Source of the DNA: an uncultured Geobacteraceae bacterium
GTDB lineage: Bacteria > Desulfobacterota > Desulfuromonadia > Geobacterales > CAIOGM01
DNA: 49,610 bases
Assembly: GCA_903902345.1 (NCBI GenBank)
Contig: CAIUUR010000337.1
Coordinates: 1 to 49,610, forward strand
Reading direction: 5' to 3'
Part shown: positions 1-49,610 of the stretch, piece after piece
Layout of the letters: each line of letters opens with the position of its first letter
Numbering within the stretch: position 1 is the first letter of the stretch
The notes under the pieces: generated by a model
Databases searched by the model: none
What the model was told of the DNA's origin: nothing
What the model saw: only the letters and a program-made list of their open reading frames with translations
Translations under genes and position numbers: made by a program

Positions 1-915
1 GACCCCCTCCTTCTCCAGATCGTCGGCCGTCCGCCGGACCCGGTCGGTGCGGGCGATCTTCTCCACGAAGGCCGCCACCGCTTCCCGCTGGCCAGGAGTC
101 GTGATCCGGTCCGCCAGGGGATGTTCCGGGGCCAGAGACATGAAGGTGGCGCCGTAGACCGTATCCTGGCGGGTGGTAAAGACGGTGACTCCCTCCTCGC
201 ATCCTTCCAGAGGGAAGGTAATCTCGCAACCGAAGCTCTTGCCGATCCAGTTCCGTTGCATGGTCAGAACCCGCTCCGGCCATCCGGGAAGGCGGTGGGT
301 CCAGTCAAGGAGTTCTTCGGCATACTCGGTAATCCGGAAGAACCACTGATCCAGCTCCTTCTGCTTCACATCGCTGTCGCAGCGCCAGCAGCCACCATCC
401 TCCACCTGCTCGTTGGCCAGCACGGTCTCGCATTTTGGGCACCAGTTGACGTAGGAGGTCTTCTTGTAGGCCAGCCCCCGTTCGTACATCTGGAGAAAGA
501 TCTTCTGCTCCCACCGGTAATACTCCACGTCACAGGTCGCCAGTTCCCGGTCCCAGTCGTAGGAAAACCCCATCCGTTTCAGCTGCCCCCGCATATAGGC
601 CATATTTTCATAGGTCCAGGCGGCCGGATGGCAGTTATTCTGGATGGCGGCATTTTCCGCCGGCATGCCGAAGGCATCCCACCCCATGGGGTGGAGGACG
701 TTGTATCCCCGCATCCGCTTGAAACGGGCCACCACGTCACCGATGGAGTAGTTTCGGACATGCCCCATATGGATCTTCCCCGAGGGATAGGGGAACATCT
801 CCAGAAGATAATATTTTTTTTTCTTCGGATCTTCCGTTACCTTGAAGCTCTTCTCCGCTTCCCACCGTTTCTGCCATTTTGCTTCCACGGACTGTGGAAT
901 GTATTTTTCCTGCAC
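1..915 (-). CDS. leuS: Leucyl-tRNA synthetase, 5' part (truncated by window edge)
   Basis: Class I aminoacyl-tRNA synthetase that charges tRNA-Leu with leucine in the cytoplasm. The 305 visible codons cover the N-terminal catalytic region. The class I HIGH motif appears as HMGH at residues 49-52 inside [12 protein letters not shown] zinc module with Cys159, Cys162, Cys176 and Cys179 follows, then the start of the editing domain ([15 protein letters not shown]), where the window cuts the gene. The start is GTG at 915, chosen because AGGAGGT lies 5 bases upstream and the protein begins [15 protein letters not shown], as expected for LeuRS. A perfect TATAAT lies about 40 bases upstream. The identification is firm; the C-terminal half is outside the window. 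Confidence 0.97.
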
Positions 916-940
916 GAGAAACCTCCTGAACTCTTCATAT

Positions 941-975
941 AAAATCGTCGGTTGATTATACGCGAAAATCGTCGG
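941..975 (-). promoter_or_regulatory. Probable leuS promoter with flanking direct repeats
   Basis: On the minus strand a perfect -10 hexamer TATAAT occupies 955-960, which would start transcription near 948 and give a leader of about 33 bases before the leuS GTG. The -35 region is poor (no good hexamer at 16-18 bases). Two identical 11-bp copies of AAAATCGTCGG (plus strand), at 941-951 and 965-975, flank the -10 with a 24-bp period, about two helical turns. They could be regulator sites. The promoter assignment is an inference from sequence. Confidence 0.45.
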
Positions 976-1005
976 CAACCAGTACTTTTATTTAGCAACT
1001 GCCGA

Positions 1006-1500
1006 CTATGCCCCTCCCCGGAGCGCCACCAAGGGTAGTTCATCTTCAGAGGAGATCAGCCGGTCTATGTCCAGTAGCATGATGGACTCCCCCCGGACGG
1101 ACGCCACTCCGATGAGAAAAGGGGCGATTCCCGGAGGAAGAAATGACGGCGGCGGCCGGATGTCGGCAACGGGTAGGGAAAGGAGTTCGGCCACCTCGTC
1201 CACGAGAATCCCCAGGGTAGCACCCGGCATGGTCAGGAGCAGAATTCTGGACGCCCCCCCCTCGGGGAGACCCAACCGAACCCGCAGATTAAGCACGGGG
1301 AGATCTACCCCACGGCACGTCATGATACCCGCCACAAAAGGTGGGAACCCCGCACTCCACCTCACTGTCGAAGTACGGATGATCTCTTTGACCCGCAGGG
1401 CATCCACAATAAACCAGTAGTCATGAAGGCGAAACAGGGCGCCACAGAGCGTTTGAAGCGCAGTCACGGGAACATCAGCATCATGGGATCTTTCATTCAT
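1006..1500 (-). CDS. CheW-like chemotaxis coupling protein (164 aa)
   Basis: Single CheW domain of near standard length. The visible CheW features are the early FRLHDYWFIVDALRVKEII stretch (the family pattern is a short beta strand followed by V.EI), the central GIMTCRGVDLPVLNLR block, the ILVDEVAELL segment and the terminal SVRGESIMLLDIDRLI. CheW proteins bridge chemoreceptors to the P5 domain of CheA. This is the second of two CheW genes after cheA; it starts 11 bases after the previous stop. Its N-terminus deviates more from the family than its neighbour, so it may serve a dedicated receptor set. Family assignment is strong, specific role inferred. Confidence 0.88.
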   Translation of the reverse strand: MNERSHDADVPVTALQTLCGALFRLHDYWFIVDALRVKEIIRTSTVRWSAGFPPFVAGIMTCRGVDLPVLNLRVRLGLPEGGASRILLLTMPGATLGILVDEVAELLSLPVADIRPPPSFLPPGIAPFLIGVASVRGESIMLLDIDRLISSEDELPLVALRGGA

Positions 1501-1511
1501 ATGGCTCCATA

Positions 1512-2075
1512 CTACGTGGAGCTCCCCCCGATATCAAGTATCTTGTCAAGGTCCAGGAGGAGGAGCTGCGCCCCCTTGTAACGAATGGTACCGGAAACAA
1601 AGGGATACTGCCCCGGCGGCAAATCCCGGGGTGGAGGTTCCACGGCGGAACGAGGGCGCATGACAACTCTCCCCACCCGGTTGACCAGGAGACCGCAGCA
1701 CCCCTCCCCCATCCTGACGGCAATGATTCGCTGCAGAGCCGAGGTGGAAACGCTTTCCACTCCGAGCCTTCCCGCCAGATCCAGGATAGCCAGGATGGCG
1801 CCGCGATGGGAGATTATTCCCCTGATCACTTCGGGGCTGCGGGGGACCGTGGTAACCCGCCGGGGACGAAGAACCTCCTTCACCCGATGAATCTCCACGG
1901 CATAGCTCTCCCCCCCCACGGTGAACCAGAGAAAACCGCGTAACTCCTCTTTCGGGGAGTTTTTCGAAGAGGCGTCCACCTTCTCAGCGGCACGCACCGA
2001 CTCCCGTCCGGCCAGGATTACCCCCAGCGGATCGAAGAGAGTTATTACTGTCGACGAGGGGAGATCAGAAGCCAT
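1512..2075 (-). CDS. cheW: CheW-like coupling protein (187 aa)
   Basis: CheW domain spanning roughly residues 45-185, preceded by a 45-residue N-terminal extension. Key blocks are FLWFTVGGESYAVEIHRVKEVL, the GIISHRGAILAILDLAGRLG segment and the closing TIRYKGAQLLLLDLDKIL. It should link receptors to CheA at the membrane. I chose the ATG at 2075, which overlaps the end of cheA by 11 bases and follows a G-rich stretch (GGGGGGTGA) that can serve as ribosome-binding site; the open frame continues further upstream but only inside cheA. The overlap indicates translational coupling with cheA. Confidence 0.9.
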   Translation of the reverse strand: MASDLPSSTVITLFDPLGVILAGRESVRAAEKVDASSKNSPKEELRGFLWFTVGGESYAVEIHRVKEVLRPRRVTTVPRSPEVIRGIISHRGAILAILDLAGRLGVESVSTSALQRIIAVRMGEGCCGLLVNRVGRVVMRPRSAVEPPPRDLPPGQYPFVSGTIRYKGAQLLLLDLDKILDIGGSST

Positions 2076-4089
2076 GGCCGTCACCCCCCCGATGCAGCTC
2101 ATCCATGATGGCCAGAGGATCCAGAACCAGGACCGTCTCCTCGTCACTGAGTTCCACCGCACCGGCGATCCCCCGTACCCCGCTGAACAGTTCCCCCAGC
2201 GGCTTCAGCACCAGGTCGTGCTGTCCCCGGATACCGTCGGCCAGGATCGCCACCCGCCGCGCCCCCACAACGGCGACAACGGCGTAACCGAAGGAATCCC
2301 CCGTCGCAGGAGAGTTCCGGCCGAAGAAACGGTGAAGCCTGACCAGAGGGAGAGTCAACTCCCGCAGTTGCAGGAATTCGTTTCCCTCCAGGTGTAGAAG
2401 CTCTTCCGGAGACACGGCCAAAGTTTCCTGAATGGCTGAGACCGGGACACCATAGCTCTCCCCCCCGGCCTCAATGATGAGGGTCCTGACGATCGCCAGG
2501 GTAATGGGAAGGGCAATGCCAATGCGGCTCCCCCCCCCCGGTTCGGTATCTACGGAAATAGTGCCGGAAAGGGACGTGATGGCACTCTTTACTACGTCCA
2601 TCCCCACCCCCCGCCCGGAGATTCCGCTCACCTCGTCGCTGGTGGAAAACCCCGGTTCGAAGATCAGCTCCAGTGCCTCCCGATCCGTCACCCCATGGAG
2701 AGTCCGGAGCAGCCCCCTCGCCATGGCCTGCCGACGGACCTTGACCAGATCAATCCCCCGGCCATCATCGGCCACCTCGATAACCACGCGGTTTCCCTTC
2801 TGGCTGGCGGTAATGGTGATCCTCCCCGTTTCCGGCTTACCCGCCGCCCGCCGCTCTGCCGGCGCCTCGATGCCGTGGTCCACGGCATTCCGGACCAGAT
2901 GCATGAGAGGATCGGAGATATCCTCAATGATCTGTTTATCCAGTCGCGTCTCCCCCCCCTGCAGCTCCAGCTGCAGGTTTCTCCCCTCGTCCACAGAGAT
3001 TCTCCTGACGACGCGAATCAGCTTGTCATAAAGAGTCCGCACCGGCACCAGGCGAATCTCCATGATCTCCTGTTGCAGCTCCTTCAGTTTTTGCCCCATC
3101 CGCTCCGCACGTTTCACCAGGGGAACCGGGTTAGTGACTCCTCCTGCTCCAATCTGCTCCACCTCATACCGCAGGGATCTCTGCGCCGCCACCAACTCCC
3201 CCACGAGGGCAATGAGATCGTCAAGTGCCCGGATATCCACTCGCACCATCCCGCTGCCGCTCCGCTCCGCCGATCTTCGTTCGTGGGGAGGAGTCGAGAA
3301 GGTGGAAATACTCCCCCCTCCCTCTTCCTCCGAAGGAGGAAGAACCGCTACTCGCTGCACAGGAATCTCTTCACAGGTCACGCAGGGGGATAGCAACCCC
3401 GGGGGATGTTCGGCGCCTACCAGGATATCAAAATCGATGCCATCCTCACGGTCATAACCCGGGGAGGGGATAGTGCTCAGCACCTCGCCCTGCGACCTGA
3501 GCAGGTCAATGAGGCTCTCTATTTCCCGGTCGAAACTTTCCAGAAGCAATGATGCATGAAGGAGAAAGAGCCGCTTCCCTTGCCGGAGGTTCTCAGCGGT
3601 ACGGTGCTCCTCAAACTCGGTGAGAGAGCGGGCGATCCGTTCCGGCAGAAGCGGTTTTGGAGGGGGGATGGACGGCGGGGGAACGGTTCTGGCGCAACAG
3701 GCGGCAATCTGTTCCAGGATAAGGGTGCTGTCGGGAGGAGCAGCCCTCTGGCTGGAACTGCGAACCAGCAGGGAGAGATGGTCTACTCCCCCCTCCAGAA
3801 CCTCCACCATTTTGGCGTCCAGGGGAGCCTTCCCCAGTCGAAGCAGTTCAAGGAGGCTCTCCAGGCTGTGAGCCAGAGTACTGACCGCCGTATAACCCAG
3901 CATCCCGGCAACCCCCTTGAGGGAGTGGGCATCGCGAAAGATGGCGTTGATCAGATCGGGGGGGATCGGGCCACTCCCGGCAACGGCCACGAGGATGGCC
4001 AGATCACGGCCGAGATTCTCCAGGATCTCCTCAACCTCTCCCAGAGATTCCCGCATCCCGCGAGAATCGTCATGATCGCTACGCGGCAT
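2065..4089 (-). CDS. cheA: Chemotaxis histidine kinase CheA (674 aa)
   Basis: Signal-transducing histidine kinase that phosphorylates CheY/CheB-type regulators. Domain order: P1/Hpt at about 10-115 with phospho-accepting His55 in AHSLKG; a linker without an obvious P2 domain; P3 dimerisation from about residue 281 (VDIRALDDLIALVGELV); P4 ATPase with N-box HLVRNAVDHGIE, G1 DDGRGID and G2 GRGVGMDVV; and a P5 CheW-like domain at the C-terminus. All catalytic motifs look intact. It leads a cheA-cheW-cheW operon with no cheR, cheB or cheY in the window. A run of ten C (2530-2539, ten G in the coding strand) lies in the PGGGS part of P4 and could be slippage-prone. The Shine-Dalgarno for the ATG at 4089 is weak; Met12 is an alternative start. 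Confidence 0.96.
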   Translation of the reverse strand: MPRSDHDDSRGMRESLGEVEEILENLGRDLAILVAVAGSGPIPPDLINAIFRDAHSLKGVAGMLGYTAVSTLAHSLESLLELLRLGKAPLDAKMVEVLEGGVDHLSLLVRSSSQRAAPPDSTLILEQIAACCARTVPPPSIPPPKPLLPERIARSLTEFEEHRTAENLRQGKRLFLLHASLLLESFDREIESLIDLLRSQGEVLSTIPSPGYDREDGIDFDILVGAEHPPGLLSPCVTCEEIPVQRVAVLPPSEEEGGGSISTFSTPPHERRSAERSGSGMVRVDIRALDDLIALVGELVAAQRSLRYEVEQIGAGGVTNPVPLVKRAERMGQKLKELQQEIMEIRLVPVRTLYDKLIRVVRRISVDEGRNLQLELQGGETRLDKQIIEDISDPLMHLVRNAVDHGIEAPAERRAAGKPETGRITITASQKGNRVVIEVADDGRGIDLVKVRRQAMARGLLRTLHGVTDREALELIFEPGFSTSDEVSGISGRGVGMDVVKSAITSLSGTISVDTEPGGGSRIGIALPITLAIVRTLIIEAGGESYGVPVSAIQETLAVSPEELLHLEGNEFLQLRELTLPLVRLHRFFGRNSPATGDSFGYAVVAVVGARRVAILADGIRGQHDLVLKPLGELFSGVRGIAGAVELSDEETVLVLDPLAIMDELHRGGDGHGF

Positions 4090-4439
4090 GGGACTCTTGG
4101 GAATTTTGTCGAAAAAAAACGATGTGCGTCATGGACCGTCCGGGAAATGAGTTACTACTGATACCAATCCATCTTAATTCATACGTCACGGCAAGTAAAG
4201 GGGGTTTGCCGCAGGTGAGCACGAATCAAACGTGAACGGAATCGGATATCCCGGTGAGATCACTGCGGCTGAAGTTCGGATTCAATGAGCCAACCTATAA
4301 TTAAAAAAGTTTAGTCCTTGATTTAGTCGGAGCAATATTGTATTGTACGGCTTATTAATACTATTTTAGCATATGTAAACATAATTAACATAACTACTTA
4401 TAGTTGCTCTTTCATTGACAAGGACAACAGGAGATCCCC
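4090..4439. other. Intergenic region between divergent cheA and an HD-GYP gene
   Basis: This 350-base stretch holds the control regions of two divergent genes and no ORF I can support. The right half (from about 4300) is strongly AT-rich, as expected of promoter DNA. A short inverted repeat CGGCAA/TTGCCG surrounds about 4191-4216. No known riboswitch or small RNA is recognisable. Confidence 0.5.
4338..4367 (+). promoter_or_regulatory. Possible sigma-70 promoter of the REC-REC-HD-GYP gene
   Basis: TTGTAT (4338-4343) and TATTTT (4362-4367) are separated by 18 bases in an AT-rich stretch about 75 bases before the ATG at 4440. Both hexamers are imperfect and the region offers other AT-rich candidates, so this is tentative. 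The ribosome-binding site is clear: AGGAG at 4429-4433, six bases before the ATG. Confidence 0.3.
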
Positions 4440-6104
4440 ATGACAACAACGTATCCCCCTCGATCGACAATTCTCATCGTCGATGACGACCCGACAGTCA
4501 TCAAGATACTTCTTAATATACTGGAAGACGACTACGAACTGCAGCAGGCGACCTCGGGACAACAGGCCCTCTCCCTGCTGACAGAGGAGAAAAAACCGGA
4601 TTTGATCCTGCTGGATGTGATGATGCCGCTCATGAGCGGGTACGAACTCTACGCCGCACTTAAACATGACGCCACCACGAGCACTATTCCGGTGATCTTT
4701 ATCACCGGAAAAGCGGATACCGAGAGCGAAACGGAGGCCTTGGCCGCCGGCGCCGTGGATTTCATCCACAAACCGATCAACAGGGAGGTGCTCCTTGCCC
4801 GCCTCAGAAACCATTTGGAAACGGAACTCCGGATGAAGGCGTTGCATCGCGCCAATTCGGAACTGACGGAATGGAACGGCAATCTCAAGAATCGGGTCCT
4901 GCAGCAGACGGCGCTGGTCCGTCAAAAAATCGAGGAGGCAAACCAGCTGAATGCCCGCAACCGTCAAAACAGTGAGGAGGACGAGGGTCGGATTGCTACT
5001 TCGTCGGCGAGATCCGGTGAGACTCAGGTAGAGAAACCGCTCTCCATTCTCTGCGTAGATGACGAGGAATTTGTAATCAAGGCGCTAATACGCCTCTTCC
5101 ATAAAGAACCTTTCACCGTACTGACGGCCACTTCGGGAGCGGCGGCTCTGACCATCCTGAAGAATAACGACAATATCGGGGTGATCCTCTCCGATCACCG
5201 GATGCCGGAGATGACCGGTGTGGAATTTCTTCATGCCGCGGCCACCGTCGCCCCTGATTCGTGCCGAATGATTCTCACCGGCTATGCGGATATGAACAAC
5301 GTCATCGAGGCCATCAACAATGGAGGGGCAGTCTGTTTCATGACCAAACCGTGGAATGATGACGAATTGCTGGACTCCGTACGGGACGGACTGCTGCGGT
5401 TCGAGGCGGTGCGGAAGGATCGTCGGGAAAAGGGATATCTGGCGGAACGAAACAGCAACCTCAAGAACCGACTCCTCCAGCAAACGGCTCTGGTCCGGCA
5501 AAAAGTCGAAGAGGCGCAAAGACAGAACGCCATCAAACCGAAGTGCCGTGAAGACATCGTCTTTTTTCTGGCCGACCTGCTGGAACGGCGCCATCGTCGG
5601 CTCAGCGCACATTCCCGCACCGTGGCGGACCTGGCGGCGGCGCTCGCGAGACAACTGGCGCTCACGCCGTCCCAGGAAGAGGAAATAAGTCAGGCGGGGC
5701 TGCTTCATGATGTAGGATTGATTGGAGTATCCGATCGTCTACTTATCAACAACATGGAATTTTTAAGCGGCACCGACATGGCCGAGTACCGCTCTCACCC
5801 CGTCAGAGGGCAGGAGATCGTTGACACCTTCGAAGAACTGCAGGGTATCGGACTCCTCATCCGTCACCATCACGAAGCGTTTGACGGCAGCGGCTTCCCC
5901 GACGGTCTGGCGGGAAGTGAGATCTCCCTGGGAGGGCAGATAATCCACCTGGCCAGTTTTATCGAGAGCAACTACGCCCAGTTGACCGGAGACGACGCCA
6001 AATACAGAGTGAGCAAAAAGGTGGTCGCCGGCATGGGAACCCTCTTCGACCCGGCACTCGCAGTCGCGGCAAACCAGGCGATGATGGAAGTCCTGACCGA
6101 TTAA
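4440..6104 (+). CDS. Response regulator with two REC domains and an HD-GYP-like domain (554 aa)
   Basis: Cytoplasmic regulator: REC1 at about 9-125 (acceptor Asp59), coiled linker, REC2 at about 201-320 (Asp252), a second linker, then an HD-GYP domain at about 370-550. HD-GYP enzymes hydrolyse cyclic di-GMP. HD is at 423-424, His453 and the HHHE motif at 476-479 are present, and GYP reads GFP. However, the Lys of HDxGK is Leu427 and the late metal-ligand Asp of the usual ARI..AD motif is Ser506 (HLASFIES), so catalysis may be weak or lost. Both linkers carry near-identical segments (LKNRVLQQTALVRQK at 149-163, LKNRLLQQTALVRQK at 341-355), suggesting an internal REC-linker duplication. A close relative lies at 17068-18192. 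Confidence 0.92.
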   Translation: MTTTYPPRSTILIVDDDPTVIKILLNILEDDYELQQATSGQQALSLLTEEKKPDLILLDVMMPLMSGYELYAALKHDATTSTIPVIFITGKADTESETEALAAGAVDFIHKPINREVLLARLRNHLETELRMKALHRANSELTEWNGNLKNRVLQQTALVRQKIEEANQLNARNRQNSEEDEGRIATSSARSGETQVEKPLSILCVDDEEFVIKALIRLFHKEPFTVLTATSGAAALTILKNNDNIGVILSDHRMPEMTGVEFLHAAATVAPDSCRMILTGYADMNNVIEAINNGGAVCFMTKPWNDDELLDSVRDGLLRFEAVRKDRREKGYLAERNSNLKNRLLQQTALVRQKVEEAQRQNAIKPKCREDIVFFLADLLERRHRRLSAHSRTVADLAAALARQLALTPSQEEEISQAGLLHDVGLIGVSDRLLINNMEFLSGTDMAEYRSHPVRGQEIVDTFEELQGIGLLIRHHHEAFDGSGFPDGLAGSEISLGGQIIHLASFIESNYAQLTGDDAKYRVSKKVVAGMGTLFDPALAVAANQAMMEVLTD

Positions 6105-7561
6105 TGTTCCGCCGCCGGCGATGGGGGCGAAAAGGGAAGGAGATTCCTGCAGGAGGGATAACCGGAACAGACCCAGAATTTTCTCCCGACGTTTCCCCCC
6201 CTGGTGACGGTCCCGACTCTCATCTTTTTACCGCAGTGGACGCATTCCGGGACCCCGGCTACGGCCGCTCCTTTTCCCGTCACCGGAGGGGACGCAACCG
6301 GCGCCGGAACTCCTTTTCCCGCCATCCCGGCCAGGAGTTGGTCAACGGCCATGATCACCCGTTTTTCCACGGCAGAGGCGACAGTTTCTCCCAACGAATC
6401 AGTGACTTCCCCCCATGCCACCTTGGCGACGGCACTTCCCACGGCGTCACCACTCCCCTCTCCGCGGGGGGGCAAGGGGGACAAATGCACGGACCGTTCC
6501 ACCTCGGGAGCAACGGCGCCCACTCCTATCATGGCAGGCACCACGTCAGGACTCTTCTCTTTGCTTTTATCACTTTTTTCCTGACTTTTTTGCCTGCTCC
6601 GTTGAACCCTGGTTTCCACAGAGGAGGAATACTTCAGCTCCTGCAAGAACCACCGGACTCCATAGAAGAGCAACGTAAAAATAGCCAGGACCACAAGGAA
6701 CAACCCCGCCCAAAACGCCCCCAACTCCCCGGGCGTTCCTTCGGAGGAGGATAGTGGGGAGCGGACAACGTTCGGCGCCCTCCCGGAGGGGTTCCCGGTG
6801 GAGGATCCCGAAGGGTGACGTTCCCGATAGCCGGTTTGGGCATTTTTGAGGACAAAATCGTACGTATCCTCATTTACAAGAAACTTCTCGGCAAAGGTGT
6901 CCATCCTCATCCCCTGGACTCTGGCGGAGAGGAGATACGCATCGTTAAGTACCGCCACCACCGAACTTCCGGCCTCTCTGGCGTCCGGATCGGAGGCAAA
7001 GAGTTTTTCCACCGCCATCTGAAAATCGCGAAAACTGACCCTGGTGAACTCGGAATCGGTCCCCTTTTCTTTATTCACCACCCCCGCGATGGAATTGAAT
7101 CCGGAGATGCATTCAAACTTTCGTTCAGCCATGTAATACGTTTTGCGGGAACGCTTTCCCCCAAGGGTAAAAACATCGGTGATTCTTGTCACCTTCAGAT
7201 CTTGAGCAAAGGAGGCCATCAGATGATCGGGTAGGGGAACGGAGCCATTCTTTCCGTCATACTTGGCGCCGGGATATTTCTCCGCCAATTTGCCGCTGAT
7301 GTAGGCGACATGGGCGGAGTCGTTATCGGGAAAGGAGAGTGTCGCCTGATGGTCCAGAATCGCCACCGTGGACTGAACTTCCTGAGCGAGCTTTTCCAAC
7401 TCGTTCCAATAGTCGACGGTACGTTTGAAACCATCCACGGAGAGCGGCGGTGAGGGAGTGCCGGCCGCCGCGGGTTCCAGGGGAGAAGCAGCCCAGGAGT
7501 ATACGGGCTGCGCCGTCAGGAGAAACAGAATCAGGAGAATTTTCAATGCCGAGCAGACCAT
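6101..7561 (-). CDS. Membrane protein with C-terminal topoisomerase-type zinc ribbon (486 aa)
   Basis: Not recognised as a named family overall. Visible parts: a signal peptide at 1-25 ending near YSWAAS; a probable periplasmic domain of about 260 residues; one transmembrane helix at about 288-310 (FWAGLFLVVLAIFTLLFYG); a basic, Lys/Ser-rich cytoplasmic stretch; and a C-terminal zinc ribbon with CVHCGKKM and VCSGYPSCRN, the C4 finger type found at the end of bacterial topoisomerase I. The layout implies outside sensing with a cytoplasmic nucleic-acid or protein-binding finger. It starts 4 bases after the Nramp gene, so the two are probably coupled. Its 3' end overlaps the convergent HD-GYP gene by 4 bases. 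A low-complexity segment (HLSPLPPRGEGSG) looks like a translated intergenic repeat. Confidence 0.7.
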   Translation of the reverse strand: MVCSALKILLILFLLTAQPVYSWAASPLEPAAAGTPSPPLSVDGFKRTVDYWNELEKLAQEVQSTVAILDHQATLSFPDNDSAHVAYISGKLAEKYPGAKYDGKNGSVPLPDHLMASFAQDLKVTRITDVFTLGGKRSRKTYYMAERKFECISGFNSIAGVVNKEKGTDSEFTRVSFRDFQMAVEKLFASDPDAREAGSSVVAVLNDAYLLSARVQGMRMDTFAEKFLVNEDTYDFVLKNAQTGYRERHPSGSSTGNPSGRAPNVVRSPLSSSEGTPGELGAFWAGLFLVVLAIFTLLFYGVRWFLQELKYSSSVETRVQRSRQKSQEKSDKSKEKSPDVVPAMIGVGAVAPEVERSVHLSPLPPRGEGSGDAVGSAVAKVAWGEVTDSLGETVASAVEKRVIMAVDQLLAGMAGKGVPAPVASPPVTGKGAAVAGVPECVHCGKKMRVGTVTRGGNVGRKFWVCSGYPSCRNLLPFSPPSPAAEH

Positions 7562-7565
7562 TTGT

Positions 7566-8795
7566 TTACCCTTTTGGTCCTACCAGGGTCGCCAGCAGCA
7601 TCATGTTAAGAGCTATGACGATGGCGGCAACGAGCCAGAGGGCAATCTTTTCCGGCAGAGGGTTGGCGTAGCGTCCCATGACCTTTTCCGAGGAGGTGAG
7701 CGCGATCTGGGTCACGATGGTGACGGGAAGTTGTATGCTCAGAAGCATCTGGGAGATGATAAGCCCCCGGAACGGATCACCGATGGTGAAGATGAGCAAC
7801 GTGGCGACCACGATCGTCAGGCTGGAACCGATCATGGTGTACCGGTCACGAATGTCGTATTCGCGACCGAAGATCCCGGCGAAGATGCTCCCGCCTGCCA
7901 TGCCGGCGGTAATGCTGGAGGATAGACCGGCGAAAAGGAGCGCCACGCCGAAGATGAGTGCGGCCCCATCCCCCACCAGAGGGCGGAGCATCTGCTGGGC
8001 CTGTCCCAGTTCATCCACCCTGGCGCCATGACGGTAAAAAGTGGCTGCGGCCAGAATGATCATGGCGCTGTTGATGGCCCACCCCACCAGCATGGAGCTG
8101 CCGGTATCCAGGATCTCGTAGTTGAGCTGACGCCGGATGATGACGTCGTCCTCCCGGTTCCACTGGCGACTCTGGATAATCTCCGAGTGGAGGAAGAGGT
8201 TGTGGGGCATCACCACCGCGCCGAGGACACTCATGATGATCAGCATGGAATCGTGGGGGAAAACCGGCGTTACCCACCCCGCAACGGCCTGGTTCCACGC
8301 CACCGGCATGAGATTAAGCTCATAAAGAAACGAGAGCCCAATAATGGAGACGAAACCGATGATGAGCTTCTCGATGCGGCGGTAGGCGTTGGTGAAGAGA
8401 AGGAGGAGCGCCGTCACCGCCATGATGAACGAGCCGACCATGATTGGAATATGAAACAGGAGATCCAGGGCAATGGCCCCACCCAGGACCTCTGCCAGAG
8501 CCGTGGCAATGGCGGCCAGTACTGCGGTGGTAAGAACCGGCAGGGAGACGATCTTGGGGAGATGAGCGGTGGCGGCCTCGGAAAGACAGAGCCCGGTGGC
8601 GATCCCCAGATGCGCGGCATTGTGTTGCAGGAGGACCAGCATCAGGGTGGAGAGGGTAATCATCCAGAGGAGTGAATAGCCGTAGGTCGATCCGGCTGCC
8701 ACGTTGGAGGCCCAGTTCCCGGGATCGATGAAGCCGACGGTGACCAGAAGGCCGGGACCGAGGTACCTGAAAATGTTCCTGATGCGTCGGATCAT
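7566..8795 (-). CDS. Nramp-family divalent metal ion transporter (409 aa)
   Basis: Inner-membrane proton-coupled importer of Mn2+/Fe2+ type. The two diagnostic metal-site motifs are present: DPGNW at about residues 25-29 in TM1 and VVMPHNLFLHS in TM6. About eleven hydrophobic helices can be counted, and the length (409) fits MntH/Nramp proteins. The start ATG at 8795 follows GAGGGTAGG. It sits downstream of the oxidase operon and the lipoprotein gene, and 4 bases before the zinc-ribbon membrane protein. No MntR or Fur site was identified. Substrate cannot be fixed from sequence; Mn or Fe is most likely for a protein with the Met-bearing MPHN motif. Confidence 0.9.
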   Translation of the reverse strand: MIRRIRNIFRYLGPGLLVTVGFIDPGNWASNVAAGSTYGYSLLWMITLSTLMLVLLQHNAAHLGIATGLCLSEAATAHLPKIVSLPVLTTAVLAAIATALAEVLGGAIALDLLFHIPIMVGSFIMAVTALLLLFTNAYRRIEKLIIGFVSIIGLSFLYELNLMPVAWNQAVAGWVTPVFPHDSMLIIMSVLGAVVMPHNLFLHSEIIQSRQWNREDDVIIRRQLNYEILDTGSSMLVGWAINSAMIILAAATFYRHGARVDELGQAQQMLRPLVGDGAALIFGVALLFAGLSSSITAGMAGGSIFAGIFGREYDIRDRYTMIGSSLTIVVATLLIFTIGDPFRGLIISQMLLSIQLPVTIVTQIALTSSEKVMGRYANPLPEKIALWLVAAIVIALNMMLLATLVGPKG

Positions 8796-8842
8796 CCTAC
8801 CCTCGCGTGCCGTTGACTCATCACCCCCGTACCCACCCCCCC

Positions 8843-9346
8843 CTAGTTCCGATCATTGGCCGGATCATTGAGGAGATACTTCCGTAATGAATTCGTCAGG
8901 GAGTCAAAGTTATTCCTGGCGCCGATCAGGTCGGCGTGGAGAACGACAGAGTTTCGCCCCGGGGAGTAGTAGGTGACAGGATTGTACGTGGTCGGCGTCA
9001 CCACCGAAAGAAGCTCGAAGGAGAGAGTCAGGGACTCCTCGGAGACCGTCTCCCGGGCAATAAAGGTCAGCTCATCGGTTCCGGTGAGGTTGGCGGCGGA
9101 AAAGGGGCGTACCATTCTGCCGTAGCAGTGGATGTTCCCGTTTGCACGGTCGGAAACGGGAGCGGTGGCGCTGTCGGCCACGTACAGTCTCAGCCACTCA
9201 AGGGAGCGGTCAAAAATCTGGGCCCGGGGTATCCCGTCCAGATGAATCGTACGCTCATACAACCGTTCATGTTTCATGAGAGGAGTGGTGGACGCACAGC
9301 CACAGATCACAACAAGGGTAGCAATGACTATCATCCGTATTACCAT
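8843..9346 (-). CDS. Lipoprotein, DUF4468-like (167 aa)
   Basis: Small envelope lipoprotein. The N-terminus MVIRMIVIATLVVICGCAST is a type II signal with lipidated Cys17. The mature part starts with YERTIHLDGIPRAQIFDRSLEWL and contains GNIHCYGRM, a pattern resembling DUF4468 proteins (TBP-like fold, unknown function); this family call is from memory and moderate. I chose the ATG at 9346 because GGGGAG lies about 5 bases upstream and the lipobox then falls at the right distance; a longer frame upstream lies inside ctaB. It lies 32 bases after ctaB and 47 bases before the Nramp gene, so it probably shares their transcript. Confidence 0.72.
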   Translation of the reverse strand: MVIRMIVIATLVVICGCASTTPLMKHERLYERTIHLDGIPRAQIFDRSLEWLRLYVADSATAPVSDRANGNIHCYGRMVRPFSAANLTGTDELTFIARETVSEESLTLSFELLSVVTPTTYNPVTYYSPGRNSVVLHADLIGARNNFDSLTNSLRKYLLNDPANDRN

Positions 9347-9378
9347 AAGAGCTCCCCGCCCCGATCCGATTCCAACTG

Positions 9379-10200
9379 TCAGAATGTCTGGAATAGCAGG
9401 ATCAGGGTCATCAGTACCGGAAAAAAGTTGAGATATGAAAAAAAAGCCGCTTCGCACAAAAATCCGGAAACCAGGAGCAGCGGAAGGGAAACCAGCAGAT
9501 ACCAGAGGGCAACCTTCGGGCCCACAACACCCAGAGCCGGCAGGAGCATGACGGCGGCGACCAGGGCGAGCCCCCAACTCCGGAAACAGTTATTGAAAAT
9601 GCTCCCTCCTCCCACGGGAAAAAGCGGAATCCCGGCTCTCCGGTAGTCCTCGCCATGGCGGCGCTGGAGAAGGAAGAAGTGCGGAATCTGCCAGAGATAG
9701 AGGAGACCGGCCAGGAGTATGATCCGGAAATCGGCAGGATTTCCCCCGGCGACGCACCAGCCGATGACCGGGGGGATCGCCCCGGAGACGGCCCCCAGAG
9801 GGAGGGCGAAGGGGGTCCGACGTTTGAGGGGGGTATAGAGCCCCAGATACCAGATCGTGGCGCCTCCCCCCAGCAGCGGAGGGAGGAACCCGCCGGGCAG
9901 GGAGAGAAGCAGCAATCCCGCCAGAATGAGGATGGCGCCGATGGTCGCCACGGCAACCGGCGTAAGATCCCCCCTGGGGAGAGGACGTCGGCAGGTGCGG
10001 GTCATAAGGAGATCCAGGTCCCGCTCCAGCAGCTGATTGAGAGCCGAGCACCCAGCGGCGAGAAGCGTCACCCCGGCAACCAAGGGCGCCAATAACGCCA
10101 ACTCCGGAGGCGCCGGGAGGAGGAGATACCCCCCCGCCGCGGCGATGCCGTTCACCAGCGCCAGCCGCGGACGAAACAGCCGGGGGAGGATCCGTATCAC
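9379..10200 (-). CDS. ctaB: Protohaem IX farnesyltransferase (273 aa)
   Basis: UbiA-superfamily membrane prenyltransferase that makes haem O for the oxidase. The first prenyl-diphosphate motif NQLLERDLDLLMTRT (NxxxD type) is followed by CRRPLPRG, both typical of CtaB/CyoE, and YTPLKRRTPFALPLGAVSGAIPPVIGW is the central conserved block. Further blocks are LLYLWQIPHFFLL and RRAGIPLFPV. Several transmembrane helices cover the rest. The start codon GTG at 10200 overlaps the coxB stop (GTGA), so the gene is translationally coupled to coxB. No ctaA (haem A synthase) is visible, so whether haem O or A is used cannot be decided here. Confidence 0.94.
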   Translation of the reverse strand: MIRILPRLFRPRLALVNGIAAAGGYLLLPAPPELALLAPLVAGVTLLAAGCSALNQLLERDLDLLMTRTCRRPLPRGDLTPVAVATIGAILILAGLLLLSLPGGFLPPLLGGGATIWYLGLYTPLKRRTPFALPLGAVSGAIPPVIGWCVAGGNPADFRIILLAGLLYLWQIPHFFLLQRRHGEDYRRAGIPLFPVGGGSIFNNCFRSWGLALVAAVMLLPALGVVGPKVALWYLLVSLPLLLVSGFLCEAAFFSYLNFFPVLMTLILLFQTF

Positions 10201-11144
10201 TTGATTTCCAATCCGGCGCCGTCACGCTTGAGGGAGGGGGCGCCGCCGCTTTTAAGGAAGTCGATGATGCTCTTCAGCTCCTCATCCTTGAGGGGTGAAG
10301 CCGGCATAACCGGCGGGTACCCCTTGACGAGATCCGCCTTGGGCTCCAGGATGGAGCGCCGGAGGTAGGGCTCGTCCACGGTGAGGGTCCGTTCCCGACC
10401 TCCGGTGAGAACCGTCACGCTCCTCCCCCAGATCCCCTTGAAGGTCGGTCCGACCTTGGGAGAGCCATCCAGAGAGTGACAACCGAGGCATCCCTGCTTC
10501 TCCAGGAGTTCCTTACCCGGATGCTCCCCGCCACTACCCTCTTTATTCAGCCAGGCGGTAAACTCCGCCGAAGGAAGAGCCTCCACGGTGGTGATCATGG
10601 CCGAGTGGCCGGTGCCACAGTACTGGGAACAGAAGAGGTCGTAGGAGCCGGGCTTGGTCGCCACGAACCAGGCGTAGTTCGTCATCCCCGGCACCAGGTC
10701 CCGCTTGACCCGGAAGGCGGGGAGGTAAAAGCCGTGCAGCACATCGGTGGCCACCAGGTTGACCTTCACCGGTTTCCCCGCCGGCACGTAGAGTTTTGAG
10801 CTGCTCCTGCCGTTGGCGTAGGTGAAGTTCCAGGACCACATCCGCGCCGTGGCGGTCACCTCCAGCGCTCCCTTGGGGACGTTTCTCAAGGCCAGGTAAC
10901 CGGCCCAGCCATAGTAGAACATGGCCAGCACCAGCAGGGTGGGGAGAAGCGTCCAGGCGATTTCCAGCCAGACATTCCCGTCGTTTTGGGACGTCGGCTG
11001 GGGAGCGCGGGAGCGGTGGTAACGGATGACGAACCAGACCATGGCTCCGGTAATCCCCACCAGGAGGAGCAGGCAGGCGCCGAAGATGAACATAAAAACA
11101 GGGTCGACAGCCGCCTGCGTTGACGTAATCAGATTAGGGTCCAC
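10197..11144 (-). CDS. coxB: Cytochrome c oxidase subunit II with fused cytochrome c domain (315 aa)
   Basis: caa3-type subunit II. Two N-terminal transmembrane helices (about 15-42 and 62-82) anchor a periplasmic cupredoxin domain with the CuA site: His137, Cys172, Cys176, His180 and Met183 in CSQYCGTGHSAM. The usual CuA Glu of CSExC is Gln174; this residue binds through its backbone in known structures, so CuA may still form. A class I cytochrome c domain follows with haem motif CLGCH at 219-223 and a Met ligand in PPVMP near the end. The GTG start at 11144 (VDPNLITS) follows AAGGGGATA. The fused haem domain takes electrons from soluble or membrane cytochromes. Confidence 0.95.
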   Translation of the reverse strand: MDPNLITSTQAAVDPVFMFIFGACLLLLVGITGAMVWFVIRYHRSRAPQPTSQNDGNVWLEIAWTLLPTLLVLAMFYYGWAGYLALRNVPKGALEVTATARMWSWNFTYANGRSSSKLYVPAGKPVKVNLVATDVLHGFYLPAFRVKRDLVPGMTNYAWFVATKPGSYDLFCSQYCGTGHSAMITTVEALPSAEFTAWLNKEGSGGEHPGKELLEKQGCLGCHSLDGSPKVGPTFKGIWGRSVTVLTGGRERTLTVDEPYLRRSILEPKADLVKGYPPVMPASPLKDEELKSIIDFLKSGGAPSLKRDGAGLEIK

Positions 11145-11153
11145 GGTATCCCC

Positions 11154-11438
11154 TTAGCGGTACAGCACGTCGAAAAAGGTGAAGCCGATGAAGATGGCCA
11201 GGGTGACGAGGGCGACAAACAGGAGAATCCGGAGGAGACGCCCCTCGTATTTCATATGCATGAAGATGGCGATGACCAGTCCCGACTTGATGCAGGCGAT
11301 GCTCAGTGCCCCCACGATCTTGTACGGCCCCAGATCCAGCCGAGTAATCAGGACCGTGGCTGCCGTGAGCAGGAGGAGCAGACCCCAGACGGCAGAGAGC
11401 TTTCGATAGCTTATGATATGATGGGATGCTTCGGTCAT
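11154..11438 (-). CDS. coxD: Cytochrome c oxidase subunit IV (94 aa)
   Basis: Small three-helix membrane subunit of the prokaryotic COX IV type: helices near residues 13-32, 38-60 and 68-90, with the conserved IAIFMHMKYEGRLLRILL stretch between helices 2 and 3. It lies between coxC and coxB in the oxidase operon and stabilises the haem-copper core in related enzymes. Length and position support the call. Confidence 0.85.
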   Translation of the reverse strand: MTEASHHIISYRKLSAVWGLLLLLTAATVLITRLDLGPYKIVGALSIACIKSGLVIAIFMHMKYEGRLLRILLFVALVTLAIFIGFTFFDVLYR

Positions 11439-11469
11439 GGTCGACTCCTACAGGTTACATCAGCGTATC

Positions 11470-11495
11470 TTTCTCTGCATCTCTGCGTGACACGG
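11470..11495. repeat. Possible dispersed intergenic repeat (CTCTGCGT type)
   Basis: Between coxC and coxD the sequence TTTCTCTGCATCTCTGCGTGA resembles short 'tctctgcgtctctgcggtga' elements that I recall in intergenic regions of many bacteria, including Geobacter relatives. Only one copy of this kind is seen here, so assignment rests on recollection. Confidence 0.25.
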
Positions 11496-11496
11496 T

Positions 11497-12099
11497 TTAC
11501 AGCATCAGATAATAGAGCGGGAAGATGAAGATCCAGATCAGGTCCACCAGGTGCCAGTAAAGTGCGCCATTCTCCAACAGGACGAAATCATCCCCGGTGA
11601 CGACCCCGCGACGGACCTTTACTCCAATCCAGGCCAGCACCGAACCGCCGATGAGAACGTGGAGTCCGTGGAGCCCGGTGCTCAGGTAGTAGAGCCCGAA
11701 GAAGATCGATTCCCCCGGCGGACCGGCGGCAAGTTTGGCCGAACCGGGATAGATACCGTGATGGATCTTGGCGCTCCATTCCACGTACTTGATCCCCATG
11801 AAGATCGCCGCACAGAGAATGGTCCCCACCAAGAGCCGCAGGGTCAGGAGCTTCCGACCACCCTGGATGGCGGTCACCGCCATGGCCACCATAAGACTGC
11901 TGGTGAGGAGCACCATCGTATTGGTGGCGCCGTAGATCACGTTCAACTCATGGCCACCCGAGGAGAACTCCCGGGGATAGCGATGAAGATAGACCGCATA
12001 GAGAATGAAGAGTCCGCCGAAGAGGATGATCTCGGTGAAGAGAAAAAGCCACATCCCCAGCTTGGCCCCGGCGTAATCCTTATGCTCGCTATGGCTCAT
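11497..12099 (-). CDS. coxC: Cytochrome c oxidase subunit III (200 aa)
   Basis: Short, five-helix subunit III of haem-copper oxidases. Visible family blocks are the N-terminal LGMWLFLFTEIILFGGLF, the central FFGLYYLSTGLHGLHVLIG and the C-terminal YWHLVDLIWIFIFPLYYL, which carries the typical HxVDxxWI pattern. The ATG at 12099 overlaps the coxA stop by four bases (ATGA), showing coupling. It lacks the first two helices of seven-helix versions, as usual for this bacterial type. Confidence 0.93.
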   Translation of the reverse strand: MSHSEHKDYAGAKLGMWLFLFTEIILFGGLFILYAVYLHRYPREFSSGGHELNVIYGATNTMVLLTSSLMVAMAVTAIQGGRKLLTLRLLVGTILCAAIFMGIKYVEWSAKIHHGIYPGSAKLAAGPPGESIFFGLYYLSTGLHGLHVLIGGSVLAWIGVKVRRGVVTGDDFVLLENGALYWHLVDLIWIFIFPLYYLML

Positions 12100-13721
12100 G
12101 GCTTTCCCGCCTTGGAGAAGTCGTAGGGGCCATGGGTCACCACCGGCTCCTCACTGAAATTTTCCGTGGGAGGTGGGGACGGGATCGTCCACTCCAGGGT
12201 CGCTCCGCCCCACGGGTTATTTCCCACCGGTTCACCACTCCGTAACCCCCGGATCAGGTTCACCAGCATCAGCACGAGCCCCACCGCCAGTATCCAGCTT
12301 CCCATCGTTGAGACCAGGTTCAGAGGCGCGAACTCGGGAAGATAGTCGTAATAGCGGCGGGGCATCCCCTTCATTCCCAGAACCATCATGGAAAAATAGG
12401 TGATATTGAAGCCGACGAACAGGAGCGCCCAGGCGATCAGAGCCGGTTTCTCGGCGTACTTTCGGCCGTAAAACTTGGGAAGCCAGTAGTGCATGGCGCC
12501 GAAGAGGGCGAATCCTGATCCGCCGAAGATGACATAGTGGAAATGCCCCACCACGAAGTGTGTGTCGTGCACATGAATATCGGTGGCAGCGGCTCCCAGG
12601 ATCAGGCCGGTGAGTCCGCCGATGGAGAAGAGGAGGATGAAGGAGAGGGCGTAGAGCATGGGAGCTTCCAGGGAGATGGACCCCCGGTAGAGAGTGGAAA
12701 CCCAGTTGAAAACCTTGATGGCCGAGGGGATGGCGACCACGAAGGTGAGGAATGAGAATATCAGGATTGCCCGGTCACTGATCCCGCTGGTGAACATGTG
12801 ATGCCCCCAAACCAGGGAACCGGCAGCGGCGATGGCGATGCTGGAGAAGGCGATCATCTTGTAACCGAAGACCGGCTTGCGGGAAAAGACCGGGATGATC
12901 TCCGAGATGACCCCCATGGCCGGGAGGATCATGATGTAGACAGCCGGATGGGAATAGATCCAGAAGAGGTGCTGGTACATGACCGGATCCCCCCCCTTCA
13001 TGGGGTCGAAAAGCCCCACCCCCAAAACCCGCTCGGCGATGATGAGAACCAGGGTGATCCCCAAGATAGGGGTAGCCAGGATCTGCACCCAGGCGGTGGC
13101 GTAGAGAGACCAGACGAAAAGGGGAAGCCGGTCCCAGCTCATCCCCGGCGCCCGGAGACGATGGATGGTGGTTACAAAGTTGACTCCGGTGACGATGGAG
13201 GAAAAGCCGACAATGAAGACCCCAAAAACCGCCACGGAGACGTTGGTCCCCGTGCGGGCGCTGAAGGGAACGTAGAAGGTCCATCCCGTGTCGGGGGGGC
13301 CGCCGCCGGTGAAGAGCGCGATGATGATCACGGCAGCGCCGATCATGTAAAGCCACCAGGAGAAGAGGTTCAGACGGGGAAACGAGACGTCCCGGGCGCC
13401 GATCTGGATCGGCATGACCAGATTGCCGAAGGCGCCGGGAAAGCCGGGAATGATGAAGAGAAAGACCATGACCGCCCCGTGCACCGTGAAGAGGGCGTTA
13501 TAGGTCTCGGGGCCCATGATGGTCCGTCCCGGCGCCATCAGTTCGATCCGGAGGAGGAGCCCCAGCACCACCGCCACCAGGAAGAAACTCAGTACCGACC
13601 AGAAGTAGAGAAGACCGATCCGTTTGTGATCGGTGGAAAAGATCCAGGAGCTGATGCCACTCTTTCCGGTATCGTTCCAGAAACTCCCGGATGCCGGATG
13701 AAGGTTGTCTGACGGGTTCAT
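12096..13721 (-). CDS. coxA: Cytochrome c oxidase subunit I, A2-type (541 aa)
   Basis: Catalytic subunit reducing O2 to water and pumping protons. Haem and CuB ligands are visible: FTVHGAVMVFLF (low-spin haem His), the HPxVY motif, VWGHHMF (two CuB His) and HDTHFVVGHFHYV (high- and low-spin haem His). The HPEVY motif of A1 oxidases reads YSHPAVY, so the D-channel Glu is missing; YSHP is the hallmark of A2 oxidases such as Thermus caa3, where Tyr and Ser take over. Twelve transmembrane helices fit the length. The start at 13721 overlaps the SCO gene stop by 4 bases. Together with the CoxB cytochrome domain this is a caa3 enzyme of subtype A2. Confidence 0.96.
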   Translation of the reverse strand: MNPSDNLHPASGSFWNDTGKSGISSWIFSTDHKRIGLLYFWSVLSFFLVAVVLGLLLRIELMAPGRTIMGPETYNALFTVHGAVMVFLFIIPGFPGAFGNLVMPIQIGARDVSFPRLNLFSWWLYMIGAAVIIIALFTGGGPPDTGWTFYVPFSARTGTNVSVAVFGVFIVGFSSIVTGVNFVTTIHRLRAPGMSWDRLPLFVWSLYATAWVQILATPILGITLVLIIAERVLGVGLFDPMKGGDPVMYQHLFWIYSHPAVYIMILPAMGVISEIIPVFSRKPVFGYKMIAFSSIAIAAAGSLVWGHHMFTSGISDRAILIFSFLTFVVAIPSAIKVFNWVSTLYRGSISLEAPMLYALSFILLFSIGGLTGLILGAAATDIHVHDTHFVVGHFHYVIFGGSGFALFGAMHYWLPKFYGRKYAEKPALIAWALLFVGFNITYFSMMVLGMKGMPRRYYDYLPEFAPLNLVSTMGSWILAVGLVLMLVNLIRGLRSGEPVGNNPWGGATLEWTIPSPPPTENFSEEPVVTHGPYDFSKAGKP

Positions 13722-14542
13722 GATTCCCTCGTTGGGCGGCGCCGGGAGTTCCTGCCCGTGAGGATCAGGAAGGCGAGAAAACCGCCGGCGGAGATAATAA
13801 CGACTGTGGCGCAGACACGCAACAAATTAAAGACATAACTTTTCTTCACCGGATCGAAGGTGAAGCAGTAACCCACCATCTTCCTGATGGTCTTCCCCAC
13901 CTTCCCCTGCTGGGCCTCCACCAGTGCCAGGGTCAGGTCCTTGGGGAGAAAGGTCGTACCGTACAGGTAGCGGACGACCGTACCATCGCCGGTGACGATA
14001 AAACTGGCTACGGGATGGACGAAGTCTCGCCCCTTACGGAAGAAACGGTACCCCGCGGCAGCGGTGAGCCGGTGAATGTTCACGCTGTCACCCACCAGGA
14101 AGCGCCACCCTCCCTCCGGGAAAGGGACATCCATGGCCTGGAGATAGGTTTTCTTGAACCGGGAAGCCATTTCCGGGGAGTCGCCGTCGTCGAAGCTGAC
14201 GGAAAGGACCCGGTACTCCTCACCCGCCTTTTTTTTGACCCCCGGCAGGGCCGCGGCCAACCCCTGCTGGAGGAAATTGCAGATATTGGTGCAGCTGTAA
14301 TAGACGGGAAGAATGATGGTCGGCCCGGTGATCAGCTCTCTCAGGGGTACGGTGCGACCTGCCTCGTCCCGGAACGTGGCGTCAAGGGGGATCTTCTCCC
14401 CAAGATGTTCGGTCACCCCCACCGCTTCCCCCTCTTCCGGAGTCAGGGGAAGGACGGAGTGATGGTGCTCTTGGGGTGCGACGCTACCCCCGGTGGCGGC
14501 ATGGCAGGGGGGCAGGAGCGCAAGGAGCAGAAGAGCTGACAT
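13718..14542 (-). CDS. SCO1/SenC-family copper chaperone (274 aa)
   Basis: Thioredoxin-fold protein that delivers copper to the CuA site of subunit II. The copper-binding CxxxC is CTNIC and the third ligand is the His in FVHPVASF. A signal sequence (MSALLLLALLPPCHA) and an extra C-terminal helix at about 240-262 (VCATVVIISAGGFLAFLIL) suggest periplasmic exposure with a membrane anchor at the C-terminus. The gene is first in the oxidase operon. The start at 14542 has a poor Shine-Dalgarno and the signal lacks an N-terminal positive charge; no ATG, GTG or TTG lies in frame just upstream, so I keep it. Confidence 0.92.
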   Translation of the reverse strand: MSALLLLALLPPCHAATGGSVAPQEHHHSVLPLTPEEGEAVGVTEHLGEKIPLDATFRDEAGRTVPLRELITGPTIILPVYYSCTNICNFLQQGLAAALPGVKKKAGEEYRVLSVSFDDGDSPEMASRFKKTYLQAMDVPFPEGGWRFLVGDSVNIHRLTAAAGYRFFRKGRDFVHPVASFIVTGDGTVVRYLYGTTFLPKDLTLALVEAQQGKVGKTIRKMVGYCFTFDPVKKSYVFNLLRVCATVVIISAGGFLAFLILTGRNSRRRPTRES

Positions 14543-14596
14543 GATCAGGTGGTTGATGATCTTTTCCTTTGTGTCATAAGCATCTTTGCGGTAAAA

Positions 14597-14637
14597 AGTG
14601 TAGTCGAGCCTGCTTGCACTATTCGCAAGATTACACT
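14597..14637. promoter_or_regulatory. Nested dyad between divergent sco/cox and NADH pyrophosphatase genes
   Basis: AGTGTA (14597-14602) pairs with TACACT (14632-14637), and inside it CTTGC (14613-14617) pairs with GCAAG (14625-14629) around a 7-base centre. The spacing of the two arm pairs is not symmetric (10 and 2 bases). The position in the 157-base gap between two divergent genes suits an operator for oxygen or redox control, but I recognise no known regulator motif. Confidence 0.35.
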
Positions 14638-14699
14638 ATCATTAACACTCTTGATTTTCAAGTCCATAACCATACTTCATGCTCAGATCGGAATTCATC

Positions 14700-15566
14700 A
14701 TGTCCTACCCCGATACCGTCAACCTACCCTTCAACCGCACCTCCCTCCTGGGCGCCTTCCAGCCGCTCCCCCCGGATACTCCGGACAGCGGCGAACCGGG
14801 CTTTTTCCTCCTCATTCAAGGGGATGAGCTAATCCTATCCAATGAGAACGACATCCCTACCCTGCCATGGGGAACACTCCCCACCTGGGTGGAACGATCA
14901 TCCACCGTCACCATCGGTCTCTGGCAGGGGAAACCGCTCCGTGCCGGACGAATCCCCCGGTCCATGACGCTCCCGGCCCCCTTCAGTGCGGAATCGCTCA
15001 ACGCCTACAGCCAACGGCTGAATGACCAGCTCCTCACCCTGGGGGGAATCGCCCGCAACCTTCTTTCCTGGGACGGAGAAAGCGCCCACTGCCCCCGCTG
15101 CGGAGGGGTAATGGCGAGGCACCCCGGAAGCTGGGGGAAACGGTGCATCTCCTGCTCCATGGAACGCTTCCCCCCCACCTACCCCTGCGCCATCGTTCTC
15201 GTCCGCCGCGGCGCCGAATTCCTCCTGGGGCGCAAGTCGATCTGGCCGGAGGGGCGCTACAGCCTCATCGCCGGATTTCTCGATAGCGGCGAATCCCTGG
15301 AAGAGTGCGCCGCACGTGAGGTCCGGGAGGAGACGGGAATCGAAATCACCAATCTCCGGTATGTAGGGAGCCAGAGCTGGCCCTTCCCCAGCCAGCTCAT
15401 GGCCGGTTTCGTGGCTGACTATGCAGGTGGAGAGGTGACGGTGGGAGACGACGAGTTGGAGGATGCTCGCTGGTTCACGGCGGAAGCTCCCCCGACCCTC
15501 CCCAGCAAGCGAAGCATTGCCCGCTGGATCATCGACCGGTATGCGCTCGGCATGGAACATGAATAA
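14700..15566 (+). CDS. nudC: NADH pyrophosphatase, NudC-like Nudix hydrolase (288 aa)
   Basis: Hydrolyses NADH to NMNH and AMP, and in relatives removes NAD caps from RNA. A four-Cys zinc ribbon (CPRCGG...CISCSM) precedes the Nudix box, which begins GFLDSGESLEEC and ends REVREETGI, with all catalytic Glu present. The following SQSWPFPSQLM matches the SQPWPFPxS signature that separates NADH pyrophosphatases from other Nudix enzymes. The ATG at 14700 (MSYPDTVNLPF) is preferred over ATG 14679 because CGGA lies at better spacing; neither has a strong ribosome-binding site. It is divergent from the oxidase operon. Confidence 0.93.
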   Translation: MSYPDTVNLPFNRTSLLGAFQPLPPDTPDSGEPGFFLLIQGDELILSNENDIPTLPWGTLPTWVERSSTVTIGLWQGKPLRAGRIPRSMTLPAPFSAESLNAYSQRLNDQLLTLGGIARNLLSWDGESAHCPRCGGVMARHPGSWGKRCISCSMERFPPTYPCAIVLVRRGAEFLLGRKSIWPEGRYSLIAGFLDSGESLEECAAREVREETGIEITNLRYVGSQSWPFPSQLMAGFVADYAGGEVTVGDDELEDARWFTAEAPPTLPSKRSIARWIIDRYALGMEHE

Positions 15567-15582
15567 ACAGAGTATGGTTTAA

Positions 15583-15614
15583 GATTGCTTCGTCGCTTGC
15601 TCCTCGCAATGACA
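15583..15614. repeat. Dispersed palindromic repeat (GATTGCTTCG...CGCAATGACA)
   Basis: Just after nudC, GATTGCTTCGTCGCTTGCTCC continuing to CGCAATGACA forms an ATTGC/GCAAT stem (15584-15588 with 15606-15610). Very similar elements are common between genes in Geobacter and other bacteria (recollection). It may act as a transcript 3' end. Confidence 0.5.
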
Positions 15615-15630
15615 TCTTGAGAGAGAATTT

Positions 15631-15662
15631 AATCCGCGTTCATCAGCGTTTATCCGCGTCCT
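15631..15662. repeat. Dispersed intergenic repeat (ATCCGCGT type)
   Basis: AATCCGCGTTCATCAGCGTT continuing TATCCGCGTCC contains imperfect tandem units (ATCCGCGTTC / ATCAGCGTTT / ATCCGCGTCC) of 10 bases. I recall related 'atccgcgtTcatcTgcgt' elements in many genomes of this group. It lies directly after the previous repeat and before the DUF4149 gene. Confidence 0.45.
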
Positions 15663-15698
15663 GTTTTGGTTCCGGCTCGTCCGGACAAGGAGTCTCCC

Positions 15699-16139
15699 AT
15701 GCAACTGATCGCCATTCTTTCCCGCCTTGCCATCGCACTCTGGGTGGGGGGGGCATCCCTCTTCACCTTTATCCTCACCCCCATTATCTTTACGAGATTC
15801 CCCCGGGATCAGGCCGGTGTCATCGTCGGCCACCTCTTCCCCGCCTATTTCCGGTGGGGACTCGCCTGCGGCGCCCTGGCGCTGATCACCCGACTCCTGT
15901 TGCGGGGAAAGGAAGGCGCCGCCGCCACGGTCATCCTCGTTATCATGCTCTGTTTGACTTCATTCCAGGCCTTCTATATCGAACCGCGGGCCGTTGCCCT
16001 GAAGAAGGAGATCCCCTCCTTCGAGAGCACTCCCAAGGATCACCCGGCCCGAAAGGCATTCGGGAAACTCCACGGCATCTCCGCCGTCTGCAACCTGACC
16101 GTCATCGTCGGGGGGATCGCCCTGGTCGTCCTCCCCTGA
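15699..16139 (+). CDS. DUF4149-type four-helix membrane protein (146 aa)
   Basis: Integral membrane protein of unknown function, similar to the DUF4149/TMEM205-like family. Four hydrophobic segments lie at about residues 4-28, 45-65, 70-92 and 122-145. Family-like features are LWVGGASLFTFILTPIIF in helix 1, and FQAFYIEPR and the F.KLHGIS...N pattern near the end. The ATG at 15699 is well supported by AAGGAG at 15687-15692; the frame is open upstream but there it lies in repeat DNA. It is followed by the DUF2156 gene after 12 bases, so the two are likely co-transcribed. Confidence 0.75.
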   Translation: MQLIAILSRLAIALWVGGASLFTFILTPIIFTRFPRDQAGVIVGHLFPAYFRWGLACGALALITRLLLRGKEGAAATVILVIMLCLTSFQAFYIEPRAVALKKEIPSFESTPKDHPARKAFGKLHGISAVCNLTVIVGGIALVVLP

Positions 16140-16151
16140 CCCGGAGATACC

Positions 16152-17078
16152 ATGCTCCCCACCACGCCACTTCCGCACTATCCCCACCACCGGGAGCTGC
16201 TCCTGGAGGACAAGCAATTTTTCGACGAACTGTTCAGGGAACTGCAGCCTCGCATCTCCGAGCTGACCTTCGCCGGCCTCTACCTCTTTCGCGCGCCCCA
16301 TTCCTACCGGGTCAGCTACCTGGATGGTTCGGTGATGGTTTCCGGCGCCGGGTATGACGGCCGCCCACATTTCCTCCCTCCCCTGGGAGGAGAACGACGG
16401 GGAGCTGCCCGGCGCATCCTGAGAGACGGGTGGGAGATCTATGGCGCCGATGAAGAGTTGGCGAAAGCCCTGAGCCTGAATCGGGAGGTCACAGCCGAGG
16501 AGGACCGAGACAACTTCGATTACGTCTACCTGCGCCGCGACCTGGCGGAACTGGCAGGAAACCGGTATCATAAAAAAAAGAACCGGATCGCCTACTTCAC
16601 CAAGCGTCACGAATTCATCACGAAACGCTATGAAACCGCCCATCGCGACGGCTCCCTGGCGCTCCTGGAACAGTGGCGCCAAGTTCATGACAAACTGGGG
16701 AGCAGTTCGTTACCCTCCGAAACCGCGGCAACGGCGGAGGCGCTGACCAGGTGGGAGGAACTGGGGCTGGAAGGGGTCGTACTGCTGGTGGGTGGAGAGG
16801 TCAGGGCCTTTGCCCTGGGTGAGCGACTGAACGATACCACGGCGCTCTGTCACTTCGAGAAGGGTGATCCCTTTCTGGAGGGGATCTCTCAACTGGTCAA
16901 CCGGGAGTTCAGCCGTACGCTTTTTGCCGACTGCGAATTTATCAATCGCGAACAGGACCTGGGAGAGCCGAACCTGCGCCAGGCCAAGCTCTCCTACCAC
17001 CCCCTGGAACTGGTCAAGAAATATCGTATCCGCAGTGAAGATAAAGCAAAGGGAGGGAACTACCATCATGATTCCTGA
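16152..17078 (+). CDS. DUF2156 / phosphatidylglycerol lysyltransferase C-terminal domain-like protein (308 aa)
   Basis: Soluble protein of GNAT-like double fold related to the catalytic domain of MprF aminoacyltransferases, but without the MprF membrane part. The C-terminus carries the family signature INREQDLGEPNLRQAKLSYHP followed by LELVKKYRI. Stand-alone DUF2156 proteins of this length are widespread; their substrates are mostly unknown, so no lysyl transfer is claimed. It ends inside the start region of the following HD-GYP gene (11-base overlap), showing translational coupling and suggesting a shared transcript with that regulator. Confidence 0.85.
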   Translation: MLPTTPLPHYPHHRELLLEDKQFFDELFRELQPRISELTFAGLYLFRAPHSYRVSYLDGSVMVSGAGYDGRPHFLPPLGGERRGAARRILRDGWEIYGADEELAKALSLNREVTAEEDRDNFDYVYLRRDLAELAGNRYHKKKNRIAYFTKRHEFITKRYETAHRDGSLALLEQWRQVHDKLGSSSLPSETAATAEALTRWEELGLEGVVLLVGGEVRAFALGERLNDTTALCHFEKGDPFLEGISQLVNREFSRTLFADCEFINREQDLGEPNLRQAKLSYHPLELVKKYRIRSEDKAKGGNYHHDS

Positions 17079-18192
17079 CCCAACGGATCGCCCAACTATA
17101 CTCATAGCGGATGATGGCGCCGATATTATTGAACTCCTTGTGGAATTGTTGTCCCCGAGCTATGAAATCGTCTTTGCAACCTCCGGTCGCCAGGCGTTGA
17201 AACTGATGACGGCTCATCCCCAGTTGATCCTTCTGGATATCAACATGCCGGACATTGACGGTTTCACCGTCTGCCGGGAGCTCAAAAGCCGTGAAGAAAC
17301 GCGGGATACCCCCGTTATTTTTCTGACTAACTCCGCGGACAAGGAAAATATCGTCAAGGGTTTTACCCTGGGCGCCGTGGACTACGTTACCAAACCGTTT
17401 ATCCCCGAAGAACTCCAGGCCAGGGTTGCAACGCATCTGCAACTCCAGCAGGCAAAGGCGGAAATCGAGCTGAAATATGCCGAATTGGCCGAGTCAAGAC
17501 AGGTGGTGCAACGGCAAAAAGAAGAGCTGGCGGAATGGAACTCCAGTCTCAAAAACCGGTTACTCCAGCAGACGGCGCTGGTACGGATAAAGGCGGAAGA
17601 AACCCGGCACTGTGTGCTCATTTCCCAATCACCCACTGATTCTTACCTTCTCATGCTCACCCGGATGCTGGAGATTCGCCATTCCGCCATGGTGAAGCAT
17701 TCCCGGATAGTTGCAAAGATTGCCGCATCGATGGCGGACACCTTGAATCTTCCGGAGGAAGTCCGCAAAAATCTTGAAATTGCGGCGCTTCTTCACGATA
17801 TCGGTCTTGTCTGTACTTCGGATCGTATAGCCATGTTCCATGGCGCCCTTGCCGTTGATGACTACGACGACTTCCGCAATCATCCGGTTATCGGTCAGGA
17901 ACTGATGAACTATTGCGTAGGGCTCAATGAAGTAGGGATTATCATCCGGCATCATCATGAAACGTTCGAGGGTACAGGGTATCCCGACAAACTATCCGGC
18001 TCGCGGATACCGTGGGAATCGCAGATCATCCACATTGCCGATCATATCGCCGACCTCTTTGCCACAATGTCCGGTGAAAACATGAAGTACCGGATAACAT
18101 CAAAACTGGCCATGCTCAGTGGAACACTCTTTGATCCGGGGTTGTCCCTGGCCGCCGATCACGCCATACGGGATTTCGCCCTGGAGTCGTAG
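17068..18192 (+). CDS. Response regulator with REC and HD-GYP domains (374 aa)
   Basis: REC at about 9-125 (acceptor Asp57), coiled coil at 126-180, HD-GYP domain at about 195-372. HD is at 243-244, a following His lies in FRNHPVIGQE, and the HHHETFEGTGYP motif is intact. The ligand Asp in IIHIADHIADL is kept, but the Lys of HDxGK is Leu247, as in the relative at 4440-6104. It may be an active cyclic di-GMP phosphodiesterase. The linker holds LKNRLLQQTALVRIK at 161-175, nearly identical to both linkers of the other regulator, so the two genes share a recent origin. Start ATG 17068 follows GGGAGGG; the frame is open upstream but only within the DUF2156 gene. Confidence 0.92.
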   Translation: MIPDPTDRPTILIADDGADIIELLVELLSPSYEIVFATSGRQALKLMTAHPQLILLDINMPDIDGFTVCRELKSREETRDTPVIFLTNSADKENIVKGFTLGAVDYVTKPFIPEELQARVATHLQLQQAKAEIELKYAELAESRQVVQRQKEELAEWNSSLKNRLLQQTALVRIKAEETRHCVLISQSPTDSYLLMLTRMLEIRHSAMVKHSRIVAKIAASMADTLNLPEEVRKNLEIAALLHDIGLVCTSDRIAMFHGALAVDDYDDFRNHPVIGQELMNYCVGLNEVGIIIRHHHETFEGTGYPDKLSGSRIPWESQIIHIADHIADLFATMSGENMKYRITSKLAMLSGTLFDPGLSLAADHAIRDFALES

Positions 18193-18209
18193 CCGGTGGC
18201 CCTTCCCCT

Positions 18210-18463
18210 TCAGATTTTGAATTTTCTCGCCGTCACATCCGGATGTTCCGCCAGGCGGGCCAGTTCACCGGAACTCAACATCACCTGAGCGCTGCTGGTG
18301 GCGATCTCTCCGGCAGCCTGATTGGCCTCGGCGATCTCATGGGCGATACTCTCGGAGACCCACGTTGTGGAGACCGACACCGATAATAATGCCTATGAGC
18401 GGTAACTGGCTGCCGAAGCCGAGCCCCAAGCGGCGCCCAATCTGCAAATTACTAAAAAAACAT
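18210..18463 (-). pseudogene. Chemoreceptor (MCP) remnant with large internal deletion
   Basis: Reading on the minus strand, ATG 18463 opens MFFSNLQIGRRLGLGFGSQ followed by LPLIGIIIGVG, the start and first transmembrane helix of a methyl-accepting chemotaxis protein. After about 34 residues the frame runs into a stop. From about 18370 another frame reads VSESIAHEIAEANQAAGEIA, then SSGELARLAEHPDVTARKFKI and a stop at 18210, which is the normal C-terminal tail of the same receptor type. The sensor, HAMP and signalling core (usually about 450 residues) are missing and the junction is out of frame. It lies downstream of a STAS gene, as intact receptors often do in this group. Confidence 0.8.
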
Positions 18464-18517
18464 GACGATTTCTCCACAAGGAGATGGGAAATGGCGATCA
18501 GAGTGAGAGGGAGAATC

Positions 18518-18829
18518 CTATTTCGCCGGGATGACGGCAAATTGCCGGGACAACCCGGTACGGTGAAAAAGGGCGTACAGTTCCGGGGAGGTATTGACGA
18601 GGGAAAGGGCCCCCTGTTCCCGTTTCAGGGTGTTATGGGCGGCGCAGAGCACACCGATACCGACGGCATCAATGCTCTTGACCCGGTTCAGGTCCACCAC
18701 GAGGTCACGGCAGCCACCGGCCACCAGCGCATTCAATTCCTGCCGAAGGAGGGGGACCGTCACCTCGTTCAACTCCCCTGGCCAGACCGTGGCCGAAGCA
18801 TCTACTATCGAATCTTGAGACATGGGCAT
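18518..18829 (-). CDS. STAS-domain protein lacking the phospho-serine (103 aa)
   Basis: Single STAS domain (SpoIIAA-like fold): beta strands VTVPLLRQELNALV and CRDLVVDLNRVKSIDAVGIGVL, then a final helix. In phosphorylated anti-anti-sigma factors the motif is DSSGLG; here it is DAVGIG, so the serine acceptor is replaced by Val and switching by an anti-sigma kinase is unlikely. It probably belonged with the adjacent deleted chemoreceptor as an accessory signalling protein. Starts at 18835, 18829 and 18823 are possible; 18829 has GGA at the best spacing. Confidence 0.85.
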   Translation of the reverse strand: MPMSQDSIVDASATVWPGELNEVTVPLLRQELNALVAGGCRDLVVDLNRVKSIDAVGIGVLCAAHNTLKREQGALSLVNTSPELYALFHRTGLSRQFAVIPAK

Positions 18830-18898
18830 CACCATCCGTTATATGATATTTGCGACGAGCATAACCTATCTAATGTCACAGCCAAACTTCCGACGCCT

Positions 18899-19633
18899 CT
18901 ATTTCGCCAGAGTGAACTCCACCTGCACCTGGCCGGTGAGGGCCATCGCCCCGGCCTCAATGGGGGTAGCCGGCTCGCCCCCCTCCATGGTCATCATCGC
19001 CTTGGCGCGATAGACCGGAACAGGGCGTTGGTCACCACCGCACGACGGAGAGATATGCCTGACGCCGTCAACCCGGACCCCCAGAGCAGCCGCCACGCTC
19101 TCCGCATCACTTCTTGCCCGTTGCGCCGCCTTGACCAGGAGCCCTTCACACGGTTTGCGGTTGTCCCTGATGGCAAAGCGGACATCGGTGACGTTGTTGG
19201 CGCCGCTCTTCAGCGCCCGATCGATCATCTCCCCCACGCCGCCGATCCTGGACGTTTTCACCGTTACCTGATTGAAGGTCCGGTAACCGGCAAGCCGGTT
19301 TTTACGAAGTTTTTCGTCGTAATCATAGGCCGGTTGCACTGAGTAGGACGAGGTGTAGACGGTATCCCCCGCAGTACCGGCGAGGAGCCCCTTCATGGCT
19401 GACACAAGTTGCTCGCTCTTGACGGCATTCTCCCTGGCCGCCTCCTGGGCCGTTGCTCTCTGCGTTTCAACGGCAAGGTTCAAGATCGCACTGTCCGGAG
19501 CGAACTCCTCCGTGACACTTCCCGAGACCGTGATACTGCCGGGGGTTACCCCTGCAGGAGGAGCCAGGTCGGCGCCCCAGGCGGAGAGCGCGGCGAAAAG
19601 AGTACAAGCAGTAATAATTCCGGTTCGCTTCAT
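18899..19633 (-). CDS. SIMPL-domain (DUF541) periplasmic protein (244 aa)
   Basis: Secreted protein with signal peptide MKRTGIITACTLFAALSAWG and a SIMPL domain over most of the mature chain. Family blocks include ITVSGSVTEEFAPDSAILNLAVE near the start, the central LAGYRTFNQVTVKTSRIGGVGEMIDRAL and the AAQRARSDAESVAAALG helix. Relatives (for example BP26/YggE) form ring-shaped oligomers and are linked to oxidative stress, though the biochemical role is not settled. The ATG at 19633 follows AGGAG. It is transcribed alone, with a dispersed repeat between it and copA. Confidence 0.9.
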   Translation of the reverse strand: MKRTGIITACTLFAALSAWGADLAPPAGVTPGSITVSGSVTEEFAPDSAILNLAVETQRATAQEAARENAVKSEQLVSAMKGLLAGTAGDTVYTSSYSVQPAYDYDEKLRKNRLAGYRTFNQVTVKTSRIGGVGEMIDRALKSGANNVTDVRFAIRDNRKPCEGLLVKAAQRARSDAESVAAALGVRVDGVRHISPSCGGDQRPVPVYRAKAMMTMEGGEPATPIEAGAMALTGQVQVEFTLAK

Positions 19634-19658
19634 ATCTTATCTCCTGTAAAAAACTGTC

Positions 19659-19687
19659 AACCGCGAGGCGCCAAGACACGGAAAAAA
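19659..19687. repeat. Dispersed intergenic repeat (AACCGCGAGGCGCCAAG type)
   Basis: AACCGCGAGGCGCCAAGACA followed by CGGAAAAAA lies in the 81-base gap between the copper ATPase and the SIMPL gene. It resembles the 'aaccgcgaagacgccaagacgc' elements I recall between genes in Geobacter and other genomes. Single copy here. Confidence 0.35.
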
Positions 19688-19714
19688 CCGTAACATCTTT
19701 ACCCCTCGTTCACC

Positions 19715-21895
19715 TCACAACTTCCGGGCAATCCTTCGCAGGAGGAGCGAATTCCCCACCACGGAGACCGAGGAAAAGGCCATGGCAAGTCCGGCAAACT
19801 CGGGACGGAGCGTGAGGTGGAACGGATAATAGAGCGCCCCCGCCGCGATGGGTATCCCCGCCACATTGTAGAGAAGCGCCCAGAAAAGGTTCTGCTTTAT
19901 CTTGGCCAGGGTTGCCCGTCCCAAACGGATAGCCCGGACCAGATCCATGAGGTCATCCTTCATCAGGACGATATCGCCGCTCTCCTTGGCCACATCGGTG
20001 CCGCCGTTCATGGCTATTCCCACGTCGGCTTGAGCCAGGGCCGGGGCATCATTGATACCGTCTCCCGCCATGGCCACCAGCGCCCCCCCCTTCTGGTACT
20101 CCTTTACCACCTGCTGCTTCCGCTCGGGCAAGACCTCGGCCTCGAAGCTGTCCACACCGACGGTGCGGGCGATCCCCTGCGCCACCTCCCGACGGTCTCC
20201 GGTGATCATACAGGTGGTAATCCCCATCTTCCGCAGGCATTCCACAACCTGGGGCGCATTTTCCTTGAGGAGATCGGCGTAGGCAGCTCCACCCACGACT
20301 CGTCCTCCGGCGGCCACATAGACCAGAGAACTCCCTGCCACGACTTCCGGAACCTGGGGTAGAGGTTCCAGGGAAACCCCATGCTCCGCCATGAAGCGGG
20401 AACTCCCCACCAAAAGCTCGACGCCACGGTACAAGCAGGAGATCCCCGCCCCACCCAGTTCCCGGATCTCTTCCGCACTGTCGGCGACGATCCCGCGCCG
20501 TACGGCTTCGCGCACCGCAGCCTGGGAGAGGGGGTGAGATGACCCCTTCCCCGCTGCAGCCAGAGCTTCCAGCACTCCCTCTTCGCTGATACCGGGTGCG
20601 GGGATCAGGGCTACCAGCTCCGGTACCCCCCGGGTCAGGGTTCCGGTCTTGTCCAGGAGAATCACGGATACATGGGAGATGATCTCCAGGACTGATCCCC
20701 GCTTGATGAGAATTCCCCGGTTGAGGCCGATACCGCTCCCCACCATGATAGCCGTGGGGGTGGCCAACCCCATGGCGCAGGGGCAGGCAATGACCACCAC
20801 CGCTATGGCCAGCTTGAAAGCAAAGATAAACTCTTCCCCCAGGAGAAGATACCAGAGTGCGAAGGTGGCGAGGGAGAGCGCCACCACCACCGGGACAAAG
20901 AGTCCGGAGACCCGATCGGCGAAGCGCTGAATGGGCGCCTTATCCCCCTGAGCTTCCTGAACCATCCGGACGATCTGGGCCAGGAGAGTACCCTCACCCA
21001 CCCTGGTGGCGCGCAGGGTCAGGAGTCCCGGACCGTTGAGGGTAGCCCCGGAGACCGGATCACCTTCCCCCTTCTCCACGGGGAGCGATTCACCGGTGAC
21101 CATGGACTCGTCCAGGGTCGACCTCCCCTGGATGATGACGCCATCCACCGGAACGGTCTCCCCCGGCCGGACCAGGACGATATCCCCCCGACGAAGTTGC
21201 GATGCGGGAACCTCACGCTCTTCCCCCTCGAAAAGGAGCCGCGCCTTGTCCGCCTGAAGCCGGATCAGTTTACGCAACGCCTCCCCCGCCTTCCCCCGCG
21301 CCCGCGCCTCAAGATATTTACCCAGACGGATGAAGGCGATGAGCATGGCGGAGGTCTCGAAAAAGACATCTCCCTGTTCCCCCAGAAAGCCGAAAAATGC
21401 GAATAGTGAGTAAAAATAGGCAGCCGACGTTCCCAACGCCACCAGGGTATCCATGGAGGCGCTTCCCTTCCGGAGAGAGTACCAGGCGCCACGATAAAAG
21501 GTCAAACCGGCGGAAAATTGCACCGCTGTTGCCAGGAGGAGATTCATCCAGCCGAGGAGGGGTTGATGGTGGAACGGCATGGTCACCATGATGGGGAGGG
21601 AGGCAACCAGGGTGAAGATGAGCCAGTTTCGCTGAAGCGCCAGACGGTCCGCGCCTTCGTCGTCCCGGAGCTCTCCTCCGGCGGGAACCGGCCGTGCGCC
21701 ATACCCCAGCCCGGTCACCAGAGCGAGGATCCCCTCGGCGGGAAGCTCCACCGGATCATGCTCCACGGTCAGCTCCTCCAGAGCGAAGTTGACCACGGCC
21801 CGGGTAATTCCCGGCTGAGAGGAGAGCCCCTTTTCCACCCGCCCGGCGCAATTGACGCACGACATACCGGTGATGGCAAAGCGGGAAACGGTCAT
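19715..21895 (-). CDS. copA: Copper-translocating P-type ATPase (726 aa)
   Basis: P1B-type ATPase exporting Cu+ from the cytoplasm. Domains in order: one heavy-metal-associated domain with [10 protein letters not shown] (Cys13, Cys16); transmembrane helices with [13 protein letters not shown]; actuator loop with the TGES motif ([14 protein letters not shown]); the CPC metal site in [13 protein letters not shown]; phosphorylation motif DKTGTLT; the HP dipeptide in SSHPLSQA; and the hinge [19 protein letters not shown]. All motifs look functional. The ATG at 21895 overlaps the stop of the AI-2E-family permease gene (ATGA). No copper-responsive regulator is seen nearby. Its presence fits a copper-rich oxidase region but physical linkage to that operon is lacking. 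Confidence 0.96.
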
Positions 21896-22986
21896 GACAG
21901 TGGTGGAGGGGGTGTCGGGGAAAAGGTTCCTTTCACCGCGTGGCAGAAGAAAATCTTGAGGCTGGCGGCAATGGGGATGGCCAGGAGTATCCCCCAGAAT
22001 CCCATGAGTTCCCCCAAGGCCATCACCATGAGCAACGTCAGGAGCGGATTCAGATCCATGGACTCCCGAAAGACCAGCGGCTTGACCAGGTACCCCTCCA
22101 CAAAATAGATGACGCCGAAGGCCAGGGCGACCTTCATCAGAATCAGACTGTTCTGGTACTCCACGTAAGCGAGAAAGAGGGGAGGAATCGCCGCCAGAAT
22201 GACCCCGATAAAGGGGATGAGGGAGGTGACTCCCGCTAAAATTCCGTTGAGAAGTGGATAATCGACCCCCAGCAGGAGGAGGGCCAGGGTCACCAGCAGG
22301 GCGACAATCCCGGAGATAAGCAACTGTCCCCGGATGAAACCGATCATGCTCCGGTTGATCTCCCGTCCCACAAGGAGTATCCCTTCCCGATAGCGAGCCG
22401 GAAGAAAGCCGGTTATCGTCGCCGCCACATCCTTCTTGTAGACCAGCATGAAAAAAACAAGGATGGGGGAGAGGAGAAGATTGAGCAGGTTGAACGCCAT
22501 GGTGGAGGCCGTGGCGTAGACCCCCCCCCCCAGTTTGCTGTAGACCGCATCCAGGTTATTCAGGAGCTGATCGAATACCCAACGCCACTCTTCAGCGGCA
22601 TAGGAAGTCCGGTTACTTTCCCGAAGGCCGGCAATGAGGGTCTTGATCTTCTGCAGGTGCAGCGGAAAAGTCTGGGACAGCGCCTCCCACCGGATGGTGA
22701 GAAACGGGATAAGGTAAATGAGACAGAAGAGGGAGAAGAGCCCCAGCCCTGCATAAAGGATGGCGATGGCCTTCATCCGGTCCAAGCGCCGTTCCATGAG
22801 GGAGACCAACGGTTCAAAGAGGTAGGCAAGGAGAAAGGAGAGGAGAAAACAGGAGACCGTATGCCGAAGTTCGGAAACCAACATCCCCACGATGACCACG
22901 GCGATCATCACCGCCGCAGTTCTCACCGCCAGGTTGTTGGCCGGCGCAGCGACTACTCCGGTATGAGCGTCCGGTCCGCAGCTCAC
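21892..22986 (-). CDS. AI-2E-family (PerM-like) membrane protein (364 aa)
   Basis: Polytopic membrane protein of the TqsA/PerM/DUF20 family, with about eight helices. The C-terminal half holds the family hallmarks: [30 protein letters not shown], a [18 protein letters not shown] loop and the [26 protein letters not shown] region. Members range from AI-2 exporters to Na+/H+ antiporters, so substrate is not predicted. A GTG start at 22986 lies 2 bases after the UPF0158 stop. An 11-base C run (22521-22531, G in the coding strand) encodes Gly-Gly-Gly in the first half and is a candidate slippage site. Confidence 0.88.
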
Positions 22987-22988
22987 CT

Positions 22989-23429
22989 TCAGAACATCCC
23001 CCCGGCACTCTCCGGATAAAGGTCATGCTCTTCCAGCCAGAACTTGATCCGACCGCTCATGACTTCGTCCTTCATCCTCACCAGACGTTCCTCCTCATCG
23101 GGGTAAAACGCCAGGATATCATCCAACTTGCCGAAGGTGCTGTTACCGGAGAAGGTCCGCTTCAGGAGTTCCTTCAGCCCCGGATCATCCAACTGGCGGA
23201 TAAATTCGTACACCAAATACCGCTCCTGTTCATAGTCGAAGGGGGGGATCTGGAGGTAACGCTGCCGGTGCGTCCCGACCTCGGACCAGAAATCGCCGTC
23301 CTCATACCCCGTGGGAACAAAAAAGACTTCACCCGTTTCCCGGTCGAGGAAATAGACGCTCTCTTCATCACTGCTGAAGGCATCCAGCAGGTCATCCCAA
23401 ACAATCTGCATACTCCGCAAACTTCCCAT
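22989..23429 (-). CDS. UPF0158-family protein (146 aa)
   Basis: Small acidic cytoplasmic protein of the UPF0158 family (unknown function). The N-terminal IVWDDLLDAFSSDEESVYFLDRETGEVFFV and the internal LDDPGLKELLKRTFSGNSTFGKLDDIL fit the family pattern. The ATG at 23429 follows AAGGA at 7 bases. It leads a short operon with the AI-2E-type permease and copA, and is divergent from the LpxH-like gene across 62 bases. Confidence 0.75.
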   Translation of the reverse strand: MGSLRSMQIVWDDLLDAFSSDEESVYFLDRETGEVFFVPTGYEDGDFWSEVGTHRQRYLQIPPFDYEQERYLVYEFIRQLDDPGLKELLKRTFSGNSTFGKLDDILAFYPDEEERLVRMKDEVMSGRIKFWLEEHDLYPESAGGMF

Positions 23430-23455
23430 CGGTCACATCCTTTTGCGCAGGCGCC

Positions 23456-23485
23456 TTGACTTTACATGGTAGCGACGGTTATAGT
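23456..23485 (+). promoter_or_regulatory. Sigma-70-type promoter placing the start site at the lpxH ATG
   Basis: TTGACT (23456-23461) and TATAGT (23480-23485) are separated by 18 bases; TTATAG with 17 bases is an overlapping option. Seven bases after the -10 is the A of the ATG at 23492, so transcription would begin at or next to the start codon. No Shine-Dalgarno precedes the ATG. Together this predicts a leaderless mRNA. Confidence 0.6.
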
Positions 23486-23491
23486 ACCACA

Positions 23492-24247
23492 ATGCGTGCA
23501 GTAATCCTAGCAGATGCCCACCTCCGGACCCCCGAAGACCGAAATTACCGGGCGATGCTCACCTTTCTCGCCGAACTTGAGGGAAGTACCGATCTCCTCA
23601 TCATCCTTGGTGACCTCTTCGAGTTCCTCATCGGCTATCCGGCAGGTGACTTTCCCCACTACATCCCGATCCTGGAGGCTCTCCTGCGCGTAAAGAGAAG
23701 GGGAGCGCGAATCATCTACTGCGAGGGGAACCATGACTTCCACCTGGGGACATTCTTCACCGAGACCCTGGGAGCGGAACTCCATAGGGGACCGGCAGTC
23801 ATAGAACTGGACGGACACCGCACCCTCATCTGCCACGGAGACCAGATCAACCGGGGCGAACTCTCCCATCGCCTCCTGCGCGCCCTGTTTCATGGCCCGG
23901 TCGTAAAAGCGCTGATTCCCGTCGTACCGGTGAGATTCGCCTGTTTCATCGCCGACCGTCTGGGGCGCCGGAGCGTTGGTTCACGAGCAAAAAAAAAGCG
24001 CACCGTGGATACCCGTGCGATGCTGATCAGGGAGTACGCCGCCCGGTTCTTTGGTCAGGGGTGCACTGTCGTCATAACCGGTCATTTCCACCTCCCCTTC
24101 CTGGAACGGCGGGAAAATAACACCCTGACGCTCATCTCCATGGGAGAGTGGATTACCAGCTACTCCTATGGAGAATACCTGAACGGGACGTTTTCCCTGA
24201 ACAGCTACTCACCCCCAGACGACCCCATTCCGAATAACCCCAGGTAG
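23492..24247 (+). CDS. LpxH-like metallophosphatase, UDP-2,3-diacylglucosamine pyrophosphatase family (251 aa)
   Basis: Calcineurin-like phosphoesterase with all five metal-site blocks: DAHL near residue 8, ILGDLFEFLIG, EGNHDFHLG, ICHGDQINRG and TGHFHLP. LpxH cleaves UDP-2,3-diacylglucosamine in lipid A synthesis; the GDLFE..IG and GN.DF..G patterns match this family, although GNHDF instead of GNRDF leaves room for an LpxH2-like relative. ATG 23492 (MRAVILADAHL) is the start by homology. The promoter lies immediately upstream and no ribosome-binding site is visible. The 3' end overlaps the convergent YkgJ-like gene by 43 bases. Confidence 0.85.
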   Translation: MRAVILADAHLRTPEDRNYRAMLTFLAELEGSTDLLIILGDLFEFLIGYPAGDFPHYIPILEALLRVKRRGARIIYCEGNHDFHLGTFFTETLGAELHRGPAVIELDGHRTLICHGDQINRGELSHRLLRALFHGPVVKALIPVVPVRFACFIADRLGRRSVGSRAKKKRTVDTRAMLIREYAARFFGQGCTVVITGHFHLPFLERRENNTLTLISMGEWITSYSYGEYLNGTFSLNSYSPPDDPIPNNPR

Positions 24248-24465
24248 CGCTCCACCCGTTGTTCCAGCTCCGGCGCGTCCACCAGTCGGCAAAGCCCGTC
24301 AGGTTTATACCCCCGGCAGACGGCGGGCCGCCGGCCATAGATCCGACAGTGGAGATCGTCATCAAGGTGCGGGCAACGAACCCCCACCGACTTGTTCAGG
24401 CTGCTGATGTCCGGCGCCACGCAGCAGGTTCCGCAGTGACGGCAGGTGAACAGCTCCTCCGGCAT
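24205..24465 (-). CDS. YkgJ-type CxxCxxCC zinc/iron-chelating protein (86 aa)
   Basis: Small cysteine-cluster protein. It opens MPEELFTCRHCGTCCVAPDIS with the CxxCxxCC signature, followed by CPHLDDDLHCRIYGRRPAVCRGY, the second metal-binding half of the family. Members are predicted to bind zinc or an iron-sulphur centre; function is poorly known. The ATG at 24465 shares its A with the TGA of the preceding penicillin-binding protein gene (TGATG), so they are translationally coupled. Its last 14 codons overlap the LpxH-like gene tail to tail. Confidence 0.85.
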   Translation of the reverse strand: MPEELFTCRHCGTCCVAPDISSLNKSVGVRCPHLDDDLHCRIYGRRPAVCRGYKPDGLCRLVDAPELEQRVERYLGLFGMGSSGGE

Positions 24466-25829
24466 CAGCGGAAAAACGCCTCCAGGGCCTGCTCCCCCAA
24501 CTGCGAGGCCTTGATCTTCCATTTCCCCTGATTGACCACCAGGGCCACCACGGCGATCTGCGGATTCTCCACCGGGGCGTAGGCCGCAAACCAGGTGTAG
24601 AATCCATCGGGGCTGGTGCCGTTGATGGAGCCGGTCTTGGCTGCCACGTTGATTTCAGCCAGCTTGGGCCGCCCCTTCCGATCATGAAACGCCTTGCGCG
24701 AGGTCCCGCTGGAGACGGTGAGGGAGAGGGTCCGGGCCAGTTGCCGGGAGGTTTCCAGGTCCAGCAACCGCCGCACGGGGAGCGAATTCTCGCAGAAAAG
24801 AACCTCACCGGCGCCGTTGGTGATCCGGTCGGCCAGGACCGGGAGCATCATGACGCCATCGTTGGCGATGGCCGCCATCATGGCCACGGCGTGGAGTGGG
24901 GATATCTTGGTCTCGCGGCCGAGACCAGCCCCCATCAGCTTGAGCTGCGAGTCGTTTTGCGGCTCGGCAGCCCGACTGGGCTGCACCGGCGTACCGGGGA
25001 AAAGCTGCTGGTTGAAGCCGAACCGGGTCGCCATATTCATCATGTCGTCCCGCCCCACGATCTCGCTGGCCAGCCGGCCGAAGACCGGATTCATGGATTT
25101 ACTCATGGCGGTGGTGAGATCCACCTGCTGGTTCCGTTTACCCGGACGGACGAACCACGCCTTGGGATTTTCCGAGCAGGAGCGGCCATTGAAGAGGACC
25201 TTCGTATCAGGCCCCACCTTCTTCTGTTCCAGGGCCGCAGCCGCGATAATGATCTTAAAGAGTGAGGCCATGGGGTAAAGGTCATAACAGGAGCGTTCCG
25301 ACCAGTTCTGGTCCTTTTCGGAGTGCCCCGCCAGGGCCAGAACCCTCCCGGTTTTGGGCTCCAGCGCCACAAAGGCGCCATAGGGGACCTGGTTTTCCGC
25401 CATGACCTCCAGCACCCGAGCCTGAAGATCACGATCCAGAGCATACTGTATGGAACCCCCATCGGGGAGCGGGGCGACCAGCGACCCTGAACCAGTGGGA
25501 TTGATATTCTTCAGACTCTGGGCCGAAAGGAGAAACGCCTGATACGGATTGAGGGGGGAGCTCCCCGGGGGATCATGGACAACCAGCGGCTTTGCCGGGC
25601 TCTTGCTCTCTGTTCCGGGGGAAGTCACAAGAGAAAAGACCGGATACGCGGCAAGGATAACGGCAATAAGGGGAAGCAGCACCCTGAGCCAGCGCCGTTT
25701 CTGCTCCGGTTCCTCGATGGCCGGAATGTTCGTCGGCCCCCTGAAGGAGTTGGCGGACGAACCGTTTGGCCTCGGCGAGAACGGGAGCACTATCCCTTTT
25801 TTATCTTTCAAATTTTTAAAATCCTGCAT
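24465..25829 (-). CDS. Penicillin-binding protein, transpeptidase domain (454 aa)
   Basis: Peptidoglycan transpeptidase (D,D-transpeptidase fold) anchored by one N-terminal helix at about residues 46-66 (WLRVLLPLIAVILAAYPVFSLV). The catalytic motifs are ASLFK (SxxK), SMN (SxN) and AKTGS (KTG). No glycosyltransferase domain and no large dimerisation domain are present, so it is a short class B-like enzyme. The region before the active site (GAFVALEPKTGRVLALAG) is typical of PBP2/FtsI relatives. I prefer the ATG at 25829 (MQDFKNLKDK); a TTG at 25898 would add 23 residues. It is coupled to the YkgJ-type gene. Confidence 0.88.
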   Translation of the reverse strand: MQDFKNLKDKKGIVLPFSPRPNGSSANSFRGPTNIPAIEEPEQKRRWLRVLLPLIAVILAAYPVFSLVTSPGTESKSPAKPLVVHDPPGSSPLNPYQAFLLSAQSLKNINPTGSGSLVAPLPDGGSIQYALDRDLQARVLEVMAENQVPYGAFVALEPKTGRVLALAGHSEKDQNWSERSCYDLYPMASLFKIIIAAAALEQKKVGPDTKVLFNGRSCSENPKAWFVRPGKRNQQVDLTTAMSKSMNPVFGRLASEIVGRDDMMNMATRFGFNQQLFPGTPVQPSRAAEPQNDSQLKLMGAGLGRETKISPLHAVAMMAAIANDGVMMLPVLADRITNGAGEVLFCENSLPVRRLLDLETSRQLARTLSLTVSSGTSRKAFHDRKGRPKLAEINVAAKTGSINGTSPDGFYTWFAAYAPVENPQIAVVALVVNQGKWKIKASQLGEQALEAFFR

Positions 25830-25993
25830 GGCATACCTGAGTTGGCGCGTCTGGTTGAACAGTTGGTCAGTATACGGCAGAACCTCCGGAGATGTCAACG
25901 AGGCAGGGGGCGGAAGGAAATAAAAAGAGGAACTCCTCCTTCAGATCCTCGGAGAGATACCGTTCATGACGGGACAGAACTCCCCGCCAGAAC

Positions 25994-26034
25994 CGAAACC
26001 CCCCGCTCCATGGAACCAGGGCGGGGGGCTTCGT
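25994..26034 (-). terminator. Possible intrinsic terminator after the YtxH/DUF948 cluster
   Basis: A GC-rich stem is formed by CCCCCCGCTCC (25999-26009) and GCGGGGGGC (26021-26029) with an ATGGAACCAG loop. On the minus strand it is followed by only three T (TTTCGG), so it is a weak terminator candidate. It lies between the last YtxH gene and the penicillin-binding protein gene. Confidence 0.35.
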
Positions 26035-26068
26035 GTTGAAGTCGAAGGAGGTACGTCCCAAAACCGGC

Positions 26069-26347
26069 TTATGCGCCAGGCTTGTCTCCCTCCGAAGCAG
26101 CGGACTCCTTGCAGCAGGAAATGGCGTCTTTCCCCTTTTCCAGGACTTCCCTGGCCTTGTCCTGCATGGTCCGGGCATACTCCTTTGTCCTGTCGAGAGC
26201 ATCTTCGGCAAGATCCTTGATCTGCTGCCTGACTTCATCCCCGGCCTTGGGCGCCAGGAGGAGTGCCAGGCCCGCTCCTGTCGCGGCCCCCGCAATGAAC
26301 GCCAAAAAAACCGATGATACGCTTGCGCCGTTTTCCTGTTCCGCCAT
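26069..26347 (-). CDS. YtxH-domain protein (92 aa)
   Basis: Small envelope protein with an N-terminal glycine-rich helix (VFLAFIAGAATGAGLALLLAPKAGDEVR), the YtxH signature ending in LLAPKSG, then a charged amphipathic helix. The family is linked to general stress in Gram-positive bacteria; its role here is unknown. It is a paralogue of the gene at 26770-27084: both start MAEQ and share VFLAF.AGAA.GAGL. The bases just before the two ATGs (CTGATC) are identical. Confidence 0.85.
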   Translation of the reverse strand: MAEQENGASVSSVFLAFIAGAATGAGLALLLAPKAGDEVRQQIKDLAEDALDRTKEYARTMQDKAREVLEKGKDAISCCKESAASEGDKPGA

Positions 26348-26353
26348 GATCAG

Positions 26354-26743
26354 TTACCCCCTTTTTCGTGTAATGTTCCCCAAAATATTCTGCGCTGCAG
26401 CCTTGACTCCTGCCCAGTACATGACCGGCTTCTCCGCGGCCTGAACCGCTCCGCCGATGATGCCATTGAGCCGATGAATGCTCTCGCCGGTGTCACCCAG
26501 TGCAGAGAGGAGGGTTGTGATATCCTCCCGCCGGGCGGCGGCAGCGTCAGCCATCTCCCTGATATCAGTCAGGGTCTTGCTCAACTCCCCCAGCGCCGGA
26601 TGAAGGGAGTTTTCCGTGTTGACGATGAATTCCCGCAAGGCAATGATCGTCTTCTTCAATTCGTTTACCGCCGGCACCAGGACGGCGACCAGGACAACAA
26701 CTCCCAACGCAACCACCAGTGCGGCCAGCGAAACCAGCATCAT
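26354..26743 (-). CDS. DUF948-like membrane protein (129 aa)
   Basis: One N-terminal transmembrane helix (about 3-26) followed by long heptad-like helices (ELKKTIIALREFIVNTENSLHPALGELSKTLTDIREM). This matches DUF948 proteins, often encoded next to YtxH proteins; function unknown. The C-terminus is amphipathic and basic (NILGNITRKRG). GGGGAGGGGAG precedes two adjacent ATGs (26743, 26740); either may be used. Confidence 0.75.
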   Translation of the reverse strand: MMLVSLAALVVALGVVVLVAVLVPAVNELKKTIIALREFIVNTENSLHPALGELSKTLTDIREMADAAAARREDITTLLSALGDTGESIHRLNGIIGGAVQAAEKPVMYWAGVKAAAQNILGNITRKRG

Positions 26744-26769
26744 ACTCCCCTCCCCTGCAAATTTGACCT

Positions 26770-27084
26770 TTAGCCTTTCTTCAACCTACCCCGCTCCAGG
26801 GCCATGGCCTCTTTCCCCGCATCCAATGCCGAGGCGAGAATGGCCTTTCGATCCTGGACAATATCCTTCCCCTGCTCGAAGGTCTCCCTGATCTTTCCCT
26901 GGGCCTCCACTGCATACTCCTTGATCTTGTCGACGGTATCACCCGTCAGCTCCTTGAGGGAGTCCCGCATCTCCTCCCCCGACTTGGGAGTTACCAGCAG
27001 AGACAGTCCGGCTCCCACCGCGGCGCCTGCCACAAACGCCAAAAAAACCGTACCAACGTGAGAACCTCGTCCCTGTTCAGCCAT
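26770..27084 (-). CDS. YtxH-domain protein (104 aa)
   Basis: Second YtxH paralogue: MAEQGRGSHVGTVFLAFVAG, continuing AAVGAGLSLLVTPKSGEEMR with the same LL..PKSG signature, then a helical tail of about 65 residues. The start at 27084 is supported by AAGGAGG seven bases upstream; the longer open frame lies in the preceding gene. It sits between the 127-residue membrane protein and the DUF948 gene. Confidence 0.85.
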   Translation of the reverse strand: MAEQGRGSHVGTVFLAFVAGAAVGAGLSLLVTPKSGEEMRDSLKELTGDTVDKIKEYAVEAQGKIRETFEQGKDIVQDRKAILASALDAGKEAMALERGRLKKG

Positions 27085-27086
27085 GA

Positions 27087-27470
27087 TCAGCCTCCTTGTA
27101 TGATGTCTACGGACCAACGCCACAGCAATTTTTTGGTGGATCTCAACCAGGGAGCTTTTCGGAGTGTCGACAGCAACGCCACCACCGTCCCCAACGCCCT
27201 GATATTCCCCCGTAACAACGTGTACTCCCGGGGAAGCACCGCCGCTCGTGGCCAGGCCGTCATTGCATCGGACAACAACGCCACCCTGCACCGTAGCAGA
27301 TCCCCCTCTTCCCGGATACCTGCACCCACCCCCTTAATTCGGGCGAAGCTCTCAACCCCGGCGCGGCGGCAGTTCCCCATCTGGGTGGCCAACGCCATTA
27401 CGGACCAGAGAAGAATCCCCAAGGCGCCAAGGATAAGCAGGGCGATCGGAACCAGCAACAACACCGTCAT
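27087..27470 (-). CDS. Hypothetical membrane protein (127 aa)
   Basis: Not recognised. One strong hydrophobic helix at residues 2-28 (TVLLLVPIALLILGALGILLW), then a basic, mainly alpha-helical region with several Arg and a hydrophobic GTVVALLSTL segment. Its stop is 2 bases before the YtxH start, so it belongs to the YtxH/DUF948 cluster and may share its envelope role. No catalytic motif is visible. Coding status is supported by the tight spacing and the absence of a better frame. Confidence 0.6.
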   Translation of the reverse strand: MTVLLLVPIALLILGALGILLWSVMALATQMGNCRRAGVESFARIKGVGAGIREEGDLLRCRVALLSDAMTAWPRAAVLPREYTLLRGNIRALGTVVALLSTLRKAPWLRSTKKLLWRWSVDIIQGG

Positions 27471-27491
27471 CTCAAATGCCTCCCCTCCGGA

Positions 27492-28367
27492 TTACCCGTT
27501 CCTCAGGGCGGCCAGCATTGCCTCTCCCATCCGGGTGGGGCTCGTCGCCACCGTTACCCCGCACTCTTCCAGGGTACGAATCTTGTCCTCCGCTTTTCCC
27601 TTGCCGCCGGTAATGATGGCGCCGGCATGCCCCATCCGTTTCCCCTGTGGCGCAGTCACACCGGCGATGAAGGCCGCCACCGGTTTCTTCATGTTATCCC
27701 TGATCCAGAGTGCCGCATCTTCCTCGGCGCCGCCGCCGATCTCCCCGATCATGAAGACCCCTTCCGTGTCCGGGTCATCATTGAACAGCTGTAGCACGTC
27801 GATGAACTTCATCCCGATGATGGGGTCACCACCGATACCGACGCACGTGGACTGGCCAAGCCCCGAATCGGTGAGTTGCTTTACCGCCTCATAGGTCAGA
27901 GTACCACTGCGGGAGACCACGCCGATTTTTCCCTTCCGGTGGATGTAACCGGGCATGATCCCCACCTTGCACTCGCCGGGGGTAATAACGCCGGGACAGT
28001 TGGGTCCCACCAGCAGGGTTCGGCTTTCCTCCTGGTAGCGGCGAGCCAGAACCATATCACGGATGGGAATCCCCTCGGTAATGCAGACGGCCAGATCCAT
28101 CCCGGCGTCGCAGGCCTCCAGAATGGCGTCGGCAGCAGCTGGAGGAGGAACGAAGATCATGGAAACCGTAGCTTTCGTGTAGTGTACCGCCTCGGCTACG
28201 GTATTGAACACCGGAATCCCCTCGATGTGAATCCCCCCGCGCCCCGGCGTGACCCCGGCGACGATGGTGCTGCCGTAGTCGCGACACTGCTGGGTATGAA
28301 AGAGACCGCTCCGCCCGGTAATCCCCTGAACGAGAATTTTCGAATCTTTATTGATCAATATGGACAT
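27492..28367 (-). CDS. sucD: Succinyl-CoA synthetase alpha subunit (291 aa)
   Basis: Alpha subunit of succinate-CoA ligase, which interconverts succinyl-CoA and succinate with nucleotide phosphorylation in the TCA cycle. It begins with a CoA-binding Rossmann fold ([21 protein letters not shown]...[14 protein letters not shown]). The ligase part holds [29 protein letters not shown] and the phospho-His motif [13 protein letters not shown]. Length and motifs match the family. It follows sucC by 11 bases in the same operon. Confidence 0.97.
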
Positions 28368-28378
28368 GAGTTATCCCC

Positions 28379-29536
28379 TTACCCCAGCATCCTGACGATG
28401 CGCGCCGCACCGTCCCCCAGGTTGTCGGCGCACTGGACGTTGAGCCCCGAATCCAGGAGGAGTTTCTTCCCCTCTTCCACCTTGCTCCCATCCATCCGAA
28501 CCACGATGGGGAGAGTGCACTTCACTTCGCTGGCCGCCTCGATGATACCCTGGGCGATGATGTCACACCGCATGATTCCACCAAAGATGTTGACGAAGAC
28601 CCCCTTGGCGTCACAATCTTCCAGGATGATCTTGAAGGCCTCGGCCACCTTTTCCCGGGTGGCCCCCCCCCCCACGTCCAGAAAGTTGGCCGGTTCACCG
28701 CCGAACTCCTTGAGGACATCAAGGGTGGCCATGGCCAGACCGGCCCCGTTCACCATGCAGCCGATGTTCCCCTTGAGCTTGATATAGGCCAGGTCATATT
28801 TCCCCGCGTTGATCTCCAGCGGGTCCAATTGCGAATAATCGACCATATCCGGATATTCCCGGTGCCTGAAGACGGCGTTGTCATCAAAAGTGAATTTGGC
28901 ATCCATGGCCAGCAGCCACCCTGCCTTGGTCACCACCAGGGGATTAATCTCTACCAGTTGGCAATCCTTTTCCAAACAGCAGCGATACAGATTGAGAATC
29001 AGCTCCACGCAATCTTCGCAGACCGACCCGGTAAGCCCCAGAGCCAGGGCTGTTTTACGCGCCTGGTACGGACGGAGGCCGGTATAGGGATCGATGTGAA
29101 AAACATGAATTTTTTCAGGGGTCTTACGGGCCACCTCTTCGATATCGACCCCTCCCTCGGCCGATGCGATCAGGCAGTATCGGGACGATTCCCGATCGAG
29201 AGTGATGGAGAGATAGAATTCCCGGGCAATATCAACCGCTTCCTCCACCAGAATCCGGCGGACCTTGAGCCCTTCCGGTCCGGTCTGGGGAGTGATGAGC
29301 CGCTTGCCGAAGAGCTCCTTGCCGAACTCCTGGGCCTGCTCCGGAACATGCACCAGCTTCACACCGCCGGCCTTGCCGCGACCGCCCGCATAGATTTGCG
29401 CCTTGATGACGCAGCGTCCCCCCATCTCCTTGGAGGCGCGCTCCACCTGGTCCGAGGTCAAGGCTACCCGCCCGCGAGGAACCGGTATACCGTAGGCGTT
29501 AAGAATCTCCTTCGCCTGATACTCATGAATGTTCAT
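28379..29536 (-). CDS. sucC: Succinyl-CoA synthetase beta subunit (385 aa)
   Basis: Beta subunit with an ATP-grasp domain (MNIHEYQAKEILNAYGIPVPRG at the start, QIYAGGRGKAGGVKLV nucleotide loop) and the C-terminal CoA-ligase fold (GLAMATLDVLKEFGGEPANFLDVGGGATREKV; the loop after it carries IFGGIMRCD). The ATG at 29536 is preceded by AGGAGG. An 11-base C run (28663-28673) encodes the invariant GGG of DVGGGA, so slippage there would break the gene. Promoter TTGAAA/TATACT lies just upstream. It forms an operon with sucD. Confidence 0.97.
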   Translation of the reverse strand: MNIHEYQAKEILNAYGIPVPRGRVALTSDQVERASKEMGGRCVIKAQIYAGGRGKAGGVKLVHVPEQAQEFGKELFGKRLITPQTGPEGLKVRRILVEEAVDIAREFYLSITLDRESSRYCLIASAEGGVDIEEVARKTPEKIHVFHIDPYTGLRPYQARKTALALGLTGSVCEDCVELILNLYRCCLEKDCQLVEINPLVVTKAGWLLAMDAKFTFDDNAVFRHREYPDMVDYSQLDPLEINAGKYDLAYIKLKGNIGCMVNGAGLAMATLDVLKEFGGEPANFLDVGGGATREKVAEAFKIILEDCDAKGVFVNIFGGIMRCDIIAQGIIEAASEVKCTLPIVVRMDGSKVEEGKKLLLDSGLNVQCADNLGDGAARIVRMLG

Positions 29537-29566
29537 GGAACCTCCTCTTCTGCTACGCTGCTGGGT

Positions 29567-29594
29567 AGTATACCAGAAAGCCACTCCATTTCAA
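29567..29594 (-). promoter_or_regulatory. Sigma-70-type promoter of sucCD
   Basis: On the minus strand TTGAAA (29589-29594) and TATACT (29567-29572) are separated by 16 bases. Transcription would begin near 29560, giving a leader of about 25 bases with the AGGAGG site. Both hexamers are close to consensus. Confidence 0.65.
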
Positions 29595-29831
29595 CTCAAA
29601 TACCGACAGATGATTCATGAGTACTTCCCATCCCACGGAGGAGGTAGTGTACCTTACCAGCCAGGGATGCCGTCGCCATCGAAAACTTTTCACTCTGATA
29701 CCATATTGTAACTTTACATCCACCGGGAAACAGACTACATTTGTCTCGGCTAAACGAACCTCGTTTTCCACCCTTAGACAATATCCGGTTTGTCCCAGGT
29801 ACCACACCTCGCCACCTGAAGGAGATTTTTA

Positions 29832-30212
29832 ATGAACCGACACATGAGTCAGATCCCACTATTCCTGCTCCTCGGCGCACTGCTGGCGCCCACCGCGGGG
29901 ATCGCCTCCGGCATCGGTGCTGACGCCCCCCAGGATCAGTCAGTGAACGACTCCACTCCCGGACAACCGATTCCGGTGCTCCCCCAGGTCCCGGAAATCA
30001 AGTTTCACGAGGCAGGCGCCCCCCAGGAGAGCCAGGGGAATGCCACAACCGTCACTCCCGATACTCGTTCAGAGCGAATCAAGGTGATTTACGATCCGGA
30101 AACGGAACAGGACCGGGGCAAGACAATGGCGCTGATCATCGCCTTCGGCGTCAGTCTCGCCCTCAATGTCTTCCTGGCCACCTCACTCCTTTCCGCCAGG
30201 AGAAAGATGTAG
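29832..30212 (+). CDS. Hypothetical small exported membrane protein (126 aa)
   Basis: Not recognised. A signal peptide (MNRHMSQIPLFLLLGALLAPTAGIASG) is followed by a Pro/Gln-rich, low-complexity linker (QPIPVLPQVPEIKFHEAGAPQES), a short region RIKVIYDPETEQDR, and a C-terminal transmembrane helix (TMALIIAFGVSLALNVFLATSLL) ending in basic residues. The topology suggests a periplasmic segment tethered by the C-terminal helix. The start is supported by GAAGGAG eight bases upstream. It is alone between sucCD and the convergent polA. Confidence 0.65.
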   Translation: MNRHMSQIPLFLLLGALLAPTAGIASGIGADAPQDQSVNDSTPGQPIPVLPQVPEIKFHEAGAPQESQGNATTVTPDTRSERIKVIYDPETEQDRGKTMALIIAFGVSLALNVFLATSLLSARRKM

Positions 30213-30221
30213 ACGCCGCCG

Positions 30222-32903
30222 TTAGTGCGCCTCGCTCCAGTTCCTTCCTCCATTAATATCAACCCGCAACGGCACCCTGAGATTGGCGGCATGCTCCATC
30301 TCGTGGAGCACCAGTTGCTCCATGAGCAGCACCTCTCCCTCGGGGACCTCAAAGACCAGTTCATCGTGTACCTGCATGATGAGCACCCCGTGCAACCCTT
30401 CCTTCCGGATTCTCTCCGTAACCCGGAGCATCGACAGCTTGATCAGATCCGCCGCTGACCCCTGGATAGGGTAGTTGACGGCATTGCGTTGGGCGAAGGC
30501 CCTGATGTTGGCGTTGCCGCTCCTGATGTCGGGGATGGGGATACGTCGCCCCAGGATGGTGGAGACATACCCCTCCTCTTCCGCCTGTCGAACGCAGCGG
30601 TCGAGAAAGTCCCGCGCCCCCCGGTGACGCTGAAAATAGTTGTCGATGAACTCCTTGGCCACCTTCGTCGCCACCCCCAGCTGCTTGGCCAGACTGAAAG
30701 CCCCCTGGCCGTAGATGACTCCGAAATTGATGGTCTTGGCCTGACGGCGCATTTCCGGCGTCACCATCTCCGGGAAAAGGCCGAAGACCTCTGAAGCGGT
30801 TCGGGTGTGGATATCCTCGTCCCGGGCAAAGGCGTCGCAGAATACGGGATCCCCTGAGAGGTGGGCCAACACCCGAAGTTCGATCTGGGAGTAGTCTGCG
30901 GAGATGATGAGATGCCCCGGTTCGGCGATGAAAGCCCGGCGAATCTTTCGCCCTTCCTCGCTCCTGATGGGGATATTTTGCAGATTCGGCTCCGAGGAAG
31001 AGAGCCGCCCTGTGGTGGTGACCGCCTGATTATAGGAGGTATGAACCCGTCCGCTCCGGGGATCCACCAGCTTGGGGAGGGCATCGGTATAGGTTGACTT
31101 GAGCTTGGCAAGACTCCGGTACTGGACGAGGAGTCGGGCGATCAGGTGCTCCTCCGCCAACCGCTCCAGCTCCTCCACATTGGTGGACCAGCCGCTCTTG
31201 GTCTTGGTCTTCTTTCCCGTGGGGAGGTTCATCCGTTCGAAGAGCATCTCACCCAGCTGCTTGGGAGAGTTGATATTAAACGGCTCCGGCGCCTGCAGGT
31301 AGATCTCCCCCTCAAGGGCCTGAAGCTGCGTTCCCAGGCCGGCTGACAACTCCGCCAGGAGCGGCAGATCCAGCAGGACCCCTGCCAGCTCCATCTCGGC
31401 AATGACCGGGACCAGAGGGGTCTCCACCTCAAACAGAAGTGACGCCATCCCCGCTTCCTCGACCTTGGGGAGGAAGAGCCGGTGGAGAAGGAAGGTAGCA
31501 TCCGCATCCTCGCAGGAGTAGAGCGAGGCGCTTTCCACCGGAACCTGGGCGAAGTTGAGCTGCTCCCTGCCACTCCCCGTGACCTCGCCATAGGGTATCA
31601 TCCGGTGGTCCAGGAACTGGGCGGCCAGGGAATCCAGGCCATGACTGGAGCGGCCGGGCTGAAGGAGGTAGGAGGCAAGCATGGTGTCGCACCAGATTCC
31701 CGCCAGGGTTATGCCGTACTGCCGGAGAACCTGATAATCGTACTTCAGATTCTGGCCGATGATCCGTGAAGCAGGATCGACCAGGGTAGGTGAAAGGAGC
31801 TCCAACACCCGGCGTAGCTCAAGCTGCTCCGGAGCGCCGTCATACCGGTGCGCCATCGGGATATAGTACGCCTGGTGGTCGCGAAAGGAGAGGGAGATCC
31901 CCACGATTGCAGCTTCCCGAGGGTTGAGGCTGGTGGTCTCCAGGTCCAGGGCAAAGGAGGGAACCTCCCGGAGCTCCGCCACCAGACGAACGAGTTCTTC
32001 CTCCGTCAGCACCGTCCGGTACTGCTCGGTGGAAAGGGTGGCGCTCCCCGGCAGTTCCTTGAGCATGGTGGTGAAGCCATATTCCTTGAACAGTTCCGCC
32101 AGTCGGCGCTGGTCAGGGGGGGAAAGAGCGAAATCGTCAAAGGAGTAGGGAACCGGCACCCGGCAGTTTATGGTGGCCAGGGTCCGGGAGAGCCGGGCCT
32201 GATCGGCAAATTCCCGAAGCTTTTCTCCATTTTTGCCCTTCACCTGGTCGGCTTTTTCCAGGAGATCGTCCAGAGAGCCGAATTCCTGCAACAGCTTGGT
32301 GGCCGTCTTTTCACCGATCCCCGGCACACCGGGGATATTGTCCGAGCTGTCCCCGGCAAGCCCCAGGATATCCACCACCAGGTGGGGACCGACGCCAAAG
32401 CGCTCCACCACCTCGGCCACCCCGCTCCGCTTCTCCTTCATGGTGTCCAGGAGGGTAATGTTCTCCGTGACGATCTGCATCAGGTCCTTGTCGCCGGTGA
32501 CCACCACCACTGCCACCCCCCGTGCCTCGCATTCTTGGGCAATGGTGCCGATGATATCGTCGGCTTCAAATCCTTCCAGCTCCAGACAAGGGATAGTAAA
32601 GGCCGCCACGATACCCTTGATGGGTCCGATCTGGAGCCGGAGGTCGTCGGGCATGGCCTCACGATTGGCCTTATACTGGGGATAAAGTTCCGTCCGGAAG
32701 GTCACCCGACCGGCATCGAAGACCACCGCCAGATGATCCGGTTCCTCTTCCCGCACCAGTTTGAGGAGCATCTTGATGAAGCCGAACAGGGCATTCACGG
32801 GAATACCGGCGGGGGAGGTAAGGTTACGGACGGCAAAATAGGCGCGATAGATGTACGATGATCCATCAATGAGATAAAGTGTCTGCTTTTTCGCCGGCGG
32901 CAT
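30222..32903 (-). CDS. polA: DNA polymerase I (893 aa)
   Basis: Three-domain DNA repair and replication polymerase. Residues about 1-290 are the 5'-3' exonuclease (LIDGSSYIYRAYFA, GFEADDIIGTIA, VTGDKDLMQIV, LAGDSSDNIPGVPGIGEKTA). About 300-500 is a 3'-5' exonuclease with the DLETTSLNP ExoI motif, so proofreading residues are kept. The C-terminal polymerase domain has motif A (ADYSQIELRVLAHLSGD), motif B (RRQAKTINFGVIYG) and motif C (VHDELVFEV). The ATG at 32903 follows AGGAG; an upstream start adds seven residues. It is convergent with the small membrane protein and divergent from the FadR-type regulator. Confidence 0.98.
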   Translation of the reverse strand: MPPAKKQTLYLIDGSSYIYRAYFAVRNLTSPAGIPVNALFGFIKMLLKLVREEEPDHLAVVFDAGRVTFRTELYPQYKANREAMPDDLRLQIGPIKGIVAAFTIPCLELEGFEADDIIGTIAQECEARGVAVVVVTGDKDLMQIVTENITLLDTMKEKRSGVAEVVERFGVGPHLVVDILGLAGDSSDNIPGVPGIGEKTATKLLQEFGSLDDLLEKADQVKGKNGEKLREFADQARLSRTLATINCRVPVPYSFDDFALSPPDQRRLAELFKEYGFTTMLKELPGSATLSTEQYRTVLTEEELVRLVAELREVPSFALDLETTSLNPREAAIVGISLSFRDHQAYYIPMAHRYDGAPEQLELRRVLELLSPTLVDPASRIIGQNLKYDYQVLRQYGITLAGIWCDTMLASYLLQPGRSSHGLDSLAAQFLDHRMIPYGEVTGSGREQLNFAQVPVESASLYSCEDADATFLLHRLFLPKVEEAGMASLLFEVETPLVPVIAEMELAGVLLDLPLLAELSAGLGTQLQALEGEIYLQAPEPFNINSPKQLGEMLFERMNLPTGKKTKTKSGWSTNVEELERLAEEHLIARLLVQYRSLAKLKSTYTDALPKLVDPRSGRVHTSYNQAVTTTGRLSSSEPNLQNIPIRSEEGRKIRRAFIAEPGHLIISADYSQIELRVLAHLSGDPVFCDAFARDEDIHTRTASEVFGLFPEMVTPEMRRQAKTINFGVIYGQGAFSLAKQLGVATKVAKEFIDNYFQRHRGARDFLDRCVRQAEEEGYVSTILGRRIPIPDIRSGNANIRAFAQRNAVNYPIQGSAADLIKLSMLRVTERIRKEGLHGVLIMQVHDELVFEVPEGEVLLMEQLVLHEMEHAANLRVPLRVDINGGRNWSEAH

Positions 32904-32985
32904 GGTTATTCTCCTGGTTTTCAAGTCCGGGAATTGTAGTGCAAGCTGTCGGGGGAAGCAAGAAAGAAGCGGCGGAACTTACCGG

Positions 32986-33014
32986 TTGCCATATGCGCCC
33001 CCCTGCGGTATGTT
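32986..33014 (+). promoter_or_regulatory. Sigma-70-type promoter of the FadR-family regulator
   Basis: TTGCCA (32986-32991) and TATGTT (33009-33014) are separated by exactly 17 bases. The predicted start point near 33021 leaves a leader of about 25 bases before the ATG at 33046. The start point falls inside the candidate operator. Confidence 0.55.
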
Positions 33015-33024
33015 GTATTACCAA
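33013..33024. promoter_or_regulatory. Candidate autoregulatory operator of the FadR-family regulator
   Basis: TTGTATTACCAA matches the FadR-subfamily GntR operator pattern TNGTnnnACNA and is nearly palindromic. It overlaps the end of the -10 element and the predicted transcription start. The match to the pattern typical of PdhR/LldR-like sites (TTGGTnnnACCAA) differs at one base. Confidence 0.55.
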
Positions 33025-33045
33025 TTTGCCACCCTGAGGTTCTCC

Positions 33046-33774
33046 ATGAAATTTCAGCCGATCAAGCCGAAAAAGGTTTCCACGCAGATCGCGGATCAGA
33101 TCCGCTCCTCTATTCTCAATGGCGACTTCACCCCCGGCGACAAACTCCCCCCCGAACGGGAACTGGCCGAGATGTTCGGCGTCTCCCGCCCCTCCGTCCG
33201 GGAGGCGCTCAACGTGTTGGCTTCATCAGGGCTGGTGGAGTCTTATCAGGGGGGAGGAACCATCGTCAAATCCCTGGTGGAATCCGCGGCAGGAAATCCG
33301 CTCACCGAGATGATCCGGGTGGAGGGGGAACGGGCGCTGGATGTCATCGAAGTCAGGAAAGGGCTGGAAGCGTGGACCGCCTGGTATGCGGCCCAGCGGG
33401 CTCTCCCCGAGGATATTGCAAAACTTGCGGCCATCATCGGGGAGATGGAGAAGAGTCTGGAGAGTCTGAAGCCGGCGGAGAACCTGGACGCCAATTTTCA
33501 TACCGTCATTGCCCGGGCCACCCGGAATGTGGTCTGGCTCCATCTCATGCAGAGCATCTTCGACGCCATGAAGGAGTTTCAAAAAAACGTCTGGCGGGCG
33601 GTCTATCTCACCCATGAGGATCACCGGATGCTCTACGGCCACCACCTGGCAATCTTCCGGGCAATCCGGGACAAGGAGCCGGAAAAGGCTAGAGAGGCGA
33701 TGCTGACCCACCTCACCTTCGCCGAAGAGCGGAGTAACGACTATGTACGGTTAAAAAAATCGGGTGATGGGTAG
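33046..33774 (+). CDS. FadR-subfamily GntR transcriptional regulator (242 aa)
   Basis: N-terminal winged helix (about 8-72) with the GntR signature KLPPERELAEMFGVSRPSVREAL and the wing LVESYQGGGTIV. The C-terminal FCD domain carries metal-ligand patterns: DANFHTVIARATRN and HHLAIFRAIRDKEPEKA. The family responds to small organic acids such as lactate, pyruvate or glycolate; the ligand is unknown. The ATG at 33046 follows GAGGT; the longer frame is upstream of the promoter. It is divergent from polA and not next to an obvious target operon, so it may control itself and distant genes. Confidence 0.92.
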   Translation: MKFQPIKPKKVSTQIADQIRSSILNGDFTPGDKLPPERELAEMFGVSRPSVREALNVLASSGLVESYQGGGTIVKSLVESAAGNPLTEMIRVEGERALDVIEVRKGLEAWTAWYAAQRALPEDIAKLAAIIGEMEKSLESLKPAENLDANFHTVIARATRNVVWLHLMQSIFDAMKEFQKNVWRAVYLTHEDHRMLYGHHLAIFRAIRDKEPEKAREAMLTHLTFAEERSNDYVRLKKSGDG

Positions 33775-33779
33775 AGGAA

Positions 33780-33810
33780 TGTAGGGGCAATTCATGAATT
33801 GCCCCCTACA
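33780..33810. repeat. Palindromic repeat (TGTAGGGGCAATTCATGAATTG...)
   Basis: A 31-base near-perfect palindrome beginning TGTAGGGGCAATTC and ending GAATTGCCCCCTACA sits between convergent genes. 'gtaggggcaattcatgaattgcccctac' type elements are common between genes in several groups (recollection). The stop codon of the TPR gene (33806-33808) lies inside it. The stem could end transcription in both directions, although no T run follows. Confidence 0.65.
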
Positions 33811-35359
33811 GCAACAACGCCCGCGCCCGGGCCGATCCTTCGAAAGTTCCGCCACTCTTCAATGCCTCCGTCAGCTCTTTCCTTCCTTTCGCCTGCTCCC
33901 CCATCTTGAGGAGCAATGCCCCCAGATGATAGCGGTGGGTCGGGTTCCCCGGCATTCCCGTTACCCCCTGCCGAAGAAGCGGTAGAGCCTGCTCCAGCTT
34001 TCCCTGGCGACACAGGGTCCACCCCAGGGTATCGGCCACAGCGGGTTCCTTGGGATGTCTGGCGTAAAGCAGCGCCGCCAGCGCCGCCGAGCGCTCCATG
34101 TCAAAACCGTGCTCCGCATTGAGGCTGGCGATGTTGTTCATGGCACGCTCATTATCCGGAGAGCGTTTCAGAGCCTCTTCGTACCCGTTAAGGGCCAAGA
34201 TGTACTCCCCGTGCCGCATGAGGAGGTCTCCCAGGACAAGAAACGGCTCTGATGAAACCGAAGTGGCGGCAAAACTCCGGAGCAAGGCCTCGGCCTCGGC
34301 GCCGCGCCCCATCATCTCCAGAGCATCTATCCGGGCTAACGACAATGCCCAGTCGTGGGGGCTCTTTTTCAACCCCGCCTCGGCCGCCTGGAGCATCGGG
34401 GCAAAGGCACTCTGCATCCGCAATAATTCAATGAACTGCAACCGGAGTCCCGGTTCGGCGAATTCCCCCCCCATGACTGCCCGGCACTGTTCCAGCGATT
34501 CCTCCCGCTTACCCATGACGCCGTGGATCTGGGCCAGTAACAGATGGGGCTCCACTGCGTCCGGAGCCAAACGGCCGGCCTCCTTCGCCTCGGCAAGAGC
34601 CAGAGTCGGATCGTTCAGGCCCAACGCCAGACGCCCCAGTTCCAGGTGGGCGAGGTACAGTTTCGGCTCGATCCTGAGCGCCTCCCGGTAAGCGTCGCGG
34701 GCTTCGCTCAGACTCTTCAGCTGCCACTGGGCGCGGGCAAGCAGGATGAATGCCTCATAATCACCCCCATTCTGGCGAATGGCGTTACGCAACTCCAGGA
34801 TCGCTTCCCGGAATTTTTTTTCATCCATATACCGTTGGGCGTTGGCCATATAGCCGGAGGATTCGGATTTGAACTGTAGCAGGTTATAATGATTCGCACT
34901 CCAGACTCCTCCCAGCGCCAGGCAGGCCACCCCTGCGACTACGGAAAACTTCAGGGCGCTTTGACGCAACCACAACCGATAAAAACGGATTCCGGTGGAG
35001 CGGTGTCCCAGGCTGTTCATCCGGTGAGAACGCCAGGTCATGAAGAGGTCGAAGAGCACGTAAGCGGCAACGCAGAGAACCTCCCCCAGCAACCACTGCG
35101 CCTTTGTGGAGAGAGTCACCACCTCCGGCAGGTGCAGGGTTACCCCCCGGGAAAGGATTGCGATGATAACGAGGATCACCACCCCACCCACCAGGGCGAT
35201 TTTGACCTTGCTCTGTTTCGCCCACCAGAGGAGAAAGGGGAACCAGCCCACAACATGACGGCCGCGTCGCCGGTACTGCCGCCACGCCATGCTCAGGTCA
35301 AAGGTAAGAACTACGGCCATGGCCGGGATAATCAGCAACCAGAGCATCAGTGTCGACAT
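33806..35359 (-). CDS. Membrane protein with TPR repeats (517 aa)
   Basis: Four N-terminal helices (about 3-24, 52-70, 86-108, 137-155) arranged as a tandem pair: FDLSMAWRQYRRRGRH...WAKQSKVKIALVGGVV and FDLFMTWRSHRMNSLGH...RQSALKFSVVAGVA look like an internal duplication. From about 170 on, at least six TPR units form a helical scaffold (for example FREAILELRNAIRQNGGDYEAFILLARAQWQ). TPR membrane proteins of this kind assist polysaccharide or PEP-CTERM export systems. The C-terminus reads KGRKELTEAL...FEGSARARALLL; the stop codon lies within a palindromic repeat and a broken paralogue ends ARARLLSEGKG, so the last few residues may have been replaced. Confidence 0.82.
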   Translation of the reverse strand: MSTLMLWLLIIPAMAVVLTFDLSMAWRQYRRRGRHVVGWFPFLLWWAKQSKVKIALVGGVVILVIIAILSRGVTLHLPEVVTLSTKAQWLLGEVLCVAAYVLFDLFMTWRSHRMNSLGHRSTGIRFYRLWLRQSALKFSVVAGVACLALGGVWSANHYNLLQFKSESSGYMANAQRYMDEKKFREAILELRNAIRQNGGDYEAFILLARAQWQLKSLSEARDAYREALRIEPKLYLAHLELGRLALGLNDPTLALAEAKEAGRLAPDAVEPHLLLAQIHGVMGKREESLEQCRAVMGGEFAEPGLRLQFIELLRMQSAFAPMLQAAEAGLKKSPHDWALSLARIDALEMMGRGAEAEALLRSFAATSVSSEPFLVLGDLLMRHGEYILALNGYEEALKRSPDNERAMNNIASLNAEHGFDMERSAALAALLYARHPKEPAVADTLGWTLCRQGKLEQALPLLRQGVTGMPGNPTHRYHLGALLLKMGEQAKGRKELTEALKSGGTFEGSARARALLL

Positions 35360-35419
35360 GGGGAGGACCTCGTAACCATGTAGTCAGAAACAAAGCCGGT
35401 TTGATATTTCAAAGAACGT

Positions 35420-35692
35420 TTAAGCGGCCGTTTTGACATTCCGAAGCTCTTTTCTTATGGAGTCGAAAAATGTATCATCTTCCGCGACAACAGCACCGAG
35501 ACCTGAATGAAGTTCGTACCATCCACGTTCCACCGACTCGAAAAACTCCTTTTGCTCGTCAACGCCACGCACATACATCCGTAACGAATCCCGAATTATA
35601 TCCTGCTCATTGCGCCCTTCACGCTGAGCAACTCGCTTCAGGTTCATGCTGTCTGTTTCGTCAAGCCCGAGACCAAGCTGCCGACTTCCCAT
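35420..35692 (-). CDS. Ribbon-helix-helix-like protein, orphan antitoxin candidate (90 aa)
   Basis: Small protein opening MGSRQLGLGLDETDSMNLKR, then VAQREGRNEQDIIRDSLRMYVRG, a pattern typical of ribbon-helix-helix (CopG-like) DNA-binding antitoxins. An acidic C-terminal segment (AVVAEDDTFFDSIRKELRN) resembles toxin-binding tails. No ParE or RelE-like toxin gene is next to it. The ATG at 35692 is supported by AGGGAGG about six bases upstream. Partner and function are unknown. Confidence 0.6.
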   Translation of the reverse strand: MGSRQLGLGLDETDSMNLKRVAQREGRNEQDIIRDSLRMYVRGVDEQKEFFESVERGWYELHSGLGAVVAEDDTFFDSIRKELRNVKTAA

Positions 35693-35868
35693 AGAAAACC
35701 TCCCTGCCGGTATCTTTGATAGCACTGTACATCACAAGGCATCAGGAGGCAATTTATTCAATGACAAATCATTCTGTTCCGCTGCCCTCATTGTCTCTAC
35801 TGATTGCTACTAATCTGCAGCGTTGTCCGGTTAGGTTCTTGAATTTAGCTCCCCGTCCGGACACTGTC

Positions 35869-36375
35869 ACCCCTTCCCCTCCGACAGCAACCGCGCCCGG
35901 GCCGCACCGTCAAAATCCCTGGAGAGCTTCAGCGCCGCTCCCAACTCTTTTCGCCCCTCCACCGTCTGCCCCGTCTTAGGTGATTCGCGGTAAAGACGAT
36001 ACCGCGTCAATGTATTTGTCACGTTTCATTGTAGGGATACCCCTCGCGGGTATCCTGTTCTTGAATCGGCAGTCAAGGGCGCCCGCAAGGGGTGCCCCTA
36101 CAAAACGATGTTCAAAATGATGGTATGTTTTTTGCTGCGAATCACCTTAAGCAACGCCGCACGGCATCGGTTTTACCCACAGCCTGGAACGTTGCCTCAG
36201 CCTCCGGGTACCGTCCCAAGGCCGCCTGACTCCGGGCAAGAAAAAACCGTGGTCTGCCCACCGGTCGACCGCACGTCCTCTGCGGCGTTTACCGTCTGAT
36301 TAATTCGGGGGGGGGGGCTGCTTCAACCCCTCCCGCGCCATCCCGATGGCTGCAGCATAGGCTCGCTGGTAAAAC
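35869..36375 (-). pseudogene. Broken TPR-protein gene, pieces in several frames
   Basis: Minus-strand reading gives three TPR-like fragments: YQRAYAAAIGMAREGLKQ near 36312-36367; FFLARSQAALGRYPEAEATF continuing QAVGKTDAVRRCLR near 36140-36245; and KTGQTVEGRKELGAALKLSR continuing DFDGAARARLLSEGKG ending at about 35869. The last one parallels the end of the intact neighbour (KMGEQAKGRKELTEALKSGG...ARARALLL), so this is a decayed paralogue. The fragments are in different frames, and the last two are separated by the insert around 35976-36150. Eleven consecutive G (36307-36317) lie in the first fragment. Confidence 0.65.
36029..36104. repeat. Palindromic repeat inserted into the broken TPR gene
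   Basis: TTGTAGGGATACCCCTCGCG (from 36029) and the arm ending GGGGTGCCCCTACAA (to 36104) form an imperfect long hairpin of the 'gtaggggcgacccgcaagggtcgcccctac' type known between genes in many bacteria. Outside it, GGTGATTCGC (about 35978-35987) and GCGAATCACC (about 36136-36145) are a 10-bp inverted repeat, probably the borders of a larger inserted unit of about 170 bp. Confidence 0.6.
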
Positions 36376-36494
36376 CTAAATTACGGCGTGCAAGAACCTA
36401 ACCGGACAACGCTGCCTGATATCAAGCTCCGGTCGAAGGAACGGGGATACCGTGGCGCCAGCGCCCTTTGGACTCTCCGGGGAAAATAGAACTA

Positions 36495-37175
36495 TTATCG
36501 TACCAGTGAAACTGATTTCTTGTTCATCCGTTTTCGGGCATACCCCACCGCGCCCAGGGAGATGGTCAGGAGAAGATACGTGGAAGGTTCGGGGACTGAA
36601 GGGGTATAATTGTAGGTAATCGAGGCGCTACCTGTCAGGGTGCTCGTAAAATCGGCCATATTGGTATAGCTTGAGTAGGCCGTATTCCCGCCGGTTTTGT
36701 AGGTCAGACTAAAATCAGAACCACCAGTCACGGCGGAGCTTATGGCCGGATTGGCAGTGGCCACCGGAAAATCCTGAACTACGGAGAGGTTGAGGGTCTT
36801 GGCCGGGATCGGGGTATTGTTTCCGCTGCCGGCGCTGGTGCTGTTGCCACCGCCGTTATAATTAATCGAGTTGACGTATACCCCACCACCTAACGTCTCG
36901 CCGAAACTCCCGCCAAGTAAAATCGGGGTGCCGGATGCCGTTATCGCAACTTCCCAATCGATGAGATACGAATCCAGCGTGCCCAGCGCGGCATTGAACG
37001 GGGAAAAGTTGCCGGACAACCCCGACGAACCGGCATGAATGATCGTGCCGGAGCCCGATGCCGACTGGGTATTGGTGAAGGTAACGGTAGTGGTGATGAC
37101 CGATGCCTGCGCCGTCCCCGCGAGTAATATCGACATCAAACCGGACAGGACAATAAATCTTGAAAACATTTTCAT
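36495..37175 (-). CDS. PEP-CTERM sorted exported protein (226 aa)
   Basis: Exported protein with a signal peptide (MKMFSRFIVLSGLMSILLAGTAQA), a Ser/Thr/Gly/Asn-rich body typical of surface or matrix proteins, and a C-terminal PEP-CTERM sorting signal: VPEPSTYLLLTISLGAVGYA followed by RKRMNKK. Exosortase cuts such tails in the inner membrane; no exosortase gene lies in this window. The ATG at 37175 follows AAGGGGT. The kinase/regulator pair upstream might control it, but no matching promoter motif was established. Confidence 0.88.
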   Translation of the reverse strand: MKMFSRFIVLSGLMSILLAGTAQASVITTTVTFTNTQSASGSGTIIHAGSSGLSGNFSPFNAALGTLDSYLIDWEVAITASGTPILLGGSFGETLGGGVYVNSINYNGGGNSTSAGSGNNTPIPAKTLNLSVVQDFPVATANPAISSAVTGGSDFSLTYKTGGNTAYSSYTNMADFTSTLTGSASITYNYTPSVPEPSTYLLLTISLGAVGYARKRMNKKSVSLVR

Positions 37176-37424
37176 ACAATACCCCTTGTATTCCTGGTTG
37201 TCATACCGAAATTCCCGATTTCCTGAGCAAGCGGTGACATAGAGTACAACCATATGAAATTTAACAGCTATTTCAATATTGATCAATAGCAACTATCGAC
37301 ACGCACTATCCGGAATGGATACCCATAATGACTATCAACGGGGGTTGTTCAAGAGAATGACGGAGAAGATACGGTGAGAAGGAAGGATTACAGCATGGTC
37401 CGGAGCGTGACCGGGCGAGAAAAT

Positions 37425-38810
37425 CTATTCGTCACCGACGGAGATACCGTGGCGCTCCAGACGCCGCCGAAAAGTATAGTAGTTCATCTCCAGCATGGCG
37501 GCGGTCTTCATCAGTTTTCCGCCGCAATGGCGCAGCGCCTGTTCCAGGGACCATTTTTCCAGGGAATTGAGAGTGCAGGGGAACGGGGGAGGCGCCGGAG
37601 CGCCGGTGGCGCAAACCGGCGAGAAGGTCGGGAGTTCGTCCGATGATATTTCCCTAAGCGTGGCGTCGGTTATGCCCTGACCGGCGGCAAGGGCGCAGCG
37701 GCGGATGACACTCTTCAATTGGCGGATGTTGCCGGGCCAGGTCATGGCCGAGAATACGTCCCTCGCCTCGCCCGTGAGGCGTGGAACGTCCCGCCCCAAC
37801 TCGTGACAGCTCTCCCGGAGAAAGTTCAACGCCAGCGGAACGATAGCGTCAACCGTTTCCCGTAACGGGGGAAGGTGCAGGGCGACATCGGCCAGGCGAT
37901 AGTAAAAATCCTCGCGAAAACGCCCCCCCCTCACCTCCTCCATGAGGTTGCGATTGCCGGCGCTGACCAGCCGCACATCCACAAAGCGATCCCTCCCCCC
38001 CCCCAACGGCCGGAAGGTTTTTTCCGCCGCGAAACGGAGCAATTTGGTCTGTACGTCGGGCGGACAGGCGTCGATATCATCAAGAAAAAGAGTGCCGCCG
38101 TGGGCCGCCTCAACCAACCCCTGTCGGGGGGGATCACCGCCGGGAGCGGCTCCGCCAAGGGAACCAAACAGCTCGCTTTCCACAAGGTGCAACGGCAGAG
38201 CGTTCAATTGAGCCGTGACGAAGGGACCGACGCGGCGTGGGCTCAGGTTATGAATGATTCCCGCCAGCCGCGTCTTCCCCGTGCCGGTCTCCCCCTGTAA
38301 CAGTACATTGAACGATGTGCGCGCCACCTGCGTCACCTGTTCGACCAGGGGTCGTAGATACGGATCATCCCCCAGGGGAAGCAGAAGCGCCGCAGCCAGT
38401 TCGTCGTTTAACCCGCGAATTTCCCGGCGCTGCACCACCGAGACCGCAGCTCGGGCAATGGCCGCCAGAAGTTCATCGCCGTCCACTGGTTTGCGGATGA
38501 ATGCCGACACCCCCAGTTCGATGGCCTTGAGCAGATAGGAGGTCTCGGTGAAGGCGGTGCAGAGGAGCAGAGGAATGTCCGGATACTCTTTTTTCAGTAA
38601 CGCGGCCAACTCCAGACCATCCATGAACGGCATCCGAATATCGCTGACCACCAGATCGGGGCTCTCGCGGCGGACCGACACCATCGCCTCGCGGCCATGG
38701 GCCGCCGGAATGACCCTGCGGCAATAGAGTTCCAGGAAGGAGGCCGTTTCCCGCCGGAGCAGCTCTTCATCCTCCACCAGCAGGATCGTCAATGATTTCA
38801 AATCGGTCAT
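37425..38810 (-). CDS. NtrC-type response regulator with degenerate GAFTGA loop (461 aa)
   Basis: REC domain at about 8-122 (acceptor Asp57), AAA+ domain at about 145-375 and a Fis-type helix-turn-helix at the C-terminus (GGKLMKTAAMLEMNYYTFRRRL). Walker A is GETGTGKT at 173-180; Walker B is GGTLFLDDID, with Asp in place of the usual Glu. The loop that contacts sigma-54, normally GAFTGA, reads GAAPGG at 220-225, lacking Phe and Thr. Known substitutions at these places abolish sigma-54 activation, so this protein may act without sigma-54. Its start overlaps the kinase stop by four bases, so the two form a two-component pair. Confidence 0.9.
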   Translation of the reverse strand: MTDLKSLTILLVEDEELLRRETASFLELYCRRVIPAAHGREAMVSVRRESPDLVVSDIRMPFMDGLELAALLKKEYPDIPLLLCTAFTETSYLLKAIELGVSAFIRKPVDGDELLAAIARAAVSVVQRREIRGLNDELAAALLLPLGDDPYLRPLVEQVTQVARTSFNVLLQGETGTGKTRLAGIIHNLSPRRVGPFVTAQLNALPLHLVESELFGSLGGAAPGGDPPRQGLVEAAHGGTLFLDDIDACPPDVQTKLLRFAAEKTFRPLGGGRDRFVDVRLVSAGNRNLMEEVRGGRFREDFYYRLADVALHLPPLRETVDAIVPLALNFLRESCHELGRDVPRLTGEARDVFSAMTWPGNIRQLKSVIRRCALAAGQGITDATLREISSDELPTFSPVCATGAPAPPPFPCTLNSLEKWSLEQALRHCGGKLMKTAAMLEMNYYTFRRRLERHGISVGDE

Positions 38811-40300
38811 GAGATATTCTCCAGAGGCAACTCTATTCTGAACCGAGCGCCCCCCGGAACAGGCGTCAACGTTATGCTCCCCCCCAGGCTCTCCCCGATG
38901 ATCATGCGCGCCAGATAAAGGCCGATACCGGAGCCGCCGCTGGCGGCCTTGGTTGTAACATAGGGATCAAAAAGAGTGGTCACCAGCTCCGGGGGGACAC
39001 CAGCGCCGTTATCGCCGATCTCCATAATCATGCTCTTGGGGGTGCTGGATACCTCCACGGTGATCAGCCCCTCATCAGGCCCGCCACTACTGGCCCGAAG
39101 CTCCCCAATAGCGTCCCTGGCGTTATTGACGAGATTAAGGATAACATGCTTAAATTCATTGGGAAACCCGGATACCATCCCCTGACAGCTGTTGTCGCTG
39201 TAGACGGAGAGCGCGATGCCGTTGCTGGTGAACTGCGGCTCAAACAGCTGAACGGCTTCATTGATACAGATCAACGGAGAAAAAGATACCCGCTCTTTTT
39301 CCGGTCGAAAAAAACCGCGAAACTCTTCGATGGTGTCCGACATATGCCGGATCTGCCCCATGGCCCCGATCTTGAAGTCGTGAAGGGTTTCCGGAGTCAC
39401 CCCCTGCAGGGAGCCCGAAGCATGGTGGCGCTGCACCATCATCCCCAGAGCCGCGAGTGGCTGCCGCCACTGATGGGCGATGGCGCCCACCATCTCCCCC
39501 ATGGCAGCCAGTCGGGCATGGGCGGCCATGATCCGCTCCTGATCAAGGCGATGGGCGATCTCTTCATCGATCCGGAGCTGCAATGAATTCGACAACTCCC
39601 GCAGATTCCCCTCGCTGATCCGTAATTCCTCCTCCACCCGGTCGCTGGTCATGGCGAGATAGCTGTAATTGGTCACCACTTGCACGATGATGGTCTGAAG
39701 GAGGAGCCAGCGTAACAGGATGTCCTCCTGGAACCACCGGGCGACAGTGAAGGTCGCGGGAATCGGGGTAGCGTACCACCATGCCCGCGCCGCGAAGAGA
39801 GCCACCAACGGCGCGATCACCAACGACAATAACCACTGCATGGAGTACCGGCGTGAGGCAGGGTAAAGAAGCGGCTTGAGGGCAATGCCGGAAAAGAGGA
39901 TAGCCATGACCACATTGCGCATGATGATACGGCTGCGCAGATCGTGAACCGCATAGATAAAATAAATCTGCAGCCCAAGGGCGATTCCCACCAACGCCAG
40001 ACTGAGACGGAGATCCCACCAGCGTTGTGGTAAGCCGTGAAAACGCCGCACTCCCTCGGAAAAAAAGACCGGCATCATGAGGAGGAGCCCCAGCCCCACG
40101 ACCTGGGGAATAAACTGCGGCTGCATCTTCTCCAGAAACAGCGTGAAGATACCGCCAAGAAACCAGCAGACGGTGCCGGCGAACCAGTCGCCAAAACCGG
40201 CATAGGTGGTCCTGGTCCGCCAGGTGTGGAGCAGAATCAGGGCCTGGATGAGTTGGAAGAGGCTGCCGACAACGGCCAGAGTAGTGATATGGAAGAGCAT
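38807..40300 (-). CDS. Membrane sensor histidine kinase (497 aa)
   Basis: About seven N-terminal transmembrane helices (residues 5-215) without a large periplasmic domain, then a coiled coil and a kinase core. The phospho-accepting His276 lies in GAIAHQWRQPLAAL, of the HisKA subtype common in Geobacter. The ATPase has N-box HVILNLVNNARDAIG, G1 IGDNGAGVP and G2 GGSGIGLYLARMII. The membrane part may sense lipids, electron flow or envelope state; the ligand is unknown. It directly precedes the NtrC-type regulator (ATGA overlap). The start ATG at 40300 has no strong Shine-Dalgarno. Confidence 0.9.
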   Translation of the reverse strand: MLFHITTLAVVGSLFQLIQALILLHTWRTRTTYAGFGDWFAGTVCWFLGGIFTLFLEKMQPQFIPQVVGLGLLLMMPVFFSEGVRRFHGLPQRWWDLRLSLALVGIALGLQIYFIYAVHDLRSRIIMRNVVMAILFSGIALKPLLYPASRRYSMQWLLSLVIAPLVALFAARAWWYATPIPATFTVARWFQEDILLRWLLLQTIIVQVVTNYSYLAMTSDRVEEELRISEGNLRELSNSLQLRIDEEIAHRLDQERIMAAHARLAAMGEMVGAIAHQWRQPLAALGMMVQRHHASGSLQGVTPETLHDFKIGAMGQIRHMSDTIEEFRGFFRPEKERVSFSPLICINEAVQLFEPQFTSNGIALSVYSDNSCQGMVSGFPNEFKHVILNLVNNARDAIGELRASSGGPDEGLITVEVSSTPKSMIMEIGDNGAGVPPELVTTLFDPYVTTKAASGGSGIGLYLARMIIGESLGGSITLTPVPGGARFRIELPLENIS

Positions 40301-40376
40301 GCCTTATACCTGGGAACGGGAAGGTGATGATTGCCAAAGGTTAAAGATGCTCCAGTGCGCACCTCACGCCAACGTA

Positions 40377-41483
40377 TCATGAAGCTGTCCTTGTCAGGCT
40401 TTCATACAGGACGAGGAGCGCCCCCATCTCCCGATCCCACGAGTACTCCGCCTCCACCGCCCGGCGCCCCCTCCTCCCCATCTCATCGGCCTCCTCGGGA
40501 TGAGCGAGTATCCACTGGATGGCAGCAGCAAGCGCCGAGCTGTCGGTGGGTGGTGACACAAGGAGCCCGCAACCGTGGCGGTGGATGACCTCCCGCGCGA
40601 AGTCGATGTCGGAGGCGATCACCGGAAGTCCCGCAGCCATGTACTCGAACAGCTTGTTGCTGCTGGAGTGCACTCCATCTCCGGGGAGATCAACGACCAG
40701 CAGACCGGCGCGCGACAGGTCGAACAGTTCCTGCATCCGCCCACGGTCGATGTACCCCAACTCCTCGGCGCCCGCCCAGCCGGGACGAGTGACGACCTCG
40801 GCGCGGAGAGTTTCGGGATACCATTTCCCGGCGAGGGTAAGGGTGGCCCCGGCCGCCGCTGCGGCGTCCACCATTTCGCCGACACAACGGACCGCCGACA
40901 GAATCCCCACGCAACAGACCCGGAGGGGGCGTTGGGCTGCGGGGATCGGCCCGGGACGAAACTCCTTCACCCCCGCGAAATTCTCCATGATGATCGACCG
41001 CCGGAGAGGGAGCACCCTCTGCATATGGGGAGTGACGACGACGCAGGCGTCCAGGAGGAGAGCAGCGCATCGTTCAGCGGCGCCGTAGACGGAGGCCAGC
41101 AGAGCCGACACGCTGCGGGGGAGCGACGCCGTGACCCGGAGATGGTCCCGATAATACTCGTGAATATCGTACACCACCCGCCGTCCGGCCAGACAGACGG
41201 CGATCCCGCCGGGGATCAGCTCCGGATCGTGGAAATGGAAAATGTCGGGCCCACTCCGCAACGCCCGCCACCAGATCCGCGCCGTGGTCCAGCAGGCCCG
41301 CGCCGGTCGACTGGACGGACGGCCGACGTCGACGATGCGCACCCCGTCAATCAACTGATCACCGACACCATCGGCCACGAAGAGCGTCACGTCATGGCCC
41401 GCCGCCGCCAGAGAGGTGCACATCTTTCGAAAAATACGGGTGTCTGTCCTTGGATGCACCGTGGTGAGGTGAGCGATCCTCAC
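40377..41483 (-). CDS. GT4-family glycosyltransferase (368 aa)
   Basis: GT-B fold enzyme of the GT4 type. The N-terminal half starts MRIAHLTTVHPRTDTRIFRKMCTSLAAAGH with DIFHFHDPELIP; the C-terminal nucleotide-sugar half contains KLFEYMAAGLPVIASDIDFAREVI, the EX7E-like region. It would add a sugar to a lipid-linked glycan in the cytoplasm. It is the last gene of the polysaccharide cluster and much richer in GC than its two upstream neighbours, so it has a different history from them. Confidence 0.9.
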   Translation of the reverse strand: MRIAHLTTVHPRTDTRIFRKMCTSLAAAGHDVTLFVADGVGDQLIDGVRIVDVGRPSSRPARACWTTARIWWRALRSGPDIFHFHDPELIPGGIAVCLAGRRVVYDIHEYYRDHLRVTASLPRSVSALLASVYGAAERCAALLLDACVVVTPHMQRVLPLRRSIIMENFAGVKEFRPGPIPAAQRPLRVCCVGILSAVRCVGEMVDAAAAAGATLTLAGKWYPETLRAEVVTRPGWAGAEELGYIDRGRMQELFDLSRAGLLVVDLPGDGVHSSSNKLFEYMAAGLPVIASDIDFAREVIHRHGCGLLVSPPTDSSALAAAIQWILAHPEEADEMGRRGRRAVEAEYSWDREMGALLVLYESLTRTAS

Positions 41484-41537
41484 GACACGGTCACCTGCGA
41501 TCCGTCACCACCCGGGTGAAGCCGTCGAAAAAAGGTA

Positions 41538-42785
41538 CTACGCAAAACAGAATCTCTTGGCAAACCTCTTGGCTGTCCAGTACATGGTCCCCAATGCAGG
41601 TTTAAACAATTCGTAGCGGTTTTTCAACCGAACAAACTCATCATGCTTTTGGCTTGAGAAGTCCGACCTCTTGTGCATGGTGATGCCGTCAATGATGCGA
41701 TCAAGGTGATTGCCGTACCTGAGGGCGTCAATACTGAGTACGGCTTCCTTGGCTGAAGATGAAATTCGCTTCAAAAACAGATCATCGGACAGCATTTTTT
41801 CGACTTCCTTGGCATTTGAGGCATCATCATTGAGCGGTAGGTAATCCCTGTCTTCTCTCAGTATGCCACTATACTTTCCACGCACGGCAATTTGCACGGT
41901 CTCCGACAACGCAGCTTCGATATTTCTCGGTGATAGCGCCGTCATCATATGTATGCCATCTTCATCGGGAAAACAATTTCGTTCAACTTCCTCAAAGGGA
42001 GCATTTTTATGATCCCGCACGTATTCATTCACCTTTCTTCTTATTTCACCATACGGATCAAATAAGCTGCTTCCGCTATTTGCCGTGAGACAGCTCCTGG
42101 AATTGCCGATGAATTGATTCCATTTTTCACCCGGTATGAAATCTTCCATGCGTGTCGAAATATCCATAATCAATTTGGTATCGCCCACTCCCTCTTTAAA
42201 CAGATCACCGATGATCCCCTTGACAACTCCGATCCTTCCAAAATTCGGCGGCAAGCGCTTGGATCTATAGCAAACATCTATTTTTCTGGAACCAAAGGGA
42301 GCGGGAGCACTCCAATACTCAATCCACCTGTCTGAAACGTACCCGGTGTATCCCAGTCTTATTTTCCCTCTTTTTCCGTAGTTCGGATAAAGAAGATCCC
42401 GATAACCATCTATCACCGTCACCAGTTCGTCGATTTTCCATCCAGTGAGCCACTCATCCAGAATCGCGCCACAATCATAATCATCTTGGGGGAGTGCGAT
42501 TTTATACGCCGGACTCTGTTCCACAAAAGAGTACTCTTTTTTCATCTGCTTCAATAGTTTCGGAAATCTTCTGACCCCCAGGAAGGTGGGGCCCAAGACT
42601 ATCCCATCGTAATCCATATCCTTTAAAAAAGCCGGGAAGGAAAGTTCCACGTCATGGACGATATAGGTATGTTCCGGTCTTTGTTCAAAAAGAGAGAGTT
42701 CCAGTTCCCGAACGGAACTTCTCCACTGCAGGGGATCACCCATTCTATGTAATATCAAAATACGGAGAGGGCAAGTAGTATTCAT
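41538..42785 (-). CDS. Glycosyltransferase-like protein, paralogue A (415 aa)
   Basis: Probable GT-B-like enzyme of a family I cannot name exactly. Conserved with its upstream neighbour: ALPQDDYDCGAILDEWL, CYRSKRLPPNFGRIG, SCLTANSGSSLFDPYGEIRRKV and HKNAPFEEVERNCFPDEDG, and a glycosyltransferase-type end block (ALSPRNIEAALSETVQIAVRGKYSGIL...YLPL..DASNAKEV). The block resembles the C-terminal sugar-nucleotide half of GT1/CgeB-like proteins. It overlaps the neighbour by four bases (ATGA). Codon use is AT-richer than flanking genes, suggesting acquisition by transfer. Confidence 0.65.
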   Translation of the reverse strand: MNTTCPLRILILHRMGDPLQWRSSVRELELSLFEQRPEHTYIVHDVELSFPAFLKDMDYDGIVLGPTFLGVRRFPKLLKQMKKEYSFVEQSPAYKIALPQDDYDCGAILDEWLTGWKIDELVTVIDGYRDLLYPNYGKRGKIRLGYTGYVSDRWIEYWSAPAPFGSRKIDVCYRSKRLPPNFGRIGVVKGIIGDLFKEGVGDTKLIMDISTRMEDFIPGEKWNQFIGNSRSCLTANSGSSLFDPYGEIRRKVNEYVRDHKNAPFEEVERNCFPDEDGIHMMTALSPRNIEAALSETVQIAVRGKYSGILREDRDYLPLNDDASNAKEVEKMLSDDLFLKRISSSAKEAVLSIDALRYGNHLDRIIDGITMHKRSDFSSQKHDEFVRLKNRYELFKPALGTMYWTAKRFAKRFCFA

Positions 42786-44077
42786 TTCAACGTTACAACC
42801 AATTTTTTAAATGGGTCGAAGAGATTCAGTTTCTTCAGCAAGCGAACCATGGGAACCCAGATGGTATTCATATAAACTGACCGAAGCGCAAATACTAACC
42901 TATGCACGTGTAAGGATCGCAAAAATTTACGTTCCGCTCTCCCCGCCATACCACATTCCAAGACTATATTTGTATCAAGGTTCAGCAGATCGGCAATCAG
43001 TGAATTGACAAAATTTTCATAGGTATACTTGCCGTTCATGCAAATATCCGTGAACGCATTGGCGGCTATCTCCTCACATTTCACCTTATCTTTCAACATT
43101 TCAACAACTTCAGCTAAATTTGAATAGTCTTTTTTGAGTTCTATATAGTGAACACCCGGCTTAAACACGTTATTATATTCACCTTCTATCAGCACCTGAC
43201 AGGTCCTGGTTGCACATGCCTCAAAATGTCGTGGAGACAGGGCAAAGAGTGAAATATTCCCATCCATTCCCGGAAAAAATTTTTCTTCGACCTCGGCAAA
43301 ATCCGCATTTTTGTGTTGAGCGACGTAACTGTCAACTTTCGCCCTGAGGGAACCGTCCGGATCGTGTAAACTGGCCCCCCCCTCGCATCCCAGGACGACC
43401 CTGCAATCGGCCAGGAACCGAAACCACGACTCTCCAAGAAAAGCATCGTCTTCTTCGTTGGATAAATCGATCTTAAGTTCCGTACTGCCGACGAAAGTCT
43501 TGAAGATATCCGTTACCTGCCATTTCTTTAAGGCGTGCCTTCCCAGCCAAAAGGGATACTTTCGCGCCCGGTAACCTAAATCAAGGGGTCTTTCACGGTG
43601 AGGCTTAATGAATTTAGCAGATTGTGTCACCATGTCAGGATCGAAGTAACCCGTCAGCACTCTCCTGAGAAGAACAGTACCGGTGGAACTTTCGGGATAC
43701 ACCGTTTCCCAATCCTCTTCACGACAACAGGTGTAGAGGATATCAACCTTGAAGTCACGAATAAATCCACATATCAGGTCTGAATGAAAATACTCATCTT
43801 GTGGCATGGCAACGGCGAACCGCGCTCTACCTCTGATACAGCTGAATGGTCCGGTTCTTTCGTGGAATTTATCCCTGCCACCCCATTTATTGCTGAGAAA
43901 AGAGTAGTGATAGAATATCAGATCAAAGGTGCAGGCATGAATTGTTGCAGGAATCTTCAGCTTGGAGTTTATGGGGAAGACACTCCCCGGGAGATACTTT
44001 TGCAACGCCTGTAAACTATTCTCAATTGTCGTACGCCCCTTTCCCGCCGGCAACGTATAAACCAACAATGTCTTCAT
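42782..44077 (-). CDS. Glycosyltransferase-like protein, paralogue B (431 aa)
   Basis: Tandem paralogue of the next gene downstream: AMPQDEYFHSDLICGFI, GYRARKYPFWLGRHALKKW, VVLGCEGGASLHDPDGSLRA, HKNADFAEVEEKFFPGMDG and ALSPRHFEACATRTCQVLIE align with the same blocks there. The first 80 residues (MKTLLVYTLPAGKG...) and last 70 differ, which fits different acceptor sugars. Base composition is AT-rich. It probably works in building the repeat unit of the same glycan. Ribosome-binding site before ATG 44077 is weak. Confidence 0.65.
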   Translation of the reverse strand: MKTLLVYTLPAGKGRTTIENSLQALQKYLPGSVFPINSKLKIPATIHACTFDLIFYHYSFLSNKWGGRDKFHERTGPFSCIRGRARFAVAMPQDEYFHSDLICGFIRDFKVDILYTCCREEDWETVYPESSTGTVLLRRVLTGYFDPDMVTQSAKFIKPHRERPLDLGYRARKYPFWLGRHALKKWQVTDIFKTFVGSTELKIDLSNEEDDAFLGESWFRFLADCRVVLGCEGGASLHDPDGSLRAKVDSYVAQHKNADFAEVEEKFFPGMDGNISLFALSPRHFEACATRTCQVLIEGEYNNVFKPGVHYIELKKDYSNLAEVVEMLKDKVKCEEIAANAFTDICMNGKYTYENFVNSLIADLLNLDTNIVLECGMAGRAERKFLRSLHVHRLVFALRSVYMNTIWVPMVRLLKKLNLFDPFKKLVVTLK

Positions 44078-44123
44078 GTCAGGCGGTCCCTATCTTGAAA
44101 ACAACCGTCAGCGGCGGACACGG

Positions 44124-45020
44124 TCAGAGATTCAATCTGTTTTTCACGGTATGGATGACGATTTTTATACCGTCGTCAAAAGATACCGTAGGAACATGAG
44201 ATATGAGTTCGAACTGCTTCACTAAACAGGGGGTTTTATCCAAGGTCATTTTATTCGGCAGAGCGGTTTCCGTAACCAGATCCGCGTAGTTTAATCCCAG
44301 CAGATAGCACATTTTAGACGCGACGTCCTTCATGGAAAAGACTTCCGGGTGTCCTATATTTATAATTTCGTTCGCAGGGATCCGTAGTGATTTTTCTATG
44401 CAGATTACGGCGTCACTCATATGCATCCAGGATCTTCTGGCGCCGGTATGTACTGTTATCTTCTCCCTCTTAACCAGATTTTCGGCAAATCGTATCATTG
44501 CCGATCTGTTTTCTCCGAATGTTTCATTCTCATCATAAAACATAAAGGGACGCAGTATTACATATCTCAAGTTTGATTCGTATTGTACCAGCTTTTCTCC
44601 CAGGTATTTAGTCAGACCATACCGATTATTAGGTTCACAAACCAACGTTTCTGATAATTCGGCAGGATCTGAGATATTTCCGTAGACCTCTGATGTGCTG
44701 AAATATATCAACTTGCTCTCAAACTGTACACAGAGCTGGATTATATTATTGAGTCCGCAAAGATTGGTGTCCACCGTTATATGCGGAGATTTTTCACAGG
44801 TCACCCTGCTGACCATGGCTGCCATATGTATGACTACTTCAGGCCTGAACGTATCAAATACGCCAACCAAATCGCCAACCCTTGAAATATCGGCCAGAAC
44901 ATAATCATCGGCATAGTGTTGTTTGATATCAACCCGCATTACCGTATGTCCTGACAATTTCAAATGCGGAATCAATCTGAAACCTATATTGCCTTCACTA
45001 CCTGTTACGAGAACTCTCAT
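44124..45020 (-). CDS. NAD-dependent epimerase/dehydratase (extended SDR, 298 aa)
   Basis: Extended short-chain dehydrogenase acting on nucleotide sugars. The N-terminal NAD site is GSEGNIG (GxxGxxG), the catalytic Tyr and Lys are in YGLTK, and STSEVYG supplies the upstream Ser/Thr. The substrate (4-epimerase, 4,6-dehydratase or reductase) cannot be read from the sequence. The ATG at 45020 follows AAGGAGGT at 11 bases. It lies between the WbpI-like gene and the glycosyltransferase pair in an AT-richer section. Confidence 0.85.
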   Translation of the reverse strand: MRVLVTGSEGNIGFRLIPHLKLSGHTVMRVDIKQHYADDYVLADISRVGDLVGVFDTFRPEVVIHMAAMVSRVTCEKSPHITVDTNLCGLNNIIQLCVQFESKLIYFSTSEVYGNISDPAELSETLVCEPNNRYGLTKYLGEKLVQYESNLRYVILRPFMFYDENETFGENRSAMIRFAENLVKREKITVHTGARRSWMHMSDAVICIEKSLRIPANEIINIGHPEVFSMKDVASKMCYLLGLNYADLVTETALPNKMTLDKTPCLVKQFELISHVPTVSFDDGIKIVIHTVKNRLNL

Positions 45021-45056
45021 CGTTATCTATCTACCTCCTTGTAGCAAAGCACGCCA

Positions 45057-46196
45057 TTAAAACATCAATAACTGCTTGATTATGTTAGCAGCCGCCGCGC
45101 CATTACCATAAAGATCGGACCGAAATGCCGGTTCCATTGTCAACAGAGTACGGTATGCAGCCAGAATATCGAAAGTTGCCGCACCGGCAAGAATGGTCGT
45201 CCCCGTATCAAGCAGTTCAACCCACTCGGTTTCATCCCTCAAGGTAACGCACGGCTTTTTAAAAAAATACGCCTCTTTCTGCAAACCGCCACTATCCGTG
45301 AGGACAATTCTCGTATGTTTGAGCAACTCCACCATGTCGAAATATCCGACGGGCTCAATGAGCGCCAGGGAGGGATACAGGGCGAATTGAGCAAGGCCTC
45401 CGGAAGAGTTAAGTATTTTCAAGGTGCGAGGATGAAGGGGAAGAACGACCTTCATTTCATTACTGATCTCCCGGAGGGCCTGAAAGATTTGAGTCAGTCT
45501 GAGCGGATCATCGGTATTTTCGGCGCGGTGGATCGTGCAGAGCGCGAAATCACCGCAACCAAGCTGCAACCTCCGGATAACATCACTTTTTTCCCCGGAA
45601 ATGGCGCCATAGTGCAGCGCCGCGTCCAGCATTACATCACCGGTATTGACAACCACCGGTTTTCGGCTTCCGGGTAAGGTAGTAACGGCGTTGGCGTATC
45701 CTTCGTGTTCAAGATTCAGTACTGCTGTTGCCGTGGGGCAGCAGAGGATATCACTGATCCGGTCGGTCAATACCCTGTTTATCTCTTCAGGCGTCTGCAG
45801 AGTAAAGCTACGCAACCCCGCCTCCACATGCAGCACGTTAATACCGAGTTTCTTTGCCGCCAGGGCGCCTGCCAGCGTTGAATTGGTATCACCATACACG
45901 ATGACGAAATCAGGCCGCTCTTCCTGCAACACCGTCTCAATCTTTTCCAGCATTCTCCCGGTCATTGCCCCATGGCTCAGAGAGTTAATATCAAGAAAAT
46001 AGTCCGGTTTCGGGAGCTCCATCTCCGAGAAAAAAACGTCCGACATGGCGGCATGAAAGTGCTGACCGGTGTGCAGCATAACTTCGGTGATCAGTGAGTC
46101 ATCGTTGGCGGAGGCATTATGCCGGGCAATGGCGCGACTTACTGTCGCCGCCTTGATAAACTGGGGCCGCGCCCCGACAACCGTGACGATTTTCAA
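45057..46196 (-). CDS. wbpI: UDP-N-acetylhexosamine 2-epimerase, WbpI-like (379 aa)
   Basis: Non-hydrolysing UDP-sugar 2-epimerase (WecB fold). Motifs: MKIVTVVGARPQFIKAATVS, HTGQHF, the VYGDTNSTLAGALAA block, HVEAGLRSF, TIHRAENTDD and the TDSGGLQKEA loop with KPCVTLRDETEWVEL. Compared with WecB, the spacing and PVGYFDMVELL block resemble WbpI of Pseudomonas aeruginosa, which epimerises UDP-GlcNAc(3NAc)A to the ManNAc(3NAc)A form. Since the WbpB, WbpD and WbpE homologues are directly upstream, WbpI is the better call. Its start overlaps the aminotransferase stop by four bases. Confidence 0.82.
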   Translation of the reverse strand: MKIVTVVGARPQFIKAATVSRAIARHNASANDDSLITEVMLHTGQHFHAAMSDVFFSEMELPKPDYFLDINSLSHGAMTGRMLEKIETVLQEERPDFVIVYGDTNSTLAGALAAKKLGINVLHVEAGLRSFTLQTPEEINRVLTDRISDILCCPTATAVLNLEHEGYANAVTTLPGSRKPVVVNTGDVMLDAALHYGAISGEKSDVIRRLQLGCGDFALCTIHRAENTDDPLRLTQIFQALREISNEMKVVLPLHPRTLKILNSSGGLAQFALYPSLALIEPVGYFDMVELLKHTRIVLTDSGGLQKEAYFFKKPCVTLRDETEWVELLDTGTTILAGAATFDILAAYRTLLTMEPAFRSDLYGNGAAAANIIKQLLMF

Positions 46197-47755
46197 AGAG
46201 TTGCTCTTCGTACGGAATCGGCGATAAAAACTATCCGTTCATCCGTCAGATAGGGGTGCATGGGGAGACTGATGACCTTCCTTGCGGCGTCTTCCGCCAC
46301 GGGAAAGCTCCGTTCACCGGATACACATCCCGAAAAAACCGGTTGCAGATGGAGCGGAACAGGATAATGCACCGCGGTGGGAATACCTTTGTCCATGAGC
46401 TCTTTTTGGACACTCTCCCGGTTATCCACCTGAAGCGTGTATTGGGCATAGACCGACGAATTATACGGTTCAACATACGGAAGGATGATCGTTGACCGAT
46501 TATCGCCGGTTGAGGAGCCCCCCAGGAGTTCGGAGTAGCGAGCCGCGATGCGCCGGCGGGCTTTAACTTCATCGTCAAAGAGCTCCAGTTTGGCAAGCAG
46601 TACGGCCGCCTGAAGCGTATCAAGACGGCCGTTAATTCCAAGCCGCGGATGCTGGTAACGCTTCTCCTGGCCATGTACACGGATTTCTCGCATCGTCTTG
46701 GCAAGGGAATCATCATTGGTAAAGAGCGCCCCCCCATCACCATAGCACCCCAGCGGCTTACTGGGAAAAAAACTGGTGGAGCCGACCGTGGAAAGAGCGC
46801 AGGAGCGTCGTCCCTTATGGGTGGCGCCGAAAGATTGTGCGCCATCTTCGATAACCGGCAGCTTATGCTTTGCGGCAATGGCCACGATTGCGTCAAAATC
46901 GGCGCACTGACCGTAAAGGCTGACCGGCATGACGGCCTTCGTCCGGAGAGTAATGGCGGCCTCAAGCTGCCGGGGATCAAGAGTATAGGTGCGAGGATCG
47001 ATATCCACAAATACCGGTATCGCTCCGGTCAGGGCGATCATCTCAGCCGTGGCGATAAAGGTAAAGGGGGACGTGATAACTTCATCACCCGGTCCGACCC
47101 CCAGAGCCATGAGGGCGATGAGAAGCGAGTCGGTTCCGCTGCTCACCGTTATACAGTGTGTAACTCCGGCGTAATCCGCGAGTTTCTCTTCCAGTTCCGT
47201 GACTTCCGGACCCATGATGTACTGTCCGTGATGCAGTACCCGGTGAACATTTTTTTCCAGGGCGGGACGAATGCGCTGCTGCTGGCTTTGCAAATCCATG
47301 AAGTCGAACTTTTTCGGTTTTAGCGGCGCTTTCAGATAGTCGGCGGGAGTAACGGTCAGCTGGGGATACTGCCGGCGCAGCAAGCTGTCACGAGTGAGAA
47401 TCTTGATGGAGCCCGGCGCAAAGCGATCCAAGGCGCGGATCAGTTGTTCCTGTTCAGGATCTTCGTTGTCAAAGAGTCCACCCTCTCCAGCCAGGGAAGC
47501 AAGCCACTCTTTATCCTCACAAAAGGCCCTCAGCAGGAGCCGGGACCGTTTCAGCAGGATCTTGATTGACTCCGGAATGGAACGCGACAATTCCTTGGCA
47601 AGGAGATACTCCAGCGTCTGAACCGATCCGGTGTACAGCCAGATACGGAAGCCGGCATTATGACATCTGTCAAGCGCATCAGCCGCATCTTGCACAAGCG
47701 GTCCGGGATGAGCCAGCAGATCAACGACAATATCTACATCCAGCAAAAGATCCAT
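46193..47755 (-). CDS. PIN nuclease domain fused to WbpE-like sugar aminotransferase (520 aa)
   Basis: Residues about 1-147 form a PIN-type RNase domain: MDLLLDVDIVVDLL with Asp6, Glu49 (TGSVQTLEYLL), Asp96/Asp99 (LFDNEDPEQEQLI) and Asp123 (KILTRDSLL), with a TPADYL ending. From about 149 the chain is a DegT/DnrJ/EryC1 PLP aminotransferase very like WbpE: FMDLQSQQQRIRPALEK, VSSGTDSLLIALMALGVGPG, EDGAQSFGA with Asp304/Gln307, and the PLP lysine Lys333 in FFPSKPLGCYGDGG. A WbpE normally begins at the MDL block, so this is a real gain of about 150 residues. The ATG at 47755 lies 9 bases after the small upstream gene, whose end supplies the ribosome-binding site. No stop or frameshift separates the parts. 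Confidence 0.85.
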   Translation of the reverse strand: MDLLLDVDIVVDLLAHPGPLVQDAADALDRCHNAGFRIWLYTGSVQTLEYLLAKELSRSIPESIKILLKRSRLLLRAFCEDKEWLASLAGEGGLFDNEDPEQEQLIRALDRFAPGSIKILTRDSLLRRQYPQLTVTPADYLKAPLKPKKFDFMDLQSQQQRIRPALEKNVHRVLHHGQYIMGPEVTELEEKLADYAGVTHCITVSSGTDSLLIALMALGVGPGDEVITSPFTFIATAEMIALTGAIPVFVDIDPRTYTLDPRQLEAAITLRTKAVMPVSLYGQCADFDAIVAIAAKHKLPVIEDGAQSFGATHKGRRSCALSTVGSTSFFPSKPLGCYGDGGALFTNDDSLAKTMREIRVHGQEKRYQHPRLGINGRLDTLQAAVLLAKLELFDDEVKARRRIAARYSELLGGSSTGDNRSTIILPYVEPYNSSVYAQYTLQVDNRESVQKELMDKGIPTAVHYPVPLHLQPVFSGCVSGERSFPVAEDAARKVISLPMHPYLTDERIVFIADSVRRATL

Positions 47756-47764
47756 ATCTAGTGG

Positions 47765-47953
47765 TCATCCCTCTTCTCGTCGCTTGACGGCACACAGTTC
47801 AAATGCTTCGCTACGAAGGCGCTGTTTCTGAGTCAGTTCAGGAACAGATGAATCGTCCAAAGACATTGTCCTGATCTTAACCAGTCGGTTCAGCATATTT
47901 TCCATGTAGGAGCCTGCTGAACCTTTTACCTGCTCCGATGACTCTTCAAGCAT
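47765..47953 (-). CDS. Small protein upstream of the PIN domain, antitoxin candidate (62 aa)
   Basis: Not recognised by family. It is 62 residues, charged and mainly helical: MLEESSEQVKGSAGSYMENM, then LNRLVKIRTMSLDDSSVPEL and a basic Arg-rich end. The ATG at 47953 lies four bases after the wbpD stop, with GTGAGG as ribosome-binding site inside the wbpD end; its own end carries the site for the PIN-aminotransferase gene. Size and place just before a PIN domain are those of an antitoxin, but no DNA-binding motif is evident. Confidence 0.55.
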   Translation of the reverse strand: MLEESSEQVKGSAGSYMENMLNRLVKIRTMSLDDSSVPELTQKQRLRSEAFELCAVKRREEG

Positions 47954-47957
47954 TGTT

Positions 47958-48644
47958 TCACCTCACTTTCAACTGGTCATAACACAGTTTGCCCAGCGCC
48001 ATTTCCGGAGGTAAGGGGGCGTCCTCATCCAAATCCAGGCAGTGGACGGCAAGGCATGGAGAGGAGGAACCGGCGACCGATACCCCTTCGGAAGTCACGA
48101 ACTGATACCGCAAACCACTCTCGGGACAGGTCATAATCCCCTCTGCATCAGGATTTTTCAGGAGATGTCCGTGTCGGCTCATCCATCCCTTCCGACGCGC
48201 CGGTACTCCAACCATCAGAGCGTAGTCAGGAACATTCCCGGCCACCACCGCACCAGCGGCAACAAAGGCATAACGACCGATGGTGACGCCGCAGACCACC
48301 GTCGCATTTGCGCCGATAGTTGCCCCCCTCCGGAGCAAGGTACTTTCATAGAGCGCCCTGCGGAGCACCTGTGAACGCGGATTGGTAACATTCGTCAACA
48401 CACAGGAGGGACCGAGAAAGACATCATCCTCGACAATCGTTCCTTCGTAGATGGAGACATTATTTTGAACCTTGACGTTGGAACCGATGACGACTCCGGG
48501 CGATACCAGACAATTCTGGCCGAAATTACAGTTTTCACCGATGGTGGCGCCACCCATGATGTGTGAAAAATGCCAGATTTTAGTTCCGACGCCGATGGTC
48601 GCTCCGGCATCAATGTAACACGACTCGTGGGCGAAATAGTCCAT
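47958..48644 (-). CDS. wbpD: Sugar N-acetyltransferase, WbpD-like left-handed beta-helix (228 aa)
   Basis: Acetyl-CoA-dependent acyltransferase with hexapeptide repeats ([28 protein letters not shown]...). The segments [62 protein letters not shown] and [12 protein letters not shown] follow WbpD closely. WbpD acetylates the 3-amino group of the UDP-amino sugar acid made by WbpB and WbpE. The C-terminal 45 residues ([12 protein letters not shown]...) extend beyond WbpD. GTG 48653, ATG 48650 and ATG 48644 are possible starts; AAGGTG six bases before 48644 and alignment favour that one. Confidence 0.9.
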
Positions 48645-48649
48645 GGCCA

Positions 48650-49610
48650 TCACCTTCCCTGAAAACGCGGCGCCACGAAGGTCTGCGACCAGATGCCGTC
48701 TGCCGGCGTGACAGCACTGCTGCGCAACGTATACACCAGATTGAGGGCAGGTCGGGCGTCTTCCAGCCCGAAACCATTACCCCGCAAGATATCCCCATAG
48801 GCTATGCTATGAAGATCATTGAATCCCTCCGAGAATTCGAACTCTTCACCGTCAATTTTCAACGATCGGTAGGTGGATTCGGCCGCCGTTCCGGTTGACT
48901 CCGGGAGATCACTTCGGTCAACCGAAAGAAACCAGCGGACCCGGGCTTTTTCCAGTTCCAAATATCCCGCCATCCTCCGCGAGTCGGAAAGGTGGAGCTC
49001 GGAGTGGATTACCTGACCGAAAATCCAGATGAGCAGATCGAAAAAATGGATGCCGATGTTGGTCGCTATTCCTCCCGATTTACTGGCGTCCCCTTTCCAG
49101 GAGGTGAAATACCAATTGCCGCGCGAGGTGATGTAGTACAATTCTATAGCGACTTTTTCCCCAGGTTCATCCGTCAGAAACTTGCTTCGCAGCTTAACGG
49201 CGGAGGGGTGATGCCTGAGTTGAAGAATGGTGTGAATCCGTCTGCCTGTCTCTTTTTCCAGCGCCCCAAGAGCATCCAGATTCCAGGGATTCACTACCAG
49301 CGGTTTCTCGCAGATGGCATCGGCGCCGATACGTAACGCAAAGCGGATATGGGCGTCATGGAGATAATTGGGCGAACAGATGCTGACAAAATGTATCTGT
49401 TTGTCGTTTCCCATGCGGCGCAACTTTTCCGCATGTCGGTCAAAACGTTCGAATTCCGTGAAAAATTGTACATCGTAGTTGTAACTGTCCAGGATGCCGA
49501 CTGAGTCTGATCGGTCAAGCGCGGCGACAAGAGTGTTGCCGGTTTCCCTGATGGCTTTCAGGTGTCGAGGAGCGATGTAGCCGGCGGCTCCGATAAGAGC
49601 AAAGTTATTA
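48650..49610 (-). CDS. wbpB: Nucleotide-sugar 3-dehydrogenase, WbpB-like (Gfo/Idh/MocA; 5' end cut by window)
   Basis: NAD-dependent oxidoreductase of the Gfo/Idh/MocA fold. The visible part begins [20 protein letters not shown], with the dinucleotide site GAAGYIA; only the first one to three residues lie beyond the window end. The CEKPLVVNP motif (Lys of EKP is catalytic in the family) and [16 protein letters not shown] near the end match WbpB, which oxidises UDP-GlcNAcA to the 3-keto form, the substrate for WbpE. It leads the wbpB-wbpD-(62 aa)-PIN/wbpE-wbpI run, and its TGA at 48650 overlaps the wbpD start region. Confidence 0.9.

Follow-up and report, generated by a model that had tools for sequence, protein, structure and literature searches.

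Regulators of the ToxR/CadC type place a winged helix at their N terminus in the cytoplasm, followed by one transmembrane (TM) helix and an exported domain. In domain D5 of E. coli topoisomerase I (EcTopI), according to one section of PMC4678816, residues F616 and Y622 stack on the bases of single-stranded DNA; section 7 of PMC9369019 puts the stacking residues "two residues" from the third cysteine, and the numbering F616-C619-Y622 itself gives a spacing of -3/+3 around that cysteine. A membrane-bound PD-(D/E)XK family, COG4741, has been proposed in a passage of PMC1189080 to guard against foreign DNA. Among the papers listed by literature searches on membrane Mrr/ribbon proteins, none concerns the exported-domain family described here, which does not prove that none exists.

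The window analyzed here, a 49,610-nucleotide stretch of DNA from an uncultured Geobacteraceae bacterium, encodes on its minus strand (6101..7561) a protein of 486 residues with an ATG start that brings an exported domain, a TM helix, and a zinc ribbon together in one chain. The gene belongs to a small family whose fuller members also carry an Mrr-like domain, which the window copy seems to have dropped.

Anatomy and predicted topology

The 486-codon frame is intact and reads, all on the minus strand, as a predicted signal peptide (residues ~1-25, 7487..7561; from hydropathy, with the cleavage site placed by eye), an exported domain (residues ~36-250, 6812..7456; from a structure model and the family alignment A1), one TM helix (residues 280-302, 6656..6724; from hydropathy), a basic linker, and a C-terminal C4 zinc ribbon (residues 438-480, 6122..6250). 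Behind the TM helix lie the approximate site of the missing Mrr_cat domain (6527..6586), placed by alignment with the syntenic orthologue L044, where the domain spans ~125 residues, and a short remnant of an Ala/Val repeat (residues 368-415, 6317..6460), also placed by alignment, with the period taken from full-length relatives. The sequence-only reading had described a secreted, single-pass protein, and the signal-like segment and single helix agree with this; of its 260-residue periplasmic domain, the existence of an exported domain without a database match stands, and the size shrinks to ~210 folded residues plus a linker in the structure model. The linker stretch SPLPPRGEG was considered as an inserted interspersed repeat and dropped, as a search of its own genome found no second copy.

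The 25-residue flanks of the TM helix carry a net charge of 0 outside and +4 inside, and the C-terminal flank is the more positive one in 20 of the 23 family members (equal in 1). Two short relatives from another genus, L078 and L079, begin with a signal-like segment and stop once the exported domain is complete, with no TM segment, which supports export of this domain. Because the inner flank is more positive and these short relatives appear secreted, the ribbon of the window protein is predicted to lie on the cytoplasmic side, as had been proposed. The genes of these short relatives (L078:1105-2064 and L079:1429-2184) stand between GspE/PilB-like ATPase and PheA-like genes, named by eye.

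The exported domain was modeled with a pLDDT of 81.9 and a pTM of 0.70 from 11 rows, giving two helices, seven strands, and then further helices. Sequence searches of Pfam, NCBIfam, and PDB assigned it to no family, no Pfam match to any of the 23 members falls below E 0.025, and the model has no Foldseek match in PDB at E <= 0.001. Its best VIA match is the LC8 dynein light chain, with a Z of 5.7 over only 56 residues; this match, together with OspA mutants and the minor pilin PilX (Z 4.6), was short and middling and was set aside. The single cysteine of the domain, Cys151, is conserved in all 11 rows of types A and B (defined below) and absent from all 12 of type C.

The cysteines of the ribbon (440, 443, 465, and 471) form a CX2C...CX5C pattern, and F462 and Y468, at -3/+3 from the third cysteine, align with the stacking F616 and Y622 of EcTopI. 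All four cysteines and both aromatics are invariant in the six family ribbons. The residue beside the stacking Phe is Trp in four family ribbons, that of the window protein among them, and Arg in the two syntenic relatives. In Pfam, Zn_ribbon_Top1 (PF01396) matches the window protein at E 8.7e-4 and 19.5 bits, below the curated gathering cut-off of 32. When the profile of the six family ribbons is compared with that of eight others, taken from proteins of different genera in the order, the probability is nevertheless 99.6%, so that the resemblance is not due to chance. By this profile comparison the window ribbon is homologous to Zn_ribbon_Top1 without qualifying as a Pfam member, and the earlier call of a topoisomerase-type C4 ribbon holds. 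Between the window gene and L044, the exported domain has a dN/dS (NG86) of ~0.16 and the ribbon one of ~0.21, values that are rough given a dS of ~1.0-1.2, near or above 1; both regions look to be under constraint.

A family with interchangeable tails

When the exported domain was sought elsewhere, as the sequence-only reading had suggested, a profile built from the 23 members of alignment A1 detected it in 6 of the 141 genomes searched within the order: all four that belong to the genus, plus two from a different genus. The window's own genome holds four further relatives. In a sample of the phylum, the domain occurs in 2 of 395 genomes, both already known, and one pattern scan across the GTDB contigs hit 10 loci, every one of them in three MAGs of uncultured bacteria labeled Desulfuromonadales or Geobacter; one such scan of viral contigs found no relative. 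The family is nearly confined to one genus and is paralogous within it.

A tree of the 23 rows resolves three groups that differ in their tails, each with starred support. Type A (8 rows) has an Mrr-like domain and/or a ribbon, the full form running from the TM helix through an Mrr-type endonuclease-like domain and a repeat to the ribbon. Type B (3 rows) ends in a Ser/Arg-rich, basic tail, and type C (12 rows) in an unrecognized compact domain with Lys/Arg-rich ends in some members; a model of the type-C tail reached a pLDDT of 58, too poor for a structure search. The three type-B tails (L010, L050, and L051) are ~80 residues long with a pI of 11.7-11.9 and resemble eukaryotic RS tails. Tail pI exceeds 8.5 in 17 of the 23 members, in line with nucleic-acid binding. 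Four of the eight tails of type A, however, have a low overall pI of 4.7-5.1, and this acidity does not favor general DNA binding.

The ribbon is found in four type-A rows (the window protein, L044, L045, and L047), and in three rows the contig stops before the gene does (L046, L009, and L048). The remaining one, L049, is a complete Mrr-type member that reaches its stop codon without a ribbon. The sequence-only reading had counted homologues lacking the ribbon as evidence against itself, and such homologues are present: 15 of the 23 members have other tails, and L049 has no ribbon at all. The ribbon is thus a tail of one subfamily, whereas the family as a whole is not built around it. The G001 assembly, which encodes type-A proteins, contains no such ribbon at E <= 0.01; the ribbon is thus dispensable in one species.

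Several other features of the family were seen along the way. Ala/Val repeats with a hydropathy period of four/eight residues rather than that of heptads, some extending over hundreds of residues, occur in L045:2674-6288, L046, L009, L048, and L062; they stand after the Mrr-like domain and, where the ribbon is seen, before it, and several contigs end within them. Contigs C66 and C567 may, as a guess, be two halves of one gene, both carrying repeats at their ends and agreeing (by eye) with the neighbors of relatives; no exact overlap of their ends was found. Two tandem type-C members at L052:4147-7189 overlap by 2 bases as stop-to-stop frames. One type-C member is nearly identical in two genomes (L055 in G003 and L056 in G001; L070/L071), with one tail difference seen, and other family members of these two genomes are far more diverged; this near-identity reflects either a transfer in the recent past or MAG contigs assigned to the wrong bin.

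Degeneration and loss of the Mrr-like domain

Mrr_cat (PF04471) follows the TM helix in all four type-A relatives with this region that were scanned (E 5.9e-9, 2.2e-10, 6.9e-12, and 1.7e-12), and two more copies are known from alignment alone, making six copies for comparison. L047, scanned along with them, has no Mrr_cat match, and the window protein has none either. The QxK active-site motif reads NYG, NYK, NYK, NYN, QYR, and QYC in the six family copies; two Mrr/ribbon proteins from outside the family, L027 and L029, have an intact QCK. With its motif degraded in this way, the Mrr-like domain probably lacks nuclease activity in most of the relatives.

The order of genes around the window copy, with CheW-CheA-HD-GYP on one side of the gene and Nramp-orf-UbiA-Cox on the other, is matched gene by gene in contig C77 of the sister species G002. 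There the corresponding gene, L044, encodes 630 residues and retains the Mrr domain, which the window copy thus seems to have lost. In a third species (G003:C38), the syntenic gene, which stands beside CheA/CheW, lacks the Mrr domain and keeps the ribbon. The tree groups the window protein with Mrr-bearing L044 (95/93) and leaves L047, which has no Mrr domain, outside. Because the window gene groups with that of G002 and not with that of G003, the absence of the domain in the window and in G003 would reflect either two losses or one loss followed by a regain. The linker is poorly conserved: in the 80 codons that follow the exported domain, the window gene and L044 share 45% identity.

In this order, membrane proteins often carry a topoisomerase-type ribbon: the ribbon search gave 26 loci outside the genus, and 17 of the 22 that were read show TM-like peaks. 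Pfam assigns Mrr_cat to 8 of these 22, rhomboid to 6, 23S_rRNA_IVP to 3, DUF2726 to 2, and NERD to 1. The rhomboid-type membrane proteins with such ribbons (L026, L033, L035, L037, L039, and L040) come from other genera, and some have TPR matches. No stand-alone protein like L027 was found in a search of the genus, which suggests that its Mrr/ribbon module is the version fused to the exported domain.

Candidate functions and comparison with known systems

The domain anatomy is well supported, and the synteny, the domain loss, and the conservation of the ribbon with its stacking aromatics are directly observed; the cytoplasmic side of the tail and the function, including zinc binding, nucleic-acid binding by the ribbon, and signaling across the membrane, are what we infer. 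We tentatively favor a membrane-anchored nucleic-acid-binding arm, or tether, derived from an envelope-fused Mrr/ribbon protein by loss of the degraded Mrr-like domain, a reading that we hold at a little under an even chance. The product would be a bitopic inner-membrane protein with its exported domain outside and one TM helix, and inside a flexible linker of basic and repeat segments ending in the ribbon, a putative binder of single-stranded DNA or RNA. Its ancestor would have been a longer protein with the Mrr-type domain between TM helix and ribbon, as still found at the sister-species locus; the catalytic motif would have been lost, as in the copies compared, before the domain disappeared from the window copy. 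Given both of these losses, holding rather than cutting is the most likely activity. In the envelope, the exported domain would fix or gate the protein, leaving its tail to capture nucleic acid near the membrane, either tethering the nucleoid or transcripts or making contact with entering DNA. The link from envelope to nucleic acids put forward in the sequence-only reading is a reasonable one for a protein with a topoisomerase-type ribbon, a TM helix, and an exported domain. Against a tether stand the sub-cut-off Pfam score, the Arg in place of Trp in the two syntenic ribbons, the roughness of the dN/dS values, the acidity of four type-A tails, and the missing ribbon of G001; ribbons of the topoisomerase type can, moreover, serve protein contacts instead.

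On this last account, which we consider unlikely yet the most serious rival, the tail would dock on a cytoplasmic partner such as RNA polymerase and the protein would act as an envelope scaffold. According to the abstract of PMC4678816, C-terminal domains of topoisomerase I interact with RNA polymerase, and similar ribbons end membrane proteins with very different enzymes, such as rhomboid proteases, for which nucleic acid is not an obvious target; the invariance of both base-stacking aromatics and the nuclease-type domains among ribbon-bearing relatives speak for nucleic acid. An improbable alternative is a restriction protein of the Mrr type, anchored in the membrane, where it would encounter incoming DNA from phages or plasmids. 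The presence of Mrr_cat in the family, the proposal made for COG4741, and PADLOC, which weakly matches the Mrr region of L065 with ZorD (5.6e-5), point this way, but the window copy has no nuclease-like domain and its best PADLOC match is at E 0.044, the QxK motif is absent from the other copies, the locus is syntenic amid housekeeping genes with no recognized defense neighbors, and the viral contig scan gave no relative. We give a similarly small chance to a type-A gene decaying after the loss of its functional domain: the Mrr-like domain is gone (as in L047), the repeat is shortened, and the linker has diverged, yet the frame is open throughout, every ribbon ligand is retained, and the dN/dS values above do not suggest decay.

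The remaining candidate, put forward in the sequence-only reading because of the neighboring Nramp gene, is that the protein senses metal or zinc on behalf of that transporter. The Nramp-family gene (7566..8795, minus strand) lies directly upstream, as the sequence-only reading observed, on the same strand with a 4-base gap, and immediately precedes the family gene in G002 too. On the other side, a convergent response regulator/HD-GYP gene (4440..6104, plus strand) overlaps the end of the coding sequence by 4 bases. An ORF between Nramp and UbiA (8843-9577), with a sub-threshold DUF4468 match, is kept in G002. All four genomes of the genus have a close Nramp orthologue, but it was seen beside a family gene in only two (the window genome and G002); in G001 and G003 the orthologue (83-87% identity) is on contigs other than those of any family gene found, although these contigs are short enough that a distant linkage could exist. 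Other family members examined have mixed, mostly housekeeping, unrelated neighbors (identified by eye), and the exported domain offers one Cys and no recognized metal-ligand cluster among its 10 invariant positions. Since the Nramp linkage is not conserved, we reject metal sensing as very improbable.

Returning to the tether, a broader interpretation, which we consider unlikely, is that the whole family is receptor-like: a single type of exported domain would be combined with tails that bind nucleic acid and are exchanged between members (a degenerate Mrr domain with a ribbon; Ser/Arg-rich and basic; compact, with Lys/Arg-rich ends in some), forming a one-protein link between envelope and DNA or RNA, of which the window protein would be a stripped-down, ribbon-only form. 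If the tails do bind nucleic acid, the lineage would possess a toolkit of its own with which DNA or RNA is fastened to the inner membrane and a periplasmic domain exerts control, and loss of a degraded nuclease-like domain would be a route from restriction-type protein to tether. As a frequent ending of membrane proteins in this order, the topoisomerase-type ribbon merits testing as a group.

Among known systems, membrane-anchored Mrr_cat plus Zn_ribbon_Top1 proteins from elsewhere in the order, such as L027 and L029, share the order of membrane segment, Mrr-type domain, and C4 ribbon, with ribbon profiles matching at 99.6%. They have two N-terminal hydrophobic segments, no exported domain, and the intact QCK; in the window protein, a signal peptide and the exported domain come first and the Mrr domain is missing. 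The COG4741 proteins resemble the relatives of the window gene in being membrane-anchored with a cytosolic restriction-endonuclease-type domain, but belong to another endonuclease subfamily (YraN-like), and the sections of PMC1189080 describing them mention neither an exported domain nor a ribbon. The C-terminal ribbon of topoisomerase I (Topo_C_ZnRpt, PF01396) has the same four cysteines and two stacking aromatics as the window ribbon, which differs in being a single copy on a membrane protein with no topoisomerase domain, in its longer stretch between the cysteine pairs, and in its sub-cut-off score. Like regulators of the ToxR/CadC type, the window protein would join an exported domain and a nucleic-acid-binding domain through one TM helix, but in reversed order and opposite orientation, and with a zinc ribbon as the inner domain.
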